A DNA stretch of 64,000 nt. It comes from Rhizobium acidisoli. Lineage in GTDB: Bacteria; Pseudomonadota; Alphaproteobacteria; Rhizobiales; Rhizobiaceae. Of this stretch, positions 1 to 64,000 are shown in pieces. Location of the stretch: NCBI RefSeq assembly GCF_002531755.2, contig NZ_CP034998.1:2480001-2544000 (forward strand), written 5' to 3'. Within the stretch, counting starts at the first letter, position 1, and each line of letters begins with the position of its first letter. A model generated the notes under the pieces. The model was not told the origin of the DNA. It did no database searches and was given only the letters and a program-made list of their open reading frames with translations. Made by a program: the position numbers and the translations under genes.

Positions 1-788
1 GCGTCCGGCGCCAGCAACAACCTTCCCCTCGCCATCGCCGGGCGATAGGCTTCGCCGGTGAGCAGCGCGCCATAGCCGCCAGCTTCGCAGTGGATCAGGA
101 CGCCGGCGGCGTGGTCCCAGGGTTTGAGCTCGGCGTTCAGAGAAAAGCTCATCGCGCCTGATGCCATCGCCCGGTACTCATAGGCCGAGCAGCGCCATGT
201 GGTGGTGCGGGCAAAGCGCAGCAGGGCCTGCGCATAGGCCGGCTGATCCTCGGCGGGAAACATGTGCAGCGGCACGAAGCCGTGCATCTCACCGACGGGT
301 GACGGCGGCGCGACCGCAAGACGGGTCTCTGTACCGTCCCGGGCAATGTGCCAGGCCCCTCGCCCTGGCCGGGCGGCGAGGAAATCGCCGGTCACGGGAT
401 AGTGGATCAGCCCCGCCACGGTTTCCCCGCCCGAGACGACCGCCACGATCATGCCGAAGAGCGGCAGGCCGTGGGCGAAATTCCAGGTGCCGTCGACAGG
501 ATCGATGATGACGGCGAGATCGGCATCAGCGAGCCGCGCCAGAATGGCGGGATCGACAGAAACCGCCTCTTCACCGATGGGCAGCGCTTGTGGAAAGCGC
601 GCCGAAAGCGCCTCGGCGAGCCGCCGTTCGGCGCCGAGATCGGCATCGGTCACCAGATCGTCGGGCGCGGTCTTGGTGCGGATCCCCTCGGCAGTGACGC
701 CGAGGAAGCGGGGCAGGATTTCCCCCTCCGCCGCCCGTCGCATATCCTCCATCAGCGCGCGGAGGAGCGCATCGGAAATCTCCCTCAC
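1..788 (-). CDS. Inositol monophosphatase family protein (3' end outside window)
   Basis: Probable Mg-dependent phosphatase of the inositol monophosphatase/CysQ/FBPase family. The reading frame shows the metal-site series in order: VTDADLGAE, then GEE, then DPVDGTWNF, and near the window edge WDHAAGVLIHCEAGG, which is the conserved C-terminal WDxAA...EAGG block. The last few codons lie beyond position 1. The start is taken as GTG at 788 because it overlaps the stop of the phosphodiesterase gene (GTGA), a typical translational coupling; an in-frame ATG about 11 codons later is the alternative. It is the last visible gene of the ugp-like operon, so a role in processing a phosphorylated product of imported glycerophosphodiesters (for instance glycerophosphoinositol) is inferred. 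The true substrate is not shown by sequence. Confidence 0.88.
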   Translation of the reverse strand, partial: MREISDALLRALMEDMRRAAEGEILPRFLGVTAEGIRTKTAPDDLVTDADLGAERRLAEALSARFPQALPIGEEAVSVDPAILARLADADLAVIIDPVDGTWNFAHGLPLFGMIVAVVSGGETVAGLIHYPVTGDFLAARPGRGAWHIARDGTETRLAVAPPSPVGEMHGFVPLHMFPAEDQPAYAQALLRFARTTTWRCSAYEYRAMASGAMSFSLNAELKPWDHAAGVLIHCEAGGYGALLTGEAYRPAMARGRLLLAPD

Positions 789-1615
789 CTCTGGCGCGCC
801 TCGATATAGGCCTTGAGCGCGGCCGGCTGGTCGGTCTGGATGACGCTGATGCCTGATGCCATCATCCGGCCCCAGATCGCATCCGGATCGGCAAGCGCTG
901 CTCTGTCCGTGAGGCCGCAGCAGGAGACGGGATCGAGCGAGTTGACCCAGAGCGAGATGCCGGCCTCGCGCAGGCGCTGGTGCTGGCCGGCCAGCGTCTC
1001 CAGCCGGTCGAACTTGGCTTCGCACATGAAAGGTTTTATCGAGAGGACCGTCTCGGCGGTCTGGTCGGCGCTGTCGGCCCGGAAGAAGGCCTGACCCATG
1101 AAGGGAATGCCGTCGATGCCGCTTTGCCGGGCGAGCCAGGCGAGCGCCTCCGGCGTATCGGCCCGGGCCTTGAGATCGACCTGGTCTTCCATGCCCATGT
1201 CCTTGACCTTGGCGGCGACGGTGCTCATCAATTCAAGGTGCTTGATATCGAGATCGACGAAGATGCGGCCGCGCACGGTTTCGAGCACCTGTTCCAGCGT
1301 CGGAACGGTCTCCGTCGTAAACGGCTGGTCCGGCCCGCCATCGGCCATGCGCAGCCTGAGACTGGTGATCTCGGCGATCGTCATTTCCTCGGGGATACGG
1401 TCGACGCCGGCCATCCGCTCCAGCGTATCGTCATGCAGTATGAACAGCACGCCGTCAGCGCTCTGGCGGATGTCCACTTCGACGATGTCGTAGCCGCCGG
1501 CAATCGCGTTCTCGATGGCGGCAAGGCTGTTTTCGGGAGCCTGATGCCAGGCGCCGCGATGGGCGGCGATGGCACAGGGACGCGATGGGTCGGCAATGTG
1601 GTCGATGTATTTCAT
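785..1615 (-). CDS. Glycerophosphodiester phosphodiesterase (UgpQ-like)
   Basis: A 276-residue GDPD-family TIM-barrel enzyme that would hydrolyse glycerophosphodiesters to glycerol-3-phosphate plus an alcohol. The N-terminal catalytic block is clear: AHRGAWHQAPENSLAAI (His-Arg of the active site), EVDIRQSADGVLFILHDD (Glu-x-Asp metal ligands and second His), and LDIK further on. There is no signal peptide, so it should act in the cytoplasm on imported substrate, as UgpQ does. The ATG at 1615 follows the ABC ATPase stop by 10 bp; an upstream extension of the open frame runs through the ATPase gene and is rejected. It overlaps the following phosphatase gene by 4 bp. Position inside a ugp-like ABC operon supports the assignment. 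Confidence 0.93.
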   Translation of the reverse strand: MKYIDHIADPSRPCAIAAHRGAWHQAPENSLAAIENAIAGGYDIVEVDIRQSADGVLFILHDDTLERMAGVDRIPEEMTIAEITSLRLRMADGGPDQPFTTETVPTLEQVLETVRGRIFVDLDIKHLELMSTVAAKVKDMGMEDQVDLKARADTPEALAWLARQSGIDGIPFMGQAFFRADSADQTAETVLSIKPFMCEAKFDRLETLAGQHQRLREAGISLWVNSLDPVSCCGLTDRAALADPDAIWGRMMASGISVIQTDQPAALKAYIEARQR

Positions 1616-1625
1616 GGGATTTCCT

Positions 1626-2732
1626 TCAATTCGCGCCGAATGCGCTTGGTATGGCCCTGCCGCTCGCCGGATCGAAAAGATGCAGGCGGGAGTCCGGGAA
1701 ATGGAGGGAGAGCTGGCCGTGGTCGGAAACGTCGGCGCCGAAGGGTGTGGCGATCCTGACGATGGCGCCCGCAAGCTCGGCGGCGAGCACCGCATGCGAG
1801 CCGAGATCCTCGCGGAAACGCAAAGTGGATGTGAGCTTATGTCCGTCTGCCTTGGCGTCGAGAAGGACTTCTTCCGGCCGGATACCGAGCTGATAGGCGC
1901 CGGTGAGCCGCGCCTCAGCCACCACTTGCCCGTCGGCGAGCCTGAGGACCGCGCCATCTCCGGTGACAGGCAGGATGTTCATCGGCGGCGCGCCGATGAA
2001 TTTCGCGACGAAGACCGAGGCCGGATGATGATAGATCGCCTTCGGCGTATCGAATTGCTCGATCCGGCCCTTGTTGAGGATCAGGATACGGTCGGCGAGC
2101 GTCATCGCCTCCACCTGGTCATGGGTGACGAAGACGGTGGTGGCGCCGATGCGCCGGTGGAGTTCGGCAAGCTCGACGCGCATGTCGTGTCGCAGCTGCG
2201 CATCGAGATTGGAGAGCGGCTCGTCGAACAGGAGCACGCCGGGCTCGCGCACGATGGCCCGGCCGATCGCCACGCGCTGGCGCTGGCCGCCGGAGAGTTG
2301 CCCCGGCTTGCGGGCGAGATAATCGGAAAGCCCGAGCATCTTCGCCACCGCGCCGACCCGCTCGATACGCTCCGCCTTTGCCATGCCAGATACTTTGAGG
2401 CTGTAGGCGATATTGTCGAAGACGCTCATATGCGGATAGAGCGCGTAGTTCTGGAACACCATGGCGCAGCCGCGGTGTTTCGGCTCCAGATCCTGCACCT
2501 CGCGGTCGCCGAAGGCGATCGCTCCGCCGCTGACCCGCTCGAGGCCTGCAATCATCTGCAGCAGTGTGGACTTGCCGCAGCCGGAAGGGCCGAGCACGAC
2601 GGTAAATTCGCCGGCGCCGAGTTCGACATCCATCGGCGGAATGACTGTGGTATCGGAGTCATAGGCCTTGGTGACGCCTGAAAGCGTGATGTTGGCGGCA
2701 GCGGCGCGGATGGCCATGTCGATCGCGGTCAT
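1626..2732 (-). CDS. ABC transporter ATP-binding protein, UgpC/MalK-like
   Basis: A 368-residue ATPase of the CUT1 (MalK/UgpC) class that energises the importer encoded upstream. Walker A GPSGCGKST is at residues 48-56, the Q-loop is in VFQNYALYPHMS, the signature is LSGGQRQRVAIGRA, Walker B is VLLFDEPLSNLD and the switch His is in VFVTHDQ. The C-terminal third is the MalK-type OB regulatory domain (GIRPEEV motif). ATG at 2732 is chosen because it directly follows the permease stop; a longer open frame to 3170 is antisense-like noise over the permease. The specificity is set by the co-encoded binding protein, so the ugp label is by context. Confidence 0.93.
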   Translation of the reverse strand: MTAIDMAIRAAAANITLSGVTKAYDSDTTVIPPMDVELGAGEFTVVLGPSGCGKSTLLQMIAGLERVSGGAIAFGDREVQDLEPKHRGCAMVFQNYALYPHMSVFDNIAYSLKVSGMAKAERIERVGAVAKMLGLSDYLARKPGQLSGGQRQRVAIGRAIVREPGVLLFDEPLSNLDAQLRHDMRVELAELHRRIGATTVFVTHDQVEAMTLADRILILNKGRIEQFDTPKAIYHHPASVFVAKFIGAPPMNILPVTGDGAVLRLADGQVVAEARLTGAYQLGIRPEEVLLDAKADGHKLTSTLRFREDLGSHAVLAAELAGAIVRIATPFGADVSDHGQLSLHFPDSRLHLFDPASGRAIPSAFGAN

Positions 2733-2734
2733 CA

Positions 2735-3652
2735 CTATTTCTCCGTAAGAACGAGGCCCTGGACGAGATAGCGCTGCAGCAGCGCGATCATCGCGAGCGG
2801 AATGATGGAAACGATGATGGTGGCGGCCATGATCATCGGGAAATCCGGCACCTCTCCCTCGGCATCGGGCACGAGCCGCGCCAGCCCGACGACGGCGGTC
2901 TGCATGTCCGAGGTCGAGGCGGCAACGAGGGGCCAGAGATATTGTGTCCAGCCGCTGAGGAAGGTCAGCACGAAGAGCGCGGCGAAGCTGGTGCGCGACA
3001 GCGGCAGCAGGATGTCGAGCAGGAAGCGGATCGGCCCCGCCCCGTCCATGCGCGCCGCCTTGAAGAGATCCTTCGGCAAAGTCAGGAAGAATTGGCGGAA
3101 CAGGAAGGTGCCGGTGCCGTGCGCGACGAGCGGCGCGATCAGGCCGAGATGCGTGTTCAGCACGCTCCATTCGAGCTTCACCGGCGCGCCGAAATACGCC
3201 GCGATCAGCTCGTTGAGGCCGGTGACGTCGAGCAGCGCATTCACGGGAGAAAACACGTTCGATGCCACCTGATAGGTGGTGATGACGCGGATCTCGATCG
3301 GCAGCATGATCGTCGCCAGGATCAACGCGAAGGCCGCTCCCGCCCAGCGGACACGGAAATAGACGATGGCATAGGCCGACAGAAACGACAGGATGCAGGT
3401 CGCCAGCGCATCACCGAAGGCGACCGCCAGGCTGTTCAGCATCTGGATCGGGATATGCGTTTCGGCAAAGACCCGCGCCATATTGGAAAACAGCTGGTCG
3501 CCGGGAAGCCAGGCAAGCCCGTTCCGAAGCATGAATTCATAGGATTGCGAGGCGGTCGATAGCGTCAGATAGAGCGGTCCGAGAATATAGGCGATGCCGG
3601 CGAAGAGGATGAGGCTGGCGGCGATGTTGAGCGAACGGGCGTTTTCGATCAT
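2735..3652 (-). CDS. ABC transporter permease, UgpE-like
   Basis: A 305-residue inner-membrane permease of the CUT1 family, matching UgpE/MalG in length and layout. The first membrane segment is near residues 8-30, and several more hydrophobic stretches follow. The cytoplasmic EAA loop that docks on the ATPase is visible as LFKAARMDGAGPIRFLLDILLP. The gene is packed between its partner permease (3-bp gap) and the ATPase (2-bp gap), as expected for co-translated subunits. Start ATG at 3652. Substrate is inferred from the neighbouring phosphodiesterase and binding protein, not from this sequence. Confidence 0.92.
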   Translation of the reverse strand: MIENARSLNIAASLILFAGIAYILGPLYLTLSTASQSYEFMLRNGLAWLPGDQLFSNMARVFAETHIPIQMLNSLAVAFGDALATCILSFLSAYAIVYFRVRWAGAAFALILATIMLPIEIRVITTYQVASNVFSPVNALLDVTGLNELIAAYFGAPVKLEWSVLNTHLGLIAPLVAHGTGTFLFRQFFLTLPKDLFKAARMDGAGPIRFLLDILLPLSRTSFAALFVLTFLSGWTQYLWPLVAASTSDMQTAVVGLARLVPDAEGEVPDFPMIMAATIIVSIIPLAMIALLQRYLVQGLVLTEK

Positions 3653-3655
3653 GGT

Positions 3656-4546
3656 TCACCTGTCGTAGCTGACGCGCCGGCCGAGGAAGACAAACTGGGC
3701 AGCGGTGAGGAGGACGACGAAGACCATCAGGATCGCCGTCTGGGTGGAGGCGCCGGAGAGGTCGTAGCCGGAAAAGCCATCGGTATAGATCTTGTAGACG
3801 AGCAGCGTCGTCGAGCCGCCCGGCCCGCCTTTGGTGATCGTGTCGATCAGCGCGAAGGCGGAAGTGACGCTTTCGGTGAATTCCAGCACCAGTGTCAGGA
3901 AGAGCTGCGGCATGATAAGCGGCAGCTGCACGTCGAGGATCCGTCGCCACGGCCCTGCCCCGTCCATCGCCGCCGCCTGGTGCATGCTGCGCGGGATCGA
4001 TTGCAGGCCGGCGAGCAGGATGACGAAATTGAACGGGATGCCGCCCCAGACATGCGCCGCGATCAGCGTGATGAAAGCGTCCGTGCCGTCGATGCCGGGC
4101 GCCCAGATGCCCGGAAAGATGGAATTGAGCGGCGCCAGCACGCCGGCGAAAGGATTGAAGAGGAAGGCGAAGACGACGCCGATCGAGGCGCCGGCAACCC
4201 CCTTCGGCCAGACCAGCACATTGCGCGCCGGCAGCGACATTGCGATTTTCCGGTCGGCCGCGACCGCCAGGATCAGTGGGATCGCCACCGCGAGCGTGGA
4301 GCCGGTAACCATGAAGATGATGGTGCGCCAGCCGGCCTCCCAGAATTCGGGATCGGAAAAGACCCGGATGAAATTGTCCCAGCCGACGAACATCGAGCCG
4401 CCGCCGAAGGGGCGCTCGAGGAAGAAGGACCAGTAGAAGGCCTGGAAGATCGGCGCGTAGAAGAACAGCACGATCAGCAGCATGAGCGGCGCCACCAGCA
4501 GAAGCGGCAGCCAGCGATGGCTGAAGAGCGAAGATTCCGACGTCAT
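3656..4546 (-). CDS. ABC transporter permease, UgpA-like
   Basis: A 296-residue permease, the UgpA/MalF-type partner of the next gene. It begins MTSESSLFSHRW and goes straight into a strongly hydrophobic helix (LPLLLVAPLMLLIVLFF). The EAA loop reads SMHQAAAMDGAGPWRRILDVQLP in two blocks. The ATG at 4546 gives the family's usual N-terminus; an upstream in-frame ATG at 4591 would add an unconvincing Ala-rich 15 residues. It lies 61 bp downstream of the binding-protein gene and 3 bp before the second permease. Confidence 0.92.
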   Translation of the reverse strand: MTSESSLFSHRWLPLLLVAPLMLLIVLFFYAPIFQAFYWSFFLERPFGGGSMFVGWDNFIRVFSDPEFWEAGWRTIIFMVTGSTLAVAIPLILAVAADRKIAMSLPARNVLVWPKGVAGASIGVVFAFLFNPFAGVLAPLNSIFPGIWAPGIDGTDAFITLIAAHVWGGIPFNFVILLAGLQSIPRSMHQAAAMDGAGPWRRILDVQLPLIMPQLFLTLVLEFTESVTSAFALIDTITKGGPGGSTTLLVYKIYTDGFSGYDLSGASTQTAILMVFVVLLTAAQFVFLGRRVSYDR

Positions 4547-4607
4547 GGGAAACCCTGCGTTGGGGGCTGCATGGGCGCTCCGAGCGCCCATGCAGGGGAG
4601 GTTCGGA

Positions 4608-5915
4608 TTACTGCAGCTTTACGCCCTTGTAGGTCTGCTCGAAGCGGCGCAGCAGCTCGTCGCCGCGCTTCTTGGCGTTGTCGAGCGCTGCCTGCATCGT
4701 CTGCCCGCCGGCAAAAGCCTTCTGCGTTTCTTCCATGAAGACCTGGCGGAACTGCACGTAGAAGCCGAGGCGAATGCCGCGGGTATCCGGCGTGCGCGGC
4801 TCGTTCATCGAACCGATGCCAACGGCGGCGGTGGCGTATTTCGGCGTATTCGCCTCGCCGCTCTTGGCGATCGCGTCCATCACGTCGCTGGTGACCGGCA
4901 CGTAGCCGGTGGCTGATGTGAAGGCCATCTGCTGTTCGGGTCGGCGCACGAAATCGAGAAAGGCCTTGGCGCCTTCGATTTCGCCCTTGTCGTGGCCTTT
5001 CATGATGTAGATCGAGGCGCCGCCGACGAGCGTGTTGTGGCGCTCATACCCCTTGTACATCGGCGCCATGCCGACAGTGAGCTCGTACTTGCCTTCGAAC
5101 GCCTTGGCGGAAGCCGTATAAGAACCCGAGGAATTCTCCATCATCGCGCATTCGCCGGCATTGAAGGCGGCGGTGAAATTGCCGGCCTTGGTATCGCTTG
5201 CGAGCCTGACGATGCCTTCCTTGCGCCAGTCGACCAGGTTCTGCAAATGCTTGGCGGCGAAGGTGGTGTTGAAGACATATTCGGCGTCGAGGCCGTCATA
5301 GCCATTGTGCCTGGAGGCGATCGGCAGGCCGTGACGGGCCGAGAACTGTTCGAGCACGCGCCATGTATCGCCGTCGGTGACGAAGGGGCAGGCATGACCC
5401 GATGCCTTCAGCTTGCGGGCGGCCTCGATGATCTCTTCCCAGGTCGTCGGCGTCTCGGTGACGCCGGCTTTCTGAAGCTCGGTCTTGTTGGTGTAGAAGA
5501 GCAGCGTCGAGGCATTGTAAGGCTGGGCGAAAAGCTTGCCGCCGGAGGTTTCGTAATAGGCGCGCGCCCCGGCAATATAGCTTTCCCACTTGACGTCGGG
5601 CAGCACCTCCTGGACTGGCACAACAGCGTCCGACAGCATCAGATCGAGCGTGCCGGCGTCGAAGAACTGGATGAGGACGGGATGGTTCTTGGCGCGAAAG
5701 GCTGCGATCGCCTTCTGCATCGACACCTCGTAGCTGCCCTGGCCAACGCAGGTAATGTGATGCTCGGTCTGCGCGGCATTGAATGCGCTGCATTGGGCTT
5801 GGATCGCCGTCTCGACGACACCGGTATTGCCGTACCAGAATTCGATATTGGCCGCCTGTGCGGAACATGCGCCCGCCATCAGCGCGGCCGCAGCCGCCAG
5901 AATGGAAATCTTCAT
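4608..5915 (-). CDS. ABC transporter substrate-binding protein, UgpB-like
   Basis: A 435-residue periplasmic solute-binding protein (family 1, close to the roughly 438-residue UgpB). A typical signal peptide (MKISILAAAAALMAGACSA) is followed by NIEFWYGNTG, the usual first beta strand of the mature protein. Later blocks such as MMENSSGSY and VGGASIYIMKG fit the UgpB/MalE fold. It is the first gene of the operon; the ATG at 5915 is preceded by an AGGCGAGGG-like ribosome-binding site, and the upstream extension to 6077 would place the signal peptide internally. UgpB family members bind glycerol-3-phosphate and glycerophosphocholine; the co-transcribed GDPD gene favours a glycerophosphodiester here, by inference. 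Confidence 0.92.
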   Translation of the reverse strand: MKISILAAAAALMAGACSAQAANIEFWYGNTGVVETAIQAQCSAFNAAQTEHHITCVGQGSYEVSMQKAIAAFRAKNHPVLIQFFDAGTLDLMLSDAVVPVQEVLPDVKWESYIAGARAYYETSGGKLFAQPYNASTLLFYTNKTELQKAGVTETPTTWEEIIEAARKLKASGHACPFVTDGDTWRVLEQFSARHGLPIASRHNGYDGLDAEYVFNTTFAAKHLQNLVDWRKEGIVRLASDTKAGNFTAAFNAGECAMMENSSGSYTASAKAFEGKYELTVGMAPMYKGYERHNTLVGGASIYIMKGHDKGEIEGAKAFLDFVRRPEQQMAFTSATGYVPVTSDVMDAIAKSGEANTPKYATAAVGIGSMNEPRTPDTRGIRLGFYVQFRQVFMEETQKAFAGGQTMQAALDNAKKRGDELLRRFEQTYKGVKLQ

Positions 5916-5973
5916 CTTGCCCTCGCCTGTTTGATCGGCCGGCTTCGCGCCTGGCTCGGTTGACGGCGATTTA

Positions 5974-5990
5974 TTACACATAGTGTGTAA
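5974..5990. promoter_or_regulatory. Perfect palindrome upstream of the ugp-like operon (candidate operator)
   Basis: TTACACATAGTGTGTAA is a 7-3-7 perfect inverted repeat lying 59 bp upstream of the ugpB-like start and 134 bp upstream of the divergent ROK gene. Its size and position fit a repressor operator over the ugp-like promoter. Which protein binds is inferred; the adjacent ROK regulator is the obvious candidate. Confidence 0.6.
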
Positions 5991-6076
5991 CAATTTGGTG
6001 ACGCACGCGAGGCGCTTGTGACCAGTCACGGCTGCTGCTATAGGGCGAACGATTGGAACGATCGGTAACGGCGCCA

Positions 6077-6104
6077 ATAATTACTACACGTCTCTAGTAA
6101 TTAT
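6077..6104. promoter_or_regulatory. 10-8-10 inverted repeat before the ROK gene (candidate operator)
   Basis: ATAATTACTA and its exact complement TAGTAATTAT flank an 8-bp spacer, ending 20 bp before the ROK start codon. AT-rich arms with a central spacer resemble NagC/Mlc-type ROK operators. The position over the promoter/leader suggests autoregulation. It differs in sequence from the palindrome at 5974, so the two may not bind the same protein. Confidence 0.6.
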
Positions 6105-6123
6105 CGGCGAAGGAGATGTTGGA

Positions 6124-7275
6124 ATGGCCTATTTCCCGGAACCCCTGATCGCGCCGCGCTTCCTGCGCGAAGGCGGTGGCGTCGTTTCTTCGAACGAGCG
6201 CGACATGCTGAGACTGATCTGGCGTCATCCGGGCCTCTCCCGCTCCGAAGTCACCGGCCATACCGACCTTACCCAGCAATCCGTCTACCGGATCATCGAC
6301 CAGTTGGAGGAGCGCGGCATCGTCTCCTTCGGTTCGCCGAAGCCCGGCACCGGCCGCGGCCAGCCGAGCCCGACTCTGCGCCTCGAAGGCCGCTATGCCT
6401 ATAGCTGCGGCATCTCGGTCAATACCGACGTGATCGGCATTTGCCTGATGGATATATCAGGCAAGGTGCTGGCCGAAAGTAGCATCATCCTGCGGGAGCG
6501 CTCGATGGCCCAGTCGCTCGATCTCGTGCGTGAGCACCTGGCCGAACATCAGCGAGCAAACGACCTCTCCGAGGACGCCTTTTTCGGCATCGGCTTTGCC
6601 ATTGCCGGCTTCCACGTCAGCGGCACCCGCTACAATGCGCCGCTGCCGCTGCATGAATGGTCGCTGATCGAGCTCGGGCCGCTGCTGACGGATTTCTTTG
6701 GCAAGCCGGTCTGGGTGCACAATGGCGGCAAGGCGGGAACGGTCGCCGAATCAATGTTCGGCGCCGGCCGCTACATAAGGCACTTCGCCTATTTGAGCTT
6801 CAACTACGGTTTCGGCGGCGGCCTCGTCAGCAATGGCGAGCTGCTGCACAACGGCGTCGGCAATGCCGGCGAATTCTCCGGCATATATGATGCCGAGGAG
6901 AACAAGCGCCGGCCGGCCCTGCAGTACCTGATCGAAAATCTCAACCGCAACGGTCTCGACATTCCCTCGATCAGCTACATGCGCAAACATTTCGATCCGA
7001 AATGGCCGGGCGTTGCCGAATGGGTGGACGAGGTAACGCCCGCCTACAGCCGCCTTATCAACGCCATCTGGGCCATCTTCGATCCGCAGGGCATCATTTT
7101 CGGCGGCCAGATCCCATCTGCTCTGGCGCAGATGCTCATCGACCGCACCGAAATTTTCGACCGTCCCCGCTACGGCGTGCCGCGCCCCCGCCCGAAGCTG
7201 ATCATCTCCGAAATCGCAAGCGATGCCTCGGCCATGGGCGCGGCGATCGCTCCGTTCAAATCGGCTTATTATTGA
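6124..7275 (+). CDS. ROK family transcriptional regulator
   Basis: A 383-residue repressor of the NagC/Mlc/XylR type. Residues about 20-75 form a winged helix-turn-helix (NERDMLRLIWRHPGLSRSEVT, then TQQSVYRIIDQLEERGIV), followed by the ROK sugar-kinase-like domain with the glycine-rich GFGGGLVSNGELL and HNGVGNAGEF blocks. ROK repressors normally respond to a sugar or sugar phosphate. ATG at 6124 has AAGGAG eight bases upstream. It is transcribed away from the ugp-like operon and probably controls it through the palindromes in the shared intergenic region. Confidence 0.92.
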   Translation: MAYFPEPLIAPRFLREGGGVVSSNERDMLRLIWRHPGLSRSEVTGHTDLTQQSVYRIIDQLEERGIVSFGSPKPGTGRGQPSPTLRLEGRYAYSCGISVNTDVIGICLMDISGKVLAESSIILRERSMAQSLDLVREHLAEHQRANDLSEDAFFGIGFAIAGFHVSGTRYNAPLPLHEWSLIELGPLLTDFFGKPVWVHNGGKAGTVAESMFGAGRYIRHFAYLSFNYGFGGGLVSNGELLHNGVGNAGEFSGIYDAEENKRRPALQYLIENLNRNGLDIPSISYMRKHFDPKWPGVAEWVDEVTPAYSRLINAIWAIFDPQGIIFGGQIPSALAQMLIDRTEIFDRPRYGVPRPRPKLIISEIASDASAMGAAIAPFKSAYY

Positions 7276-7316
7276 GCGTAAGCGGGCCGGCGAGCCAAGC
7301 TGTTAGCTCTCTCCGA

Positions 7317-7358
7317 CCTCATCCTGAGGTGCCCCTTAAGGGGCCTCGAAGGATGAGG
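7317..7358. repeat. RIME-like intergenic palindrome
   Basis: CCTCATCC...GGATGAGG arms enclose a GC-rich centre (GCCCCTTAAGGGGC), making an almost complete hairpin. Related copies lie at 27949-27995, 30509-30650 and 32968-33016 in this window. The form fits the RIME class of Rhizobium intergenic mosaic elements. The rest of the 265-bp gap (7276-7540) shows no gene I can support. Confidence 0.75.
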
Positions 7359-7540
7359 GCTGATCGGTGTGCCCCAGGACGGAGGAGAGGCGCAGCAACC
7401 GGCGTTAGGCGCACCTCCCACCGGACTGCAACCGCCATACGACAGCGCCGATGCGCCGCACCTCGCCGGTTCCGATTGTCACGCAACCCGGAACTGTGCG
7501 ATGACCCATCGACCACAAAAGCAACGGATAAAGGCGCGAC

Positions 7541-8563
7541 ATGAAGAAGATCGGTTTCCTCTCGTTCGGGCACTGGACGCCCTCGCCGCAATCGCAGACG
7601 CGCTCGGCGGGCGATGCGCTGCTGCAGTCGATCGACCTTGCCGTCGCAGCCGAGGAACTCGGTGCCGATGGCGCGTATTTTCGCGTGCATCATTTCGCCC
7701 GGCAGCTCGCCGCCCCCTTCCCGCTGCTATCGGCCGTCGGCGCGAGAACCAGTCGGATCGAGATCGGCACAGCCGTCATCGACATGCGCTACGAGAACCC
7801 GCTCTATATGGCCGAGGATGCGGGTGCCGCCGACCTCATCGCCGGCGGCCGGCTGCAGCTCGGCATCAGCCGCGGCTCGCCGGAACAGGTGATCGATGGC
7901 TGGCGCCATTTCGGCTATGCCCCATCGGAAGGTCAGGACGAGGCCGAGATGGCGCGGCGCCACGCCGAAGTGTTTCTTGAGGTCCTGCGCGGCGAAGGTT
8001 TTGCCAAGCCCAACCCACGGCCGATGTTTCCGAACCCGCCCGGCCTGCTGCGTCTCGAGCCGCATTCGGAAGGCCTGCGCGAGCGGATCTGGTGGGGCGC
8101 AAGCTCCAATGCCACCGCCGTCTGGGCGGCCAAGCTCGGCATGAACCTGCAGAGTTCGACGCTGAAGGATGACGAAACGGGAGAGCCGTTCCACGTCCAG
8201 CAGGCCGACCAGATCCGCGCTTACCGCGAGGCCTGGAAGGCGGCCGGCCACGCGCGCCAGCCGCGCGTTTCGGTCAGCCGCAGCATTTTCGCCCTGGTCG
8301 ACGATCGCGACCGTGCATATTTCGGCTATGGCAACGACGGGGACGACAAGATCGGTTTCATCGACGAGAAGACCCGGGCGATCTTCGGCCGCAGCTATGC
8401 CGCGGAGCCCGACATTCTGATCAAACAGCTTGCCGAAGACGAGGCGATCGCCGAGGCCGACACGCTGCTGCTCACCGTCCCCAACCAGCTCGGCGTCACC
8501 TACAACGCCCATGTCATCGAGGCAATTCTGACCCACGTCGCCCCGGCGCTTGGCTGGCGCTGA
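7541..8563 (+). CDS. LLM-class flavin-dependent oxidoreductase
   Basis: A 340-residue bacterial-luciferase-like monooxygenase that would use reduced FMN or F420. The N-terminal strand KKIGFLSFGHW, the AAEELGADGAYFRVHHF block and IEIGTAVIDMRYENPLYMAEDAG are the usual LLM-family features, and the GGRLQLGISRGSP loop fits the flavin-binding region. The organic substrate cannot be deduced. ATG at 7541 follows a weak AAAGG-type site. It stands alone, convergent with the AraC-type gene downstream. Confidence 0.88.
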   Translation: MKKIGFLSFGHWTPSPQSQTRSAGDALLQSIDLAVAAEELGADGAYFRVHHFARQLAAPFPLLSAVGARTSRIEIGTAVIDMRYENPLYMAEDAGAADLIAGGRLQLGISRGSPEQVIDGWRHFGYAPSEGQDEAEMARRHAEVFLEVLRGEGFAKPNPRPMFPNPPGLLRLEPHSEGLRERIWWGASSNATAVWAAKLGMNLQSSTLKDDETGEPFHVQQADQIRAYREAWKAAGHARQPRVSVSRSIFALVDDRDRAYFGYGNDGDDKIGFIDEKTRAIFGRSYAAEPDILIKQLAEDEAIAEADTLLLTVPNQLGVTYNAHVIEAILTHVAPALGWR

Positions 8564-8587
8564 CGCTCCGGCCAAAGCACCGGGCGC

Positions 8588-9412
8588 TCACATTCGCCTG
8601 TATCTGGCGCGGAATTCGCGGGGACTGCAGCCCTCCCGCTCGTGGAAGACCCGTGAAAAATAAAAGGGGTCATCCAGACCGATCATGGCGGCAACCGCTT
8701 CGATTTTTTCGTCGGTGGTAGCCAACAGCTGTTTGGCATGATCCATACGTGCCCGAAGCTGAAATGCCTTGGGCGGCAGCCCCGTTTCAAGCGTGAACCG
8801 CCGGCGCAATGTTGCCGGAGACATCTGGTGCTCGGCGGCAAAGGCGGCGAGGTCGAGCGGTTGCATCGCCCGCCGCCGCAGCGTTTCGACGATCACGGCC
8901 ATGTCGGGCCTTTCCTGGCGTCGATCAGCCGCTCCGATTGCCTGTCTGGCGGCCGATATGACGATGCGATGCAGCATCAATGCCGCCGACGCTTGCCCCA
9001 GGTGGGTATCGTCGAGCAGATCGGCATGGAGCATTCCGAAGATTCGCGCCACGTCATCGAGGCGATGCAAGGCGACGACCGGATGTCGCTCGGCAATGAT
9101 CCTCAGCCTGACGAAGTCCCGCGTGAAGGATCCTTCGAAAAGCGCCCAGCGCTCGTCCCAGCCGTCTTCGTCGGGAGAATAGGAATGCGCGCGGTTGGGA
9201 AACAGCCAGAACAGGGCAGGCCCGGTCAGGCTGAGGCGGCCACTGGCGGCGGTCTCCAGCCAGCCCTGCCCGCGCTCCACCAGCACGACGGCGAAACTCG
9301 GAAGTTTCCGGTCGGTCACCGAATGGCGTGCATGCTGCCTGCCGCTTCCGGTGACCGCCAGTCCGCCGGCCGCGCCAAGCGGCGTTCTGTAAATGGCCTC
9401 GGCCTGTCTCAT
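8588..9412 (-). CDS. AraC family transcriptional regulator
   Basis: A 274-residue regulator. The N-terminal cupin-like sensor region (about residues 1-150) contains the FPNRAHSYSP strand typical of AraC effector domains; the C-terminal 100 residues carry two helix-turn-helix motifs, MSPATLRRRFTLETGLPP and the family signature around AAMIGLDDPFYFSRVFHEREGCSPREFR. It is divergent from the phytanoyl-CoA dioxygenase-like gene, with a 97-bp shared promoter region, so it is likely to regulate that gene. Confidence 0.92.
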   Translation of the reverse strand: MRQAEAIYRTPLGAAGGLAVTGSGRQHARHSVTDRKLPSFAVVLVERGQGWLETAASGRLSLTGPALFWLFPNRAHSYSPDEDGWDERWALFEGSFTRDFVRLRIIAERHPVVALHRLDDVARIFGMLHADLLDDTHLGQASAALMLHRIVISAARQAIGAADRRQERPDMAVIVETLRRRAMQPLDLAAFAAEHQMSPATLRRRFTLETGLPPKAFQLRARMDHAKQLLATTDEKIEAVAAMIGLDDPFYFSRVFHEREGCSPREFRARYRRM

Positions 9413-9509
9413 GATGAGCGAAAAGTCCAGGTACCAGTTTCCTCTATGTCGGTTAGTCCTGCAGATCAGATAAATAAAGGCAACTCAATTCAAGCTGGGG
9501 AAGGCTGAA

Positions 9510-10433
9510 ATGTCGATTGCCGCCGAAGTCATGCAGGCCAGAACACCGGAATTTTCCCTGACCGCCCACGGCAAAACCTTGGCTGCGGAGCGGATCGGCT
9601 GGCTGACGCCGACCGATCCGGCCATCGGCGTCGACGCCATCCGCCGCCGCTACCAGAAGGATGGCTATGTCTGGCTGAAAGGTCTTCTGCCGCGGGCAGC
9701 TGTCATCGATTTCCGTGGCTGGGTGTTCGAACGCCTCGCGGTGACAGGACTGGTCGAGCCCGGCAGCGATTTTTCGCAAGGGATTGCGTCGGCCGCCAGC
9801 GTCGACTGGAGCCTGGCGGACCGGCGGCTGATGTCGCTTGTCCGCTCCGCCGCCTATGAAGGTTTTTGCGCACAGCCGCCGCTCACCCGCTTCATGGATG
9901 ATTTCCTGCAGGGCATCTCCTATCTGCACAAGCGCAAGATCATGCGTTTTACCAAGCCGGGAACGCCGACGGCCACACCCGCTCACTACGATCTCGTCTA
10001 TCTCCGCGGCGGCACCAGTCGGCTGGCAACGGCGTGGATTCCGATCGGCGACATCCCTGCCGAAATGGGCGGCCTCGTCTACCTCGAAGGTTCGCACGCG
10101 CTTGGAGTCAAGATGGAGGCGAAGTTCCAGGCCGCAAGCGGCGATCTTTCTGCGGAAGAGCGGATCAGCGCCTATAACAGTCACATGACGGAAGGCGGCT
10201 GGGTCTCGAAGGATCTTCCCGATATGGCCGAGCGCTTCGACACCCGCTGGCTTGCCGCCGATTATGAGGCCGGCGACGTTGTGCTCCACTCGCCCTACAT
10301 GATCCACGCCTCGACCACCAACCAGGACAGCAGCCGGCGGCTGCGCCTCTCCACCGACATCAGATATCAGAATGTCGACGACGAGATCGACGCCCGATGG
10401 AACAACCATTGGAGCCTCGGCGATATGCTGTAG
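9510..10433 (+). CDS. Phytanoyl-CoA dioxygenase (PhyH) family protein
   Basis: A 307-residue Fe(II)/2-oxoglutarate-dependent oxygenase. The iron triad is visible: His159 and Asp161 (HYDLVY) and a distal His266 in DVVLHSPYMIHAS, with Arg279 in RLRLSTDIRYQ as the likely 2-oxoglutarate anchor. EMGGLVYLEGSHALG is the typical PhyH core loop. It would hydroxylate a small organic substrate in the cytoplasm; the substrate is unknown. ATG at 9510 has GGGGAAGG just upstream. The divergent AraC gene is its likely regulator. Confidence 0.88.
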   Translation: MSIAAEVMQARTPEFSLTAHGKTLAAERIGWLTPTDPAIGVDAIRRRYQKDGYVWLKGLLPRAAVIDFRGWVFERLAVTGLVEPGSDFSQGIASAASVDWSLADRRLMSLVRSAAYEGFCAQPPLTRFMDDFLQGISYLHKRKIMRFTKPGTPTATPAHYDLVYLRGGTSRLATAWIPIGDIPAEMGGLVYLEGSHALGVKMEAKFQAASGDLSAEERISAYNSHMTEGGWVSKDLPDMAERFDTRWLAADYEAGDVVLHSPYMIHASTTNQDSSRRLRLSTDIRYQNVDDEIDARWNNHWSLGDML

Positions 10434-10562
10434 CCCGGCTTCAGCGCCCCAGCGGCGAAGTGTCGGGACCTTACTGCCGCCGTGAGCGTTGATGGTCCAA
10501 GCCTTGAATCGGTTGCATGACTGACCGACTTATGGCTGGGACCGAACCGCTCGAGTTGCCTG

Positions 10563-11486
10563 ATGCCGCGCACGAACCTGAACGATATCCTGATCTTCAT
10601 GGCCGTCGTCGATGCCGGAAGTTTTATCGCCGGCGGCCAGGCCATGGGCCTGTCCCGCTCGGCGGCTGGAAAGGCCGTCATCCGCCTCGAAGACCGGCTC
10701 GGCGCACGTCTGCTCAACCGCACGACGAGAACGCTGAGCCTGACCGATGAAGGGCGGGTATTTTACGAGCGCGGCCTGCAGATCCTTGCGTCGGTCGACG
10801 AGGCGGAAGCGAGTCTGGGAGGCCAGAGCGGCATGCCGCGCGGCCTTCTCAGACTGACTGTACCCGATGCCTTCGGCCGGCTCGTCGTGCTGCCCCTGCT
10901 GGAAAAATATCTTCACGCCTGGCCCGACATCCAGATCGAGGTGAGCTTTACCGATCACCTCTCCGACATCATCGAGGACGGCTTCGATCTGGCGATCCGG
11001 ATCGGCGCCGCGGCGTCGGATACCCGGCTGGTCTCGCGCGTGATCGCCACCTACAAGACGCGCCTCTGCGCCTCGCCCTCCTATCTCGCCGCGAACGGCG
11101 AGCCGCGCGAAATCGACGATCTCGCAGCCCACGACTGCCTGATTTTTGCCAACCGCAATCAAAGGCAAGGCTGGCGTTTTCGTGGCAAGGGCGGTTCCTG
11201 GATCAAGGCGCAGGGGCGCAGCCGCCTGCGGCTCGACAGCGGCGAGGCGATCCGCGACGCTGCTCTGGCGGGATTGGGCATCGCGCTCCTGCCCGATTTT
11301 CTCATCGCCGGCGATCTCGCCGCCGGGCGTCTCCGGCAGGTCCTGCCCGACCTGGAAGCCGATGACGCCAAGATCGTCACGCTCTACCCCGACAAGCGCC
11401 TGCTGGAACCGCGCATCCACCGTTTCGTCGAACTGATGGTCGAGGCGCTAGGGCATGAGAGATCGGGCGCGCGCTCATCGCCTTGA
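10563..11486 (+). CDS. LysR family transcriptional regulator
   Basis: A 307-residue LysR-type regulator. The N-terminal winged helix-turn-helix runs from residue 5 to about 65 (ILIFMAVVDAGSFIAGGQAM, then SAAGKAVIRLEDRLGARLLNRTTR in family style), and the rest is the periplasmic-binding-protein-like effector domain with DLAIRIG and GIALLPDFL blocks. It belongs to the CrgA/YafC-like group that often represses neighbouring oxidoreductase genes. Its last 12 bp overlap the convergent MFS gene. No obvious divergent target: the 129-bp gap upstream holds nothing else. Confidence 0.92.
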   Translation: MPRTNLNDILIFMAVVDAGSFIAGGQAMGLSRSAAGKAVIRLEDRLGARLLNRTTRTLSLTDEGRVFYERGLQILASVDEAEASLGGQSGMPRGLLRLTVPDAFGRLVVLPLLEKYLHAWPDIQIEVSFTDHLSDIIEDGFDLAIRIGAAASDTRLVSRVIATYKTRLCASPSYLAANGEPREIDDLAAHDCLIFANRNQRQGWRFRGKGGSWIKAQGRSRLRLDSGEAIRDAALAGLGIALLPDFLIAGDLAAGRLRQVLPDLEADDAKIVTLYPDKRLLEPRIHRFVELMVEALGHERSGARSSP

Positions 11487-12731
11487 TACGGAAGCACCAA
11501 CATCGGCAATCGCCCTGTCGAAACCGCGGAAACTTTTCAAGGCAAGGGGAAAGAGAGTGGCGACGAGATAGGCAAGCCCGGTGAGCAGCAGCGCCGCGGC
11601 AAGACCGATCGTGCTGATCAGCGCACCGCCGACAAGGCCGCCGAAGGGAATGAGGGCGAAGCAGAGGGCGGTATTCAATGCGATGACGCGGCCGGTCAGC
11701 GGCTTGGGGATGCGCTCGAAGATCACCGCCGACAGGATCGGGTTGAGGAAGCCCGAGGCGAATCCTCCGATGGCCAGGGTCGTAAAGACAACGCCGAGCG
11801 GCGCATCCAGCGCAACAACGAGAAAACGCGGAAAGCCGGTCAACAGGAAGGCCACGGTATAGACCATCAGGCGCGGCATCCGCTCGCCAATTGCTGCAGC
11901 AATCGCCGCACCTGCGATCGACGCGCCGGCGAATGCCGCAAACATCGCTCCCAGCAGTTCCGGACCGTGGCCGGAATCACGTGTCCAGACAGGCAGCAGC
12001 ACCGCATGATAGGCCTGGTCCAGCAGATTGGTGATCGCCACCATGACGACGATGCTGACGAGCACCGCATCGCCGCGCAGAAAGCGCCAGCCTTCGCGGA
12101 GATCGTCGAGATAAGAAGCCCTCTCGGCCGGTCGGGCGCCGGATGGCCCTGGCGTGCGCCGCATATCGGGGATGCCGACGGCGACGATCAGCGCGGCGGC
12201 GGCGAAGGTGGCGGCATTGACGAGGAGCGCCTGGCCCGGCCCGATCAGGCCGATCAGCGCACCGGCGCCGGCCGCACCCGCCGTCGAGGCCAGCCGCTCG
12301 ATGGCGCTGGCGACGCCGGTCACCCGTTCGAGCGGCACGTTCGCCAGCCTGGCGATATCGGGAACCATCGCCTGCTTGGCGGCGTCGGAAGGCCCACGCA
12401 GCACGCCCATGGCAAAGACGACAGGCAGCAGCACCGGCATGCCGAGCAGGCCGAAGAAATCGAGCAGCGGCACCAGCCCTACCGCGACCACCGAAGCGGT
12501 ATCGCAGACGATGGCGATGCGTTTGGCGCCGACGCGGTCGATCAGCGGCCCGCCGAGCGCCTTGGCGACGACATAGGGCAGCATCTCCACCATCGCCGTC
12601 ACGCCGGTCAGGACAGGACTGCCCGTCGTGCTCAACACCAGCCAGGGAATAGCGATGGTCGACAGCCGCGTGCCGGAAAGCGAACATGTCTCGGCTGCGG
12701 CAAGCGCCAGGAAGGGCCTGGCCCTCCTCAC
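11475..12731 (-). CDS. MFS transporter
   Basis: A 418-residue major facilitator with about 12 hydrophobic segments, beginning MRRARPFLALAAAETCSLSG; it resembles MFS_3/enterobactin-exporter-like efflux proteins. GPLIDRVGAKRIAIVCD is the cytoplasmic loop 2-3 motif A. Start is GTG at 12731, overlapping the stop of the ArsR-type regulator gene (GTGA), so the two are translationally coupled. An efflux function controlled by its co-transcribed regulator is inferred; substrate unknown. Confidence 0.9.
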   Translation of the reverse strand: MRRARPFLALAAAETCSLSGTRLSTIAIPWLVLSTTGSPVLTGVTAMVEMLPYVVAKALGGPLIDRVGAKRIAIVCDTASVVAVGLVPLLDFFGLLGMPVLLPVVFAMGVLRGPSDAAKQAMVPDIARLANVPLERVTGVASAIERLASTAGAAGAGALIGLIGPGQALLVNAATFAAAALIVAVGIPDMRRTPGPSGARPAERASYLDDLREGWRFLRGDAVLVSIVVMVAITNLLDQAYHAVLLPVWTRDSGHGPELLGAMFAAFAGASIAGAAIAAAIGERMPRLMVYTVAFLLTGFPRFLVVALDAPLGVVFTTLAIGGFASGFLNPILSAVIFERIPKPLTGRVIALNTALCFALIPFGGLVGGALISTIGLAAALLLTGLAYLVATLFPLALKSFRGFDRAIADVGASVSRR

Positions 12732-13378
12732 GCCTCGTCCTCCCCTTCGCGATGCGGAAGGCGGCCCGGATAGGGAAAGGCGTGCAGCATGACATAGAAA
12801 GGAACCATGTCGGAGTTCCGAGACGCCGCCTCGCCCAGCGGCGGGGCCGCCCGCATCGCTTCCAGAATGATGCCGGTCAGCCGTTTCGTCAGAGCCTCGG
12901 CCTGATCAGCCGTCATCGGAATAATGATGTCATCGGCCGCCGTCGCCTTGCGCCACTCCGCCGGCAGTTCGGCATATTCCTCCAGCGCCTGCTGCATCTG
13001 GCCGACCTGCAGCGAGAGCGCCGCCTGGTTGAAAGCGAGGTCGAGATCGAGTGCCTCTCCCTCGGCTTCGCTTGGCGGCACCGAGGTCAGCTCATGGCTG
13101 GCGCGCCACCAGCGATCGCGCCGTGAGGCATGCGGCGCCTCCTCGATGAAGCCATATTGGGCAAGCTGGCGCAGATGATAGCTCGTCGCACCGCTGTTCA
13201 GGCCCAGCCGCGCGGCGAGTTGCGTTGCCGTGGCAGGCCCATCGATCCTCAGCATGCCGAGCATGCGCAGCCGGACAGGATGGGCCAGCGCCTTCAGTGC
13301 CGTCGGTTCGGGCACGACGCGGCTGACGGTGCGGGAGGCGACGGCATCTGCTGCGGGCTTAGGGTGCGGATGTTTCAT
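12728..13378 (-). CDS. ArsR-type winged-helix transcriptional regulator
   Basis: A 216-residue regulator with an ArsR/HTH_20 DNA-binding domain at residues about 25-95 (LAHPVRLRMLGML, ATQLAARLGLNSGATSYHLRQLAQYGFI). The remaining 120 residues form a ligand-sensing region without the metal-binding Cys of SmtB proteins, so an organic effector is more likely than a metal. It is co-transcribed with the MFS gene that follows. The promoter region carries three TTTGCAAA units at 14-bp intervals (13393-13428), the likely operator. Confidence 0.9.
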   Translation of the reverse strand: MKHPHPKPAADAVASRTVSRVVPEPTALKALAHPVRLRMLGMLRIDGPATATQLAARLGLNSGATSYHLRQLAQYGFIEEAPHASRRDRWWRASHELTSVPPSEAEGEALDLDLAFNQAALSLQVGQMQQALEEYAELPAEWRKATAADDIIIPMTADQAEALTKRLTGIILEAMRAAPPLGEAASRNSDMVPFYVMLHAFPYPGRLPHREGEDEA

Positions 13379-13392
13379 GCTTCAAGCATATA

Positions 13393-13428
13393 TTTGCAAA
13401 CATATCTTTGCAAATATTTCTTTGCAAA
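13393..13428. promoter_or_regulatory. Triple TTTGCAAA array (candidate operator)
   Basis: The self-complementary octamer TTTGCAAA occurs at 13393, 13407 and 13421, an exact 14-bp period, in the 72-bp gap before the ArsR-type gene. Read on the minus strand the units overlap the expected promoter. Repeated, evenly spaced palindromes suggest cooperative binding of dimers, most simply autorepression by the ArsR-type protein. Confidence 0.65.
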
Positions 13429-13450
13429 AGTGATGCACCTTCCCGCAGGC

Positions 13451-14563
13451 TCAATCCTCCCGGAGCGTGAAGACCGCGCAAGGATCGGCGATGCCGCGCA
13501 GGGTGTGCTCTCCGAGCGGCATCAAGGGCGTCGCCGTATTCGCCGCCACCGCGCCTGAGATCAGCACGGTTCGGCCAAGCGGCTTGCAGAGCCCTTCCAG
13601 CCGGCTGACCAGATTGACCGCGGGGCCGATGGCGGTAAAGTCCAGCCGGTCGGCCGCACCGATATTGCCCCACAGGATCTCGCCGAAGTGCAGCGCCGCG
13701 CCGAACGGCAACGGCGCCAGCCTTTGCGACTGGCGCACCTGGTCGAGATGAACCATGCCGGCGCGGCTGGCGGCGACTGCCCGCAATGCGGCCTCGCAGG
13801 CCTCCCGGTCTCCTTCGATCGCTCCGCCGGAAGCCGCGGTCACCGGAAAGATCGCCAGCACGCCGTCGCCGATGAATTTCAGCACCTCGCCGCCGAAGGC
13901 GTGCACGGCGCCTGCGACGCGGTCGAAATAGGCGTCCAGCGCGGTGATCATCTGGTGAGGCTCGGTCACCTCGGAGAGCGCGGTGAAGTCGCGCAGATCG
14001 GCACAGAGAAGAGCGGCTCGGATGGTCTCGCCAGTGCCGCGGGCAAGCGCGCCGGCCTGCACCCGGGCCGCACTGCGCCGGCCGAGATAGGCTTCGAGCA
14101 GCGCGGCCCGCGCCTCCCGCGCAGCAAGTGCGGCAAGCGGCGCAGCGGCAAAACGCGCGACCTCGCGCAGCAGGCTGATCGCGGCCGGGCCGAATGCACT
14201 GTTCCCTGCCTCGTTGGCAACCCCCGCCCAGCCGAGCAGCGGGCCGTCCGATGCCTGATTATCCTGTGCAGGCCCGATCCTCGTCTCCCACACCGGCCCA
14301 AGACCGGCCAGCCACTCGCGCCCGGCTTCGCTCTGCGGAGTGGCGGCAAAGGCCAACGCCTCGATGACGGCCCCGGTTTCAGCCCGCCACAGCCAGGTGC
14401 GCCGCGCGATGATCGGATGCGGCACCGATAGCGTCAGCGCGCCGCCCGAAAGCGGCAGACCTTCAGCCAAGAGCCGGCGCCCGAGCTCGGCCAGAAACCG
14501 TTCGGGACCGGGCGAGGCACCGGCCTCGTCAACCAGCCAGGCAAGGGGAGACGGCAGATCCAT
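13451..14563 (-). CDS. Adenylate/guanylate cyclase domain protein
   Basis: About 370 residues with a C-terminal class III nucleotide cyclase domain (roughly residues 200-365). The metal-binding Asp residues lie in LLCADLRDFTAL and FIGDGVLAIFP, the purine-specifying Lys precedes the latter (EVLKFIGDG), and FTAIGPAVNLVSRLEGL holds the transition-state Asn/Arg. The N-terminal half is a poorly conserved soluble region without membrane helices. ATG at 14563 (MDLPSPLAW) is preferred over 14671, whose extra 36 residues look non-coding; neither start has a good ribosome-binding site. Would make cAMP or possibly cGMP; the signal sensed is unknown. Confidence 0.88.
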   Translation of the reverse strand: MDLPSPLAWLVDEAGASPGPERFLAELGRRLLAEGLPLSGGALTLSVPHPIIARRTWLWRAETGAVIEALAFAATPQSEAGREWLAGLGPVWETRIGPAQDNQASDGPLLGWAGVANEAGNSAFGPAAISLLREVARFAAAPLAALAAREARAALLEAYLGRRSAARVQAGALARGTGETIRAALLCADLRDFTALSEVTEPHQMITALDAYFDRVAGAVHAFGGEVLKFIGDGVLAIFPVTAASGGAIEGDREACEAALRAVAASRAGMVHLDQVRQSQRLAPLPFGAALHFGEILWGNIGAADRLDFTAIGPAVNLVSRLEGLCKPLGRTVLISGAVAANTATPLMPLGEHTLRGIADPCAVFTLRED

Positions 14564-14757
14564 GCTGCAACATGACACTGCCCCGGGACGTCCGCAAGGA
14601 TGCCTTCTGGAGCCTGTCGACACCTTGTGCCATTCCTGCGCAGACAATTCCTGTCGCGAATCTTCCATCACGGGGAAAAGCGAAAAATAACGCTTTAAAC
14701 TTGCGCCGTTTTAATTTCATTATGCGGCCGTTCGTCATCGTGTAATTGAGGGGTACG

Positions 14758-14982
14758 ATGGGCACGATATTCTGGCCGAAAGATCCGCTGGATGGGAATG
14801 ACATGACGCTGCTGACGTCGATCCTTCGGCGGTGGTGCGAAAGGTATCAGGTCGAGCTGACGGCGGAGGAAAGCAGCCGCAAGGCAAAGGAACTCGTCGA
14901 ATGGTTCGAATTCGGCGTCAAGGATCCGATCGAGCTCGCGGAACTGATCGATGACAAGCACTGGCTCGTCAGCAGGATCTGA
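14758..14982 (+). CDS. Small conserved-type hypothetical protein
   Basis: A 74-residue acidic protein (starts MGTIFWPKDPLDGNDM, ends LIDDKHWLVSRI) with no signal peptide or membrane helix. The middle is helical in character (SRKAKELVEWFEFG). ATG at 14758 is preceded by GAGGGG; an ATG at 14803 and a TTG at 14746 are alternatives. I do not recognise the family. It sits divergent from the cyclase gene with an AT-rich 190-bp shared upstream region. Confidence 0.6.
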   Translation: MGTIFWPKDPLDGNDMTLLTSILRRWCERYQVELTAEESSRKAKELVEWFEFGVKDPIELAELIDDKHWLVSRI

Positions 14983-15054
14983 CCCCTGAGGCTGCGGAAA
15001 ATTTCATAGGAAAAGGCCGGGCGAAACTTCGCACCGGCCCTCGTCAACTTGCCT

Positions 15055-15187
15055 CTAAAGCGCGTCGCGATCTTTCAGATTCGCTCCTTGCGCTTTAGGT
15101 CTTTGTTTTCCGCATGTCGTTGCGGCAAAAGCGCTTCGCGCTTTGCCTGGGAAAAGCGCTGCACACTTTTGCGCGACATGCTTTAAC
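15055..15187. repeat. Intergenic repeat of the AAAGCGC/TTTGCCTGGGAAAA family
   Basis: A roughly 130-bp non-coding block with internal inverted pieces (GCGACATGC near the end answers GCATGTCGTTGC near the middle). The core GCGCTTTGCCTGGGAAAA recurs, with the same surroundings, at 48158-48290. It is a dispersed intergenic element of the rhizobial kind rather than a gene. Confidence 0.7.
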
Positions 15188-15195
15188 CAAGGCCT

Positions 15196-15516
15196 TTAGT
15201 CGTCATCCCGCCAGCGACGGTCGCGATCCCAGCGCCGCTCATGGCCCCAGCGCGGGCCGTCCCAATCGCGGTGGCGTCGCTCCCAGCCCCAACGCGGCGG
15301 GCCACCGTAAAATGCCACCGGCGGCGGGCGTCGCCAATTCGGCCGGCATTCGCCCCAGCGGGTCAGATGCCAGCCGCGGCCGCACGCATAGTCGACCTTC
15401 GTGACATCGCTTGTGACTTTGCTCTGGACATTGATTGTCCCCATCGGCATCGCCTCAGCCGTACCGATCGAGAGGCTGCCAGCGAGCAAGGCAGCCGCGA
15501 TAGAAAGTGCCTTCAT
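15196..15516 (-). CDS. Small secreted protein with GCG...CRPN motif
   Basis: A 106-residue exported protein. An N-terminal signal peptide (KALSIAAALLAGSLSIGTAEA) precedes a short linker and the motif ACGRGWHLTRWGECRPN, which matches the GCG/CRPN prefix found before low-complexity tails in rhizobial small proteins. The tail is Trp/Arg/Asp-rich (repeated RWDRDRRW-like units). ATG at 15516 has GGAG eight bases upstream; ATG at 15528 is possible. Function unknown. Confidence 0.75.
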   Translation of the reverse strand: MKALSIAAALLAGSLSIGTAEAMPMGTINVQSKVTSDVTKVDYACGRGWHLTRWGECRPNWRRPPPVAFYGGPPRWGWERRHRDWDGPRWGHERRWDRDRRWRDDD

Positions 15517-15601
15517 CGAAAACTCCATTTCATCCAGCCGCCCTGACCTTATGGCCGCCAAATTGAACTGGAGATGAACTGCACGTTCATGTTTAGACGA
15601 G

Positions 15602-15626
15602 AAAAACGGGCGTTTTCGGACGCCCG
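15602..15626 (-). terminator. Rho-independent terminator
   Basis: On the minus strand CGGGCGT-TCCGAA-ACGCCCG forms a 7-bp stem followed by five T. It lies downstream of the SRPBCC gene and should end its transcript. Confidence 0.7.
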
Positions 15627-15699
15627 ATCGGGGTGTTGACAGGCCGCTTTTCCCGCGGCGCCAAGCGCTTGCGGGCGCCCGCTGCCCGTAAAAAATCGT

Positions 15700-16146
15700 T
15701 CATGTTCTGCCGTGAAAACTGTCAGGACCGGGATCGCGCCCGGCGGCGACTTCGATCAGCCGTCCAAGGTAGTGCGCCCAGCCTTCCGCATGGCCGGCGC
15801 ATTGATCGGCGCTCGGCAGGCCGCTATGGGTCAGCCGCAGCAGCGTTCCGTCTCCTTGCTCGATCAGGTCGATCTCGACCAGACTGGACCCGGGCGGCAC
15901 CACCTCGCTGCCGTCCCAGCCGAAGCTATAGGCAAGGCGATGAACCGGCACCACCTCGCGAAACGAGCCGCGCGCAAAGCGAGCGCCGGTGACGTTGACG
16001 AGGTAGAGCCCGCCCGGCTGCGGCTCGACCTGAGCCTCCGTTCCCATCCAGCGCAGAATCTTTTCCGGGTCGGTCATCAGCGCAAACACCGCCGCCGGCG
16101 GCGCCGCGATATGCGCCTCGCGGTGAACGACGAGGGGATCTTGCAT
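15700..16146 (-). CDS. SRPBCC domain (AHSA1-like) protein
   Basis: A 148-residue START/Bet v1-like ligand-binding protein of the AHSA1/CalC group. Typical pieces are REAHIAAPPAAVFALMTDPEKILRWMG at the N-terminus (in two blocks), the PGGLYLVNV strand, and GWAHYLGRLIEVAAG in the long C-terminal helix. Such proteins bind hydrophobic small molecules and are often encoded beside ArsR regulators, but none is adjacent here. ATG at 16146 matches the family start. Confidence 0.87.
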   Translation of the reverse strand: MQDPLVVHREAHIAAPPAAVFALMTDPEKILRWMGTEAQVEPQPGGLYLVNVTGARFARGSFREVVPVHRLAYSFGWDGSEVVPPGSSLVEIDLIEQGDGTLLRLTHSGLPSADQCAGHAEGWAHYLGRLIEVAAGRDPGPDSFHGRT

Positions 16147-16376
16147 GTCTCTCTCCCATGGTTGTCATGGCCTGCCCTCGCCTCAGGCGGGATCGGCGGG
16201 TCATGCGGTGTAGATTGGGTGTCCTCATCGGAAACATGTAGGCAAACGTGTGCGTTCAGCAAGGGCAGTCGGGGCGCCGTTCTCGACATTGCCGGACACC
16301 GGCGGCGCCGCTCCTTGCGCATTGCAGAAAGCATTTCGCCCTATTGCCAGCTTGCCGCCTTGCCCCTATTGTCCCC

Positions 16377-16515
16377 GCCGTTCTCAGGGCGGGGTGAAAG
16401 TCCCTACCGGCGGTATGCAGTTTCGATTGCGAGCCCGCGAGCGCCTTCTTAAGGAAGGGTCAGCAGATCAGGTGAGATGCCTGAGCCGACGGTCATAGTC
16501 CGGATGAAAGAGAAC
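16377..16515 (+). promoter_or_regulatory. FMN riboswitch (RFN element)
   Basis: The conserved RFN blocks appear in order: TTCTCAGGGCGGGGTGAAAG, TCCCTACCGGCGGT, AGCCCGCGAGCG, GTCAGCAGATCAGGTGAGAT, GCCTGAGCCGACGGT and ATAGTCCGGATGAAAGAGAA. It lies 83 bp upstream of the lumazine synthase gene on the same strand, so it should repress ribH2 when FMN is abundant. No strong U-tract terminator is visible between the aptamer and the gene; a short GC hairpin near 16528 could act on translation or termination. Confidence 0.97.
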
Positions 16516-16597
16516 GTGCGTTCCTGCCGCCCTTGCGGCTGTCGGGGACGTTCGTGATCGCCTTGGGTGATGTGTCTGTTCGCCAAAGGAGATTACC

Positions 16598-17032
16598 ATG
16601 ACACCCACCCGCTACGCCTTTATCAAAGCCAGCTGGCACGCCGACATCGTCGACCGCGCCCTTGACGGCTTCTACCAGCTCGTGCCGCCCGAGCAGGTCG
16701 ACGTGTTCGATGTTCCCGGCGCCTTCGAAATGCCGCTCCTTTCGCGCGACCTTGCCGCAACCGGGCGCTATGCCGCCGTCGTTGCCGCCGCTTTCGTCGT
16801 CGACGGCGGAATTTACCGCCATGAATTCGTCGCCCAGGCCGTGGTCGACGGGCTGATGCGCGCCGGCATGGATACCGGCGTGCCGGTCCTGTCGGTTTCG
16901 CTGACGCCGCATCAATATCAGGAAACCGAGCACCACAAGCAGATCTACCGGGCACACTTCGTCGAGAAAGGGCGGGAGGCCGCAAAGGCCGCGCTGACGA
17001 TCGGCAAGACACGCGCCGCACTTGCCGCGTAG
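16598..17032 (+). CDS. ribH2: 6,7-dimethyl-8-ribityllumazine synthase, type II
   Basis: A 144-residue lumazine synthase that condenses 5-amino-6-ribitylaminouracil with dihydroxybutanone phosphate, the penultimate step of riboflavin synthesis. It begins TPTRYAFIKASWHADIVD and contains the VFDVPGAFEMPL substrate loop and HKQIYRAHFVEKG. The sequence is of the divergent RibH2 type described from Brucella and Mesorhizobium, which forms decamers, rather than the housekeeping RibH1. A good AAAGGAG site precedes the ATG. It is monocistronic behind an FMN riboswitch; other riboflavin genes are not in the window. Confidence 0.94.
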   Translation: MTPTRYAFIKASWHADIVDRALDGFYQLVPPEQVDVFDVPGAFEMPLLSRDLAATGRYAAVVAAAFVVDGGIYRHEFVAQAVVDGLMRAGMDTGVPVLSVSLTPHQYQETEHHKQIYRAHFVEKGREAAKAALTIGKTRAALAA

Positions 17033-17054
17033 CAAGGCTGATCCTTCGAACCGA

Positions 17055-17080
17055 GGCGGCGGGATCGATCCCGCCGTCTT
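17055..17080 (+). terminator. Terminator after ribH2
   Basis: GGCGGGATC-GATCCCGCC is an 18-bp perfect palindrome followed by GTCTT, 25 bp after the ribH2 stop. Stem is strong; the T-tract is short. Confidence 0.55.
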
Positions 17081-17194
17081 CATCCGGTCAATTCCGACAG
17101 AATAATTGATTCGACGCCCTCGCCGCGCTGTGGTCCACTCGACCCCGACATGTATCGCCATTCTTAACGCATCCAGAACCCCAAGGAGCTGAAG

Positions 17195-17884
17195 ATGAGC
17201 AATGCAATGCGCAGTGAACCCCCTATCGAAGATCCGAAAACACGGCCGGTCGACACCAAGCTCGAAGTGGTCGTCATCCCCGTTTCCGACGTCGACCGCG
17301 CCAAACGTTTTTACGACGGCCTCGGCTGGCGGCTCGACGCCGACTTCGCCAATGATGCCGATTTCCGGGTAATCCAGTTTACCCCGCCCAGCTCCGGCTG
17401 CGCGATCATTTTCGGCAAGAACATAACCGCAGCCGCACCCGGCTCCGCCCAGGGTCTCTACCTCATCGTCTCCGACATCGAGGCCGCCCGCCGCGATCTC
17501 ATCGCCCGCGGCGTCGAAGTCAGCGACGTGTTCCATGACGCTGCCGGCGTCTATGCCGGCAAGGACGAACCCTATCTCTTCGGACGGCTGAGGCTTGCCG
17601 GCCGCGATCCCGATCATCGCAGCTATCGCTCCTTCGCCTCGTTCAAGGATCCCGACGGCAACGGCTGGCTGTTCCAGGAAGTCACCCAGCGCCTGCCCGG
17701 ACGCATCGACGCCGACGAGACGGCCTTTGCGACCTCGAGCGACCTTGCATCAGCGCTGCGCCGCGCGGCCACCGCCCACGGCGAACACGAGAAACGCAAC
17801 GGCGGCAAGCACGACGAAAACTGGCCGGACTGGTACGCCGAATATATGGTCAGCGAACGGGCCGGCAGGGAACTGCCATTGTAG
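17195..17884 (+). CDS. Glyoxalase/VOC superfamily protein
   Basis: A 229-residue vicinal-oxygen-chelate protein. Residues about 23-165 hold the paired beta-alpha-beta-beta-beta units: LEVVVIPVSDVDRAKRFYDG at the start and SFASFKDPDGNGWLFQEV at the end, with the metal-ligand Glu in the last strand. The C-terminal 60 residues are an acidic and charged extension (GEHEKRNGGKHDENWPDWYA) seen in a rhizobial/bradyrhizobial subgroup. Ribosome-binding site AAGGAG precedes the ATG. Substrate unknown. Confidence 0.88.
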   Translation: MSNAMRSEPPIEDPKTRPVDTKLEVVVIPVSDVDRAKRFYDGLGWRLDADFANDADFRVIQFTPPSSGCAIIFGKNITAAAPGSAQGLYLIVSDIEAARRDLIARGVEVSDVFHDAAGVYAGKDEPYLFGRLRLAGRDPDHRSYRSFASFKDPDGNGWLFQEVTQRLPGRIDADETAFATSSDLASALRRAATAHGEHEKRNGGKHDENWPDWYAEYMVSERAGRELPL

Positions 17885-17990
17885 ATGGCGGTAGGCGCCA
17901 AGAGCACCCGCCTCGCCTTTCGATGGCCCCTGAGGAGTCATCTCAGGGCGAAGCTTTCTTGGATGCCGCACCTCTCATCTTTACCGGCAC

Positions 17991-18190
17991 GCCATGTGGT
18001 ACCCCCCTCTGGCCTGCCGGCCATCTCCCCCACAAGGGTGGAGATCGACAGGAGGCTTGACCATCGCTCCCTCTCGAACGGCAGCGACAATCACAATTCT
18101 CAGCTGTTTGGGGAAGCCGTCGCGCCCAGCCGATCTCCCTCCTTGTGGGGGAGATGTCCGGCAGGACAGAGGGGGGTGCCACACCACATG
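17991..18190. repeat. Paired inverted intergenic repeat (ABC-like element)
   Basis: A block at 17991-18050 (CATGTGGTACCCCCCTCTGG ... TCTCCCCCAC) returns as its imperfect complement at 18132-18190 (GTGGGGGAGATGTCC ... ACCACATG), so about 55 bp could pair across an 80-bp loop. A degenerate RIME-like piece precedes it at about 17903-17953. This fills the 341-bp gap between the VOC gene and the DUF1194 gene; no coding capacity is supported. Confidence 0.75.
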
Positions 18191-18225
18191 TCCTCTCATC
18201 CCAAATCACGCCAGCGAGCCACCCC

Positions 18226-19002
18226 TCACCGATCGAAAAAATCCCGCCACTGTTTCTCGCCAACCAGGCAATCCGTCACGGGCCCAGCCCCAGCAATTCT
18301 CTGCACCGTCGCCGGCGGGGAAAGGCCGCTGATCTCCAGCACCAGCTTGCGGCGCACGGCAACGGCGAAATCCTCGATCTTGTGGACCGGCAGCACGAAG
18401 GCGCCGGGGCCGCCGATCACGCAGTCGGCATAATATGTATCGAGCCCGTTGGGAGCATCGGAGGGCCGCAGCATGATGGCAAGGCCGTTGATGATCATGC
18501 CTGATGCAACCGCCTTGTCGCGCGCCGGTATAACCGGATTGCCGGAATTGTTCGGGCCGTCGCCGGAGACGTCGATCACCTCCCGCCTGCCTCGAAACGG
18601 GCTGGTGATGATCATGCTGGCGCCCTGGCCGATCGCTGTGGATATCGAAGTGCGCCGTTGCGTGGCGATCGGCCGGGCTTCGATCTTGCCGGCAAAGGCA
18701 ATCGCGTCCTCTTCCGTCTCGATCACCTGCCAGTCGATCACCGAATCCTGGACGACATAGCCCGCCCATTCGAAATAGCTGATGGCAATGCGGCCGGTCA
18801 GACCGCCCTTCACCGCATCAAGGAATTCCTTGTGCTTGAGCGCCTCGACATAGCCCTCGCGCTGAATGCCGATCTCTTCGAAATCCATCGACCGCGAGGT
18901 GTCGACGGCAAGGACGAGGCTGACGTCGACCTCGTTTGTCCCCGCCTGCGCTGCCGGGACGAGGCCGGAAAGACCCATGAGCACCGCAACTGTCGTCAGC
19001 AT
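18226..19002 (-). CDS. DUF1194 (VWA-like) exported protein
   Basis: A 258-residue protein with a signal peptide (LTTVAVLMGLSGLVPAAQA) and a von Willebrand A-like domain. The MIDAS-type motif is seen as DTSRSM (residues about 34-39 of the precursor), with ISVSGDGPNNSG-like DVSGDGPNNSG later, and the fold ends before VGEKQWRDFF. DUF1194 proteins are exported and of unknown role. ATG at 19002 gives the proper signal peptide; the extension to 19086 does not. It is a single gene. Confidence 0.85.
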   Translation of the reverse strand: MLTTVAVLMGLSGLVPAAQAGTNEVDVSLVLAVDTSRSMDFEEIGIQREGYVEALKHKEFLDAVKGGLTGRIAISYFEWAGYVVQDSVIDWQVIETEEDAIAFAGKIEARPIATQRRTSISTAIGQGASMIITSPFRGRREVIDVSGDGPNNSGNPVIPARDKAVASGMIINGLAIMLRPSDAPNGLDTYYADCVIGGPGAFVLPVHKIEDFAVAVRRKLVLEISGLSPPATVQRIAGAGPVTDCLVGEKQWRDFFDR

Positions 19003-19110
19003 CGGTAAATCCCCGCGCCATCCAAGCCAGCAAACTGTAACACAGCTTGATCGACCAGGGGCGCCGGCCCGCAGGCGCGGCTTCAATTTTCGGTGATGGC
19101 ATCGGGTGCC

Positions 19111-20013
19111 TCAATGCAGGGGGAGCCACAAGGGGGTCTTCCACGCCTTCAGCGCCTCGAGAAAGACCTGCAGGCGCAAGGGCAGGAAGCGGCGTGTCGG
19201 ATAGACCGCATGCACGAATATCTCCTCGGATGACCAGTCCGGCAACAGGCGGATGAGTTCACCTCTTCTGATCTCATCGTCGCAATAGGTAGAAGGCAGC
19301 AGGCCGATGCCGTGTCCGCGATAGGTAAAGGCGCTCACCGCCTCGAAATCCCGGCTCGAGACCGGCCCCGACACCTGCTGGCGGACCGACTTGCGGCCGC
19401 TGACGAGATGCCATTCCGCTTCGCCGTTGCGGCCGTTCAGCAGCACGCACTGGTGATCCTTCAAGTCTTCGGGCTTCGAGGGAAGCGCCCTGCCCTTCAT
19501 ATAGTCCGGCGCGGCGACCAGATAGCGCACGCTCTTTCCGAGCCGCTGCGCGACGATCGAAGAATCCTTGAGTTCGCCGAAGCGGATACCGAGATCGATA
19601 TTCTCGGCGATCAGATCGAGGAACAGGTTGGTGACGAAGAGATCGATCCGGATTTCGGGATAGGTCTTCAGGAAGGTCGAAACGAATTCGTAGAAAACCT
19701 CCTGCCCGAAGATGACGGGCACGGAGATCTTCAGCAAGCCCTCCGGTTTTCTCTGGGTTTCCGTCAGTGCCTGCTCGGCGTCGATAAGATGGGCGAGCGG
19801 CTCGCTGCACTGATCGAAATAGGCGCTGCCCTGCGCGGTTAGGCTGAGCTTACGCGTCGTGCGCTGCAGCAGCGTCACGCCGAGTTGCTCCTCCAGCGAC
19901 GTCACCTTCCGGCTGACGGTCGAGACCGGCATGCCGAGAGAATGGGCGGCGCGGCTGAAGCTGCCGTACCGCGCCACCGTCACGAAAACCGCGATGTCGT
20001 TCAGGTCCGCCAT
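19111..20013 (-). CDS. LysR family transcriptional regulator
   Basis: A 300-residue LysR regulator of the CrgA/aaeR-like group. The N-terminal HTH reads MADLNDIAVFVTVARYGSFS then VSTVSRKVTSLEEQLGVTLLQ; the effector domain follows with IDLGIRFGELKDSS and HGIGLLPS blocks. The start ATG at 20013 (MADLND) is preferred to 20037 because the family begins there. A perfect 8-2-8 palindrome lies 9-26 bp upstream. It is divergent from the SDR-RidA pair (193-bp gap) and probably regulates it. Confidence 0.92.
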   Translation of the reverse strand: MADLNDIAVFVTVARYGSFSRAAHSLGMPVSTVSRKVTSLEEQLGVTLLQRTTRKLSLTAQGSAYFDQCSEPLAHLIDAEQALTETQRKPEGLLKISVPVIFGQEVFYEFVSTFLKTYPEIRIDLFVTNLFLDLIAENIDLGIRFGELKDSSIVAQRLGKSVRYLVAAPDYMKGRALPSKPEDLKDHQCVLLNGRNGEAEWHLVSGRKSVRQQVSGPVSSRDFEAVSAFTYRGHGIGLLPSTYCDDEIRRGELIRLLPDWSSEEIFVHAVYPTRRFLPLRLQVFLEALKAWKTPLWLPLH

Positions 20014-20021
20014 GCAGCGAT

Positions 20022-20039
20022 TTTTGCATAGATGCAAAA
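20022..20039. promoter_or_regulatory. TTTTGCAT-AG-ATGCAAAA palindrome (candidate LysR operator)
   Basis: A perfect 8-2-8 inverted repeat directly upstream of the LysR start codon, overlapping its ribosome-binding region. Placement suggests autorepression, with the divergent SDR-RidA promoter 170 bp away. LysR proteins often bind such T-N11-A palindromes near their own start. Confidence 0.6.
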
Positions 20040-20206
20040 GAGAATCCAGATATTTCCATCTAATCGAGGAATGGAGTTTTCGCCATATTCACCTTGCGAA
20101 AACAATCACACCCCGATGGAGGCGCATTCGCAGCCGCCCCATCTCGAGCGACCCGGCCTTCGCAAGCGCAAGACCTCCGTTGCCCGACCAAATTATGGAG
20201 TTCAAC

Positions 20207-20932
20207 ATGACTAACGCAAAGACTGTCATCGTCACGGGCGCCTCCCAGGGTATCGGAGCCGGGCTCGTCAACGCCTTCATCGAGCGCGGCTATAATGTCG
20301 TCGCCACCTCGCGCCAGGTCAGCGCCTCGGATGCCTTTCAGGCTTCAGACAAGCTGGCGCTCGTCGACGGCGATATCGGCGATGCCGAAACCGCCGCACG
20401 GGTCGCACAGGCCGCAATCGACCGGTTCGGCTCGATCGACGCCCTCGTCAACAATGCCGGCATTTTCTTCAGCAAACCGTTCGTGGATTACACCATGACC
20501 GATTTCCGCAAGCTGTCCTCGACCAACCTCGAAGGCTTCATCCACCTGACGCAGCTGGTCGTCCGGCAGATGCTCGCCCAGAAGTCCGGCGGCAGCATCG
20601 TCAGCATCACCACACCGCTGATCGACCATCCGATCGCCGGTTTCTCGGCTTCGGTGGCGATGATGACCAAGGGCGGCATCGACGCGATCTCGAAGAACCT
20701 GGCGATGGAATATGCAAGCGAGGGAATCCGCGTCAACACGGTGGCTCCCGGTGTCGTCGATACGCCGCTGCACAAGGACAATCCGAAGGACTTCCTCAGC
20801 ACGCTGTCGCCAATGGCTGGCATTTCCAACGTTGGGGAAGTCGTCGATGCGGTCGTCTTTCTGACCGAAGCTCCGCGCGTAACCGGGGAGGTGCTGCACG
20901 TCGACGGCGGCGCACATCTGGGCAAATGGTAA
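20207..20932 (+). CDS. SDR family oxidoreductase lacking the canonical catalytic Tyr
   Basis: A 241-residue classical-type short-chain dehydrogenase. The cofactor loop GASQGIG (residues 11-17), NNAG (82-85) and the C-terminal DVDGG-like HVDGGAH block are intact. At the active site the YxxxK motif reads AMMTK: Lys155 is present but position 151 is Ala, and the usual Ser-Ser is Thr-Thr. Such non-Tyr members may be inactive, use another residue, or work on an unusual substrate. GGAG six bases before the ATG at 20207 fixes the start. The stop overlaps the RidA gene start, so the two are co-translated, under the divergent LysR. Confidence 0.9.
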   Translation: MTNAKTVIVTGASQGIGAGLVNAFIERGYNVVATSRQVSASDAFQASDKLALVDGDIGDAETAARVAQAAIDRFGSIDALVNNAGIFFSKPFVDYTMTDFRKLSSTNLEGFIHLTQLVVRQMLAQKSGGSIVSITTPLIDHPIAGFSASVAMMTKGGIDAISKNLAMEYASEGIRVNTVAPGVVDTPLHKDNPKDFLSTLSPMAGISNVGEVVDAVVFLTEAPRVTGEVLHVDGGAHLGKW

Positions 20933-21414
20933 ACCACCCGCAAGCGCAGGCAGCCGGCGCAGAACGGCGGCTGCAGGAACTCGGCATCACCCTTCCCCCG
21001 CCGCCGACACCTCTGGGGGCCTATGTCGAGGCGGTCAGATCAGGCAAGCTGGTCTTCTTCAGCGGCATGTTGCCGGTTATCGACCGCAAGCCGCGCTATG
21101 TCGGCCGCGTCGGCGGCGCACTGACGACTGAAGACGGCAGGAAGGCCGCCGAAACGGCGACACTCAGCGCACTTGCAGCCGCCAAGGACTATCTCGGCTC
21201 GCTGGACAGGGTCGCAAAAGTCGTCAAGCTCGGCGTCTATATCGCCACCGAAGGCGATTTCCGCGACCACCCGAAGGTCGCGGACGGAGCGTCGGAAATG
21301 CTGCTCCAGGTCTTCGGCGAGGAAAAGCTCTCCGGCCGCGTCGTGCTCGGCGTCGCCAGCCTGCCGCTCGGCGTGCCGATCGAGCTTGAGCTGATTGTTG
21401 AGGTCGAGGACTAA
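20926..21414 (+). CDS. RidA (YjgF/YER057c/UK114) family protein
   Basis: A 162-residue RidA-like protein of the longer subgroup. LVFFSGMLP, GRVGGALTTEDGRKAAETAT and the C-terminal GVASLPLGVPIELELIVEV match the chorismate-mutase-like trimer fold. RidA proteins deaminate reactive enamine/imine intermediates. The canonical RidA Arg before the C-terminus is not obvious in the usual place (the segment reads ASLPLGVPIE), so it may belong to the Rid4-7 type that lacks it. Its ATG lies inside the last codons of the SDR gene. A strong terminator follows. Confidence 0.88.
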   Translation: MVNHPQAQAAGAERRLQELGITLPPPPTPLGAYVEAVRSGKLVFFSGMLPVIDRKPRYVGRVGGALTTEDGRKAAETATLSALAAAKDYLGSLDRVAKVVKLGVYIATEGDFRDHPKVADGASEMLLQVFGEEKLSGRVVLGVASLPLGVPIELELIVEVED

Positions 21415-21419
21415 AAACG

Positions 21420-21450
21420 GACGGGCGCGCTTCGGCGCGCCCGTCTTCTT
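21420..21450 (+). terminator. Rho-independent terminator after SDR-RidA
   Basis: GACGGGCGCGC-TTCG-GCGCGCCCGTC is an 11-bp perfect stem with a stable UUCG tetraloop followed by TTCTT, six bases after the RidA stop. Confidence 0.9.
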
Positions 21451-21499
21451 GGTTTCGCTGGCCTCAGCCGGCTGAAAAGCGCAAAGCATCACCCACGCC

Positions 21500-22039
21500 T
21501 CACACCGCCACCAACAGCAGCACGTAGGCGATCACACTCACCATCAAGCCACGAAACGCAAAGGTCACGCAGCGGTATTTGCTGCGGGCGATGGCGGAGA
21601 GGATATTGGCGTTTTCGAGATATTGGTCGAAAAGATAGCGCTCGTCGCGCCTGATTGCCGCGTCGAAGAACAGCTCGCGGTGGTTCTGCCAGGCGCCCCA
21701 GAACAGCGAGGTCGAGCTATCCAAACGGCGCGGCAGCACGACGAGGATCGCCGACAGGATTGAGAAGACCGAGGCTGCGGCAAGCAGGCCGGAAAACAGC
21801 ATGCTGCCTGACGTGCCGGTGATATAGCGCGCCGGGCTGAAGACCGCCCTCACCTCACTGGAACTCACCAGGAAGGCCAGCATAAATGTGAAGATATAGG
21901 CAGCCTTCTGATCGGAGATCTTGACCTGATCGTAAAATATATCATTGATTTTCTTGATATGGTCGAAATACTCGACGCCGATATCCGCGCTCGACGGCTG
22001 GCTTAACATAACCTCAGTTGCAGTTTCGAATTCGCTCAC
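21500..22039 (-). CDS. PycTM-like (DUF5706-type) three-helix membrane protein
   Basis: A 179-residue membrane protein. Its plan matches the Pycsar-effector transmembrane domain family: an N-terminal amphipathic stretch with SDQKAAYIFTFMLAFLV (first helix, containing the family's DxKA motif), a second helix (LFSGLLAAASVFSILSAILV) ending in LPRR, an acidic cytoplasmic middle with LFWGAW and ENANILSAIARSKYR, and a C-terminal helix (GLMVSVIAYVLLLVAV). In known Pycsar systems such proteins respond to cyclic pyrimidine nucleotides by damaging the membrane. Here no small PycC cyclase is adjacent, but the divergent operon encodes a CHASE2 class III cyclase. Family assignment is by my reading of the pattern only. 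Confidence 0.72.
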   Translation of the reverse strand: MSEFETATEVMLSQPSSADIGVEYFDHIKKINDIFYDQVKISDQKAAYIFTFMLAFLVSSSEVRAVFSPARYITGTSGSMLFSGLLAAASVFSILSAILVVLPRRLDSSTSLFWGAWQNHRELFFDAAIRRDERYLFDQYLENANILSAIARSKYRCVTFAFRGLMVSVIAYVLLLVAV

Positions 22040-22166
22040 GTGAATACTCCGTCCACAAGTGTTTTCCTGATATTACACTTGGGCGCGAAAGCAAGAACAC
22101 GTGTGCAATACGCTTGACTTTTCCACTCTACACGGACAAACGGGAAGTGGGGATGGGGTTTCAGTT

Positions 22167-25100
22167 ATGCGGGGTTATTCCAAGAACATCTGTCGCGCGG
22201 GGATGGCGCTGTCGCTTGCTTTGCCCGGTTTCGCGCCGTCGGCAATGGCCGAGCCGGTACAGCGTGCAACACCGGTCGCCGGTTCCGTCATCGCCCGCAA
22301 GACCGGCGAAGAGGTCCGCTTCATCGACGTGTCGACTTGGCGTGTCGTCGATATCAATCAGGATCTCCTGACCGGCGACGTGCTGCGCACCAACGCCAAC
22401 GGCCAGCTCGCCATCGTCTTTTCCGATCACACCCAGGTTCGCCTCGGCCGCAATTCATCGCTGCAGGTCAAGAAGATGGCGGCAAGCGGCGACACGACAC
22501 TGGAGCTGCAATCGGGAACGATCTGGGCACGCGCCGAGCGCGGCGGCCAGGGCCTGACGGTCGAGACCCCTGCAGCCGCAGCCGCCATCCGCGGCACCGA
22601 CTGGACGATGACCGTCGAGGGCAGCAAAACCTCGATGATCGTGCTCGAAGGCCGCGTGGCGCTTAGCAACTCGCAGGGCAGCGTCGAGGTGAACGAGGGC
22701 GAAGGCGCGGTCGCCACCATCGGCCAGGCACCGCGCAAGCTGGTGATCGTCACGCCCGACGACCGCGAGCAGATGCTGTTCTATCTGAACCTTCGCGACG
22801 GCTTCGGCCTGATGCCGACTTCGCCGCTGCCGGCAGGCCGGATGGCCGACGAGCGCCGCCGGCTGTTGGCTTTGCCGCCGGAGCGTCGCACCGCCGAGGA
22901 CTGGTTGGAGCTTGCCGAAGTGCAGAGCGCCTTCGACGGCCGGCAGGTCGCCGCAGAGACGCTTCAGAAGGTTCGCCGGCGCAAGTTGACGACCCTCCAG
23001 AAGGCGCGCGTCGACTTGATCGATGCCACGATCGCCGGCGCCGAAAAACGCTACGACGAAGCCGCGAGGCTGTTTGCGGCGGCATTGCCACATCTCGATC
23101 CGGCCCGCCGGAACATGGCGCAGTATGGCGGCTATTTCGCCCGCTCGCTTGCCGATCCAGCCCATGTCGAAAAGCCGCCGTCATCGGCTGTCGGCCCCTA
23201 TGGCGCGATCATGCAGGCCTATACGGTGGGTTTCCTCAAGAATCCCCGCGCCTCCGTCGACCTGATCAAGGATGCCGAAAAGCGTTTTCCGGATGACCCC
23301 ACCCTTCCTGCGATCCGCGCCCAGCTGGCGCAGCTGATCGATGACCGCGCCCAGATGCAGGAGGCGGTGAACCGCGCGCTCTCGCTCGATCCCAACCATC
23401 CGATCGCCCTTGCTGCACGCGCCTCTTACAAGGCGAGCTACGAAAGCGATATCAACGGGGCGCTCGCCGATCTGAACCGTGCCATCGAATTTGCGCCGGG
23501 CGCCTCGGGATCGTTGAACTCGATGGGCCTGCTGCAGAGCGCCCGCGATGCCAATGGCGAGGCCGAGGCCGCCTTCCTGCGGGCGATCGCTCTCGATCCG
23601 CAGGATCCCGTCCCCCACGCCAACCTTGCCATCCTCTATCTCGACCAATCGCGCATGAAGGAGGCCAAGCGCGAGATCGATGCGGCGCTTGCCGCCGACC
23701 CCTCCTTCGACATCGCCCTCCTCGCCCGCGGCCGCTATTACCTGCAGACCGGCGAGCGCGACAAGGCGCTGGAGGACCTGCTGGCCGCCAGCACCGCCAA
23801 TCCCGCCCATTCGCAATCGCAGCTGATGCTCGCCGCCGCCCATTACGAAAAGGGCGACCGCATCCCCTCCGAGCAAGCGGTCGACAATGCCGACAGACTC
23901 GATAAGAACGATCCGGTCATCTCCTCCTTCCGCACCGCCGTCGATATCGACGATTACGACGCCGACGGCGCGATCCGCAACGCGCAGGAATTTCTCCGCC
24001 GCTCGCGCGCCCGCGGCGGCGACTACAGCGCCCTTGGCGCCAATCAGGATGCCGGCTCGACGCTGAACAACGCTTTTCGCCTGCAGGGCCTGGATGCCTG
24101 GGGCCGCTATTACGGGGACGCGGTCTTCAGTCCCTTCGAAGGCAGCGGCTATATCGACCAGTCGATCAAGGGCAGCATCTTCCCTTACGTCAACGCAACG
24201 AGCTTCAGCGACGACAATGTCATCCAGAACCGTGGCAACGCATCGAGCTATTCATCCTTTATCCAGGGCTTGCTGCTTGATCCGCACATGCTTTCCGGCC
24301 GCTCCCGTTCGGCAACGCTGCTGCGCACGCCGTTCATCGAAGGCTCGCTGGGCGGCGGCATCAACAGCGTCGACGGCCATGTGAGGGGTATCGGCGAGGC
24401 TGAAATCCAGGGTTTCTCGAACGAGACGATCCCGCTCAGCTTCTATGGCAACCTGACCTGGGAAGAACTGGCGCTCGATGGCGACTATCGCGATTTCGGC
24501 GGCTTCCAGACCGACAACAAGCTTATCGGCGGCAATGGCTATCTGACGGCAACGGTGACGCCCGACGATCGCGTGGTGGCCTATGTCAACCATGCCAAGA
24601 ACGATGGAACGCTGAACGCACTGACGCAAGGCTCGTCACTGACGGACTTCCTCAACCTCCTGGGCTTCGGGATTCCAACTGAAGTCTCTTCGGAATACAA
24701 TTATCGGCGCAATATCACCGAAACCACCAATGCCGGCCTCGGCTGGAGCCATACCTTCGGCTACGAAAATATCTTGAACGGCGCCTTCCTCTATTCGGAA
24801 AGCAAGTCGCGGACGTCCACCTCTCTTCAGGTCGACGATGCGCCGGTTCTCGGCCTGCGCGATCCCGACATTATTCCATTTTTGGACGGGACCGAGGATC
24901 TGTCTTCAAAAACCTATATCGGCGCGCTCAGCCATTCCATCGGCAGCGGACCGCTGACGTGGCGGTACGGCATCGAAGGCGGCTGGATCGATGCCAGCAC
25001 GACCACCTCTTCTCGCCTGCATGAACTCTTTCCGCGCGTCGTGATCATCCCAGAGACCACGACCGGCCCGGACACATTCAGCAACCGCGTCAATATCAGC

Positions 25101-25925
25101 CGCGCCTACATCGACGTGCTGCACGAGATTACACCCGATCTCAAGGGCGAATACGCTCTCTTCGGCACGCATATGGAGGGCGACGGAGTCGACGTCAACC
25201 GCCTGGAACCACGTTTCGGCCTTGCCTGGACACCCGCCCAGAACCATTGGCTGCGCGCCGCCTTCATGCGCCAGAGCCTCGACACCGGCGTACCCACACT
25301 TGCCCCGATCGGCGTCCTCGGATTACAGGCAAACCAATATTCGATCGGCCTCGAGGGGTATGCCGATACTGCGGCGCTGCAGTGGGACGCCGAATGGACC
25401 GACCGGTTCTTCACCTCGGTCGAATACCAGCACCAGGAATTGCATGATTTCTCGATCGATTTTCCGCTGATCTCGCTTCCGGCGGCCGACAGCCTGCCGC
25501 TGTCGCGCGGCAGCATCGACCGTGCCGCCCTCACCGCAAACCTGGCGCTCGGTGCCGGTTTCGGCCTTTCCGCCACCTATGCCTATATGGAATCGGAGAA
25601 CAAGGACCCGCTCGAGCCGAATTACGGCGGCTCCCTGCCCTTCATTCCCAAGAATTCCGGCCAGATCGCGTTGACCTGGGTCAACGAAGCCAAGGTCAAG
25701 GCAACGATTGCCGCCAATTATGTCGGCGAGCGCGACGGCGACGATCTCGGCACCAAGCTCGACGATTACTGGAGCCTCGACGCCCATCTGATCTGGGAAC
25801 CGCTGGACAAGCGCATCGCGCTCGAGGCCGCCGCCTATAACCTGCTCGACGAGGACTTCGAGATCACGCCCGGTGTGCCCGGCTGGGGCCGCGCCTTCAA
25901 GGGCACGCTCAAAGTCCGCTTCTGA
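22167..25925 (+). CDS. FecR domain - TPR - outer-membrane beta-barrel protein
   Basis: A 1252-residue exported protein with three parts. After a signal peptide (ending SAMAEP, about residue 28) comes a FecR-type domain at about residues 45-158 (GDVLRTNANGQLAIVF, VRLGRNSSLQV, ETPAAAAAIRGTDW). Residues about 250-610 are tetratricopeptide repeats (for instance NHPIALAARASYKASY and DPQDPVPHANLAILYLDQ). Residues about 630-1252 are aromatic-rich alternating strands resembling a TonB-receptor-like barrel, ending LKVRF with the terminal Phe of outer-membrane proteins. ATG at 22167 gives the signal peptide; GTG at 22101 is possible. The stop overlaps the cyclase start (TGATG), so both products are made together. 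Confidence 0.88.
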   Translation: MRGYSKNICRAGMALSLALPGFAPSAMAEPVQRATPVAGSVIARKTGEEVRFIDVSTWRVVDINQDLLTGDVLRTNANGQLAIVFSDHTQVRLGRNSSLQVKKMAASGDTTLELQSGTIWARAERGGQGLTVETPAAAAAIRGTDWTMTVEGSKTSMIVLEGRVALSNSQGSVEVNEGEGAVATIGQAPRKLVIVTPDDREQMLFYLNLRDGFGLMPTSPLPAGRMADERRRLLALPPERRTAEDWLELAEVQSAFDGRQVAAETLQKVRRRKLTTLQKARVDLIDATIAGAEKRYDEAARLFAAALPHLDPARRNMAQYGGYFARSLADPAHVEKPPSSAVGPYGAIMQAYTVGFLKNPRASVDLIKDAEKRFPDDPTLPAIRAQLAQLIDDRAQMQEAVNRALSLDPNHPIALAARASYKASYESDINGALADLNRAIEFAPGASGSLNSMGLLQSARDANGEAEAAFLRAIALDPQDPVPHANLAILYLDQSRMKEAKREIDAALAADPSFDIALLARGRYYLQTGERDKALEDLLAASTANPAHSQSQLMLAAAHYEKGDRIPSEQAVDNADRLDKNDPVISSFRTAVDIDDYDADGAIRNAQEFLRRSRARGGDYSALGANQDAGSTLNNAFRLQGLDAWGRYYGDAVFSPFEGSGYIDQSIKGSIFPYVNATSFSDDNVIQNRGNASSYSSFIQGLLLDPHMLSGRSRSATLLRTPFIEGSLGGGINSVDGHVRGIGEAEIQGFSNETIPLSFYGNLTWEELALDGDYRDFGGFQTDNKLIGGNGYLTATVTPDDRVVAYVNHAKNDGTLNALTQGSSLTDFLNLLGFGIPTEVSSEYNYRRNITETTNAGLGWSHTFGYENILNGAFLYSESKSRTSTSLQVDDAPVLGLRDPDIIPFLDGTEDLSSKTYIGALSHSIGSGPLTWRYGIEGGWIDASTTTSSRLHELFPRVVIIPETTTGPDTFSNRVNISRAYIDVLHEITPDLKGEYALFGTHMEGDGVDVNRLEPRFGLAWTPAQNHWLRAAFMRQSLDTGVPTLAPIGVLGLQANQYSIGLEGYADTAALQWDAEWTDRFFTSVEYQHQELHDFSIDFPLISLPAADSLPLSRGSIDRAALTANLALGAGFGLSATYAYMESENKDPLEPNYGGSLPFIPKNSGQIALTWVNEAKVKATIAANYVGERDGDDLGTKLDDYWSLDAHLIWEPLDKRIALEAAAYNLLDEDFEITPGVPGWGRAFKGTLKVRF

Positions 25926-27898
25926 TGCCGGTGCGGGACAAGCCGCGGCAGGCGAGGCAAACCGGGGGCCGCCGTTTAAGGCTGCTGGTGCTGTCGCTCG
26001 CCGTGCTGATCGCCATTTCGCTGCTGTCGCGCCTGCCTGCCTGGTCGCTGCTGGAGCTCAGAAGCTTCGACTACCTCTCCACCGTCGACGATCCCCGTCC
26101 GCCACCCGGCGGCCCTGTCATCGTTGCGATCGATGAGCCTTCGCTTGCCGATATCAATGCGCAATGGCCTTGGCCGCGCAGTCTGCATGCCGAGCTTGTC
26201 AGCCAGCTGCGCGCTGCTGGCGCCCGTGTCGTCGGCCTCGACATCATCATGGCCGAACCCTCGAACCCCGACAACGACGCGGCGATCGCCAAGGCGGTCG
26301 GCCCGGATGTCGTGCTGGCCGGCGACGAAACGCTGATCGAGACACCGCAGGCCTCGCAGCTGATCCGTGCGACACCGCTGCCGCAGCTGACGCAAGCCGG
26401 TGCCGTGACCGGCATCGCCTCGATCGATCTCAGCGGCGACGGCATGTTTCGGCGGATTCCGGGCTATCAGGACGGTTTTGCCGCCATGCTGATGAAGACG
26501 GCGTCGGGAGCAGCAAACGCCGACCTGCCGGCCGGCCGGCTCATCCAATCCTTCGGCCCGGCCCGCAGCTACCCCACGGTCTCCTACTACCAGGCGCTCG
26601 ACCCCGAGAACTTGCTGCCGCCGGGTTATTTCAGGGACCGCGTCGTCCTCGTCGGCCTCAGCCTGCAGAATGCGCCAGAGATCGACAAGCGCGGTGTCGA
26701 TGCCTTTGCGACACCCTATACGATCCACACTGGCAAGCTCGTCTCCGGCGTCGAGATCCAGGCGACGATCTACGACAATATCCGCGCTGGCCTGTCGATC
26801 GCGGAAGCCCGGCTGCCGGCAGTTGCCGCCTGCATCCTGATATCGGTGCTGCTGGCGGCTGCGACCGTCTGGCGCTCGACGGGATGGCTGACGATCGTGA
26901 CCAGTGCAGCGGCCCTCCTCGCCTTCGCGACCGTCAGCTTTGCCGGTATCCGGCTTGCCCATGTCTTCGTCTCGCCGCTCGGCCCGACCGTCGCCTATAT
27001 CTCGGTCGTCTTCGGTCAGGCTGCCTTCGATTATGCCGAGGAGCGCCGCAACAAGCGCCAGATCATCCGCGCCTTCGCCCAGTATATTTCTCCGGATCTC
27101 GTCAGGCGCCTGTCGAACGATCCCTCGCAGCTGAAGCTCGGCGGCGAGCGGCGCACGCTGTCTATACTGTTCTCCGATGTACGCGGGTTCACCACCATCG
27201 CCGAGACGCTGAAGGACGATCCGGAGCAACTGACCGGCCTGATCAACCGGCTGCTGACGCCGCTCTCCGATGTGGTGATGGATCATGGCGGTACGATCGA
27301 CAAATATATGGGCGACTGCATCATGGCCTTCTGGAATGCGCCGCTCGACGATCCCGACCACGCCCTCCACGCCGTGCGCGCCTCGCTTGCCATGCAGACA
27401 GCGATTTCGCGGCTGAACAACCAACTGGAGCGGGAGGCGGCCGCGCGTGGCGGCAAGCCGCATGTCCTGAAGATGGGCGTCGGCATCAACACCGGCGAAT
27501 GCATTGTCGGCAATATGGGCTCGACCCGCCGCTTCGACTATTCCTGCCTTGGCGACAGCGTCAACCTCGCCTCCCGCCTCGAAGGCGCCTCGAAGAATTA
27601 CGGCGTGGCGCTGCTGCTCGGCGAAGAAACCGCAAGACTGGTCGCCGAGACCTACATCGTCATCGAGCTCGACCGCATCATCGTCAAAGGCCGCACCGTG
27701 CCCTCGCCGGTCTACACTGTCGTGCACAAGGCCGATGCCGAGGCGCTTGCCGCTCACCAGGCCTTCATCGAGGCCAAATATGCCGGCACGCTTGCACCGT
27801 CCAATCCGGCCTTCGATAGACTGGCCGCCGATATCCCCGAGCTTGCCGCCTATTATGCCATCGTGCGGGATGCGCTGGTTGGTGATGGCGGGGAGTAA
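25925..27898 (+). CDS. CHASE2-domain adenylate/guanylate cyclase
   Basis: A 657-residue membrane-bound class III cyclase. An N-terminal helix (LLVLSLAVLIAISLLSRLP) is followed by an extracytoplasmic CHASE2 sensor (about residues 40-290, with DEPSLADINAQWPWPR and GLDIIMAEPSN), three membrane helices (about 297-362) and the cyclase domain (about 406-602). Metal Asp residues lie in ILFSDVRGFT and YMGDCIMAFW, the purine-type Lys is in IDKYMGD, and the partner position in RFDYSCLGDSVNLASRLEG is Ser rather than the more usual Thr/Asp. FecR-beta-barrel plus CHASE2 cyclase suggests envelope-to-cytoplasm signalling; the signal is unknown. Confidence 0.92.
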   Translation: MPVRDKPRQARQTGGRRLRLLVLSLAVLIAISLLSRLPAWSLLELRSFDYLSTVDDPRPPPGGPVIVAIDEPSLADINAQWPWPRSLHAELVSQLRAAGARVVGLDIIMAEPSNPDNDAAIAKAVGPDVVLAGDETLIETPQASQLIRATPLPQLTQAGAVTGIASIDLSGDGMFRRIPGYQDGFAAMLMKTASGAANADLPAGRLIQSFGPARSYPTVSYYQALDPENLLPPGYFRDRVVLVGLSLQNAPEIDKRGVDAFATPYTIHTGKLVSGVEIQATIYDNIRAGLSIAEARLPAVAACILISVLLAAATVWRSTGWLTIVTSAAALLAFATVSFAGIRLAHVFVSPLGPTVAYISVVFGQAAFDYAEERRNKRQIIRAFAQYISPDLVRRLSNDPSQLKLGGERRTLSILFSDVRGFTTIAETLKDDPEQLTGLINRLLTPLSDVVMDHGGTIDKYMGDCIMAFWNAPLDDPDHALHAVRASLAMQTAISRLNNQLEREAAARGGKPHVLKMGVGINTGECIVGNMGSTRRFDYSCLGDSVNLASRLEGASKNYGVALLLGEETARLVAETYIVIELDRIIVKGRTVPSPVYTVVHKADAEALAAHQAFIEAKYAGTLAPSNPAFDRLAADIPELAAYYAIVRDALVGDGGE

Positions 27899-27948
27899 CC
27901 GCGCAGCGGCAGTTCTGCGCGGATGCTCTTCTATGCCTTGGCGCACCG

Positions 27949-27995
27949 GCCTCGCCCTTCGAGCCCCCTGCGGGGCACCTCAGGATAAGGCTCTC
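27949..27995. repeat. RIME-like intergenic palindrome
   Basis: CCTCGCCCTTCGAGCCCC...GGGGCACCTCAGGATAAGG is a copy of the hairpin family seen at 7317, imperfect in the outer arms. It fills most of the 127-bp gap between two convergent genes. Confidence 0.7.
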
Positions 27996-28025
27996 TCGAG
28001 CCTCGGCGGCAACTCTCCTGCTGCG

Positions 28026-28607
28026 TTATGCGACCCGCAGCCTCGCAATCTCAGGCCCCACGATTGCGATGAACAATCCGGGATCGCCGAAAGCCCTCGC
28101 CGATAGCATGGCCCCGTGCACCGAGGCCATCAGCATCTGGGCCTGCTCTTCCGGCCGTTTGTCCAGCTGAAACAAGCCCTGCTCTACTCCGGCCTGCAGC
28201 ACCGAGGTCAGCCATGCCGCGAGATTTCGGAAATGGGCGCGGACGCGTGATGCGACCTCGTCGGGCAGCATCTGCATTTCGCTGGCGAGCATGGCGCAGA
28301 CGCAGAAGGGTTGCGAAGCGTTCTCGATGCATGAACGCCAGTAGTCGATGTAGAACCGCAGCTGATCGGCAGGGCTTGCGGCCTGCTCGCGCAGAGACTG
28401 CAAACCCGCCTCCGCCTGCTTGGTGTAACGATCGACCAGCACCGCGACCAGCTCGGCCTTGGCCGGAAAATGATGGTGGATACTCGCTTTCCTGATGCCG
28501 ATCGCGTCAGAGATATCGGCATAGCTGAAGCCGTTATAGCCGCCCGCCACGATGAGCGACTGGGCAATATCGAGGATCTTGTCCGACGTCGAAGGCATTG
28601 ATTTCAT
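28026..28607 (-). CDS. TetR/AcrR family transcriptional regulator
   Basis: A 193-residue TetR repressor. The N-terminal HTH is clear (KILDIAQSLIVAGGYNGFSY, DISDAIGIRKASIHHHFPAKAELV); the C-terminal ligand domain includes FCVCAMLASEMQMLP, typical of the YcdC/AcrR-like group that regulates reductases or membrane proteins. It is divergent from the DUF308 gene, with two copies of a CCTAC...GTAGG palindrome in the 138-bp gap, one beside each start, implying control of both genes. Confidence 0.93.
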   Translation of the reverse strand: MKSMPSTSDKILDIAQSLIVAGGYNGFSYADISDAIGIRKASIHHHFPAKAELVAVLVDRYTKQAEAGLQSLREQAASPADQLRFYIDYWRSCIENASQPFCVCAMLASEMQMLPDEVASRVRAHFRNLAAWLTSVLQAGVEQGLFQLDKRPEEQAQMLMASVHGAMLSARAFGDPGLFIAIVGPEIARLRVA

Positions 28608-28614
28608 AGCATCG

Positions 28615-28630
28615 CCTACCTTCTGGTAGG
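28615..28630. promoter_or_regulatory. TetR operator copy 1 (CCTACC-TTCT-GGTAGG)
   Basis: Perfect 6-4-6 inverted repeat 8 bp upstream of the TetR start. Read on the minus strand it aligns at 17 of 20 positions with the second copy (28709-28728 region), so both are likely sites for the same dimer. Probably autoregulatory. Confidence 0.75.
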
Positions 28631-28710
28631 AAGATTGTCAAGCCCAGGAGCTTCCTCTTCAATCACAAGAAGGTGTCTGCCCGCCACATTGACTTCAATC
28701 TCATAAACTT

Positions 28711-28722
28711 CCTACTAGTAGG
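28711..28722. promoter_or_regulatory. TetR operator copy 2 (CCTACTAGTAGG)
   Basis: A 12-bp perfect palindrome, flanked by CTT on the left and TAGAC on the right as in copy 1, located 23 bp before the DUF308 gene start. It should block that promoter when bound. Confidence 0.75.
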
Positions 28723-28745
28723 TAGACAAAACAAGGAAACTGTCG

Positions 28746-29303
28746 ATGCAAGCTCAATCTTCGAACCAGTCCAACTGGCTGCGATCCTATTATTTCACGC
28801 GCGCCGCATTCTCGGTCGTCTGGATTGCCGCCGCCATTGCCCTGGCCGGGCAGCCGAGCGCCGCGGCCTTTCTGCTGGTGATCTATCCCTTGTGGGACGC
28901 GCTCGCCAATCTGGTCGACGCCCGGGCCAATGGCGGCCTGCAGGCCAATCCATCGCAGACGTTGAATGTCGCAGTCAGCACGGTCACATCTCTCGCCGTC
29001 GTCATCGCCCTCGGCGTGAGTTCCTATGCCGTCCTGGCTGTGTTCGGGGCTTGGGCAATCCTCTCGGGTCTGTTGCAGCTCTACACTGGTGTAAGGCGCT
29101 GGCGCACCGAGGGCGCCCAATGGGTGATGATCCTCAGCGGCGCGCAGTCTGCCCTTGCCGGCGGCTTCATGATCGGCCGCTCGCTTGGCGCCGCCCCGCC
29201 GACGATCCTCGATATCGTGCCTTATGCGGGCTTCGGCGCATTCTACTTCCTGCTCTCCTCGATCTGGCTTGTCGTCGCAGCCTATCGCAAGGCGCACGCT
29301 TAG
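28746..29303 (+). CDS. DUF308-like multi-pass membrane protein
   Basis: A 185-residue inner-membrane protein with about six hydrophobic helices (for instance FSVVWIAAAIALAG, LNVAVSTVTSLAVVIALGV, AYAG... near the C-terminus). The arrangement resembles the DUF308/HdeD-like family, members of which are linked to acid or stress resistance in enterobacteria; here the assignment is tentative. RBS AAGGAAAC precedes the ATG. It is probably repressed by the divergent TetR protein. Confidence 0.75.
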   Translation: MQAQSSNQSNWLRSYYFTRAAFSVVWIAAAIALAGQPSAAAFLLVIYPLWDALANLVDARANGGLQANPSQTLNVAVSTVTSLAVVIALGVSSYAVLAVFGAWAILSGLLQLYTGVRRWRTEGAQWVMILSGAQSALAGGFMIGRSLGAAPPTILDIVPYAGFGAFYFLLSSIWLVVAAYRKAHA

Positions 29304-29310
29304 GGCAGTT

Positions 29311-29357
29311 GGCTCCTGCGGCGGCAAACCTGAAGCGTTCTGCCGCCGCAGGAGGCC
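29311..29357 (+). terminator. Strong hairpin after the DUF308 gene
   Basis: TCCTGCGGCGGCA and its complement TGCCGCCGCAGGA bracket a 14-base loop, extended by GGC/GCC with one bulge. It lies 8 bp past the stop codon. There is no T-tract, so termination is possible but not certain. Confidence 0.5.
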
Positions 29358-29474
29358 AGAGTACGGCTTATTCCCGTGCTCTCCCCCGTAGACGAGATTT
29401 GCGAAGACGATGACATTCTTTCGCGCTATGAAAGGCGGCAATAGTTCCCGCCCATAGACCCTGAGGTCACTCCC

Positions 29475-30455
29475 ATGGCTTTGAAAGTTCTTTTCATTGG
29501 CGGCACCGGCCAAATCTCCTATCCCTGCGTCGAGCGCGCCGTTGCCGGAGGCCATCAGGTCAGCGTTTACAATCGTGGCTTGAGAAGTGCTGGTTTGCCC
29601 GCGGGGGTGACCTCGATCGTCGGCGAATTGGGATCGGGCGCCTATGCGGATCTCGCCAAGGGCAATTATGACGTCGTCTGCCAGTTCATCGCCTTCACGC
29701 CCGACCAGGTCGCCCGCGACATCGAGGTGTTCTCGGGCAGTTGCGGCCAGTATATCTTCATCTCTTCGGCCTCGGTCTATGAAAAACCGCCGCGTCACTA
29801 CGTGATCACCGAGGAGACGCCGGCGATCAATCCCCACTGGCCCTATAGCCAGGCGAAGATCGCCTGCGAGGAACTGCTCAAACAGTCCGCGAATCTAGCC
29901 TGGACGATCGTCCGTCCCAGCCACACCGTTCGCACCGGCCTGCCGATCATGATGGGCGACAGCGATGTCATGGCAAGACGCATGCTGGATGGCGAGCCCA
30001 TCATCGTGGCGGGCGACGGCCACACGCCCTGGACACTGACCCGCTCAATCGATTTCGCCGTGCCTTTCGTCGGCCTGTTCGGCAAGCAGGCAGCGCTGAA
30101 CGAGATTTTCCACATCACCTCCGACCGTGCGCATATCTGGGATAATATCCAGAAGACGATCGCAAGATTGCTCGGCGTCGAGGCGAAGATCGTCCACGTG
30201 CCAACGGACACGCTGATCCGGTACAATCCGGAATGGGGCGGCCCGCTCTTGGGCGACAAGGCCTGGACGGCGATCTTCGACAATTCGAAGGTCAAGCGCG
30301 TGGCGGGCGACTTCACCTGCGCCGAGAGCCTCGATGAAATTCTCGCCGAGCCGATCATGCACCTCAAGCAGCGCCTCGCCAAAAGCCGTCCGCCGAAGGG
30401 TGAAGTCGATGCTCTGATCGACCGGATTTGCGCCGACCAAAGCGCTCTCGGTTAG
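29475..30455 (+). CDS. NAD-dependent epimerase/dehydratase-like SDR protein
   Basis: A 326-residue extended SDR. It begins with the Rossmann motif VLFIGGTGQIS (GGxGxxS form) and contains ISSASVYEKPP and the catalytic PYSQAK (YxxxK). The C-terminal half recalls the CSP41/isoflavone-reductase-like group of sugar-nucleotide or RNA-binding SDRs (FHITSDRAHIWDNI). ATG at 29475 is the natural start. No close gene partners; the substrate is not known. Confidence 0.87.
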   Translation: MALKVLFIGGTGQISYPCVERAVAGGHQVSVYNRGLRSAGLPAGVTSIVGELGSGAYADLAKGNYDVVCQFIAFTPDQVARDIEVFSGSCGQYIFISSASVYEKPPRHYVITEETPAINPHWPYSQAKIACEELLKQSANLAWTIVRPSHTVRTGLPIMMGDSDVMARRMLDGEPIIVAGDGHTPWTLTRSIDFAVPFVGLFGKQAALNEIFHITSDRAHIWDNIQKTIARLLGVEAKIVHVPTDTLIRYNPEWGGPLLGDKAWTAIFDNSKVKRVAGDFTCAESLDEILAEPIMHLKQRLAKSRPPKGEVDALIDRICADQSALG

Positions 30456-30508
30456 AGCAACCGGAGGCATCCTCCAACGCTCTGATGGGTACGGCACTCT
30501 CCAACGTG

Positions 30509-30650
30509 CCTCATCCTGAGGCGCGCAGGCCAACGGCCGGAGCCTCGGAGGACATGCCGCAACGTCGCTCCTTGCACCCATCAACCACCAGAACACCCGC
30601 CTCGCCCTTCGAGGCCCCTGGCGGGGGCCCTCAGGGTGAGGCTCTCATGG
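30509..30650. repeat. Two adjacent RIME-like palindromes
   Basis: The first copy (30509-30553) starts GCCTCATCCTGAGGCGCGC; the second (about 30600-30650) reads CTCGCCCTTCGAGGCCCC then GGGGGCCCTCAGGGTGAGG. Both belong to the 7317 family. They occupy the 220-bp gap between convergent genes. Confidence 0.7.
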
Positions 30651-30675
30651 GCCTTACCTCTCTCCAGCAGCCTGA

Positions 30676-31428
30676 TTATTCCATGCGCCGTGCCTCCAGC
30701 GGCGCCTCCTGCCTGAATCCTTCAAAATAGAGGCCGCCATGCAAGGCAAGCTCGCGATCGGCCAAAGCCAACAATCGCGCGCCATCGCCCCCTGCCGCCA
30801 GCCTGAACGCCGCGTCGAACTCCGCCGCCAGTCGGGCATCGAGCCTGCTGATGAGACGCGGCGCCCACTTGCCGCGGCCGGCCCATTCGCCGCGTCCGAG
30901 CAGAATGAGATCGGCGAGCTTCTGGTAGAGTTGCGCGGCGATCGCCGCGATCTCTTCGGGCGGGCGCGTCCCGCGCAGATCGTCGGCAAGATCGGTGACC
31001 TGATAGCGCAGCATGTCGGAACGTGCGCCGGCCAGCGGTTTCGGCCCGGCCGCCAGCATTGCCGCCGCCTTTGCCTGCACGATGCGCGCGCGCTCCATAT
31101 CCGGTCCGACCACGCGACCCGTGGTGACCATGTGGGCCATAACAGGGCAGCCGCTCTCGGTATCGGCATGGATATAATACGCCAGCGTCTCTTCATCGTG
31201 GACGAAGGCCTCGACCGGAAAGCCCTCATGGGTGAAGGATTCCCGCCAGGCTCGTTCCAGCGACGAAAACACGACGACGAGATCGATATCCGAAAACGCT
31301 GTGCCCTCGCCGCGCAGCAGCGAGCCGGTGGCGTAAGCGAAAGCGGCCCCGGCATAGCGGTTGGCGACGCAGCGATGGGCGGCGGCGACCGCCCGCTCCG
31401 CAAGAATGTGTTTCTGGATGTCGTCCAC
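30676..31428 (-). CDS. Nucleotidyltransferase domain protein
   Basis: A 250-residue protein with the polymerase-beta-like nucleotidyltransferase signature near residues 35-52: ATGSLLRGEGTAFSDIDLVVV (GSxxxG...SDID, two catalytic Asp). A third carboxylate may be in FPVEAFVHD. The C-terminal two-thirds is helical. The family includes aminoglycoside adenylyltransferases and MNT antitoxins, but no HEPN gene is adjacent and the target is unknown. The gene lies 37 bp downstream of an apparent attenuator (leader ORF, competing hairpins and terminator at 31465-31592), suggesting conditional read-through expression. Confidence 0.85.
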   Translation of the reverse strand: MDDIQKHILAERAVAAAHRCVANRYAGAAFAYATGSLLRGEGTAFSDIDLVVVFSSLERAWRESFTHEGFPVEAFVHDEETLAYYIHADTESGCPVMAHMVTTGRVVGPDMERARIVQAKAAAMLAAGPKPLAGARSDMLRYQVTDLADDLRGTRPPEEIAAIAAQLYQKLADLILLGRGEWAGRGKWAPRLISRLDARLAAEFDAAFRLAAGGDGARLLALADRELALHGGLYFEGFRQEAPLEARRME

Positions 31429-31464
31429 GATCTCGTCCTCGAATGGCGGCAGACGAGCGGATAT

Positions 31465-31492
31465 GAAAAAACCCGCTCGTTTCCGGCGGGTT
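31465..31492 (-). terminator. Rho-independent terminator in the nucleotidyltransferase leader
   Basis: On the minus strand AACCCGC-CGGAAACGA-GCGGGTT is followed by T5-6, a classical terminator. It lies upstream of the nucleotidyltransferase start, not after any gene, so it should stop most transcripts before that gene. The left part, with upstream ACCCA, can alternatively pair with an earlier segment at 31535-31545 (GGGCGGTGGGT), which would open the terminator. Confidence 0.85.
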
Positions 31493-31517
31493 GGGTCTCA
31501 GCAGCAATGAACGGAAT

Positions 31518-31592
31518 TCAGTTCACGCGTCTGCACCCACCGCCCGGGGCGGTGGTCGTAGACATCGTCGAAACTGCAAAAATCCCGGTCAT
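31518..31592 (-). CDS. Putative leader peptide (24 aa) of an attenuator
   Basis: A 24-codon frame beginning MTGIFAVSTM, continuing STTTAPGGG and ending CRRVN before TGA. Its ATG is 7 bp after the -10 box of a good promoter, so the message would be leaderless. The Thr-Thr-Thr-Ala-Pro codons form the left arm of a hairpin (CCACCGCC/GGCGGTGG, 31537-31555), and the terminator follows 26 bp after the stop. This is the order promoter, peptide, hairpin 1-2, terminator seen in amino-acid attenuators and in antibiotic-inducible leaders. The GIF...VST run is reminiscent of ErmCL. Real translation is inferred. Confidence 0.55.
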   Translation of the reverse strand: MTGIFAVSTMSTTTAPGGGCRRVN

Positions 31593-31599
31593 GGCGGCG

Positions 31600-31628
31600 A
31601 GGATATCGCCCGGCGGCGGGAGCGTCAA
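31600..31628 (-). promoter_or_regulatory. Sigma70-type promoter for the leader
   Basis: TTGACG (31623-31628) and TATCCT (31600-31605) on the minus strand are separated by exactly 17 bp, close to the alphaproteobacterial housekeeping consensus. The first transcribed base is predicted at about 31592, the A of the leader ATG. Confidence 0.65.
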
Positions 31629-31706
31629 TGCACCGAGAATGCTTCCCCGGCGCGTTGTTTTCCGTCTAAGATGGCGCCAAGACTCGTCAAACAGGAAGAG
31701 CCGCTC

Positions 31707-32402
31707 ATGCCCCACCCCGTCACCGTCATCCCGCGTCCCGCACCGGTTCTGCTGCCGGTGGACGGCAGCGATGAGCGATTTCCGGTGCGCCGCGTCTATT
31801 GCGTCGGGCGCAACTATGCCGACCATGCGATCGAGATGGGCCATGATCCCTCCCGCGAGCCGCCCTTCTTCTTCCAGAAGAATGCGGATAACCTGCTGCC
31901 GGCAGACAATGCTTTTCCTTATCCGCCGCTCTCGAACGATGTGCATTACGAGGTCGAATGCGTTCTGGCGCTGAAATCCGGCGGCGCTGACATTCAGGCG
32001 GCAGACGCGCTCGACTGCATTTACGGCTATGCAGTCGGCATCGATTTCACCCGTCGAGACCTGCAGGGCGAGGCAAAGAAGCTCGGCCGCCCCTGGGAGG
32101 TCGGCAAGGCCTTCGAACATTCCGCCCCTGTCTCGCCGATCGTTCCGGCAAGCCGCATCGGCCACCCCTCGCAGGCAAGGATCTGGCTGGAACAGAACGG
32201 CAGCCGAGTCCAGGATGGCGATCTCAACCAGATGATCTGGAAGGTGCCGGAAATCATCGCCGAGCTGTCGAAGCTCTTCACCCTGGCGCCGGGCGATATC
32301 ATCATGACCGGCACGCCCGCCGGCGTCGGCGCCGTTTCCAGGGGTGACCGCATCAGTTGCGGTATCGACGGCGTTGCCATCCTATCGGTCGAGGTCGTCT
32401 GA
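31707..32402 (+). CDS. Fumarylacetoacetate hydrolase family protein
   Basis: A 231-residue FAH-fold hydrolase/isomerase (FAHD1-like, acylpyruvase or 5-carboxymethyl-2-hydroxymuconate type). YCVGRNYADHAIEMG, the metal ligands in HYEVECVLAL (Glu-x-Glu), GYAVGIDFTRRDLQ (Asp) and IIMTGTPAGVGAVSRGD are all present. ATG at 31707 has GGAAGAG upstream; the longer open frame to 31491 runs through the antisense attenuator and is rejected. It is followed after 10 bp by the gamma carbonic anhydrase gene, so the two form an operon. Confidence 0.93.
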   Translation: MPHPVTVIPRPAPVLLPVDGSDERFPVRRVYCVGRNYADHAIEMGHDPSREPPFFFQKNADNLLPADNAFPYPPLSNDVHYEVECVLALKSGGADIQAADALDCIYGYAVGIDFTRRDLQGEAKKLGRPWEVGKAFEHSAPVSPIVPASRIGHPSQARIWLEQNGSRVQDGDLNQMIWKVPEIIAELSKLFTLAPGDIIMTGTPAGVGAVSRGDRISCGIDGVAILSVEVV

Positions 32403-32412
32403 GGAGAGAGCC

Positions 32413-32943
32413 ATGCCCGTCTACGCGCTCGGCGGATCGACGCCGAAACTGCCCGCCGCCGGCCTCTATTGGATCGCACCAGACGCCAATATCATCGGCC
32501 AGATCGAACTCGGCGAGAATGTCGGTGTCTGGTTCGGCGCGGTGCTGCGCGGCGACAATGAGAAGATTACCGTCGGCGAAGGCACCAACATTCAGGAAGG
32601 GGTGATGGCCCACACCGACATGGGCTTCCCGCTGACCACGGGCAAAGGCTGCACCATCGGCCACCACGCCATCCTCCACGGCTGCACGCTGGGCGACAAC
32701 GTGCTGATCGGCATGGGTGCCACCATCCTCAACGGCGCGAAGATCGGCAGCAACTGCCTCGTCGGCGCCAACGCGCTGGTGACCGAAGGCAAGGAGTTCC
32801 CCGACAACTCGCTGATCGTCGGAGCACCCGCCCGCGCCATTCGTCAGCTCGACGACGCCGCAATCGAAGCCATCCGCCGCTCGGCGGAAAACTACATTGC
32901 CAACTGGCAACGCTTCGCCCGCGATCTCAAGCAGATCGGGTAA
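32413..32943 (+). CDS. Gamma carbonic anhydrase family protein
   Basis: A 176-residue left-handed beta-helix (hexapeptide repeat) protein of the gamma-CA/CaiE/PaaY type. The zinc ligands appear as His67 (MAHTDMG), His84 and His89 (GHHAILHG). Hexapeptide turns such as IGENVG-like IELGENVGVW and ILNGAKIGSNCLVGANALV fill the protein; the C-terminal helix follows PARAIRQL. GAGGAGAGAG ribosome-binding site. Many members have no measurable CA activity, so the reaction remains open. Confidence 0.92.
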   Translation: MPVYALGGSTPKLPAAGLYWIAPDANIIGQIELGENVGVWFGAVLRGDNEKITVGEGTNIQEGVMAHTDMGFPLTTGKGCTIGHHAILHGCTLGDNVLIGMGATILNGAKIGSNCLVGANALVTEGKEFPDNSLIVGAPARAIRQLDDAAIEAIRRSAENYIANWQRFARDLKQIG

Positions 32944-32967
32944 TCAGGAAATTGAGAAAAAGTGGGG

Positions 32968-33016
32968 CCAGCCCCATCCTTCGAGGCCCCTACGGGGCGC
33001 CTCAAGGATGAGGCTG
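32968..33016. repeat. RIME-like intergenic palindrome (near-perfect copy)
   Basis: CCAGCCCCATCCTTCGAGG ... CCTCAAGGATGAGGCTGG with the GGCCCC/GGGGC core; the best-preserved inverted copy of the family in the window. It sits between the convergent carbonic anhydrase and hypothetical genes. Confidence 0.8.
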
Positions 33017-33117
33017 GAGAAAGGTGGCAATCTGATGGTCGTTGAGCCCTGTATGGCTCGGCTTCGTCGATGAGCGTCGGCTGACGGCTCCACGCTGATT
33101 TTCGTTGAAAAACCGCC

Positions 33118-33519
33118 TTACTCGGCAGCCTCGAGAAACTGGCTGTTTCGCGAGGAAGAGGCAAGCGCCTGAACCCTGGCTTCCGCCTTGGCGATCAACT
33201 GATAGAATTCATCCTGCGCTTCGACATCCAGTTGAATGACGGCATTGACGTCATCGGGCGTATCGCAAACGCAGGCGACTGCCGAAATGGGACAGATGCC
33301 GCCGGGGTAACGCTTGCCGGTTCCGGTATAGGCGCGACGGCCCCAACGCTCGGAATAAACCGTTTCTTCCCGCTCGAGATGCAGGATCGTTCCCTTGCAG
33401 GCGGTTACAATAGCCGCCTTGCCGTAGGCAAACCAATGATAGTTCAGCCTCCGGAGAATATATTTGCCGGTGATGTCTTCGCCAGCCAGTTCGGCAGGGT
33501 TTTCAATCATTCTGATCAT
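33118..33519 (-). CDS. Hypothetical protein, rhizobial type
   Basis: A 133-residue soluble protein that I cannot name. It begins MIRMIENPAELAGEDITGKY and has a compact middle with several aromatic residues and Cys (YPGGICPISAVACVCDTPDD); the C-terminal third is helical (EAQDEFYQLIAKAEARVQAL). No signal peptide or membrane helix. ATG at 33519 is chosen since GAGGGAAG stands 5 bases upstream; the ATG at 33555 has its purines too close. PilZ-like small-barrel architecture is conceivable but unproven. Confidence 0.65.
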   Translation of the reverse strand: MIRMIENPAELAGEDITGKYILRRLNYHWFAYGKAAIVTACKGTILHLEREETVYSERWGRRAYTGTGKRYPGGICPISAVACVCDTPDDVNAVIQLDVEAQDEFYQLIAKAEARVQALASSSRNSQFLEAAE

Positions 33520-33751
33520 GAAGGCTTCCCTCAACGTTTGCAGAATATCCTTCATCTCTCTTTACGCAGCAAGTCAAAAAACGCTGCTTTTGGAGACACT
33601 TAGTCACAAAGTGTTTCCGATTCTTACATCGGGCACGCGTCAAGCACCGCATTGGACACACAATTCTTCGTCGAATTTACCGCCATCTGCACCCGATTTG
33701 AGCGTCGTTCGAGGTGGTCCAGGCACGTTGGCGGCTGAACGACGACACGCC

Positions 33752-34327
33752 TCAGGAGAATTCGCCGGCGCGGGGACCGGCAAGCGTCACGCGCCAGCCC
33801 GTGCGCGATTGGAAATCCTGAGTGGCCAGAAACGTATAGCCCGTCATGCGCCAGGGCCTCACGGCACTGGTCAGATTGTCGAGCACAAAATCGCCGCCAT
33901 CCGTCCGGGCAATGAGAACGACATGGTTTTGATCATGCGGCCCAATGACCACCGAAAGCGCCAGCCGGTTCGATGGAAAACCAGCCTCGATCAGGTCCTT
34001 CATCTTCTGGAGAGCATAGTCCTCACAGTCGCCGCGGCCGGCAACCGGCAGAGACCAAACATCCCTGTTTCCGGAAGACGGACGATCTTCTGCGGGAATG
34101 ATGCGTAGATTTACGGCACGATTGATCTTTTGAAGAAGCCCTATCCCTGCCCCGTCGTTTCGCTGTTGCGCCGCCATCCTACCGCACAGCCACTTGTACT
34201 TGGCGCAGGCCGCGCCGAATCCCACAGGCGCGCCGATGCTTCTTGTCACCGGCAGCGACGATCCGGCAACAGCCTGAAAAGCAAGAAAAAAGAATGAAAT
34301 AGCAGCAAGAGAAAAGAGACGCGCCAT
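33752..34327 (-). CDS. Transglutaminase-like cysteine peptidase (BTLCP)
   Basis: A 191-residue bacterial transglutaminase-like cysteine peptidase. A signal peptide (SLAAISFFFLAFQAVAG) leads into a domain with Cys101 (GRGDCEDYALQKM), His135 (QNHVVLIAR) and Asp150 (DFVLDN), the expected triad. In other bacteria such proteins (LapG and relatives) cut periplasmic parts of adhesins under c-di-GMP control; no LapD-like partner is visible here. The Cys pair CAKYKWLC near residue 41-48 is typical of the rhizobial group. Confidence 0.9.
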   Translation of the reverse strand: MARLFSLAAISFFFLAFQAVAGSSLPVTRSIGAPVGFGAACAKYKWLCGRMAAQQRNDGAGIGLLQKINRAVNLRIIPAEDRPSSGNRDVWSLPVAGRGDCEDYALQKMKDLIEAGFPSNRLALSVVIGPHDQNHVVLIARTDGGDFVLDNLTSAVRPWRMTGYTFLATQDFQSRTGWRVTLAGPRAGEFS

Positions 34328-34517
34328 AGCCGATTCCCCTATTTGACCCGAGACAATAACAGAGTCGGGATAAAAATTTATTAAAATTTTATACTTGCGA
34401 ATTTAACCCTATTATATAAGCGATACAGATTAACCATTGTTTATTCTTCACGTTAATTCGTTGTTAGTATAAGAACTCTCCCCATTAACATTCGGTTAAC
34501 CTTGGGAGACGCATGAA

Positions 34518-35807
<1,290 letters not shown>

Positions 35808-35828
35808 GCTTATCCGCACAGAAATGCA

Positions 35829-35862
35829 AAAGGTGAGGCCGCTCTCGCGGCCTCACCTTTTT
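35829..35862 (+). terminator. Rho-independent terminator
   Basis: AAAGGTGAGGCCGC-TCTC-GCGGCCTCACCTTT is a 14-bp perfect stem with five T. Ends the repeat-protein transcript. The following 210 bp to the zur stop show no supported feature. Confidence 0.95.
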
Positions 35863-36075
35863 GAGTCATCGCTTTGTGTATCGATCGGCAGCAAATACGG
35901 CGAGGAAACCAACGCGTGGATCGTCACCTTCGGGCACGCCGCCGCCCCGCCCTCGCTCATTCCTGTCCTCCGACCTGACCACCGGGATGTCACAGCAATG
36001 AGGGTGGAGAAGTGGGCGCCCCGTCAAAGTCCCGTTGGTGCGATAGAATAGGGTGCCGACGGATAGTGTGGCCGC

Positions 36076-36474
36076 TTACGCCGCACAAGCCTCGCACAAA
36101 CCGCGGATCTCGATCGTCGTCTTCGCTGGTTTGAACTTCTGCCCCCGCACCCAGGCCATCAGCCGGTGGTCGACCTCGTGATCGTGGAACTCCGTCACCT
36201 GGCCGCAGCTTTCGCAGATGGCGAAAGCGACGATCCCGTGGCTGTGGCAGTCATCGCCCGGATGGGCGCAGGCGACGAAGGAATTGATGCTTTCGAGCCG
36301 GTGCACGACACCGTATTCGAGCAGCTTTTCCAGCGCCCGGTAGACCTGCAGCGGCGCGCGAAAACCGTGGTCACGCAGCTTGTCGAGGATGGTATAGGCG
36401 CTGAGCGGCCCTTCGGCCTTTTCGAGCACGTCGAAGACCAGCGACTGGTTCTTGGTGAGTTGCGGTGTCGTCAT
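36076..36474 (-). CDS. zur: Zinc uptake regulator Zur (Fur family)
   Basis: A 132-residue Fur-family repressor. The winged helix (LSAYTILDKLRDHGFRAPLQVYRALEKLLEYG, in two halves) precedes the dimer domain with SFVACAHPGDDCHSHGIVAF, CESCGQVTEFHDHEVDH and CEACAA: the Cys-x2-Cys pairs and His-rich loop of Zur. With bound zinc it represses uptake genes. It is the third gene of znuC-znuB-zur (ATGA overlap with znuB), so it is autoregulated through the divergent Zur boxes. Confidence 0.95.
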   Translation of the reverse strand: MTTPQLTKNQSLVFDVLEKAEGPLSAYTILDKLRDHGFRAPLQVYRALEKLLEYGVVHRLESINSFVACAHPGDDCHSHGIVAFAICESCGQVTEFHDHEVDHRLMAWVRGQKFKPAKTTIEIRGLCEACAA

Positions 36475-37286
36475 GAACCTTGTCCTTGCATGCCTGCGCG
36501 ATGCCGCCTGAGGGGAAGCAGGCTGAGAATGAAGAGGATCAGCGCCGCGACCACGATCGAGGGACCGGAGGGCGTGTCGTAGGTGAGCGAGCCGAACAGC
36601 CCGCCGACGACGGCCGCCGCCCCGATGACCGAGGCGAGCACCGCCATGATCTCCGGCGTCGCCGAAAAGCGCCGCGCCGCAGCCGCCGGAATGATCAGCA
36701 GCGAGGTGATCAGCATGATGCCGACGATCTTCATGGCGATGGCGATGACGACCGCCATCAAGAGCATGAAGAACAGCCGCGCCCGCTCGGGCTTCAGCCC
36801 CTCGGCCTCGGCAAGCTCGGCATTGACGGTCGCGGCCAGCAGCGGCCGCCAGAGCCAGGCCATCGCCACGAGCACGAAGAGCCCTCCGCCCCAGATCAGC
36901 GCGATGTCGGTCGGGGAAACCGCGAGGATATCGCCGAACAGGAAGGCGATAAGATCGATCCGCACCCAGCTCATGAAGGCGACCATGACGAGGCCGATTG
37001 CCAGTGTGGCATGCGAAAGGATGCCAAGCAGCGCATCGGCCGACAGCGCCTGGCGCTTCTGCAGGAAGAGCAGCAGCACCGATACCAGGGCTGCGACGGC
37101 AAAGACGGCCAGGGTCAGATTGAGTTCGAAGAGCAGCGACAGGGCGACGCCGAGCAACGCCGAATGGGCGATCGTATCCCCGAAATAAGCCATGCGCCGC
37201 CAGATGATGAAGCAGCCGAGCGGTCCCGTCGTCAGCGCCAGCCCGACGCCGGCAAGGATCGCGCGAACGAAGAAATCGTCAAGCAT
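36471..37286 (-). CDS. znuB: Zinc ABC transporter permease ZnuB
   Basis: A 271-residue ABC-3 family permease with about eight membrane helices (starts MLDDFFVRAILAGVGLALTTG). FIIWRRMAYFGDTIAHSALLGVAL is the conserved cytoplasmic loop of ZnuB/MntB proteins. ATG at 37286 overlaps the end of znuC by 8 bp, and its stop overlaps zur. Forms the membrane channel for zinc with ZnuC and ZnuA. Confidence 0.95.
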   Translation of the reverse strand: MLDDFFVRAILAGVGLALTTGPLGCFIIWRRMAYFGDTIAHSALLGVALSLLFELNLTLAVFAVAALVSVLLLFLQKRQALSADALLGILSHATLAIGLVMVAFMSWVRIDLIAFLFGDILAVSPTDIALIWGGGLFVLVAMAWLWRPLLAATVNAELAEAEGLKPERARLFFMLLMAVVIAIAMKIVGIMLITSLLIIPAAAARRFSATPEIMAVLASVIGAAAVVGGLFGSLTYDTPSGPSIVVAALILFILSLLPLRRHRAGMQGQGS

Positions 37287-38190
37287 GGCGCTCCCCTTCA
37301 GCATGGGCGTGACCGTGATCGTGAGGGCCATGACCGTGGCTATGCCCATGGTCATGCGCGTGATGCCCGTCAAGCTCATGGTCCCGTTCGGGACCACGAG
37401 CGGGCTGGCAATGGTCGGTCACCGAACCGTCGGCATGTTGCACGCGTCCATCCGGCAGATGGGTATGATCATGGTGATGGCTGTAGACGGCAAGCGTCTG
37501 CGCCGCGCGGCTGCCGAACAGACGCACATATTCCGGGCTGCGGCTGACGGCTTCGGGCGTGCCGCGGCAGCAGACATGGCCGTTGAGGCAGATGACCGTG
37601 TCGGTCTCGGCCATGACGACGTGGAGATCGTGCGAGATCAGCAGGATGCCGCAGCCGCTGGCATTGCGGATCGATTTGATCAGATCGTAGAGCGCGATCT
37701 CGCCGGAGAAATCGACACCCTGCACCGGCTCGTCGAGCACGAGCAGGTCGGGTTTGCGGGCAATGGCGCGCGCCATCAGCGCCCGCTGGAATTCGCCGCC
37801 GGAGAGATGCTGCACCTCGGCATCGAGCATATGGTCGATGCCGGCGGCTTCGAGTGCCGCGCGCATGTCGCGTTCCGGCAGGGGGCCGGTCAACGTCATC
37901 AGCCGGCGCACCGAAAGCGGCAGCGTCCAGTCGATCGCAAGCTTCTGCGGGACATAGCCGACCTTCAGGCCGGCCAGACGCTCGACCCTGCCCTCATTCG
38001 GCTTCAGCACACCGATCGCCGCCTTGGCGCTGGTCGACTTGCCGGAGCCGTTCGGCCCGATCAGCGTCACGATCTCGCCGCGCGAGACGGAAAATTCGAC
38101 GCCGCGCACAAGCCAGCGGCCGTTGCGCAGAACGCCGACATTCTCAAGCGAAACCAGCGGTTCGCCCTTCGTATTTGCGGGAGAGAGCAT
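37279..38190 (-). CDS. znuC: Zinc ABC transporter ATP-binding protein ZnuC
   Basis: A 303-residue ATPase. Walker A GPNGSGKST is at residues 45-53; LSGGEFQRALMARA is the signature and LLVLDEPVQGVD the Walker B. The C-terminal 60 residues are extremely His-rich (SHHHDHTHL, HHAHDHGHSHGHGPHDHGHA), an extension common in alphaproteobacterial ZnuC that may buffer zinc. Start ATG at 38190. The promoter region carries two Zur boxes and is shared with znuA. Confidence 0.95.
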   Translation of the reverse strand: MLSPANTKGEPLVSLENVGVLRNGRWLVRGVEFSVSRGEIVTLIGPNGSGKSTSAKAAIGVLKPNEGRVERLAGLKVGYVPQKLAIDWTLPLSVRRLMTLTGPLPERDMRAALEAAGIDHMLDAEVQHLSGGEFQRALMARAIARKPDLLVLDEPVQGVDFSGEIALYDLIKSIRNASGCGILLISHDLHVVMAETDTVICLNGHVCCRGTPEAVSRSPEYVRLFGSRAAQTLAVYSHHHDHTHLPDGRVQHADGSVTDHCQPARGPERDHELDGHHAHDHGHSHGHGPHDHGHAHAEGERHA

Positions 38191-38231
38191 CAAATTTTCC
38201 GACAGCGCTGTTGCATCCTGCTATTGCACAC

Positions 38232-38266
38232 GTTATAGCATAACGCAATTGATGTAATAACATAAC
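38232..38266. promoter_or_regulatory. Two Zur boxes in the znuC/znuA divergent promoter
   Basis: GTTATAGCATAAC (38232-38244) and GTAATAACATAAC (38254-38266) share GTWAT-N3-ATAAC; the same motif recurs at 39427. The first is part of a 15-bp perfect palindrome with outer C/G. Spacing of 22 bp (about two helical turns) puts both on one face between the divergent genes, as expected for Zur repression of both. Confidence 0.85.
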
Positions 38267-38291
38267 ATCTGCAATTCAAGCGGGGCATTCG

Positions 38292-39347
38292 ATGAAACGC
38301 ACCCTGGGCCCAGCCCTGAAGATCCTGGCCTTTAAAATTCCGCTCGCCCTCGCCCTCCCGGCGCTGGCGGTCCCCGCCTTGCTGTTTGCCGGCACCATGC
38401 GGGCCGCCGACGCGCCTGTGGTTGTCACCTCGATCAAGCCGATCCATTCGCTGGTTGCGGCGATCATGCAGGGTGTGGGCGAACCGGAGCTGATCGTCGA
38501 TGGCGCCGCCTCCCCGCATACTTATAGCCTGAAGCCTTCGAATGCGCGCGCGCTGCAGGAAGCCAAGGTGATCTTCTGGACCGGCCCCGGCCTCGAGGCT
38601 TTTCTGGAAAAACCGCTGCAGGCGCTGGGCTCGAAGGCCAGCATCGCCGAGCTCGATCATGCCCCCGGCCTCGTCAAGCTGCCCTTCCGCGAAGGCGGCG
38701 CCTTCGAGCCACATGAGGATGGCGATGAGCACCATGGCGCTTCCGCCGAGGGTGAGGATCACGATCATGCCGCCGGCACCGGCCATGATGACCATGATCA
38801 CGGACATGACGGTGACCATGACCATGGCGCCTTCGACACGCATCTCTGGCTCGACCCGATGAATGCCAAAGCCATGGCCGCCGTGATCACCACGACGCTG
38901 GTCGCCGCCGATCCCGCCAATGCGCTGACCTACCAGGCCAATGCCAAGGCGCTGGACGACAAGCTGACGGCGCTGGATAAGGAAATCGCCGCCACCGTTG
39001 CTCCCGTCAAGGACAAGCCCTTCATCGTCTTCCACGACGCCTACCAGTACTTCGAGCATCGCTACGGCATCCGCGTCGCCGGCTCGATCACCGTCAGCCC
39101 GGAAACCATTCCCGGTGCCGAGCGCGTGTCGGAAATCCACCGCAAGGTCGGCGAACTCGGCGCAACCTGCGTCTTTGCCGAACCGCAATTCGAGCCGCGC
39201 CTCGTCAATGTCGTCATCGAAGGCACGAAGGCCAGATCCGGCGTGCTCGACCCCGAAGCAGCAACGCTGAAGGCCGGCCCCGATCTCTACTTCACCCTCA
39301 TGCGCGGCATCGCCGAGAGCATGAAGGATTGCCTCTCCAGCGCATGA
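38292..39347 (+). CDS. znuA: Zinc ABC transporter substrate-binding protein ZnuA
   Basis: A 351-residue periplasmic zinc-binding protein (cluster A-I). After a long signal segment (ending RAADAP) come VVTSIKPIHSLVAAI and GAASPHTYSLKPSNA (first His ligand), a His/Asp-rich loop at about residues 145-180 (DHDHAAGTGHDDHDHGHDGD), DTHLWLDPMNAKAM (second His), VFHDAYQYFEHRYG (third His) and CVFAEPQFEP. Captures zinc for ZnuBC. ATG at 38292; promoter with Zur boxes upstream; terminator downstream. Confidence 0.96.
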   Translation: MKRTLGPALKILAFKIPLALALPALAVPALLFAGTMRAADAPVVVTSIKPIHSLVAAIMQGVGEPELIVDGAASPHTYSLKPSNARALQEAKVIFWTGPGLEAFLEKPLQALGSKASIAELDHAPGLVKLPFREGGAFEPHEDGDEHHGASAEGEDHDHAAGTGHDDHDHGHDGDHDHGAFDTHLWLDPMNAKAMAAVITTTLVAADPANALTYQANAKALDDKLTALDKEIAATVAPVKDKPFIVFHDAYQYFEHRYGIRVAGSITVSPETIPGAERVSEIHRKVGELGATCVFAEPQFEPRLVNVVIEGTKARSGVLDPEAATLKAGPDLYFTLMRGIAESMKDCLSSA

Positions 39348-39384
39348 TAGCCATGCGGCGCTCCGGAGAGAGCTGAGGCGGAAA

Positions 39385-39414
39385 GAGGCGGATGACCCCG
39401 TTCCGCCTTTTTTC
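39385..39414 (+). terminator. Rho-independent terminator after znuA
   Basis: AGGCGGA-TGACCCCGT-TCCGCCT followed by six T, 40 bp past the znuA stop. Confidence 0.85.
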
Positions 39415-39426
39415 GGCTCTATCAAT

Positions 39427-39439
39427 GTAATGATATAAC
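39427..39439 (+). promoter_or_regulatory. Zur box before the CobW remnant
   Basis: GTAATGATATAAC matches GTWAT-N3-ATAAC exactly and lies 18 bp upstream of an ATG that opens the damaged CobW-type gene. It shows that the lost gene was in the Zur regulon. Confidence 0.75.
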
Positions 39440-39457
39440 ATTAATATGTGAGGTTTC

Positions 39458-40001
39458 ATGGACAACAGGCACCGGTCGCTTCGACCTCGACAGGGCCGAG
39501 ACCCACCCGCTCTGGTACAAGGAGCTGCACGGCTTCAAGGACCACGTGCCGGAAACCGAGGAATATGGCATCCGCTCCTTCGTCTACCGCGAGAAGCGGC
39601 CCTTTCATCCGGCAAAATTGCAGGCCTTTCTCGACCTGACATGGCCGGGCGTCGTGCGCGCCAAAGGCTTCTTCTGGCTGGCGACGCGCCCGCACCATGT
39701 CGGCGAGATCAGCCAGGCGGGCGCCCTCGTGCGCACCGGCAAGATGGGTCTTTGGTGGGCAGCGGTGCCGCGCGAACAATGGCCCGACGAACCGGGCTTC
39801 ATCAATGCCATCGGCCCCTATCTCGACCCCGTCTGGGGCGATCGCCGCCAGGAAATCGTCTTCATCGGTGCCGACCCGATGGACGAGGCCTGGATCAGGA
39901 GAGAACTCGACGCCTGCCTCATCGAGACCGAGGTCTTCACGCCCGATCGCTGGCGAAACCTGCCCGACCCCTTCGCCAGTTGGAGCCGCCAGGCGGCATG
40001 A
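39458..40001 (+). pseudogene. Remnant of a CobW/COG0523 zinc GTPase (N-terminal domain deleted)
   Basis: From about 39468 the +frame encodes GTGRFDLDRAETHPLWYKEL, then HVPETEEYGIRSFVYREKRP and continues to PFASWSRQAA: the C-terminal CobW_C domain of a COG0523 metallochaperone (YeiR/ZigA type). No Walker A/GTPase domain, about 200 residues long, is present, and the ATG at 39458 next to the Zur box is in another frame, joined within 10 bp to the C-terminal part. The simplest reading is an internal deletion of the 5' two-thirds. A product could only start at a GTG at 39546, so function is doubtful. Confidence 0.8.
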
Positions 40002-40177
40002 CGGCAACGGCGATCAAACCCTATCGCTGCGTTTGCACGGAGTGTGATCGGCTGCCGCCGATCGAGGGGCTGCATCCGTTGGCACATGACGGGGATGTGA
40101 AGGTTGATGCCGAAAGACCGAAGGGGTTGCTTGGTATTATTGCCAAGCGGGTGATAGCTGCACGGCGGCGGAATTAG
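39998..40177 (+). CDS. Possible small Cys protein downstream of the CobW remnant
   Basis: A 59-residue frame starting with an ATG that overlaps the remnant's stop (ATGA). It begins MTATAIKPYRCVCTECDRLP (CxCxxC, zinc-ribbon-like) and ends with a basic tail (IAKRVIAARRRN). If the CobW gene had been intact this would be a coupled last gene. No ribosome-binding site independent of the upstream frame, so its expression now is uncertain. Confidence 0.4.
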   Translation: MTATAIKPYRCVCTECDRLPPIEGLHPLAHDGDVKVDAERPKGLLGIIAKRVIAARRRN

Positions 40178-40198
40178 GTGCAGACCACGCCCCATCCG

Positions 40199-40337
40199 CC
40201 CTCATCCCTGTGCTCGTCACAGGGATCCAGCGCGCCCAAGTCCTTGGGCGCCGAAGACTCTTCTGCGAACTCGCATAGAGTCATTCACCGCGCAGACGCG
40301 CGGTGGCTGGATTCCTGTGACGAGCACAGGAATGAGG
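40199..40337. repeat. Intergenic inverted repeat (CTCATCCCTGTGCTCGTCAC family)
   Basis: The 33-bp left arm (CCTCATCCCTGTGCTCGTCA...) returns inverted at 40305-40337 (GCTGGATTCCTGTGACGAGC ... GAATGAGG). The 70-bp centre carries smaller hairpins, one a CGCGCCCAAG/CTTGGGCGC-type pair. A dispersed rhizobial element; with its flanks it fills the non-coding part of 40178-40465. Confidence 0.8.
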
Positions 40338-40465
40338 TGAGTGGGAGAGCGAAAATGCCTATCGAGACGAGGTCTCGGTGCCGACGGAGTCTTCATGCGA
40401 CACAGGGTCTCGATGCCCTAAGAATCGAGAAAGGGCGGCGAAAGCCACCCTCCCCTTGTCACCAA

Positions 40466-40792
40466 TCAACGACCGGCAATAATGCTGGAGATCACACCGC
40501 TGGTGATGCCGATCAGCAGGTAGTCGTTGTCTGCCCGAACCCAGCGATAGCCGCGCGGCGGAGGCGCAAGCCGGTAGCGGCGGTAGTCGTTGACATCGTG
40601 AAACCGGCGGCGCTCGCTGGCATTGACGCGGTATCCCTTCTTCCAGTGCGGCCGGACAACCTTCTTCTCAACGATCACCCTCTTCTGCACGACGACAGGC
40701 GGACGGCGATGGTCATCGGCGCTGGCCTGGGAGACGACCATCGGGGAGAGAAGGAAGGAGGCGGAAAGGAGAGCTGCAAAAATCTTTTTCAT
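40466..40792 (-). CDS. RcnB-like periplasmic protein
   Basis: A 108-residue exported protein of the RcnB family. The signal peptide (KKIFAALLSASFLLSPMVVSQASA) is followed by a basic linker (QKRVIVEKKVVRPHWKKG) and the conserved DYRRYRLAPPPRGYRWVRADNDYLLI block. E. coli RcnB is a periplasmic factor in nickel/cobalt efflux with RcnA; no RcnA is present here and many family members have unrelated envelope roles. ATG at 40792 gives the proper signal sequence. Confidence 0.85.
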   Translation of the reverse strand: MKKIFAALLSASFLLSPMVVSQASADDHRRPPVVVQKRVIVEKKVVRPHWKKGYRVNASERRRFHDVNDYRRYRLAPPPRGYRWVRADNDYLLIGITSGVISSIIAGR

Positions 40793-40853
40793 GTGGGGGT
40801 TCCTCATGTTGGGCACGGGAGAAAACTAGGCCCGAACAGATGAACCGAAACTG

Positions 40854-40870
40854 AAGTTTAAATTAAACTT
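40854..40870. promoter_or_regulatory. AAGTTTAA-A-TTAAACTT palindrome upstream of the RcnB-like gene
   Basis: A perfect 8-1-8 inverted repeat 62 bp upstream of the RcnB-like start. AT-rich and symmetrical, a candidate operator; the binding protein is unknown. The rest of the gap to 41106 (about 235 bp) holds only weak similarity to the block at 47083-47150 and no gene. Confidence 0.45.
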
Positions 40871-41106
40871 TCGTAATGGAATCCGAGACATAAGGCGCTG
40901 ACTTTATATTTTAGATTAGACTTATACACCCTGACGAACTGGAGTTTTGCCTGGAACGCGATCGGCGGGCATCCCGAAGTTCTGATTCGATTTTCCGAAG
41001 GATTGGGCGCAGGTTCGATCCATGGAGCGCCCTTCGCGCGTTCGACCCTGCGGCTGGCGCCGTCGGGCCGTCGTCCGGAATCGCTCGATAGATGATGGAG
41101 GAAACC

Positions 41107-41490
41107 ATGCCCGGCATCAGCATGCGCTACATCGTCGACGACGTCGACGCCGCCCTGGAATTCTACACGAAACATCTTGGCTTCTCGGTCGCTCTTCACC
41201 CCGCGCCCACTTTTGCCATCCTGACGAAAGATGGTTTTCGTCTGCTCGTCAGCGGCATGACGGGACCGGGCGGCGGAGCCCAGGCAATGCCGGACGGACG
41301 GAAGCCTGCGCCCGGCGGATGGAACCGCATCCAGATCGAAGTCGCGGACCTGGAAGCGGAAGTCGCCACGCTGCGCCAGGCGGGCGCGCGTTTTCGTGGC
41401 GAGATCGTACAGGGCATAGGCGCCAAGCAGATCCTGCTCGAAGACCCGGCCGGAAACCCGATCGAGCTGTTCGAAGCGCCGAAGAGATGA
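41107..41490 (+). CDS. VOC superfamily protein (glyoxalase/bleomycin-resistance type)
   Basis: A 127-residue single VOC domain: SMRYIVDDVDAALEFYTKHL at the start, FAILTKDGFRLLVSG in the middle, and KQILLEDPAGNPIELFEAP with the C-terminal Glu ligand at the end. Single-domain members dimerise to form the active site. TGGAGGAAACC precedes the ATG. Substrate unknown; isolated gene. Confidence 0.9.
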   Translation: MPGISMRYIVDDVDAALEFYTKHLGFSVALHPAPTFAILTKDGFRLLVSGMTGPGGGAQAMPDGRKPAPGGWNRIQIEVADLEAEVATLRQAGARFRGEIVQGIGAKQILLEDPAGNPIELFEAPKR

Positions 41491-41656
41491 TTGCCGCGGC
41501 AGCGATCATGCTCCGCATATCGGGCAAATCGCCCGCAAGATCCTGAAGACGATCGTCCGCATCGACATCGCTCGCAGCAAGAATGGCTGCCGCGCCTTGC
41601 TACCTCTGTCCGAGCGTGTAGTTTCGGATTGGGATCAATTCAGAGGTAGGGAAAAC

Positions 41657-42985
41657 ATGTCCGAATCCGCGGGCGGCGTCTTCGACTATGTCGGGATACT
41701 CGCCGTGCTTCTTCTGGTGGCCGCCAACGGCTTCTTCGTCGCTGCGGAATTCGCGCTGGTGTCCGTCAGGCGCAGCCGTGTCACCGAACTTGCCGCTACA
41801 GGCCGCATGAATGCCTCTGCCCTACAGCGCGCCGTCGACAATCTCGACGCCAACCTTGCCGCCACCCAGCTCGGTATCACCATCTCGTCGCTGGCGCTGG
41901 GCTGGGTCGGCGAGCCGGCGCTTGCCCATCTGATCGAGCCTCTGCTGTCCTGGCTGCCCGGGCAATGGGCGGCAACAGGCGCGCATACCGTCGCCATCGT
42001 CATTGCCTTCGTCATCATTACGGCACTGCACATCGTGCTGGGCGAGCTGGCGCCGAAAAGCCTGGCGCTTCAGCGCAGCGAGGCCACTTCGCTTGCCGTC
42101 GTGCGTCCGCTGAGGTTGTTCCTGGTGCTGTTCAAGCCGGCGATCTTCGTTCTGAACGGCATGGGCAACCTTGTGCTGCGGGGCGTCGGCCTTCGCGCCG
42201 GAACCGGGGAATCGTCGTTCCATTCGCCGCAGGAACTCAAGCTGCTGGTCGCCGAAAGTCAGGAAGCCGGTCTTCTCAATCAGGTGCAGCAGCAGCTCGT
42301 CGAGCGGGTGTTCAACATCGGCGACAGACCGATCTCCGACATCATGACCCCGCGTCTCGATATCGAATGGTTCGATGCCGACGACAGCGAGGCCGAGATC
42401 CTGAAGACCATCCGTGAATGCAGCCACGAACAATTGCTGGTCGCCCGCGGCTCGATCGACGAACCGATCGGCATGGTGTTGAAGAAGGACCTGCTCGATC
42501 AGGTTCTCGACGGCGGCAAGGTCCGGCCGATGGAGGTGATCAAGCAGCCGTTGGTGCTGCACGAGGGCACTTCGGTCGTGCGCGTGCTCGACAGTTTCAA
42601 GGCCTCGCCTGTCCGGCTCGCCATCGTCATCGATGAATATGGCAGCCTTGAGGGTATCGTCACCCAGACCGACCTGCTGGAAGCGATCGCCGGCGACCTG
42701 CCGGGATCCAACGAGGAGCCCGACATTATCGTGCGGGAAGACGGATCGCTCTTGATCGATGCGATGATGCCCGCCTTCGACGCCTTCGAGCGGCTCGGCC
42801 TGCGCGATCGTCCGGATGCCGATTTCCATACGCTTGCAGGCTTCGCGCTGCACCAGCTCCAGCACATCCCGGAAGCCGGCGAAACCTTCGTTTTCGATAG
42901 CTGGCGCTTCGAAGTTCTCGATATGGACGGCATGCGCATCGACAAGATGCTGGCAACGCGCATCCCCGCGGACGGGGAAGGCTGA
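41657..42985 (+). CDS. CNNM/CorC-type hemolysin family protein
   Basis: A 442-residue membrane protein with the order DUF21/CNNM transmembrane domain (residues about 8-195, LLLVAANGFFVAAEFALVSVRRSR), a CBS pair (about 210-330, VFNIGDRPISDIMTPRLDIEW and IVIDEYGSLEGIVTQTDLLEAI) and a C-terminal CorC_HlyC domain (about 345-430). Homologues transport or regulate Mg2+/Co2+ efflux. ATG at 41657 has AGGTAGGG upstream, and the extension to 41597 looks non-coding. Confidence 0.93.
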   Translation: MSESAGGVFDYVGILAVLLLVAANGFFVAAEFALVSVRRSRVTELAATGRMNASALQRAVDNLDANLAATQLGITISSLALGWVGEPALAHLIEPLLSWLPGQWAATGAHTVAIVIAFVIITALHIVLGELAPKSLALQRSEATSLAVVRPLRLFLVLFKPAIFVLNGMGNLVLRGVGLRAGTGESSFHSPQELKLLVAESQEAGLLNQVQQQLVERVFNIGDRPISDIMTPRLDIEWFDADDSEAEILKTIRECSHEQLLVARGSIDEPIGMVLKKDLLDQVLDGGKVRPMEVIKQPLVLHEGTSVVRVLDSFKASPVRLAIVIDEYGSLEGIVTQTDLLEAIAGDLPGSNEEPDIIVREDGSLLIDAMMPAFDAFERLGLRDRPDADFHTLAGFALHQLQHIPEAGETFVFDSWRFEVLDMDGMRIDKMLATRIPADGEG

Positions 42986-43040
42986 TGCATGTCGCCCGGA
43001 GGTGTGCAGCAGTTCCGGGCGACATGCATAAAAAAGAGCT

Positions 43041-44462
43041 CTAACCCACCGCCAGCGTCCAGAGCATTCCCGATATCGCACAGGCCAGCAACGTCGTGAT
43101 CACAGACGTCTTGAACCGGAAGATCGCGATGGCGGCGGCGGCAGACAGCGCCATTGCCGCCGGCACGGCCGATTGCAGCACGGGGATATCGAGCCGCAAG
43201 CCGCCAAGGCTGACGGTCGCGACTTCGGCAAACAGCGTGTGCAGGCCAAACCAGAGGGCGAGGTTGAGGATGACCCCGACCACCGCAGCCGTGATGGTGG
43301 ACATCGCGCCGGCGAGCGCCACATTGCCGCGCAGTTTTTCGATGAAGGGCGCACCGAGAAAGATCCAGAGGAAACAGGGTACGAACGTCACCCAAGTCGT
43401 CAGGATTGCTGCAAGCGTGGCGGCCAGCATAGGATCGAGCGAACCGGGATTGCGATAGGCGCCCATGAAGCCGACGAACTGAAGCACCATGATCAGCGGC
43501 CCCGGCGTCGTCTCGGCCATCCCCAGACCATCGAGCATCTCGCCGGGTTTCAGCCAGCCGAAACGCTGCACGGCCTCCTGGGCGACATAGGCGAGCGCGG
43601 CATAGGCGCCGCCAAAGGTGACGACCGCCATCTTGCTGAAGAACAGACCGATCTCGGTGAAAACATCGTGTGCCCCGAAAGCCGCATAGAGGGCGGCGAT
43701 GGGCACGAGCCAGAGAGCCAGCAGTGCTGCCGACATACGCAGCGACCAGCCGAGATTGGGGCGGGCATGCGCCGGTATGCCCTCGCCGAGCGCCGACTCC
43801 GCATCCGACAGCACTGGGCCGCTTCCGGCCTTGTGGCCGCCGCCCGGTTTGAAGGCGGCGAGCCCGAAGCGGCCGCCGAGAAAGCCCGCGATGGCGGCGG
43901 CAAGCACGATCAGCGGGAACGGCACGTGCAGGAAGAAGATGGCGACGAAGGCCACCGCCGCAATCGCCAGCATGACGTTATTTCTGAGAGCGCGGCTGCC
44001 GATGCGGATGACGGCCTGCACGACGACGGCAAGCACCGCTGCCTTCAGCCCGAAAAACAGGCCGGCGACGATGCCGACGCTGCCATAAGCCGCGTAGATA
44101 TAGCTGAGACAGAGGATCGACAGGAATCCCGGCAGCACGAACAATAAGCCGGCGACCAGACCACCCAGCGTACGGTGCATCAGCCAGCCGATATAGACGG
44201 CGAGCTGCTGCGCCTCGGGGCCGGGAAGCAGCATGCAGTAATTCAGCGCATGCAGGAACCGCTGCTCGCCGATCCATCGTTTCTCGTCGACGATGATCCG
44301 GTGCATAACGGCGATCTGGCCGGCTGGGCCGCCGAAACTCAAGGCGGCGACGCGCAGCCATACCTTGAAAGCGTCACCGAAGGAGACGCCGTGGTGATGC
44401 TCCTCGTCCGCATGCCTCTCCATCGTTTTGCCCGCGCGGCCGTTATCCGTCATCTCGGCCAT
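43041..44462 (-). CDS. chrA: Chromate transporter ChrA
   Basis: A 473-residue inner-membrane chromate efflux protein with two homologous CHR halves: LSFGGPAGQIAVMHRIIVDE in the first and VTFGGAYAALAYVAQEAVQ with ETTPGPLIMVLQFVGFMGAY in the second; the first also shows LLPGPEAQQLAVYIGW. About 10 hydrophobic segments. The start at 44462 lies 1 bp after the ChrB-domain gene's stop (TGAGATGG), so expression is coupled. An alternative ATG sits a few codons in. Confidence 0.94.
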   Translation of the reverse strand: MAEMTDNGRAGKTMERHADEEHHHGVSFGDAFKVWLRVAALSFGGPAGQIAVMHRIIVDEKRWIGEQRFLHALNYCMLLPGPEAQQLAVYIGWLMHRTLGGLVAGLLFVLPGFLSILCLSYIYAAYGSVGIVAGLFFGLKAAVLAVVVQAVIRIGSRALRNNVMLAIAAVAFVAIFFLHVPFPLIVLAAAIAGFLGGRFGLAAFKPGGGHKAGSGPVLSDAESALGEGIPAHARPNLGWSLRMSAALLALWLVPIAALYAAFGAHDVFTEIGLFFSKMAVVTFGGAYAALAYVAQEAVQRFGWLKPGEMLDGLGMAETTPGPLIMVLQFVGFMGAYRNPGSLDPMLAATLAAILTTWVTFVPCFLWIFLGAPFIEKLRGNVALAGAMSTITAAVVGVILNLALWFGLHTLFAEVATVSLGGLRLDIPVLQSAVPAAMALSAAAAIAIFRFKTSVITTLLACAISGMLWTLAVG

Positions 44463-44463
44463 C

Positions 44464-45279
44464 TCATGCCCTCTTCTTCGGCGCAGGCCAGTTGTGGGTT
44501 TCCTCAGTCGCGTCCCGGCACCAGCGGAAGAAGGCATCGTAGAGAAGCATTCCGGCTTCGAGCTGCTCCAGATCGTCGGAAAACATCCTGGAGAGACCGA
44601 GCGATGCTGCAAGCAGCCCAGGCGCCTCGGGCGCGAGATCGAGCCTTGCGGTATCCGCCGCCCTGATAATCTGCGCCAGACGAAGAAGCGGTTCGGACGC
44701 CAGGCCGAACTCCTCGACCATCACATCGAAGGTGCAGAGTTCGCCGCGATGGCTCCAGAACACGTCTTCGATATCGAAGGGGACCGCCCCGAAGCGTTCG
44801 CCGACGGCTATAACCTCGGGCGCCGGCACGAACAGGAAGACGGCGTTCGGATCGACGAAGCGTCGGATCAGCCAGGGACAGGCGATGCGGTCGATCTTCG
44901 GCCGCGCCCGTGTCACCCAGACGGTGCGCCCCTCGGCGTCGCGGCGCGGAAGCTTTTCCGCTGGCACTGCCGCTCCGCCGGCAATCCAGGCTTCGAAGCC
45001 GCCTTCGAGGCTCTCGGCGTCGATCCCGGCATGGCGCAGATAGGCGGCCACACCATGGCTGAGCTTGCTGCCCCTTTGACAGACCACCACCACAGTGCCG
45101 GCATTCATGCTGGCCGCCCAGGACGCAACCTCGGCATGATCGCGCCGGATCGAGCCCGGAACCAGGCGCGGATCGAGCGCGAAGTCCTCCTCGGTGCGAA
45201 CGTCGACGATGCAAGGCGCGGCGGGGGTTCCAATAAGGCGGCTGAGTTTGTCGGGAGAAATTTCGAGAAATGACGGCAT
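44464..45279 (-). CDS. Rhodanese-ChrB fusion protein
   Basis: A 271-residue cytoplasmic protein. Residues about 5-110 form a rhodanese domain (IVDVRTEEDFALDPRLVPGS, catalytic loop VVVCQRGSKLS); residues about 125-265 match the ChrB C-terminal domain (WVTRARPKIDRIACPWLIRR, FDIEDVFWSHRGELCTFD). ChrB is a chromate-responsive regulator or reductase-linked factor; the rhodanese fusion is a known alphaproteobacterial form. It precedes chrA in one operon. ATG at 45279. Confidence 0.92.
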   Translation of the reverse strand: MPSFLEISPDKLSRLIGTPAAPCIVDVRTEEDFALDPRLVPGSIRRDHAEVASWAASMNAGTVVVVCQRGSKLSHGVAAYLRHAGIDAESLEGGFEAWIAGGAAVPAEKLPRRDAEGRTVWVTRARPKIDRIACPWLIRRFVDPNAVFLFVPAPEVIAVGERFGAVPFDIEDVFWSHRGELCTFDVMVEEFGLASEPLLRLAQIIRAADTARLDLAPEAPGLLAASLGLSRMFSDDLEQLEAGMLLYDAFFRWCRDATEETHNWPAPKKRA

Positions 45280-45483
45280 GACGCGTCCTCCGTTGATCGG
45301 TGTTACTGGACGCGATTCTTCAGCATGACGCCTCGTGGGATGATCGCAACCCCATGGAAAAACCATGCGCAAACAGACCCCGCCGTGTCAAGCGGGCGCT
45401 TGCATAGAACAGCGGAACACAGCCGATCAGGGTCAGCTGCCGCCCGGAATCCCTTGATATCAACTGCTTCGCGGTCCCGGTAC

Positions 45484-45508
45484 GGAACAAAATCCTCACT
45501 TCGGCATT
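45484..45508 (+). promoter_or_regulatory. EcfG/RpoE2-type promoter
   Basis: GGAAC (45484-45488), 18 bp, then TT (45507) matches the general-stress sigma factor pattern of Alphaproteobacteria (GGAAC-N18/19-TT). It lies 30 bp before the start of the small membrane protein gene. Confidence 0.6.
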
Positions 45509-45537
45509 ATTGTTTCACCGAAAGAGGAGAAAGTACC

Positions 45538-45852
45538 ATGACGTACGACCCCAATAATGCCAACGACCCGAACCGCCCGCTGAACCCAAATCTGGATCTG
45601 CGCACCACGCCGAGCGCGCGCAGCAATAATACGTGGGTTGTCTGGGTCGCTGCATTGGCCGTGATCGCTGTCGCTGCATTCGCCTATTCGCAGTGGAGCA
45701 CCCCCGGCACATCCCCGGATACGACAGCCTCCACGACCCAATCCGAGCCGGCACCAGCGGCGCCTAAGCCGATCGCTCCGACCGACAACAGCGCAACGCC
45801 CGCACCGGCACCAGCACCGGCCACTCCGCCGGCTGCCCCTGCCCAGCAGTAA
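45538..45852 (+). CDS. Small single-pass membrane protein with Pro/Ala-rich tail
   Basis: A 104-residue protein: a hydrophilic N-terminus (NNANDPNRPLNPNLDLRTTP), one membrane helix (NTWVVWVAALAVIAVAAFAYS) and a Thr/Ser/Pro/Ala-rich extracytoplasmic tail (APAPAPATPPAAPAQQ). AAAGAGGAG before the ATG at 45538. Function unknown; the EcfG-type promoter upstream suggests stress induction. A clean terminator follows. Confidence 0.8.
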   Translation: MTYDPNNANDPNRPLNPNLDLRTTPSARSNNTWVVWVAALAVIAVAAFAYSQWSTPGTSPDTTASTTQSEPAPAAPKPIAPTDNSATPAPAPAPATPPAAPAQQ

Positions 45853-45867
45853 CTGCTGCTCGGCTAA

Positions 45868-45897
45868 AGGAAGCCGGCCCAATGCCGGCTTCCTTTT
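45868..45897 (+). terminator. Rho-independent terminator
   Basis: AGGAAGCCGGC-CCAAT-GCCGGCTTCCT is an 11-bp perfect stem with a short T run, 15 bp after the stop of the membrane protein gene. Confidence 0.93.
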
Positions 45898-46073
45898 CTG
45901 TCGCGCGCTCTTGAATACCGGCAGAGAAAGCTTATTTTAGAAATATTGAATTTGTCTCTGACGGCTGACCACGGATGTACTGGCAGCCGTTATCGAGACA
46001 GATCTAGGAAGGGTCGGTGCGAGTTTCGCCCGGCCTTTTTTCTTGACCTCCCCACAATTCTCGCAGCGGGATT

Positions 46074-46376
46074 TTATTTGGGGATTCTGTTATAGAAGGA
46101 CTGGGGGTCGTACACGCACTGGTAGTCGAGAAGGCAAATCTTGCCGTTGGCATCCCTGACCCTTGCAGTGTCGTACTTGTCGCCGAGATTGCACCTGGCC
46201 GGAGGATAGCGAAAGCTGCGGCCGCCGAAGCCCATGCGCACGAAAACTGCTTTGTCTTTGCGGATGATCTGCGCAAGCTCCTCGCAAGTATGATCCCTGG
46301 CATTGACCTCCACTGCCTCGATGGCAAGGGCTGCGGACGGAAACAGCAGCACAATCGCCAGAACAATGCTTTTCAT
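46074..46376 (-). CDS. Small secreted Cys protein (paralogue A)
   Basis: A 100-residue exported protein. Signal peptide KSIVLAIVLLFPSAALA; mature part with four Cys (TCEEL, RCNLGDK, ICLLDYQCVYDP) and the shared core FVRMGFGGRSFRYPPA. The next gene is a paralogue with the same Cys pattern. Cys pairs probably form disulfides in the periplasm. Family not recognised. ATG at 46376. Confidence 0.75.
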   Translation of the reverse strand: MKSIVLAIVLLFPSAALAIEAVEVNARDHTCEELAQIIRKDKAVFVRMGFGGRSFRYPPARCNLGDKYDTARVRDANGKICLLDYQCVYDPQSFYNRIPK

Positions 46377-46433
46377 GAAAACTCCTGAATGTGGGATAAC
46401 TTTTTGACCGAACCGGCCCAAGACCATCCCGCT

Positions 46434-46730
46434 CTACGGAAAATTATAGGGGGATGCCGGGTCGAAGACGCAGGCATAGTCGAGAATGCACTGCTTTCCG
46501 CCAGCATCACGGAAACTCGTGCTGGTACGCTTTTCGCCCATGCTGCATTGCGCCGGCGGATAGCGGAAGCTTCGGCCGCCGAAGCCGACACGGACGAAGA
46601 CCTTCTTATTCTGGCGGATGATCTGCGCAATCTCACTGCAGCTATACACGCTCGCCTTGATCTCCTTCGCCCCCGCGGCAAAGGCCGGCAACGGCAGAGA
46701 CAAGGCAACGACTAGAACGACGCTTCTCAT
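46434..46730 (-). CDS. Small secreted Cys protein (paralogue B)
   Basis: A 98-residue exported protein with signal peptide RSVVLVVALSLPLPAFA and mature core FVRVGFGGRSFRYPPAQC, CILDYACVFDPASPYNFP. It aligns along its length with the downstream neighbour (four Cys conserved), so the pair arose by tandem duplication. The gap between them (57 bp) suits co-transcription. Function unknown. ATG at 46730 has GGAGGG nearby. Confidence 0.75.
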   Translation of the reverse strand: MRSVVLVVALSLPLPAFAAGAKEIKASVYSCSEIAQIIRQNKKVFVRVGFGGRSFRYPPAQCSMGEKRTSTSFRDAGGKQCILDYACVFDPASPYNFP

Positions 46731-46884
46731 GGAACCCTCCCGCTTATCTAAGAGCAAATAGGGCGCGAGGATCCACGCTGCCAGACATGCCGACGACACC
46801 AACCATGCCGCCCGGCCCCGGACAAATTCCGGCAGGCCGGAAGATCCGGCCTGAATTCAAATAATTCAATCTTATCAAGAGATT

Positions 46885-46960
<76 letters not shown>

Positions 46961-47082
46961 GTTCGCGCTTGGCTGCGCGGTGTGACGGGGCGTATAAACA
47001 GGATCGGCAGGCTTGTCCAGCGCATCGGCGAAAATTCTTTGGTTAATCGCGAAGATTTTTCGGCATGACTGAAATGCGGCGC

Positions 47083-47150
47083 ATGATCCCGGAAACTGGG
47101 ATCGATTTTCGGACAGGATTAGACGCAGATTCAAAGCGATAGAATGCCAC
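47083..47150. repeat. Possible dispersed intergenic block
   Basis: ATCCCGGAAACTGGGATCGATTTTCGGACAGG-like sequence (read in two parts) resembles 40972-41020, where ATCCCGAAGTTC...CGATTTTCCGAAGG appears. Similarity is partial and could be a decayed repeat. No gene is supported in 46961-47182. Confidence 0.35.
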
Positions 47151-47182
47151 GCATGCGGTCGGACGCGTGGCACGCCATAAAA

Positions 47183-48094
47183 TCAAAGGTCGAGCGTGCC
47201 GCTCGCCAGCCGCACCGCCTGGCCGCCGATCCGCGCGTTGGAGATCGTCCCGCCGTCGACATCGATATGCAGATGGATGAAGGATGGCCGGCCCATCTCG
47301 ACGCCTTGTTCGATCATGATCGGGTGATGCCCGTCCGTCAGCCGGTCGAAATGGTGGATCGCACCGGAGAGTGCCGCCGCCGCCGAACCGGTGGCCGGGT
47401 CTTCGACGATCCCCATGCCGCTTGCGAACATGCGCGCATGGAACTTCGCCACATGGTTGACCCCACCGCGGCAATAGACATAGGCCGAGGCAAGCGCACC
47501 CTCGACGAAAGGCACGATCTTTTCCCAGAGCTGCGGATCGAATTCCACCCGCTGCGCGGCGCCGACATCGTGCACCGGAATGAGCAGGAAGGGAACGCCG
47601 GCGCTCCAGACCGAGGGCACGTGATTTTCAAAGCCGATCTCGGTCACCTTCAGCGACAGCGCATCGGCCATGCCGAGCTTGTCGAGCGGCATGACGGCCG
47701 GCTGCGATTTCCGGGGCAGGTCGAATTCGGCAAAGCTCGCCTCGCCCTCCCTCAGCCGCACCGCGCAGCGCACCGGCCCGACGTTTTCCTCAAGCACCGT
47801 CACGAGATCGAGCGTCGCCGCGCCATGCGCCCGTTCGGCCAGCGCCACCGCCGTGCCGACCGTCGGATGGCCGGCAAACGGCAGCTCACGCCCCGGGGTG
47901 AAGATCCTGAGCTTCGCCGCATAGGCGGGATTGCTCGAAGGCTGCACGAACACCGTCTCGGAGAGATTGATCTCCCGGGTGATCGCCTGCATCGCCTCGT
48001 CGCTGAGATCGTCTCCGTCGAAGATCACCGCCAGCGGGTTGCCCGCCAGCTTTCGATCGGTGAACACGTCATAGACGCTGTAGCTTCGCGCCAC
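47183..48094 (-). CDS. PhzF family protein
   Basis: A 303-residue member of the PhzF/diaminopimelate-epimerase fold family of isomerases. The N-terminal YDVFTDRKLAGNPLAVIFD and NLSETVFV (putative catalytic Glu46) and the second-half IVEDPATGSAAAALSG are the family hallmarks. FAGHPTVGTAVAL is also typical. Its reaction and substrate are unknown; PhzF proper acts in phenazine synthesis but most homologues do not. Single gene after the tRNA. Confidence 0.92.
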   Translation of the reverse strand: MARSYSVYDVFTDRKLAGNPLAVIFDGDDLSDEAMQAITREINLSETVFVQPSSNPAYAAKLRIFTPGRELPFAGHPTVGTAVALAERAHGAATLDLVTVLEENVGPVRCAVRLREGEASFAEFDLPRKSQPAVMPLDKLGMADALSLKVTEIGFENHVPSVWSAGVPFLLIPVHDVGAAQRVEFDPQLWEKIVPFVEGALASAYVYCRGGVNHVAKFHARMFASGMGIVEDPATGSAAAALSGAIHHFDRLTDGHHPIMIEQGVEMGRPSFIHLHIDVDGGTISNARIGGQAVRLASGTLDL

Positions 48095-48157
48095 ATCGGC
48101 CTCCTTGAATCGGTCATCGCGCCGCCAACCTGCCCGACCAAACGGCCGAGTGCAAGG

Positions 48158-48290
48158 CGCTAGAGCGGTTCAGCTTTTCACGCAAGCGAAGAACCGCTCT
48201 AAGCTTTTGTTTTAACGCAATTCCCGGCAAAAGCGCTTTGCGCTTTGCCTGGGAAAACCGCTTCGCACTTTTCCTGGAATTGCTCTAAGT
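48158..48290. repeat. Second copy of the TTTGCCTGGGAAAA intergenic repeat
   Basis: Contains GCGCTTTGCCTGGGAAAA as at 15150, preceded by TCTAAGCTTTTGTTTT and followed by CGCTTCGCACTTTTCCTGG, with AGAGCGGTTC/GAACCGCTCT as flanking inverted arms. Non-coding dispersed element; fills most of 48095-48349. Confidence 0.75.
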
Positions 48291-48349
48291 CAGATGGATG
48301 CAAGGAGCCAAGCCGGAGCGTGTCCTTCGAGGCGCTGGCCTTTGGCCTC

Positions 48350-49120
48350 TTATGCGTCCGCCTTGCCGAAATACCAGCTAATGACCGGCAGCATGGAGAT
48401 GTTATAAGGATATGCCTTGGGATCGGCCGAGCGGATCGCAACTGCACCGGCGATCTCCTTGTCCTCGGCGACCAGCATGTGGGCCTCGATCCGCTTCACC
48501 ATCTCCTCCGCCGTCATGTCGAAGCGGAAGAGCCGCATGAGCGTGACCGTGCGTTTGGAATAGCTGGCGTAGAGCCCCTGCCCTGCCACGGAATCGGAAA
48601 GGTCGAGGCCTGTCTCCTCATGGACCTCGCGGCGCATATTGGCCTCGATGTCGCAGCGCCCGTCGACGATATCCTCCTGTTCCAGCGACCCGGCGGCGAA
48701 ATAGACCTGCCCGGGATTGGCGGTGTGGGCGCCCATGCGGATCGCCACCAGCGCGCCGTCTGAGCTTTCCAGCACCGGATAAGCAAAGATATGCAGGCCG
48801 CCCTGGCGCTGCGGCTGCCGGCGCCACCACATGAAGGCGGAAAAGGGCGTGACGTAGCCCTCGCCCGCAATCCCGTCCTCTCCGAACGACAGCCGCTGCT
48901 GGAACACCAGCCGCCCGTCGAAGAGCGCCGGGTTGGCGGCGGTTTCCTTGGCCCAGTTCTCGCGGATCGCCGCTTCCTCGGCGACGACAAAGGGATGGCT
49001 GCCGGGCAGGACGCGCAGATCGACGCCGGCGATCGGGAAGACGGTGGCTTCCGGCGGCCAGCCGGCGAAATCATCGGAAAAATCGCTGCTTGCAAATTTC
49101 ATGTTCAAATTGGTTTTCAT
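48350..49120 (-). CDS. NUDIX hydrolase
   Basis: A 256-residue Nudix protein that would hydrolyse a nucleoside-diphosphate-linked compound. The Nudix box reads AAGSLEQEDI...RREVHEETGLDL (GxxxE with a longer insertion than standard, then REVHEETGL). Residues before it form an extra N-terminal domain of about 120 residues. ATG at 49120; an ATG at 49102 is possible. The gene follows the EEP nuclease gene by 8 bp, so the two are probably co-transcribed. Confidence 0.85.
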   Translation of the reverse strand: MKTNLNMKFASSDFSDDFAGWPPEATVFPIAGVDLRVLPGSHPFVVAEEAAIRENWAKETAANPALFDGRLVFQQRLSFGEDGIAGEGYVTPFSAFMWWRRQPQRQGGLHIFAYPVLESSDGALVAIRMGAHTANPGQVYFAAGSLEQEDIVDGRCDIEANMRREVHEETGLDLSDSVAGQGLYASYSKRTVTLMRLFRFDMTAEEMVKRIEAHMLVAEDKEIAGAVAIRSADPKAYPYNISMLPVISWYFGKADA

Positions 49121-49128
49121 GTTCGCTT

Positions 49129-50238
49129 TCAGGGGAGATCCAGGGTCATGACGACGGGGCAGTGATCTGACGCCTTCGGCCGGTCCCAGCCTGTGCGCGG
49201 ATAACGCTCCACCTCCTGCCCCGGCGGGAAGATGGTGCGATAGGGCTGGCCGCTGCGGATGATCTCAGGCAGGCGGCCGGCATTATGGGCGGCAAGTGCT
49301 GGCGAAAGCCAGAGATAGTCGAGTTGGCAGAGCCACTGCTCCTGCGGCCCGCGGGCGTGATAGAGCGTCCAGCGATCGAGGGCCGGGCGGCGGCGCACGA
49401 CGTTTTCGGCAAAGCCGTCATGGCTGAAAACGTCGAGGGCGCTTTCGGCCTCGTCGTGATGCTCGAAACGATAGCCGGCCCCGCGGCGGCCGATGACATC
49501 GACGCGCTCCTGGTAATCGTTCATGTCGCCGCAGATGGCAAAACTCTTCTTGCCAGTATGGCCGGCGCCGAAACTATCCTCGATGATGCGGCGCACAGCG
49601 CGCGCCTCGGCGCGGCGGATCGGCATCGTCGATTGCCGCCCGTCCAGCTCGTCGCGCGGATTGCCCATCGATTTGAAATGCACGACATAGAGCGAGAACG
49701 GCCGGCCGCCGATCAGAAGATCGAGCTCCAGGCAGTCGCGTTTGAAGATCTTGTCATCGATGCGGTTGGTGAGCGCCAACTCCTCGTCGAAGAGATCGAG
49801 ATCGCGATAGGTGGTCATCGCATGACTGCGGACTTCCCTGAGCTCGATCTTCTGGCCGTCGCGCGTTTCCTCGCGCATCAGCACGGCGACATCGATGCCG
49901 CGGCTGTCATTGCCCTCGACCAGGTATTTCTGGCGATAGCCGTTTCCGACCATGCGGAAGAGATAGCCATATTCGAAGGCCTGGAGAGCGGCCATATTGT
50001 CGATTTCCTGCAGGCAGAGAATATCGGCATCCGCATCGGCGATCGCCAACGCCGTCATCTGTCTCGTATCGTCTGTGGCGGCGATCACCCGCGCCTGCTC
50101 CAGTTGCTGATAGACGCCCTCGCTCGACACTTGGAAAAGCTTGATGACGCGATCCTGGCGCAGCTGGTTGCGAAAACCGGTGAAATCGAAACGGGTCAGG
50201 AGATTTTCGACATTGAAGGTGGCGAGGCGAAGCGACAT
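49129..50238 (-). CDS. Endonuclease/exonuclease/phosphatase (EEP) family protein
   Basis: A 369-residue protein of the DNase I-like fold. Metal and catalytic motifs appear in order: LATFNVENL (Asn), ILCLQEIDNM (Glu), VVHFKSMG, AICGDMNDYQ (Asp-x-Asn) and KASDHCPVVM (Asp-His). No signal peptide, so a cytoplasmic nuclease or phosphoesterase; substrate unknown. It is the first gene of the pair with the Nudix gene. Confidence 0.92.
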   Translation of the reverse strand: MSLRLATFNVENLLTRFDFTGFRNQLRQDRVIKLFQVSSEGVYQQLEQARVIAATDDTRQMTALAIADADADILCLQEIDNMAALQAFEYGYLFRMVGNGYRQKYLVEGNDSRGIDVAVLMREETRDGQKIELREVRSHAMTTYRDLDLFDEELALTNRIDDKIFKRDCLELDLLIGGRPFSLYVVHFKSMGNPRDELDGRQSTMPIRRAEARAVRRIIEDSFGAGHTGKKSFAICGDMNDYQERVDVIGRRGAGYRFEHHDEAESALDVFSHDGFAENVVRRRPALDRWTLYHARGPQEQWLCQLDYLWLSPALAAHNAGRLPEIIRSGQPYRTIFPPGQEVERYPRTGWDRPKASDHCPVVMTLDLP

Positions 50239-50359
50239 GGCAAGGGTCCGGTTGCGGGCAGTACCTTATCCGGCAATCGCACGGGGAAAAGATGGCGGGG
50301 CCAAGAAATATGCGGACAACCGCCCCTTTTGAAGCCCCGGATACAATTGCCTGCCTCGA

Positions 50360-51379
50360 TCAAAGCCGCCAGCCCGCGCGAATGACGACGCGCACCGCTT
50401 CACCGGGCACGACAGCCACACGACTGAAGCCGCGCAACGTCTGGCCGTTGCCGAGGGTGAGCTTGACGGCATAACGTTCGCCCTCGAAAAGCACGGCTTC
50501 GACGGTTGCCGGAGCCCCCTCACCGCCGATGATCACATCTTCCGGCCGCACGAGGATATCGGCGCCATCGGTGTTGGCCGCCTGTAGCGCATCCTGCAGC
50601 TCGTCCCATTCCAGATGGCGTTCGCCGCCCATGACCGGCAGCGTCAGGATTGCCCCTCGCCCGATCAGCCCGCCGACGACGCGCCCTTCCGGCCGGGCAT
50701 AGATCTCGGCCGGCTGCGCCACCTGCAGCAGCCGCCCCTCCGACATGACGGCGACGTCGGTCGCAAGCGCCATCGCCTCGCTCTGGTCGTGGGTGACGTA
50801 GATCATCGTCGCGCCCGAGCGCTGGTGGAACTCGCGGAAAGTTTCTTCCATCTCCTGTTTCAGGTGCCGGTCGAGATTGGCGAGCGGCTCGTCGAGCAGC
50901 ACGACGTCGGGCGAGGTGACCAGGCAGCGGGCGAGCGCCACGCGCTGGCGCTGGCCGCCTGAAAGGTCTGCGGGACGCCGCCCGGCGTAATCGGCAAGCC
51001 GCACGGTGGAGAGCGCCTCGCCGACCTTCGTCCGGTAAGCCTCGCCGGAAATGCCGCGCACCTTCATGGGGTATCCGACATTATCGGCAACACTCATATG
51101 CGGCCAGAGCGCATAGGATTGGAACACCATCGCCATGTTGCGCTTCTCAGGCGGTAGCGCCTGGGCGGCATCGGCAATGAGCCGCTCGCCGAGATGGATC
51201 GAGCCGTCGGAGGGCGTCTCGAAACCGGCGATCATCCTGAGAATCGTCGTCTTGCCGCAGCCGGAAGGCCCGAGCAGCGCCAGGAAGCCGCCCTCGCGCA
51301 CATCGAGCGAGAAATCGCTGACGGCCGCCCGCCCGGTGCCGAAATCCTTGGCCAGCCGGTTGAGGATCAGTTTCGCCAT
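50360..51379 (-). CDS. ABC transporter ATP-binding protein, ferric/AEP type
   Basis: A 339-residue ATPase of the FbpC/PotA-like class. Walker A GPSGCGKTT is at residues 37-45, VFQSYALWPHMSVADN the Q-loop, LSGGQRQRVALARC the signature, VVLLDEPLANLD Walker B and YVTHDQ the switch region; the C-terminal TOBE domain includes VRPEDVII. It overlaps the permease gene by 13 bp and completes the importer. Confidence 0.93.
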   Translation of the reverse strand: MAKLILNRLAKDFGTGRAAVSDFSLDVREGGFLALLGPSGCGKTTILRMIAGFETPSDGSIHLGERLIADAAQALPPEKRNMAMVFQSYALWPHMSVADNVGYPMKVRGISGEAYRTKVGEALSTVRLADYAGRRPADLSGGQRQRVALARCLVTSPDVVLLDEPLANLDRHLKQEMEETFREFHQRSGATMIYVTHDQSEAMALATDVAVMSEGRLLQVAQPAEIYARPEGRVVGGLIGRGAILTLPVMGGERHLEWDELQDALQAANTDGADILVRPEDVIIGGEGAPATVEAVLFEGERYAVKLTLGNGQTLRGFSRVAVVPGEAVRVVIRAGWRL

Positions 51380-53061
51380 CGGACCACCCCTTTCGGCAGG
51401 CGTTTTGCCAGAAGCTCGAGCAGCAGCATCATGACGACGACCATGAGGACGACGAGCACCGAGAGCGCCGAAGCAAGGTCGGAACTGCCACTGTCGTCGA
51501 GATTGTAGATGGCCACACCGAGCGTCTGGGTGCCGGCCGACCAGAGAAGCGCTGAGATCGTCAGCTCGTTGCAGGCGATCAGGAAGACGAGGATGACCGA
51601 GGCGCCGGCGGCCGGCGCGATCAGCGGCACGATGATATCGAAAAGCCGGCGGAAGAAGCCGGCGCCGGAAAGCCGCGCCGCTTCCTCCAGCGCCGGGTCA
51701 AGCTGATGGAAAGCGCTGACCACGGGTTTCAGGCTGACCGCAAAGAAGGAGGAGAGGTAAGCGATCAGGATGATCCAGATCGTGCCGTAGAGCGAGATGT
51801 GCAGGAACGGGATGGGCGCCGCGAGGACCAGGATGAAGGAGACCGCCATGACGATGCCGGGCAGCGAATAGGGTATCTCGATCAGGCTGGACACGATGCG
51901 GGAAGCCGCATCTCTTCGCCGCGTCAGCGCATAGGCCGCAAGCACTGTCACCGTCAGGAGACAAAGGGCGGTAGCGGCGGCGAGCGACAGCGAATTGATA
52001 AAGGCGGTGCGCGTTACCGCCTGCCGGAACAGGATCTCCTGAAAGGCATGCAGCGACATGGTTTTGAAGGTGAGCGGCACGCCATAGGCCGGCACCAGCG
52101 CGCCGGCGACGAGCGCGAAGAAGGGCGCGGCCAGCATGAAAAACAGGATCGCCCAGAGAAGCGGCGTGAAGGCGAATCGCCAGGCGCCGAGCTCGAAGGC
52201 GGCACTCGCCCCCGACAGGCCGATGACACGATAATCGCGGCCGCGCAGCGCCCGATCCTGGATCATCAGCCCGGCGACCGAGATCATCGCGATAACAGCC
52301 GAGAGCACGGCGACATCGCCGAAGGTGCGGCTGGTGAAAGCGGAAAACTTGGTGAAGATGAGCGTCGGCAGCGTGAAGATCGAGGCCGGAATGCCGAGAA
52401 TGGCGGGAATGCCGAAATTGCCGGTGCAGGAGACGAAGGAGATCGCCGCCCCGGCAATGATGCCGGGCAGCGACAGCGGCAGGATGATGTCGCGGAACAC
52501 CCGCAGGCTGGAGGCGCCGGAAAGCCGCGCCGCCTCGACCCCGTCGCGCGGCAGCGTCATCAGCCCGGCCCGGAGCGCCAGATAGACCAGCGGCGCATGC
52601 TGCACACCATAAAGCAGCGCGATGCCGCCGACCGAATAGAGCGGCTGCGGCGAGCCAAGCGGCGGGGCGATGGAGAGCGCCTTCAACAGCGGGCTTGATG
52701 GCCCCGACATCTGCACCCAGGCCAGCGCCGTCACCTGCGGCGGGATCATCATCGGCAGCACGAAGAAGAAACTGAGCAGCCCTTTGCCACGAATATCGGT
52801 CAGCGTCAGCAGGAAGGCGAAGAGGCAGCCGATGACGAGCGAGATGATCGTGCCGAGAATTGCCGTGACGATGGTGTAATAGGTCGCCGACCAGAGCGAC
52901 GCGTCGCCGAGCACAGTCAGAACGCCGCCATTGGCGAAGGCCGCGATCCCGACCATGGCAAGGCGGGCGAGCGGCAGCACGCTGAGGATCAGGACGGTGA
53001 TGACGACAAAGGGAAACAGCCAGGCTGGCTGGCTGTTTCCGGTTCTGACATAGCCGTGCAT
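51367..53061 (-). CDS. ABC transporter permease, two-domain FbpB type
   Basis: A 564-residue fused permease with about 12 hydrophobic helices and two EAA loops: PRDGVEAARLSGASSLRVFRDI in the first half and LEEAARLSGAGFFRRLFDIIVP in the second. Fused permeases are usual in Fe3+ (FbpB) and 2-aminoethylphosphonate/thiamine importers. ATG at 53061 is 7 bp after the binding-protein stop. Confidence 0.93.
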   Translation of the reverse strand: MHGYVRTGNSQPAWLFPFVVITVLILSVLPLARLAMVGIAAFANGGVLTVLGDASLWSATYYTIVTAILGTIISLVIGCLFAFLLTLTDIRGKGLLSFFFVLPMMIPPQVTALAWVQMSGPSSPLLKALSIAPPLGSPQPLYSVGGIALLYGVQHAPLVYLALRAGLMTLPRDGVEAARLSGASSLRVFRDIILPLSLPGIIAGAAISFVSCTGNFGIPAILGIPASIFTLPTLIFTKFSAFTSRTFGDVAVLSAVIAMISVAGLMIQDRALRGRDYRVIGLSGASAAFELGAWRFAFTPLLWAILFFMLAAPFFALVAGALVPAYGVPLTFKTMSLHAFQEILFRQAVTRTAFINSLSLAAATALCLLTVTVLAAYALTRRRDAASRIVSSLIEIPYSLPGIVMAVSFILVLAAPIPFLHISLYGTIWIILIAYLSSFFAVSLKPVVSAFHQLDPALEEAARLSGAGFFRRLFDIIVPLIAPAAGASVILVFLIACNELTISALLWSAGTQTLGVAIYNLDDSGSSDLASALSVLVVLMVVVMMLLLELLAKRLPKGVVRWRN

Positions 53062-53068
53062 GGAAGGA

Positions 53069-54061
53069 TCAGTTCGAACCGTAGATACCCGAGAAGGTCT
53101 TCAGATCCTGATCGGTATTCTTGAGCGCATCTGCGGCCTTGATCGGCAGGACCTTGATGGTGTCGCGCGCCGGAAAACCTTCCGGCAGCTTCATGCCGTT
53201 GCGGGCCGGGATGTAGCCGAGCTTGAGAAAACCTTCCTGGCCTTTTTCGGAAAGCACGTAGTCGACGAACTTCTTGGCGGCATCGGCATTTTTGGTGCTG
53301 GCGAGGATCCCGACCGGCTCGGTGACGGCCGAAACGCCTTCGCTCGGGAAGACGAACTCGACCGGAGCGCCCTTGGCCTTCTCGCGGATCGGCAGATAGT
53401 CGACGACCATGCCGTAAGCCTTTTCTCCCGAGGCGATCGACTTCAGCACGGCGCCGTTGCCGCCGGCGGCGATCGCACCGTTTTCTGCGAGCGATTTGTA
53501 GAAGTCCCAGCCGAGGCCGGGAACGGCGGCAAGCGTCTGGGCATGGATGAGGGCAGCACCCGAAGCGAGCGGGCTCGGCATGGTGACGAGGCCCTTGGCT
53601 TCCGGCTTCGTCAGATCCTTCCAGCTCGCAGGCTTCATCGCCGCCGAGGTGTTGTACATGATGCCGGTGGTGATCAGCTTGGTCGAATAGTAATAGCCGT
53701 CGGCATCATAGAGCGCGGCATCGTACTGCGCGGCTTCCGGCGACTTATAGGCGAGCAGCTTGCCGTCTTCCTTGAGACGCTCCAGCGTCACCATATCGGC
53801 GATGAGGAGAAGATCGGCAACCGGGTTGCCGGCCTGGATCTCGGCCTGGAGCTTGGCCATGATCTTCGGCGTGCCGTCGCGCACCCAGTCGACCTTGATA
53901 TCGGGATTGGCGGCCATGAAGCCATCGACCGTCGCCTGCGCGTCTTCGTTCGGCTGGCTGGTGTAGAGAACGAGGTTTGCGGCAAGGGCCGGAACGGCAA
54001 GGAAGCTCGCGGCAAGAAGTGCAGCGGCGGAAACGATCGTTTTCATGTGAGGGATCCTCAT
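53069..54061 (-). CDS. ABC transporter substrate-binding protein, ferric-type
   Basis: A 330-residue periplasmic binding protein. Signal peptide around MKTIVSAAALLAASFLAVPALA; mature start ANLVLYTSQPNEDAQATVDGF, the typical first strand of FbpA/AEP-binding-like proteins. Tyr-rich YDADGYYYSTKLITTGIMYN may supply ligands. GGAGGGGAG before ATG at 54061 (MRIPHMKT...) decides the start; ATG at 54046 would also keep the signal peptide. The ion or compound transported is not settled: Fe3+, 2-aminoethylphosphonate and other small anions are options. Confidence 0.9.
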   Translation of the reverse strand: MRIPHMKTIVSAAALLAASFLAVPALAANLVLYTSQPNEDAQATVDGFMAANPDIKVDWVRDGTPKIMAKLQAEIQAGNPVADLLLIADMVTLERLKEDGKLLAYKSPEAAQYDAALYDADGYYYSTKLITTGIMYNTSAAMKPASWKDLTKPEAKGLVTMPSPLASGAALIHAQTLAAVPGLGWDFYKSLAENGAIAAGGNGAVLKSIASGEKAYGMVVDYLPIREKAKGAPVEFVFPSEGVSAVTEPVGILASTKNADAAKKFVDYVLSEKGQEGFLKLGYIPARNGMKLPEGFPARDTIKVLPIKAADALKNTDQDLKTFSGIYGSN

Positions 54062-54188
54062 TGCGGTCTCCCCTCCCTTATTGGGGATCGTTAACAGGGA
54101 TGTGACAGGTGCCGCCGCCGCTGGCCGCCGACAAGCCATCGCTGCAAACCCGGTCGATCGCGGCCTCGCATGCAGGCTCAAGCTTGCC

Positions 54189-54221
54189 AAAAACGGAGCC
54201 ACGGCACTTCAGCGCCGTGGC
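54189..54221 (-). terminator. Terminator after the alpha/beta hydrolase gene
   Basis: Minus-strand GCCACGGC-GCTGAAGT-GCCGTGGC, then TCCGTTTTT. An 8-bp stem with a slightly delayed T-tract, 12 bp past the stop. Confidence 0.7.
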
Positions 54222-54233
54222 CCTGATAGAACG

Positions 54234-55001
54234 TTACTTTGCCGCCTCTTCGATGAGGTCTGCCACCTTCTGCGGCTGCGAAACCATCACGACGTGGGAA
54301 GCGCCCTCGACCACGACGGTTCGCTTGGACCCTGCCCGTTCGGCCATGAAGGCAAGGGCTGCGGCCGGAATGTTCTTGTCGCCGGTGCCGTAGACGAACC
54401 ACGACGGCAGCTTCTTCCAGGCGGGCTCGCCCGACTTTTCGTTGAGAGCCCCGTCGGTGACCGGCCGTTGCGCCGCCGCCATCAGGGCAGCCTGTTCAGC
54501 CGGCACGTCGCTGGCGAACTGGTCATGGAACTTCGCCTGGTCGATATAAAGATCGACGCCGCCTCCGCTCAGTTTCACCGGCGCCGCAAGCGCAGCACCC
54601 AGCGTGCCGCCGGGAAACTTGCCGGCGAGATCGGCAACCGATTCCCCTGCATCAGGTGCGAAGGCCGCGACATAGACCAACGACTTGACGTTGTCGTGGC
54701 CGTTTGCGGCAGTCGAGATCACCTGCCCGCCATAGGAATGGCCGACGAGGACGACCGGGCCGGCGATGCTGGCGACCACATCGGAAACATAGGCGGCGTC
54801 ATTGGAAACGCTGCGCAGCGGGTTGGCAGCAGCCACGACCGGGAAGCCGTCCTTTCGCAGGATTTCGACGACGCCGTTCCAGCTGGAAGAATCGGCAAAG
54901 GCGCCGTGGACGAGGACGACGGTTGGCTTGGCCGTCTCGGCAACGGCAGTACCGGAAAGAAGCGCGCCCGCCAGGGCGACGACAGCAGCAAACTTGAACA
55001 T
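54234..55001 (-). CDS. Exported alpha/beta hydrolase
   Basis: A 255-residue esterase-like hydrolase with a signal peptide (KFAAVVALAGALLSGTAVA). LVHGAFADSSSW is the oxyanion strand-loop, GHSYGG carries the nucleophile Ser89, and EGASHVVMVSQP the catalytic His. Such periplasmic proteins of the MhpC/EstX-like type are often under MarR control; here the divergent gene is an OhrR-like MarR regulator and the shared intergenic region has an inverted element pair. Substrate unknown. Confidence 0.9.
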   Translation of the reverse strand: MFKFAAVVALAGALLSGTAVAETAKPTVVLVHGAFADSSSWNGVVEILRKDGFPVVAAANPLRSVSNDAAYVSDVVASIAGPVVLVGHSYGGQVISTAANGHDNVKSLVYVAAFAPDAGESVADLAGKFPGGTLGAALAAPVKLSGGGVDLYIDQAKFHDQFASDVPAEQAALMAAAQRPVTDGALNEKSGEPAWKKLPSWFVYGTGDKNIPAAALAFMAERAGSKRTVVVEGASHVVMVSQPQKVADLIEEAAK

Positions 55002-55107
55002 TGGTCATTTCCTTTCGTCGGTTGGGTTTGACTAAGATTCGTACCGGGAGGGCGATCACTCGTCTCCGCATCTCCCGACGCGGCAGGCCGCCCATATTCT
55101 CGATGAC

Positions 55108-55202
55108 ATATAATTTGTAAGCGATTTGTTTGTGTACGATCTAGATAGGCCAGAGAGCCCGCGACGTCAATAGCTTGCAAATAGATCGCGCACAAATTAT
55201 AT
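55108..55202. promoter_or_regulatory. Two inverted copies of an ATATAATTTGT-type operator
   Basis: ATATAATTTGT (55108-55118) and its exact complement ACAAATTATAT (55192-55202) are each followed inward by a related stretch (GCGAT-N3-TTTG in both), so about 25 bp align with five mismatches. One copy sits towards the hydrolase promoter, one just before the MarR gene. Likely MarR/OhrR-type binding sites controlling both directions. Confidence 0.7.
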
Positions 55203-55222
55203 TGAGGCCTAAGGAGAAGGTG

Positions 55223-55693
55223 ATGAAAAACGCCACACCAGATGATCTCACCGACGTGCCGAAGGTAGATGAAATGCTCTGCTTTTCAATCTATTCGGCA
55301 GGCCATGCCTTTAACCAGCTTTACCGCCCGCTACTCGACGAATTGGATCTCACCTATCCGCAGTTCCTGGTGATGACCGCATTATGGGCGCATAACGACC
55401 GCACGGTGAAGGATCTGGGCGAGACCCTGTTTCTCGACTCGAGCACCCTCACCCCGCTGTTGAAGCGGCTGGAGAAATCAGGCCTCGTCACCCGCAACCG
55501 AAATCCCGCCGATGAGCGCCAGGTCCTCCTGCGCCTGACGAAGGAGGGGCACGCCTTGAAGAGCCGTACCGCCCCAGTGTTCGACTGCATCGGAAAAGCC
55601 GTCGGTCTCGACGCCGCGACCGTCAACACGATTCGGGAAACGATCGCTTCCATCCGCGACAACATTCACAAGAAGAAAGAGGAAGAGACCTGA
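55223..55693 (+). CDS. MarR family regulator, OhrR-like
   Basis: A 156-residue MarR protein. The N-terminal Cys20 in EMLCFSIYSAGHAFNQLY matches the peroxide-sensing Cys of OhrR (LCFALYSA), and the following YRPLLDELDLTYPQFLVM carries the Tyr residues that contact it. Winged helix: VKDLGETLFLDSSTLTPLLKRLE, DERQVLLRLT. In OhrR, Cys oxidation by organic hydroperoxide releases DNA. The usual partner ohr is absent; the divergent gene is an exported hydrolase. AAGGAGAAGG before the ATG. Confidence 0.9.
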   Translation: MKNATPDDLTDVPKVDEMLCFSIYSAGHAFNQLYRPLLDELDLTYPQFLVMTALWAHNDRTVKDLGETLFLDSSTLTPLLKRLEKSGLVTRNRNPADERQVLLRLTKEGHALKSRTAPVFDCIGKAVGLDAATVNTIRETIASIRDNIHKKKEEET

Positions 55694-55923
55694 CGCGGCG
55701 CGTCATCGCTGCGCCCGACCGATTTCCGTCGACAAGCCGATGGCATATTGTACGATCAGTCTGCCGGCGCCCTGCCGCCGGACACGCGCGTCGACCGCGG
55801 CCGGCCCGGAAGATGCAGGCGCTCGAAATCTTGTCTAGCCTCACGCAGGCGTGAATACCCAGCCATTGCCGTTCCGCCGCGCTGAGGTACGTCAATCGTG
55901 TTTTCGATGAAGGAGGAATTTCA

Positions 55924-56982
55924 ATGGAATATCGTCTGCTCGGCCGTTCAGGCCTCAAAATTTCGACTTTGACCATGGGCACGATGACCTTCGGCGGCGT
56001 CGGCTGGGCAAAGACCGTGGGCGATCTCGGCGTCGCCGAGGCAAGGAAGATGATCGATATCTGCATCGATGCCGGCATCAACCTTATCGACACCGCCAAT
56101 GCCTATTCCAACGGCGAATGCGAAAACATCATCGGCGACGTGCTCTCCGGCAAGCGGCCGCAAGGCGTGCTGCTTGCCACCAAGGCCCGTTTCGGCATGG
56201 GTGACGGCCCGAACGACCAGGGACTGTCGCGCTACCATTTGATCCGGGAATGCGAAGCGAGCCTCAAACGCCTGAAGACCGATGTCATCGACCTGTACCA
56301 GGTGCATGAATGGGACGGTCAGACGCCGCTCGAAGAGACGATGGAAGCCCTTGACACGCTGATCAAGCAGGGCAAGGTGCGTTACGTCGGCTGCTCGAAC
56401 TATTCCGGCTGGCACATCATGAAGGCGCTTGGCATCGCCAACGAGCACCGCTACCAGCGCTTCGTCAGCCAGCAGATCCACTATACGCTGGAAGCGCGCG
56501 ACGCCGAATACGAGCTGCTGCCGATTTCGATCGACCAGGGCCTCGGCGTGCTGGTCTGGAGCCCGCTTGCCGGCGGCCTGCTCTCCGGCAAACACCGCCG
56601 CAACCAGGCCGCTCCCGAAGGCACGCGGCAGTTCGCCGGCTGGACCGAACCGCCGATCCGTGACGAGAACCGCCTGTGGAACATCGTTGAGACGCTGGTC
56701 GGGATCGGGCAGGAGCGCGGCGTCTCGGCCGCACAAGTGGCGCTCGCCTGGCTGATCGGCCGCAAGGCGGTAACCTCGGTCATCATCGGCGGCCGCACAG
56801 AAGCCCAGTTCCGCGACAATATCGCTGCCGCCGAGCTGAAGCTGATGGATGAGGAGCGCAAGCGCCTCGACGCCGTCAGCCTGCCGCCGGTGATCTATCC
56901 TTATTGGCACCAGCTGAACACGGTGAGCGACAGGCTTGGTGAAGCCGATCTCGAACTGTTCGGCCCGCATCTTCAGCAATAG
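55924..56982 (+). CDS. Aldo/keto reductase
   Basis: A 352-residue NADPH-dependent AKR with a (beta/alpha)8 barrel. Catalytic tetrad residues Asp56 and Tyr61 (LIDTANAYSNGECE), Lys87 (LLATKARFG) and His128 (LYQVHEWDG) are present; NADP loops are suggested by LVWSPLAGGLLSGK and VIIGGRTEAQ. It resembles the YajO/Gsp69-like group. GGAGG before the ATG. Substrate unknown. No feature supported in the 230-bp gap upstream. Confidence 0.94.
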   Translation: MEYRLLGRSGLKISTLTMGTMTFGGVGWAKTVGDLGVAEARKMIDICIDAGINLIDTANAYSNGECENIIGDVLSGKRPQGVLLATKARFGMGDGPNDQGLSRYHLIRECEASLKRLKTDVIDLYQVHEWDGQTPLEETMEALDTLIKQGKVRYVGCSNYSGWHIMKALGIANEHRYQRFVSQQIHYTLEARDAEYELLPISIDQGLGVLVWSPLAGGLLSGKHRRNQAAPEGTRQFAGWTEPPIRDENRLWNIVETLVGIGQERGVSAAQVALAWLIGRKAVTSVIIGGRTEAQFRDNIAAAELKLMDEERKRLDAVSLPPVIYPYWHQLNTVSDRLGEADLELFGPHLQQ

Positions 56983-57082
56983 GCGATGACGAACCAGGCA
57001 TTGCACGGCGAAAGACAGGCGTCATAAAAGATGCACTTTCGCCGTGTTAGCGTAAGAGCCCGCTACTCCTGCGAGGTTCGCC

Positions 57083-58126
57083 ATGCTGAAGAATTACAAG
57101 GTCCTGAAGGGTACGGCGAGCGCACTCGCCCTTGACGACGACAACGATCCGCACATCGAGATCCGCATCGAGGCGAACGGTATCAGCTACCGCATCGCGC
57201 TCAACGTCCGCTCGAAGGAATCGCCGCACGACCTGCTCTACGCCAACATCGTCGATTTCAAGCACCCGGCGCTGACGGAAGCGCTCGAAGAGCTGCCGAT
57301 GGGCCTGACCGACATCCGCAAGGACCGTCCGGAGCTGGCGATCGATTATGTCCGCGGTGGGCTGATCGAACGCGAAGACATGAACGTCGCGCCCTTCCAG
57401 CTATCCGGTCCGAAGAACGACCTGCGTGATTTCATCGAGCCGATCGTCCAGGAACGCATTGCCGATTCCGACGTGCATTTCTACGCTTTCGGCGAGGCCT
57501 GGGGGCCGGAGAACAACAAGCCGGACCAATATTTCCATTTCGAGCCGGGCAACGGCATCCACGACATCCACATGAACCAGGGTGACGGCGGCAGCTTCAA
57601 GGCCACCAACGGGCCGAACCAGGATGGCGCGCTGCTCGTCCATTTCAACGATACCGACGAATGGGCGGCGATCTTCCTCTGCTTCCAGTCGCAGAACTGG
57701 AACACCGATGCGGCGACCGGCCATCCCGTCTCCGACGGCCGCGGCGGCCAGGGCCGCGGCGAAGGCACCCGCCGACCGCAGCCGATCGTCGCCTCGTCGC
57801 TGCGCATCATCGCCGCGCTGATCAACCCGGTCAACGGCGCAGGCGGCACGGAAGCCGAAACTGTGACGATCATCAACCGCTCCGACATGTCGGCATCGCT
57901 CGACGGCTGGAAGCTGGAGGACGAAAACGGCAGGACCCAGACGCTGTCGGGAACGCTTGAGGCCGGCGAACTGCGCACCATAGCGCTCGATGCCAGGAGC
58001 GGCGGTCCCCAGCTTGCCAACAAAGGCGGCGACATCATCCTGCGCAATGCCGACGGCGCCGTGGCCGACCGTGTCGGCTACGGCAAGAGCGAAACGGCGA
58101 ACGAAGGCTGGACGACTATATTTTGA
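57083..58126 (+). CDS. DUF2278 protein with C-terminal lamin-tail domain
   Basis: A 347-residue protein. Residues about 1-220 match DUF2278/YukJ (MLKNYKVLKGTASALALDDD, PHDLLYANIVDFKHPAL, GIHDIHMNQGDGG); the C-terminal 100 residues are a lamin-tail-like Ig domain (SLRIIAALINPVNGAGGTEA, VTIINRSDMSASLDGWKLED, RVGYGKSETANEGWTTIF). No signal peptide is visible. The role of DUF2278 proteins is not established. Confidence 0.83.
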   Translation: MLKNYKVLKGTASALALDDDNDPHIEIRIEANGISYRIALNVRSKESPHDLLYANIVDFKHPALTEALEELPMGLTDIRKDRPELAIDYVRGGLIEREDMNVAPFQLSGPKNDLRDFIEPIVQERIADSDVHFYAFGEAWGPENNKPDQYFHFEPGNGIHDIHMNQGDGGSFKATNGPNQDGALLVHFNDTDEWAAIFLCFQSQNWNTDAATGHPVSDGRGGQGRGEGTRRPQPIVASSLRIIAALINPVNGAGGTEAETVTIINRSDMSASLDGWKLEDENGRTQTLSGTLEAGELRTIALDARSGGPQLANKGGDIILRNADGAVADRVGYGKSETANEGWTTIF

Positions 58127-58203
58127 TTGGTGTTCTGGCTGGCTGCCTGAGAAGCGTTCGCGATGGAGGGAAAGATAAACCGCCTACCCTTCCCTCTGCG
58201 AGG

Positions 58204-58268
58204 AGAGCGCGTGCCGTGTAGCCCCCTCATCTGCCTGCCGGCATCTTCTCCCCGCTGGGGAGAAGGGA
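58204..58268. repeat. ABC-like intergenic repeat
   Basis: CCCCCTCATCTGCCTGCCGG, then CATCTTCTCCCCGCTGGGGA GAAGGGA: inverted CTTCTCCCC/GGGGAGAAG with the CTGCCGGC motif also seen at 17991-18190. Non-coding element between convergent genes. Confidence 0.7.
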
Positions 58269-58300
58269 CTCGTGGCAACGCCTCCCCCTGCCTACAACAA

Positions 58301-59521
58301 TCACCCGCCGATCTCGGCCGAGATCAGCGCACCCAGGCGGCCGATGCCGTCCTCGATCATCTGCTCGTTGGCGCAGGAGAAGCTGACGCGGAAAGTATTG
58401 GCGCCGGAACCGTCGGCGAAGAAGGCCTTGCCGGGCACGAAGGCGACCTTTGCGGTTTCGAGCGATTTCGCCAATAGCTTGGCCCCGTCCATGCCTTCCG
58501 GCAGCGTGATCCAGATGAACATGCCGCCTTCCGGCTTCGTCCAGCTCGTGCCTTCGGGCATATAATTTTCGAGCGCTGCCAGCATGCAGTCGCGGCGCTT
58601 CATGTAGGCGGCCTTGATCTTGGCGACCTGCGCCTCAAAGCCCCGCTCGGCGACATCTGATATCGCCATCTGGTTGATCGTCGAGGAATGCAGGTCGGCG
58701 GCCTGCTTTATCAGCACCAGCTTGCGGATGACGGGGGCATTGGCGACGATGAAGCCGACACGAAGGCCGGGCGCCAGCGTCTTCGAGAAGCTGCCGCAGT
58801 AGATCGTGCGTGTAACGTTGATGTGGCCCTTTTCGGCGATTTCCAGCGCCAGGATCGGCGGGATCGGGTCGCCGTCGTAACGCAGCGACTGATAGGCAGC
58901 GTCTTCGATGACGGCGATGTCGAGCTCTTCGGCGAGCGCCAGCACCTTCCGGCGGCCATCGAGATCGACCGTTTCGCCGGTCGGATTGGAGAAGTCGGCG
59001 GAGAGATAGGCGAATTTCACCTTGCCGCCAGCTGCGGCTGCGGCCGCACGGTAGGAGTCCGGCGTCCGGTTGCCGTTCGGCGTCAGCTGGTCGTAGGCTG
59101 GCTCATAGGCGTTGAAGGCCTGCAGCGCGCCGAGATAGGTCGGCCAAGTCACCAGCGCGGTATCGTTCGGCGAGAGAAACAGCTTGCCGAGATAATCGAG
59201 GCCCTGCTGCGAGCCGGAGACGATGAAGACATTGTCGAGTTCGCAAGGGATGCCGAGATCGGCCATCTGCCCAACCAGCCATTCGCGCAGCGGCTTATAA
59301 CCTTCGCTGACCGAATATTGCAGCGCCGAATTGACGGCAGGGCCATCGAAGATGTCGGCATAGGCCTGCTTGAATTCCTGATCGGGAAACAGCGCCGGAT
59401 CCGGAATGCCGCCGGCAAAGGAAATGATATCGGGCCGGTCGAGAAGCTTCAGAAGCTCGCGGATCTCGGATGCGCGCATGCGCGACGAGCGCGACGCAAA
59501 CATGGTGTCCCAGTTCAGCAT
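58301..59521 (-). CDS. PLP-dependent aminotransferase (2-aminoadipate/MocR-like class I)
   Basis: A 406-residue fold-type I aminotransferase of the LysN/AatA-like group. IISFAGGIPDPALFP at the N-terminus, SGSQQGLDYLGKLFLSP, FSNPTGETV, IEDAAYQSLRYDG and YCGSFSKTLAPGLRVGF (PLP Lys) are present. Probably uses 2-oxoglutarate and an aromatic or aliphatic amino acid. ATG at 59521. Faces the ilvE-like gene across a 316-bp gap containing no gene I can support. Confidence 0.92.
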   Translation of the reverse strand: MLNWDTMFASRSSRMRASEIRELLKLLDRPDIISFAGGIPDPALFPDQEFKQAYADIFDGPAVNSALQYSVSEGYKPLREWLVGQMADLGIPCELDNVFIVSGSQQGLDYLGKLFLSPNDTALVTWPTYLGALQAFNAYEPAYDQLTPNGNRTPDSYRAAAAAAGGKVKFAYLSADFSNPTGETVDLDGRRKVLALAEELDIAVIEDAAYQSLRYDGDPIPPILALEIAEKGHINVTRTIYCGSFSKTLAPGLRVGFIVANAPVIRKLVLIKQAADLHSSTINQMAISDVAERGFEAQVAKIKAAYMKRRDCMLAALENYMPEGTSWTKPEGGMFIWITLPEGMDGAKLLAKSLETAKVAFVPGKAFFADGSGANTFRVSFSCANEQMIEDGIGRLGALISAEIGG

Positions 59522-59837
59522 GGGGTTTCCTCGTATTTTCTATTCCGGCAGGAGACCATGCCGGGAAATTTATGTCAACAATACTGACCTATTTTCTTGT
59601 CATGGTGACATGTTGGAATCTTATATTCAAAAGCCTTTGGATGGTCGGGATTCCACTTGATATAACCGCCATCCGACATTGAGGGCGCCCGGTTGCGAAT
59701 TTGCTGCTCGACGTCAGCCACATCAAGCGATTATTCCTCTGATCAAAGTCGAAACCGGCTGATTCAGACCCTTCCAAGACCAGCTCGGCGGCGGTAGTGT
59801 CGCCGCCACTATTCAATTTACTATCAAGGTGCCAGAA

Positions 59838-60938
59838 ATGACCGTGACGTCTGCCTCTCCTGAAATCAAAATCGAACTCCACAAGTCTCCCGTCCCGGAC
59901 GCCGATCGCATTCAGGCACTCGAGACGCCCGGCTTCGGCAAGCTCTTCACGGATCATATGGTCTTGGCACGATGGACGGCCGAGAAGGGCTGGCACGATG
60001 CAAAGGTTACGCCCAGGCGACCCCTGGAGCTCGATCCTGCGAGCGCCGTGCTGCATTATGCTCAGGAAATCTTCGAGGGCATGAAAGCCTACAAGGCGGA
60101 CGATGGCCGGATTCTGCTCTTTCGGCCTGAAGAGAACGCACGCCGCTTCGCGCAGTCGGCGACCCGCATGGCGATGCCTCCCGTGCCCGAAGACCTCTTC
60201 CTGAAGGCGGTCGAAGAACTGGTCCGTGTCGACAAGGCCTGGATTCCCACAGGCGACGCCAGCCTGTACCTTCGCCCCTTCATGTTCGCCAACGAGGCGT
60301 TTCTCGGCGTTCGTCCGGCTCAGGAATATGTCTTCTGCATCATCGCCTCTCCGGTCGGCGCCTACTTCAAGGGCGGCGCAAAGGCGGTTTCCCTTTGGGT
60401 CGAGACCGAATACACCCGTGCAGCCGCCGGCGGCACGGGTGCAGCAAAATGCGGCGGAAACTACGCAGCCAGCCTCGTGGCGCAAGCCGAGGCGACCAAA
60501 AAGGGTTGCGATCAGGTGGTCTTCCTGGACGCCGCAGAGCATCGTTGGGTCGAAGAACTCGGCGGCATGAACGTCTTCTTCGTGATGAACGATGGATCAG
60601 TGGTGACCCCGCCCCTTGGCGGCACGATCCTGCCGGGCATCACCCGGGCTTCCGTGATCGTGCTCGCCGAAGAAAGGGGCTTGCGCGTCGAGCAGCGCCC
60701 CTACTCGTTCGCGGAATGGCAAGACGACGCTGCCAGTGGCAGGCTCGTCGAAGCGTTCGCTTGCGGCACTGCCGCAGTTCTGGCGGGCATCGGCCTGGTT
60801 CGACATGCCGGCGGTGAGTTTCTGGTCGGAGACGGACAGACCGGCAAGTTGACCAGTGAATTGCGTCAACAGCTCGTCAGTCTGCAGAAGGGCGTAACGA
60901 ACGATGAGCACGGCTGGACGCGCCTCATCCCGACCTGA
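59838..60938 (+). CDS. ilvE: Branched-chain amino acid aminotransferase
   Basis: A 366-residue fold-type IV aminotransferase, catalysing the last step of Val/Leu/Ile synthesis or the first of their breakdown. TDHMVLARWTAEKGWHDAKV, GMKAYKADDGRILLFRPEEN, the catalytic Lys in TGAAKCGGNYAAS, and EELGGMNVFFV with FACGTAAVLAGIG are typical of the larger (BCAT/ eukaryote-like) IlvE group. ATG at 59838 follows AAGGTG; a GTG at 59829 is less likely. Confidence 0.93.
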   Translation: MTVTSASPEIKIELHKSPVPDADRIQALETPGFGKLFTDHMVLARWTAEKGWHDAKVTPRRPLELDPASAVLHYAQEIFEGMKAYKADDGRILLFRPEENARRFAQSATRMAMPPVPEDLFLKAVEELVRVDKAWIPTGDASLYLRPFMFANEAFLGVRPAQEYVFCIIASPVGAYFKGGAKAVSLWVETEYTRAAAGGTGAAKCGGNYAASLVAQAEATKKGCDQVVFLDAAEHRWVEELGGMNVFFVMNDGSVVTPPLGGTILPGITRASVIVLAEERGLRVEQRPYSFAEWQDDAASGRLVEAFACGTAAVLAGIGLVRHAGGEFLVGDGQTGKLTSELRQQLVSLQKGVTNDEHGWTRLIPT

Positions 60939-60994
60939 ACGTCGGACGTTCCAGGCGAACGGCGGCGTCAACACCGACAGGGGGCGCCGCATGG

Positions 60995-61171
60995 TGGCCC
61001 CCTCGGCACAACGCTGGCCCACCGTGCCGCCGAGATATCGGCAGCCCTCAAACTTGCGACCGCTGATGCGATCTTTACGCGACGGCCGAGCGCCATGAGG
61101 CGGATATCCTGACCGGCGACGCCCATGTCAAAGTTTTGGAACGGGTCGTCCACATCGATAAAAAAGACTGA
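60995..61171 (+). pseudogene. Frameshifted remnant of a PIN-domain (VapC-like) toxin gene
   Basis: One frame reads AHRAAEISAALKLATADAIF up to about 61078; one base out of frame the sequence continues YATAERHEADILTGDAHVKV then LERVVHIDKKD and stops at 61171. Together they are the C-terminal half of a VapC/PIN RNase, including the conserved ADA-Y-TA and LTGDAHF-type Asp motif. A single-base deletion near 61079 separates them, and the N-terminal half is not recognisable. Non-functional. Lies in the 349-bp gap before the ParDE-like module. Confidence 0.8.
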
Positions 61172-61287
61172 CCTTGATGTGACCCAAGTGCTCGACGGCG
61201 GAGCACAACGCTTCTATCACAAAGTGGGGAATGGGAAGCTGGCATCAGGGACGCTGAAACCGGCATCTACGGACGGCACCGAATTCG

Positions 61288-61539
61288 ATGGCGAAAATGA
61301 CGATCATGCTTCCGGACAACCTGGCGGACTACGTCGCACGCCGTGTTGCAAGCGGCAGGTACAGCAGTGCCGGTGCATATCTGGCGGAACTCGTCCTGAA
61401 GGATCAGAACCACCGCAAGCTTGATGACGAGGAACTGCGTGATATCCTGAGACAGGCTGAGGAGAGCGGCATCAGCGACCGGCGCATTGCCGACATCCTG
61501 CTGGAAACGAAGGCGAAGCTGCGTGACATCAACCTATAG
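61288..61539 (+). CDS. ParD-like antitoxin
   Basis: An 83-residue antitoxin. The N-terminal ribbon-helix-helix (MTIMLPDNLADYVARRVASG, YSSAGAYLAELVL) dimerises and binds DNA; the acidic C-terminal half (EELRDILRQAEESGISDRRIADIL) wraps the toxin. It overlaps the toxin gene by 17 bp and should repress the module. ATG at 61288; ATG at 61297 is also possible. Confidence 0.9.
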   Translation: MAKMTIMLPDNLADYVARRVASGRYSSAGAYLAELVLKDQNHRKLDDEELRDILRQAEESGISDRRIADILLETKAKLRDINL

Positions 61540-61858
61540 GCTGACCCGAACCGCAGACGCCGTGCTGTCAGGCATCGACGAATATGCCAGCCTGCATTTC
61601 GGCGAGGCGCAGGCGGATGCCTATCTTCTCGATTGGGACAGGATTTTCGTGCTTCTTTCGCGCGTGCCTTCCATGGGAGATGCGTGCGACGAACTCGGCT
61701 CCGGCCTTCGCCGCCTCCTCCACATGCGCCACGTCGCCTTCTACCGCGAAGTTCCGGACGGCATCCTCGTCGTCGACATCATCGGCGCCGACCGGCTTCC
61801 CGAAAGACACCTTCAATCCAGACGACGCTCCCCAACGGCAGACCCACATGCCTCGTAA
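61523..61858 (+). CDS. ParE-like toxin
   Basis: A 111-residue RelE/ParE-fold toxin: STYRLTRTADAVLSGIDEY, ADAYLLDWDRIFVLLSRVP, the core GSGLRRLLHMRHVAFYREVP and ILVVDIIGADRLPERHL. Start GTG at 61523 inside the antitoxin gene, as in many parDE loci. ParE proteins poison gyrase, though RelE-fold members may cut mRNA; which applies is unknown. The last 11 bp overlap the methyltransferase gene. Confidence 0.88.
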   Translation: MTSTYRLTRTADAVLSGIDEYASLHFGEAQADAYLLDWDRIFVLLSRVPSMGDACDELGSGLRRLLHMRHVAFYREVPDGILVVDIIGADRLPERHLQSRRRSPTADPHAS

Positions 61859-62435
61859 CAGTACCTCCGCCTTTTACGAGGAAAACGCCGAGACATACGC
61901 CAACCGGGCGCGCAGCCTGCCGAAGCAGCAGCTCGATGCCTTCCTCACGCGTCTCGCACCGGGTGGCGCAATCCTCGAACTCGGCTGCGGTGGCGGCCAG
62001 GACAGCGCCTATATGCTGTCGCAGGGTTTCGACGTGACGCCGACGGATGGCTCGGCCGAGCTTGCGAGGCAGGCAGAAGTTCTGATCGGCAGGCCGGTGA
62101 AGGTCATGCTGTTCCAGGAGCTCGACGCCGACAGCGCCTTCGACGGCGTCTGGGCGCATGCGAGCCTTCTCCATGTCTCAAGGGCTGAACTGCCCGATGT
62201 CTTCGCCCGCATCCGCCGCGCGCTCAAAACCGGCGGCCTTCTTCACGCAAGTTTCAAGGCGGGAAAAGTGGAAGGCCATGACGGCTTCGGGCGCTACTAC
62301 AACTACCCCTCACGCGAATGGCTGTCGGAGCTTCTGACGAAGGACGGCTGGCGCAACCTCGCCATCGAGGAAAGCGACGGCGGCGGCTATGACGGCAAGC
62401 CGACCCGCTGGCTGACGATCAGCGCGGAGCGGTAG
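61848..62435 (+). CDS. Class I SAM-dependent methyltransferase
   Basis: A 195-residue Rossmann-fold methyltransferase. Motif I AILELGCGGGQDSAYM, motif II TPTDGSAELARQAE and the acidic/post-II AFDGVWAHASLLHVSR are clear. The N-terminus (MPRNSTSAFYEENAETYANR) is of the tellurite-resistance/ubiE-like group. Its start lies inside the toxin gene, so it is co-expressed with the ParDE-like module. Substrate unknown. Confidence 0.9.
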   Translation: MPRNSTSAFYEENAETYANRARSLPKQQLDAFLTRLAPGGAILELGCGGGQDSAYMLSQGFDVTPTDGSAELARQAEVLIGRPVKVMLFQELDADSAFDGVWAHASLLHVSRAELPDVFARIRRALKTGGLLHASFKAGKVEGHDGFGRYYNYPSREWLSELLTKDGWRNLAIEESDGGGYDGKPTRWLTISAER

Positions 62436-62554
62436 AGACCGGAGCTTTCGCCCGGCCCTCGTTTCCGGCAGTCTGGAAATTGCCTGAGGCGCGTTGACAA
62501 CATCAATTTTTGATCAAAACTGCTTCATAACCGTCAACCGGAAAGCCTATAGTT

Positions 62555-62800
62555 GTGCAAATACCAGAGAACCTCCAAGTGGCAGTCGACATGCTCTTCA
62601 AGGAGAATGTAACGTGGCCCGAACTCATCAAACAAATAAGGATTATGTCGGAGGCGGACATTTTCGCCGCTCAAAAGATTGCGCTTTCACATCAAGGTTG
62701 GCGGCGGCGGTGCAACTATTGGATCAACCATGATCGTGACTGCAAGAAGCAAGCGGTGGGGCATATCAATACCATGGACCGAATTCGCTTATTGCGATAG
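62555..62800 (+). CDS. Hypothetical protein of the right-end cluster
   Basis: An 81-residue frame with GTG start (MQIPENLQVAVDMLFKENVT). It is rich in Ile, Asn and aromatic residues and has SEADIFAAQKIALSHQGWRR followed by CNYWINHDRDCKK and HI; the pattern WRR.CN..INHD..C looks conserved-type rather than random. Family not recognised. Codon use and GC appear lower than in upstream genes. Upstream GGAAAG is a weak ribosome-binding site. Confidence 0.5.
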   Translation: MQIPENLQVAVDMLFKENVTWPELIKQIRIMSEADIFAAQKIALSHQGWRRRCNYWINHDRDCKKQAVGHINTMDRIRLLR

Positions 62801-62889
62801 TCGGCGAAAAACTCGTCGTTGCAAGCCCATCGACTGCATAGTTGATTTATCCATTCGAAACCTTTCTACCAGATTGCTGAGAGACAGAA

Positions 62890-63243
62890 ATGAGCGAAGG
62901 TATAGAGACCGTTACACTATGGCGACCAGTTGGGCCTGAGGAACTCGCGCTCATTCATGAGCTTGACATGCGCGGGTTTCCCCCTCGCTTGCCCGACCAA
63001 CCGATTTTTTATCCCGTGCTTTCCGAAGACTATGCAGTGAGGATAGCTCGGGACTGGAATGTACCGAGGAGCGGATCAGGTTTTGTGACCAGGTTTGAAG
63101 TCAAAAAAGATTATCTCGATGGCCATTCAGTTCAGGAAGCGGGCGGTCGGGCGCACCTCGAATATTGGATACCCGCAGAGGAAATGGACCAGTTTAATGC
63201 GGCCATAGTCGGAATTATCGACGTAACAAAAACCTTCCCGTGA
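62890..63243 (+). CDS. Hypothetical protein (often labelled ADP-ribosylation/crystallin J1-like)
   Basis: A 117-residue soluble protein: TVTLWRPVGPEELALIHELD, GFPPRLPDQPIFYPVLSEDY, DWNVPRSGSGFVTRFEVKKD and LEYWIPAEEMDQFNAAIVG. Proteins of this pattern occur across bacteria next to toxin or polymorphic-effector genes and are commonly annotated crystallin J1 without experimental basis. An immunity role is a guess. Purine-rich GAGAGACAG before the ATG. Confidence 0.75.
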   Translation: MSEGIETVTLWRPVGPEELALIHELDMRGFPPRLPDQPIFYPVLSEDYAVRIARDWNVPRSGSGFVTRFEVKKDYLDGHSVQEAGGRAHLEYWIPAEEMDQFNAAIVGIIDVTKTFP

Positions 63244-63303
63244 TCTTGCCGCGCTCGATTCACAAGATGACACGTTGAGATGGCACCGTCAGATCCGAGA
63301 TTA

Positions 63304-64000
63304 TCACTCCAGCGGTTCAACGCGAGAAGGCAAACGCCGCAACTCTCCGATTTCGTCGAGCAGGCAATCGACAATCCAATGCCGCTGCGGCGGCATCGCA
63401 TCAATCAGCCCGATAAATGCATTTTCAATGATATCGCTCTTGATCCATTCGAGGACAAGATGACGATCTGCCGATGCGACGTCCTGCCAGAACCCAGTGC
63501 CCCTGTAGAGGCTTTTGAGATCAGCGCCGGCGAGTTGCAGAAAAGCGTTCGGCGTCGGCTGCTTCACCCACAGATCAAGGCATGCCTGGTACTGAAGATC
63601 GAGCAGCGCCATCGCGACTATCCAGTCCCAAGCCGATGCATCAAAATCGGGATCCTGCAACCTTTTATAGGCCCAGGCTGAGTAGAAGAAATTCGCGATT
63701 GCCGTCCGCTCCGCTATCGGCCATTGCTGCCAGTCGCACAATAGAAGTTTGGAAGCGATGATGGGCGGCTCGAAACCGAATGCGGACGCGCCGAGGACAG
63801 CGCAGTGGAGAATACGCGGCAGGAAGTGCCTGAAGTCGTCGACCGAGCCGATCGTCGTTATCGCACCTGCCGCATATGGGCCTAGCACCGCCGCATCGAT
63901 CTCCCGCAAAGGCGTCGATTTTAGTCCAGTGAGGATTTTCTCGGCATCGCGGAGCGGTGAGGCGTCCAGCGAAGATGGGAACGGATATTCGAAGAATGTG
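63304..64000 (-). CDS. Hypothetical protein (5' end outside window)
   Basis: The frame stays open to the window edge: at least 232 residues, entering with FFEYPFPSSLDASPL. It is rich in Leu, Ala and Trp with blocks SKLLLCDWQQWPIAERTAI, FYSAWAYKRLQDPDF, DWIVAMALLDLQYQAC and LLDEIGELRRLP. It reads as an all-helical soluble protein. I do not recognise the family. It converges with the crystallin J1-like gene. Confidence 0.7.
   Translation of the reverse strand, partial: TFFEYPFPSSLDASPLRDAEKILTGLKSTPLREIDAAVLGPYAAGAITTIGSVDDFRHFLPRILHCAVLGASAFGFEPPIIASKLLLCDWQQWPIAERTAIANFFYSAWAYKRLQDPDFDASAWDWIVAMALLDLQYQACLDLWVKQPTPNAFLQLAGADLKSLYRGTGFWQDVASADRHLVLEWIKSDIIENAFIGLIDAMPPQRHWIVDCLLDEIGELRRLPSRVEPLE

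Follow-up and report, generated by a model that had tools for sequence, protein, structure and literature searches.

A predicted leaderless, threonine-codon attenuator ahead of a nucleotidyltransferase gene in Rhizobium

What might be the role of a frame of only 24 codons, rich in threonine, that seems to begin with the message itself and ends shortly before a nucleotidyltransferase gene in Rhizobium acidisoli? The window (the whole stretch of 64,000 nucleotides that was analysed) carries on its minus strand, between 31628 and 31466 and in this order, a promoter, an ATG, the 24-codon frame, a hairpin and an intrinsic terminator. Behind them lies the gene for a nucleotidyltransferase (NTase) of 250 amino acids (30676..31428, minus strand, with a GTG start at 31428), which has the NTP_transf_2 domain (PF01909). 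Judging from sequence comparisons and predicted pairings, we think it quite probable that the element is a leaderless, ribosome-mediated transcription attenuator, likely sensing uncharged tRNA-Thr and switching on the NTase gene.

The sigma70-like promoter (31600..31628, minus strand, read from the sequence) consists of a -35 element TTGACG (31628-31623), a spacer of 17 bases and a -10 element TATCCT (31605-31600), and the ATG at 31592 lies seven bases past the -10 element, i.e. at or next to the predicted start of the transcript; promoter, spacing and a 24-codon frame beginning at that start had all been proposed in the original prediction, and can be confirmed at the sequence level. A promoter in one genome alone is weak evidence (a scan of the window found one site against 0.3 expected), and the strength of this one comes from its conservation: the promoter is kept in all 50 of the strong covariance-model matches described below. 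The frame (MTGIFAVSTMSTTTAPGGGCRRVN; 31518..31592, minus strand, its stop ending at 31518) has five Thr codons (2, 9, 12, 13 and 14) and not three, as had been counted at first; three of the five, codons 12-14, are consecutive. The predicted control codons, Ser11-Thr12-Thr13-Thr14 (TCT ACG ACC ACC; 31551..31562, minus strand), were assigned from conservation and from the peak in ribosome-masked folding.

Thr13 and Thr14 are overlapped by segment 1 (CCACCGCC; 31548..31555, minus strand), the left arm of a predicted hairpin 1:2 (CCACCGCC-CCG-GGCGGTGG; 31555-31537, minus strand). The right arm, segment 2 (GGCGGTGGGT; 31535..31544, minus strand), may have as its partner either segment 1 or, through CGGTGGGT (31542-31535), segment 3 (ACCCGCCG; 31484..31491, minus strand), which is common to the antiterminator and to the intrinsic terminator 3:4 with its T tract (31466..31492, minus strand); the stretch ACCCAACCCGCC can be read on the minus strand at 31496-31485. 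When no ribosome is present, a long outer hairpin (31507..31592, minus strand) is also predicted, the base of which pairs AUGA with UCAU. The 131-base leader folds with -57.6 kcal/mol, as against -40.4 +/- 3.5 for shuffled sequences (z = -5.0; none of 200 shuffles as good). Our terminator scan of the window, with a loop limit of 8, did not list the terminator at 31492-31466, the loop of which is 9 when its two inner pairs go uncounted. No Rfam 15 family was found at gathering score at the leader locus or in nine related loci, which rules out the Thr_leader family (RF00506). Elsewhere in the window, Rfam matched an FMN riboswitch (16376-16519, plus strand), chrB-a RNA (45277-45358, minus strand) and the ar35 sRNA (45930-46044, plus strand); a highly repetitive frame (GSGKSDNG repeats) occupies 34518-35807 on the plus strand, where there are long open frames in several other frames too.

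These parts correspond to those of an amino-acid attenuator: a short frame in which codons for a single amino acid follow one another, an intrinsic terminator (31492-31466) ahead of the first gene (31428), and mutually exclusive pairings 1:2, 2:3 and 3:4, the last as predictions only, with two-sided changes at none of 41 pairs in an alignment of ten sequences and a marginal standing against shuffles. The original prediction had envisaged just such a set of three alternative pairings, which our predictions bear out, and had looked to covariation in the hairpins for confirmation, which did not come. In the proposed mechanism, transcription would start at or next to the leader ATG. With plentiful charged tRNA-Thr, a ribosome would run through the Thr codons to the stop and cover segment 2, so that segments 3 and 4 pair as the terminator; in the absence of a ribosome the pairing 1:2 would arise, and again the terminator 3:4. 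When charged tRNA-Thr is short, the ribosome would halt at Ser11-Thr13 and cover segment 1, leaving segments 2 and 3 to pair and RNA polymerase to read through. Uncharged tRNA-Thr could arise from starvation, from low zinc or from inhibitors of threonyl-tRNA synthetase (ThrRS).

How widely is this element kept? When 61 genomes were searched with the DNA sequence, 11 were matched, and in ten of these the element was present (in G028 the match covered the upstream stretch only). A covariance model, R1, comprising ten leader copies, all of them NTase leaders, matched 64 of 148 genomes of the genus, 50 strongly (at least 121 bits) and 14 weakly; two of the 15 weak hits (L059 and L061) were false. 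The strong copies belong to the window's bacterium and to 49 of its 147 relatives, and these same 50 of the 148 genomes hold both the leader and a close NTase (at least 70% identity to that of the window). In three of the genomes (G022, G086 and G090) the NTase is apparently split into two overlapping frames, with the leader intact. In another 20 genomes of the genus the NTase matched is less closely related, or a fragment, and none of the 18 of these loci that were read (G165 being left out) was matched by R1 or by a second model, R2. In G094, also one of the 20, a divergent leader, MSKMHLTSLTAMTARVRWLVLS (L056:1673-1803), stands ahead of an NTase fragment and is perhaps decayed; its predicted antiterminator probability is 0.99 with no ribosome present.

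All 50 strong copies retain the promoter (TTGACG, a spacer of 17 bases in 49 and 18 in one, and TANNNT), and in all of them the ATG lies 5-8 bases past the -10 element and a gap of 31-39 bases separates the end of the terminator from the NTase gene. The frame varies from 21 to 24 codons, always stopping at codon 22-25. Codons 1-14 are free of stops and frameshifts throughout, their sole length change being a 3-base deletion in five sequences, and frame-shifting indels occur only 3' of the Thr run. Apart from the innermost, the terminator stem pairs are identical in all ten aligned sequences, and strong sequence conservation extends beyond the frame. Thus the frame and the hairpins, the retention of which had been put forward as a check on the initial idea, are both kept among the Rhizobium relatives.

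Within the frame, parsimony on the NTase gene tree (in one arbitrary resolution) gave 98 changes over codons 2-14, of which 33 fall in codons 2-4, 38 in codons 5-9, 18 in codon 10 and nine in codons 11-14, so that Ser-Thr-Thr-Thr has undergone nine changes as against 89 in codons 2-10. Thr is found at all of codons 12-14 in 45 of the 50 leaders, and the other five retain two of the three. The Thr codons in the hairpin arm are confounded with its pairing to GGTGG. No synonymous excess was found over codons 2-14 (33 of 98 changes, 30.9 expected; p = 0.35), and none that was clear over codons 5-14 (27 of 65, 21.2 expected; p = 0.06). Codons 5-9 (F-A-V-S-T), a stretch chosen post hoc, are enriched in synonymous changes (22 of 38, 9.3 expected; none of 20,000 relocations as extreme). 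At codons 5-8 (31580-31569 in the window) the amino acids F-A-V-S are kept across the 50 loci in spite of many synonymous changes, a conservation that is not accounted for by the counting of Thr codons; F-A is found also ahead of several of the Thr runs of the synthetase leaders described below.

The design is not confined to NTase genes. Twelve of the weak R1 hits (E 5e-6 to 7e-3) make up a second class, which R1 found unaided, if weakly: it has the same start, MNNFAFQAMTMGMTTTLCGGGVGL or something near it, the GACCACC/GGTGG hairpin and a related terminator. R2 found this class in 14 of the 148 genomes (at least 146 bits), in 13 of which a full-length Peptidase_S51 gene (PepE; the Pfam assignment was checked on one protein) starts 91-101 bases past the terminator. 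In the other (L260, G032) the leader is retained, and the best match covers only 38 residues, at the C-terminal end of the peptidase. As one of the leaders in R2 (L056) comes from the NTase side, the matches of this model to the NTase class are not wholly independent. The 14 genomes are all distinct from the 70 in which an NTase match was found, and in no genome of the 148 were the two classes of leader (50 and 14) seen together, which may be explained by clade structure. At L052 (after position 1674) and other PepE loci, a conserved AAAGGA ... GTGGCACAAGATCT-like stretch follows the terminator, ahead of the S51 peptidase gene, and, to judge from its sequence, looks like a ribosome site and the start of another short frame.

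The NTase was found in nine of the 297 genomes of the order that were searched, six of them outside the genus. Four of these six homologues, which come from families f6 and f11 and share 56-57% identity, are preceded by leaders (e.g. MTKRTAVSTSTTTALRWLVTS) that also begin a short distance past a promoter-like TTGACA. R2 also matched, in another genus of the Rhizobiaceae, a leader (MRQMFASVTTTTTIALRWPVV, L143) in front of a gene for a 405-residue ThrRS (P0001; TIGR00418), the sequence of which begins only with the catalytic core and aligns to E. coli ThrRS from residue 242. This spare synthetase gene, here called thrS2, is present in two of 41 genomes of that genus, with the leader before both (L143 and L258); when 26 low-scoring R2 hits from the Rhizobiaceae were read, a Thr frame was seen in L143 only, the others looking like plain terminators or nothing. 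With P0001 as query, at least 80 loci were found in named genomes. Among the 27 of these that were read, six proved to be canonical genes, matched inside their own frame, and 21 to be short thrS2 genes, from Roseivivax halodurans, Pelagibius litoralis, 18 records of Paraburkholderia, Burkholderia or Caballeronia, and Pyxidicoccus fallax. Ahead of each of the 21 there is a frame with a Thr run (e.g. MDFHSIPFAAVTTTTTTFTGGSSGGCAR), together with a GC-rich hairpin that resembles a terminator, so that all 23 short thrS2 genes read, with L143 and L258 included, have such a leader, with runs of 3-7 Thr. A second ThrRS gene was looked for in Rhizobium itself, but each of the 148 genomes gave a single match (E <= 1e-100), with frames of canonical length (661 codons or more, except for one of 498).

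From its sequence, then, the NTase leader appears to be one of a wider group, the other targets of which include spare ThrRS and S51 peptidase genes. Threonine as the common cognate amino acid ties the design of these leaders to Thr-tRNA. Since similar leaders precede spare ThrRS genes in distant bacteria, a lack of charged tRNA-Thr is the likely signal. Thr codons persist in every class of leader (those of the Rhizobium NTase, the other-family NTase, PepE and thrS2), and Thr-codon attenuation is the best common explanation.

What would a stalled ribosome be expected to do to such leaders? We masked about 30 bases around the ribosome and folded either the full RNA or a partial one in which segment 4 is not yet made; the stall scan took in 45 of the 50 NTase leaders (those of 22 and 24 codons), 12 PepE leaders and 13 thrS2 leaders. 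In the full RNA of the 40 NTase leaders of 22 codons, the probability of the antiterminator was 0.61, 0.42, 0.48 and 0.26 with codons 10, 11, 12 and 13, respectively, in the A site; elsewhere it was at most 0.10 (codons 2-9) or 0.01 (from codon 14), falling to 0.00 at the stop, and it was 8e-5 with no ribosome. In partial RNA, NTase leaders with the ribosome at the Thr codon that opens their longest run gave 0.86, as against 0.25 when free and 0.31 at the stop, the first-Thr value being above both others in all 50. For the five leaders of 24 codons, the window's class, the values at codons 10-13 were 0.15-0.06 in full and 0.70-0.72 in partial RNA, and for the window's own leader (L001), with the ribosome at Thr12, they were 0.01 (with 0.98 for the terminator) and 0.68. 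At full-RNA equilibrium the terminator wins in many leaders, the window's among them, and at the Thr codons it does so in every thrS2 leader folded; because of this, the attenuation model must assume co-transcriptional timing. That a stall at the control codons relieves termination is only predicted, by this folding model.

In partial RNA, 20 thrS2 leaders gave 0.86 at that first Thr, against 0.42 free and 0.37 at the stop (above the free value in 19 and above the stop value in 18), and 12 PepE leaders 0.99, against 0.88 and 0.15 (above free in seven, above stop in 12), the PepE leaders thus forming 2:3 even without a ribosome. The Roseivivax leader, again in partial RNA, gave 0.93-0.96 with the ribosome on Thr8-12, as against 0.00 when free and 0.01 with it on the stop codon, that of Pelagibius 0.87 already without a ribosome, and 13 Paraburkholderia-type leaders of 28 codons, with a Thr run from codon 12, 0.80-0.86 at codons 11-16 against 0.36 free. 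It had been recognized at the outset that a 2:3 pairing far weaker than 3:4 would speak against attenuation; this is not what was found in NTase leaders, with a mean of -16.8 kcal/mol for 2:3 (33 distinct leaders) and -14.4 for 3:4 (two leaders computed). For thrS2 the mean for 2:3 was -16.7 kcal/mol, and in L150, the one leader computed, 3:4 was stronger (-22.4). Against dinucleotide shuffles 2:3 is marginal, the fraction being <= 0.05 in 15 of 33 NTase, two of four PepE and four of 15 thrS2 distinct leaders.

The original prediction also offered a quite different signal, in suggesting that the GIF...VST of the peptide recalls ErmCL, which has IFVI-S where the leader has IFAV-S. On that reading the element would be a drug-sensing attenuator, in which an antibiotic-bound ribosome stalls past FAV, opening the leader and inducing the NTase. 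The preservation of codons 5-9 at the amino-acid level points in this direction, as does the predicted fold of the NTase (discussed below), and F-A-hydrophobic stretches lie ahead of some thrS2 Thr runs too (FAVIT in Pelagibius, FAAVT in Paraburkholderia). The folding can be read both ways: a stall at codon 8 raised the antiterminator in partial RNA to 0.83, against 0.23 free, but in full RNA it gave 0.10, against the 0.26-0.61 found at codons 10-13. While FAVS is kept in the Rhizobium NTase class, IFAVS as such is a feature of that class and is absent from the leaders of other-family NTase, PepE and thrS2 genes, in which only the looser F-A stretches are sometimes seen and in which Thr codons persist. 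For this reason we regard ErmCL-like stalling as a minor and rather improbable rival: of the two signals first proposed, amino-acid starvation stands in the form of Thr-tRNA charging, the most likely signal, and a macrolide is not likely to be the main one.

Two further explanations would dispense with the leader peptide as a sensor, or make it secondary. The main product might be a trans-acting sRNA of about 125 bases with its own terminator, the NTase being read through at a low level, for which the high stability of the full hairpin, in whose stem the 5' end lies (z = -5.0, as above), and the strong conservation outside the frame could be adduced, together with the precedent of rnTrpL, a leaderless attenuator of Sinorhizobium that is described as an sRNA as well (PMC10117765). 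However, the element and the close NTase are found in exactly the same 50 of 148 genomes, the end of the element lying 31-39 bases before the gene in all of them, related leaders precede other genes, and an attenuator can in any case also yield an sRNA, so that the two ideas do not exclude each other; as the main function, we consider this improbable, slightly more so than drug sensing. It is highly improbable, in our opinion, that the leader binds a protein or metabolite and that the frame is incidental. The high conservation of both arms and the lack of significance of the overall codon test (p = 0.35) would agree with this, but not the fact that all 50 leaders have an ATG where transcription is predicted to begin, nor the stop-free codons 1-14 with their single, 3-base change of length, nor the Thr-run frames of the same design ahead of all 23 thrS2 genes read.

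If attenuation by Thr codons is thus the preferred reading, what is the NTase for? The class of the gene had been described from the start as one that includes antibiotic-modifying enzymes, and the predicted structure (pLDDT 94, confident; 37 of 120 listed homologues used) agrees, the nearest solved folds being ANT(4')/kanamycin nucleotidyltransferase (KNT) and LinB, at about 16% identity or less. By the predicted model, the protein has the NTase core motif and the two-domain fold of ANT(4')/KNT. It is therefore predicted to share an antibiotic-modifying fold, which says nothing of its substrate. A sequence search of the PDB found no relative (one chain, at E 0.47, is a different enzyme). Lower-ranked structural matches included the MntA antitoxin and Hailong HalB; for an anti-phage or MntA-type role there were weak profile hits only (18.9 bits for NF047752, the cut-off of which is 60, and E 0.002-0.02 in PADLOC), probably reflecting the shared NTase core. 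The NTase was sought on plasmids also, and the 13 records matched, six of them from Rhizobium, were all below 60% identity. We know of no role of any NTase in threonine metabolism.

It is conceivable, though we are doubtful, that the leaders belong to a defence regulon against natural ThrRS inhibitors, in which a mobile leaderless Thr attenuator induces, according to lineage, a spare ThrRS, an S51 peptidase or an inhibitor-inactivating NTase. Resistance enzymes would then be induced by damage to the target and not by the drug. The absence from thrS2 of the Ser that confers obafluorin resistance weighs against the simplest drug-resistance version of this idea. If Thr-codon attenuation itself is correct, one type of leaderless Thr-tRNA sensor would be common to unrelated genes in Alpha- and Betaproteobacteria and Myxococcota, and would in Rhizobium be linked with an enzyme that has the fold of antibiotic nucleotidyltransferases. 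This would provide an orphan NTase with a concrete inducing condition, the question becoming which ThrRS-directed compound or Thr-related stress is involved, and would add a leader family that matches nothing in Rfam 15. No description of this leader was found in the literature searched, which covered openly available papers, PMC2965389, PMC10117765 and PMC2881028 among them.

Among known systems, the leader seems close in its general plan to the ribosome-mediated amino-acid attenuators of the trpL, thrL and hisL type, having several codons for the same amino acid in a row at segment 1, a stop past segment 2 and a terminator that shares segment 3 with an antiterminator, but the gene behind it is for an NTase and not for threonine biosynthesis. 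A spare synthetase under leader control is known in trpRS1 of Streptomyces coelicolor, which is induced by indolmycin; as with the thrS2 members of the present group, the synthetase is an additional one and its leader has many codons for the cognate amino acid, the differences being that here the amino acid is threonine, that the hosts are Proteobacteria and Myxococcota, and that similar leaders stand also before NTase and peptidase genes. Second ThrRS enzymes have been described elsewhere. T2 of Anabaena has impaired editing, is used when the first enzyme fails at low zinc and is under Zur control (PMC4787780), whereas P0001, the one thrS2 product annotated, starts at the catalytic core and lies behind a Thr leader. 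ObaO is an obafluorin-resistant second ThrRS, which gives protection under inhibition of the first enzyme and has Ser in place of Gly463 (PMC11252418); all 23 thrS2 products read have EGAFYG there, and obafluorin resistance of this type is thus rejected for them. Lastly, rnTrpL/peTrpL of Sinorhizobium meliloti is a leaderless transcript, starting with the AUG that opens a short leader frame (PMC10117765), a start that we predict here also from the position of the ATG, 5-8 bases past the -10 element; there the amino acid is tryptophan and the gene behind the leader is trpE, whereas here Thr codons stand ahead of an NTase gene.
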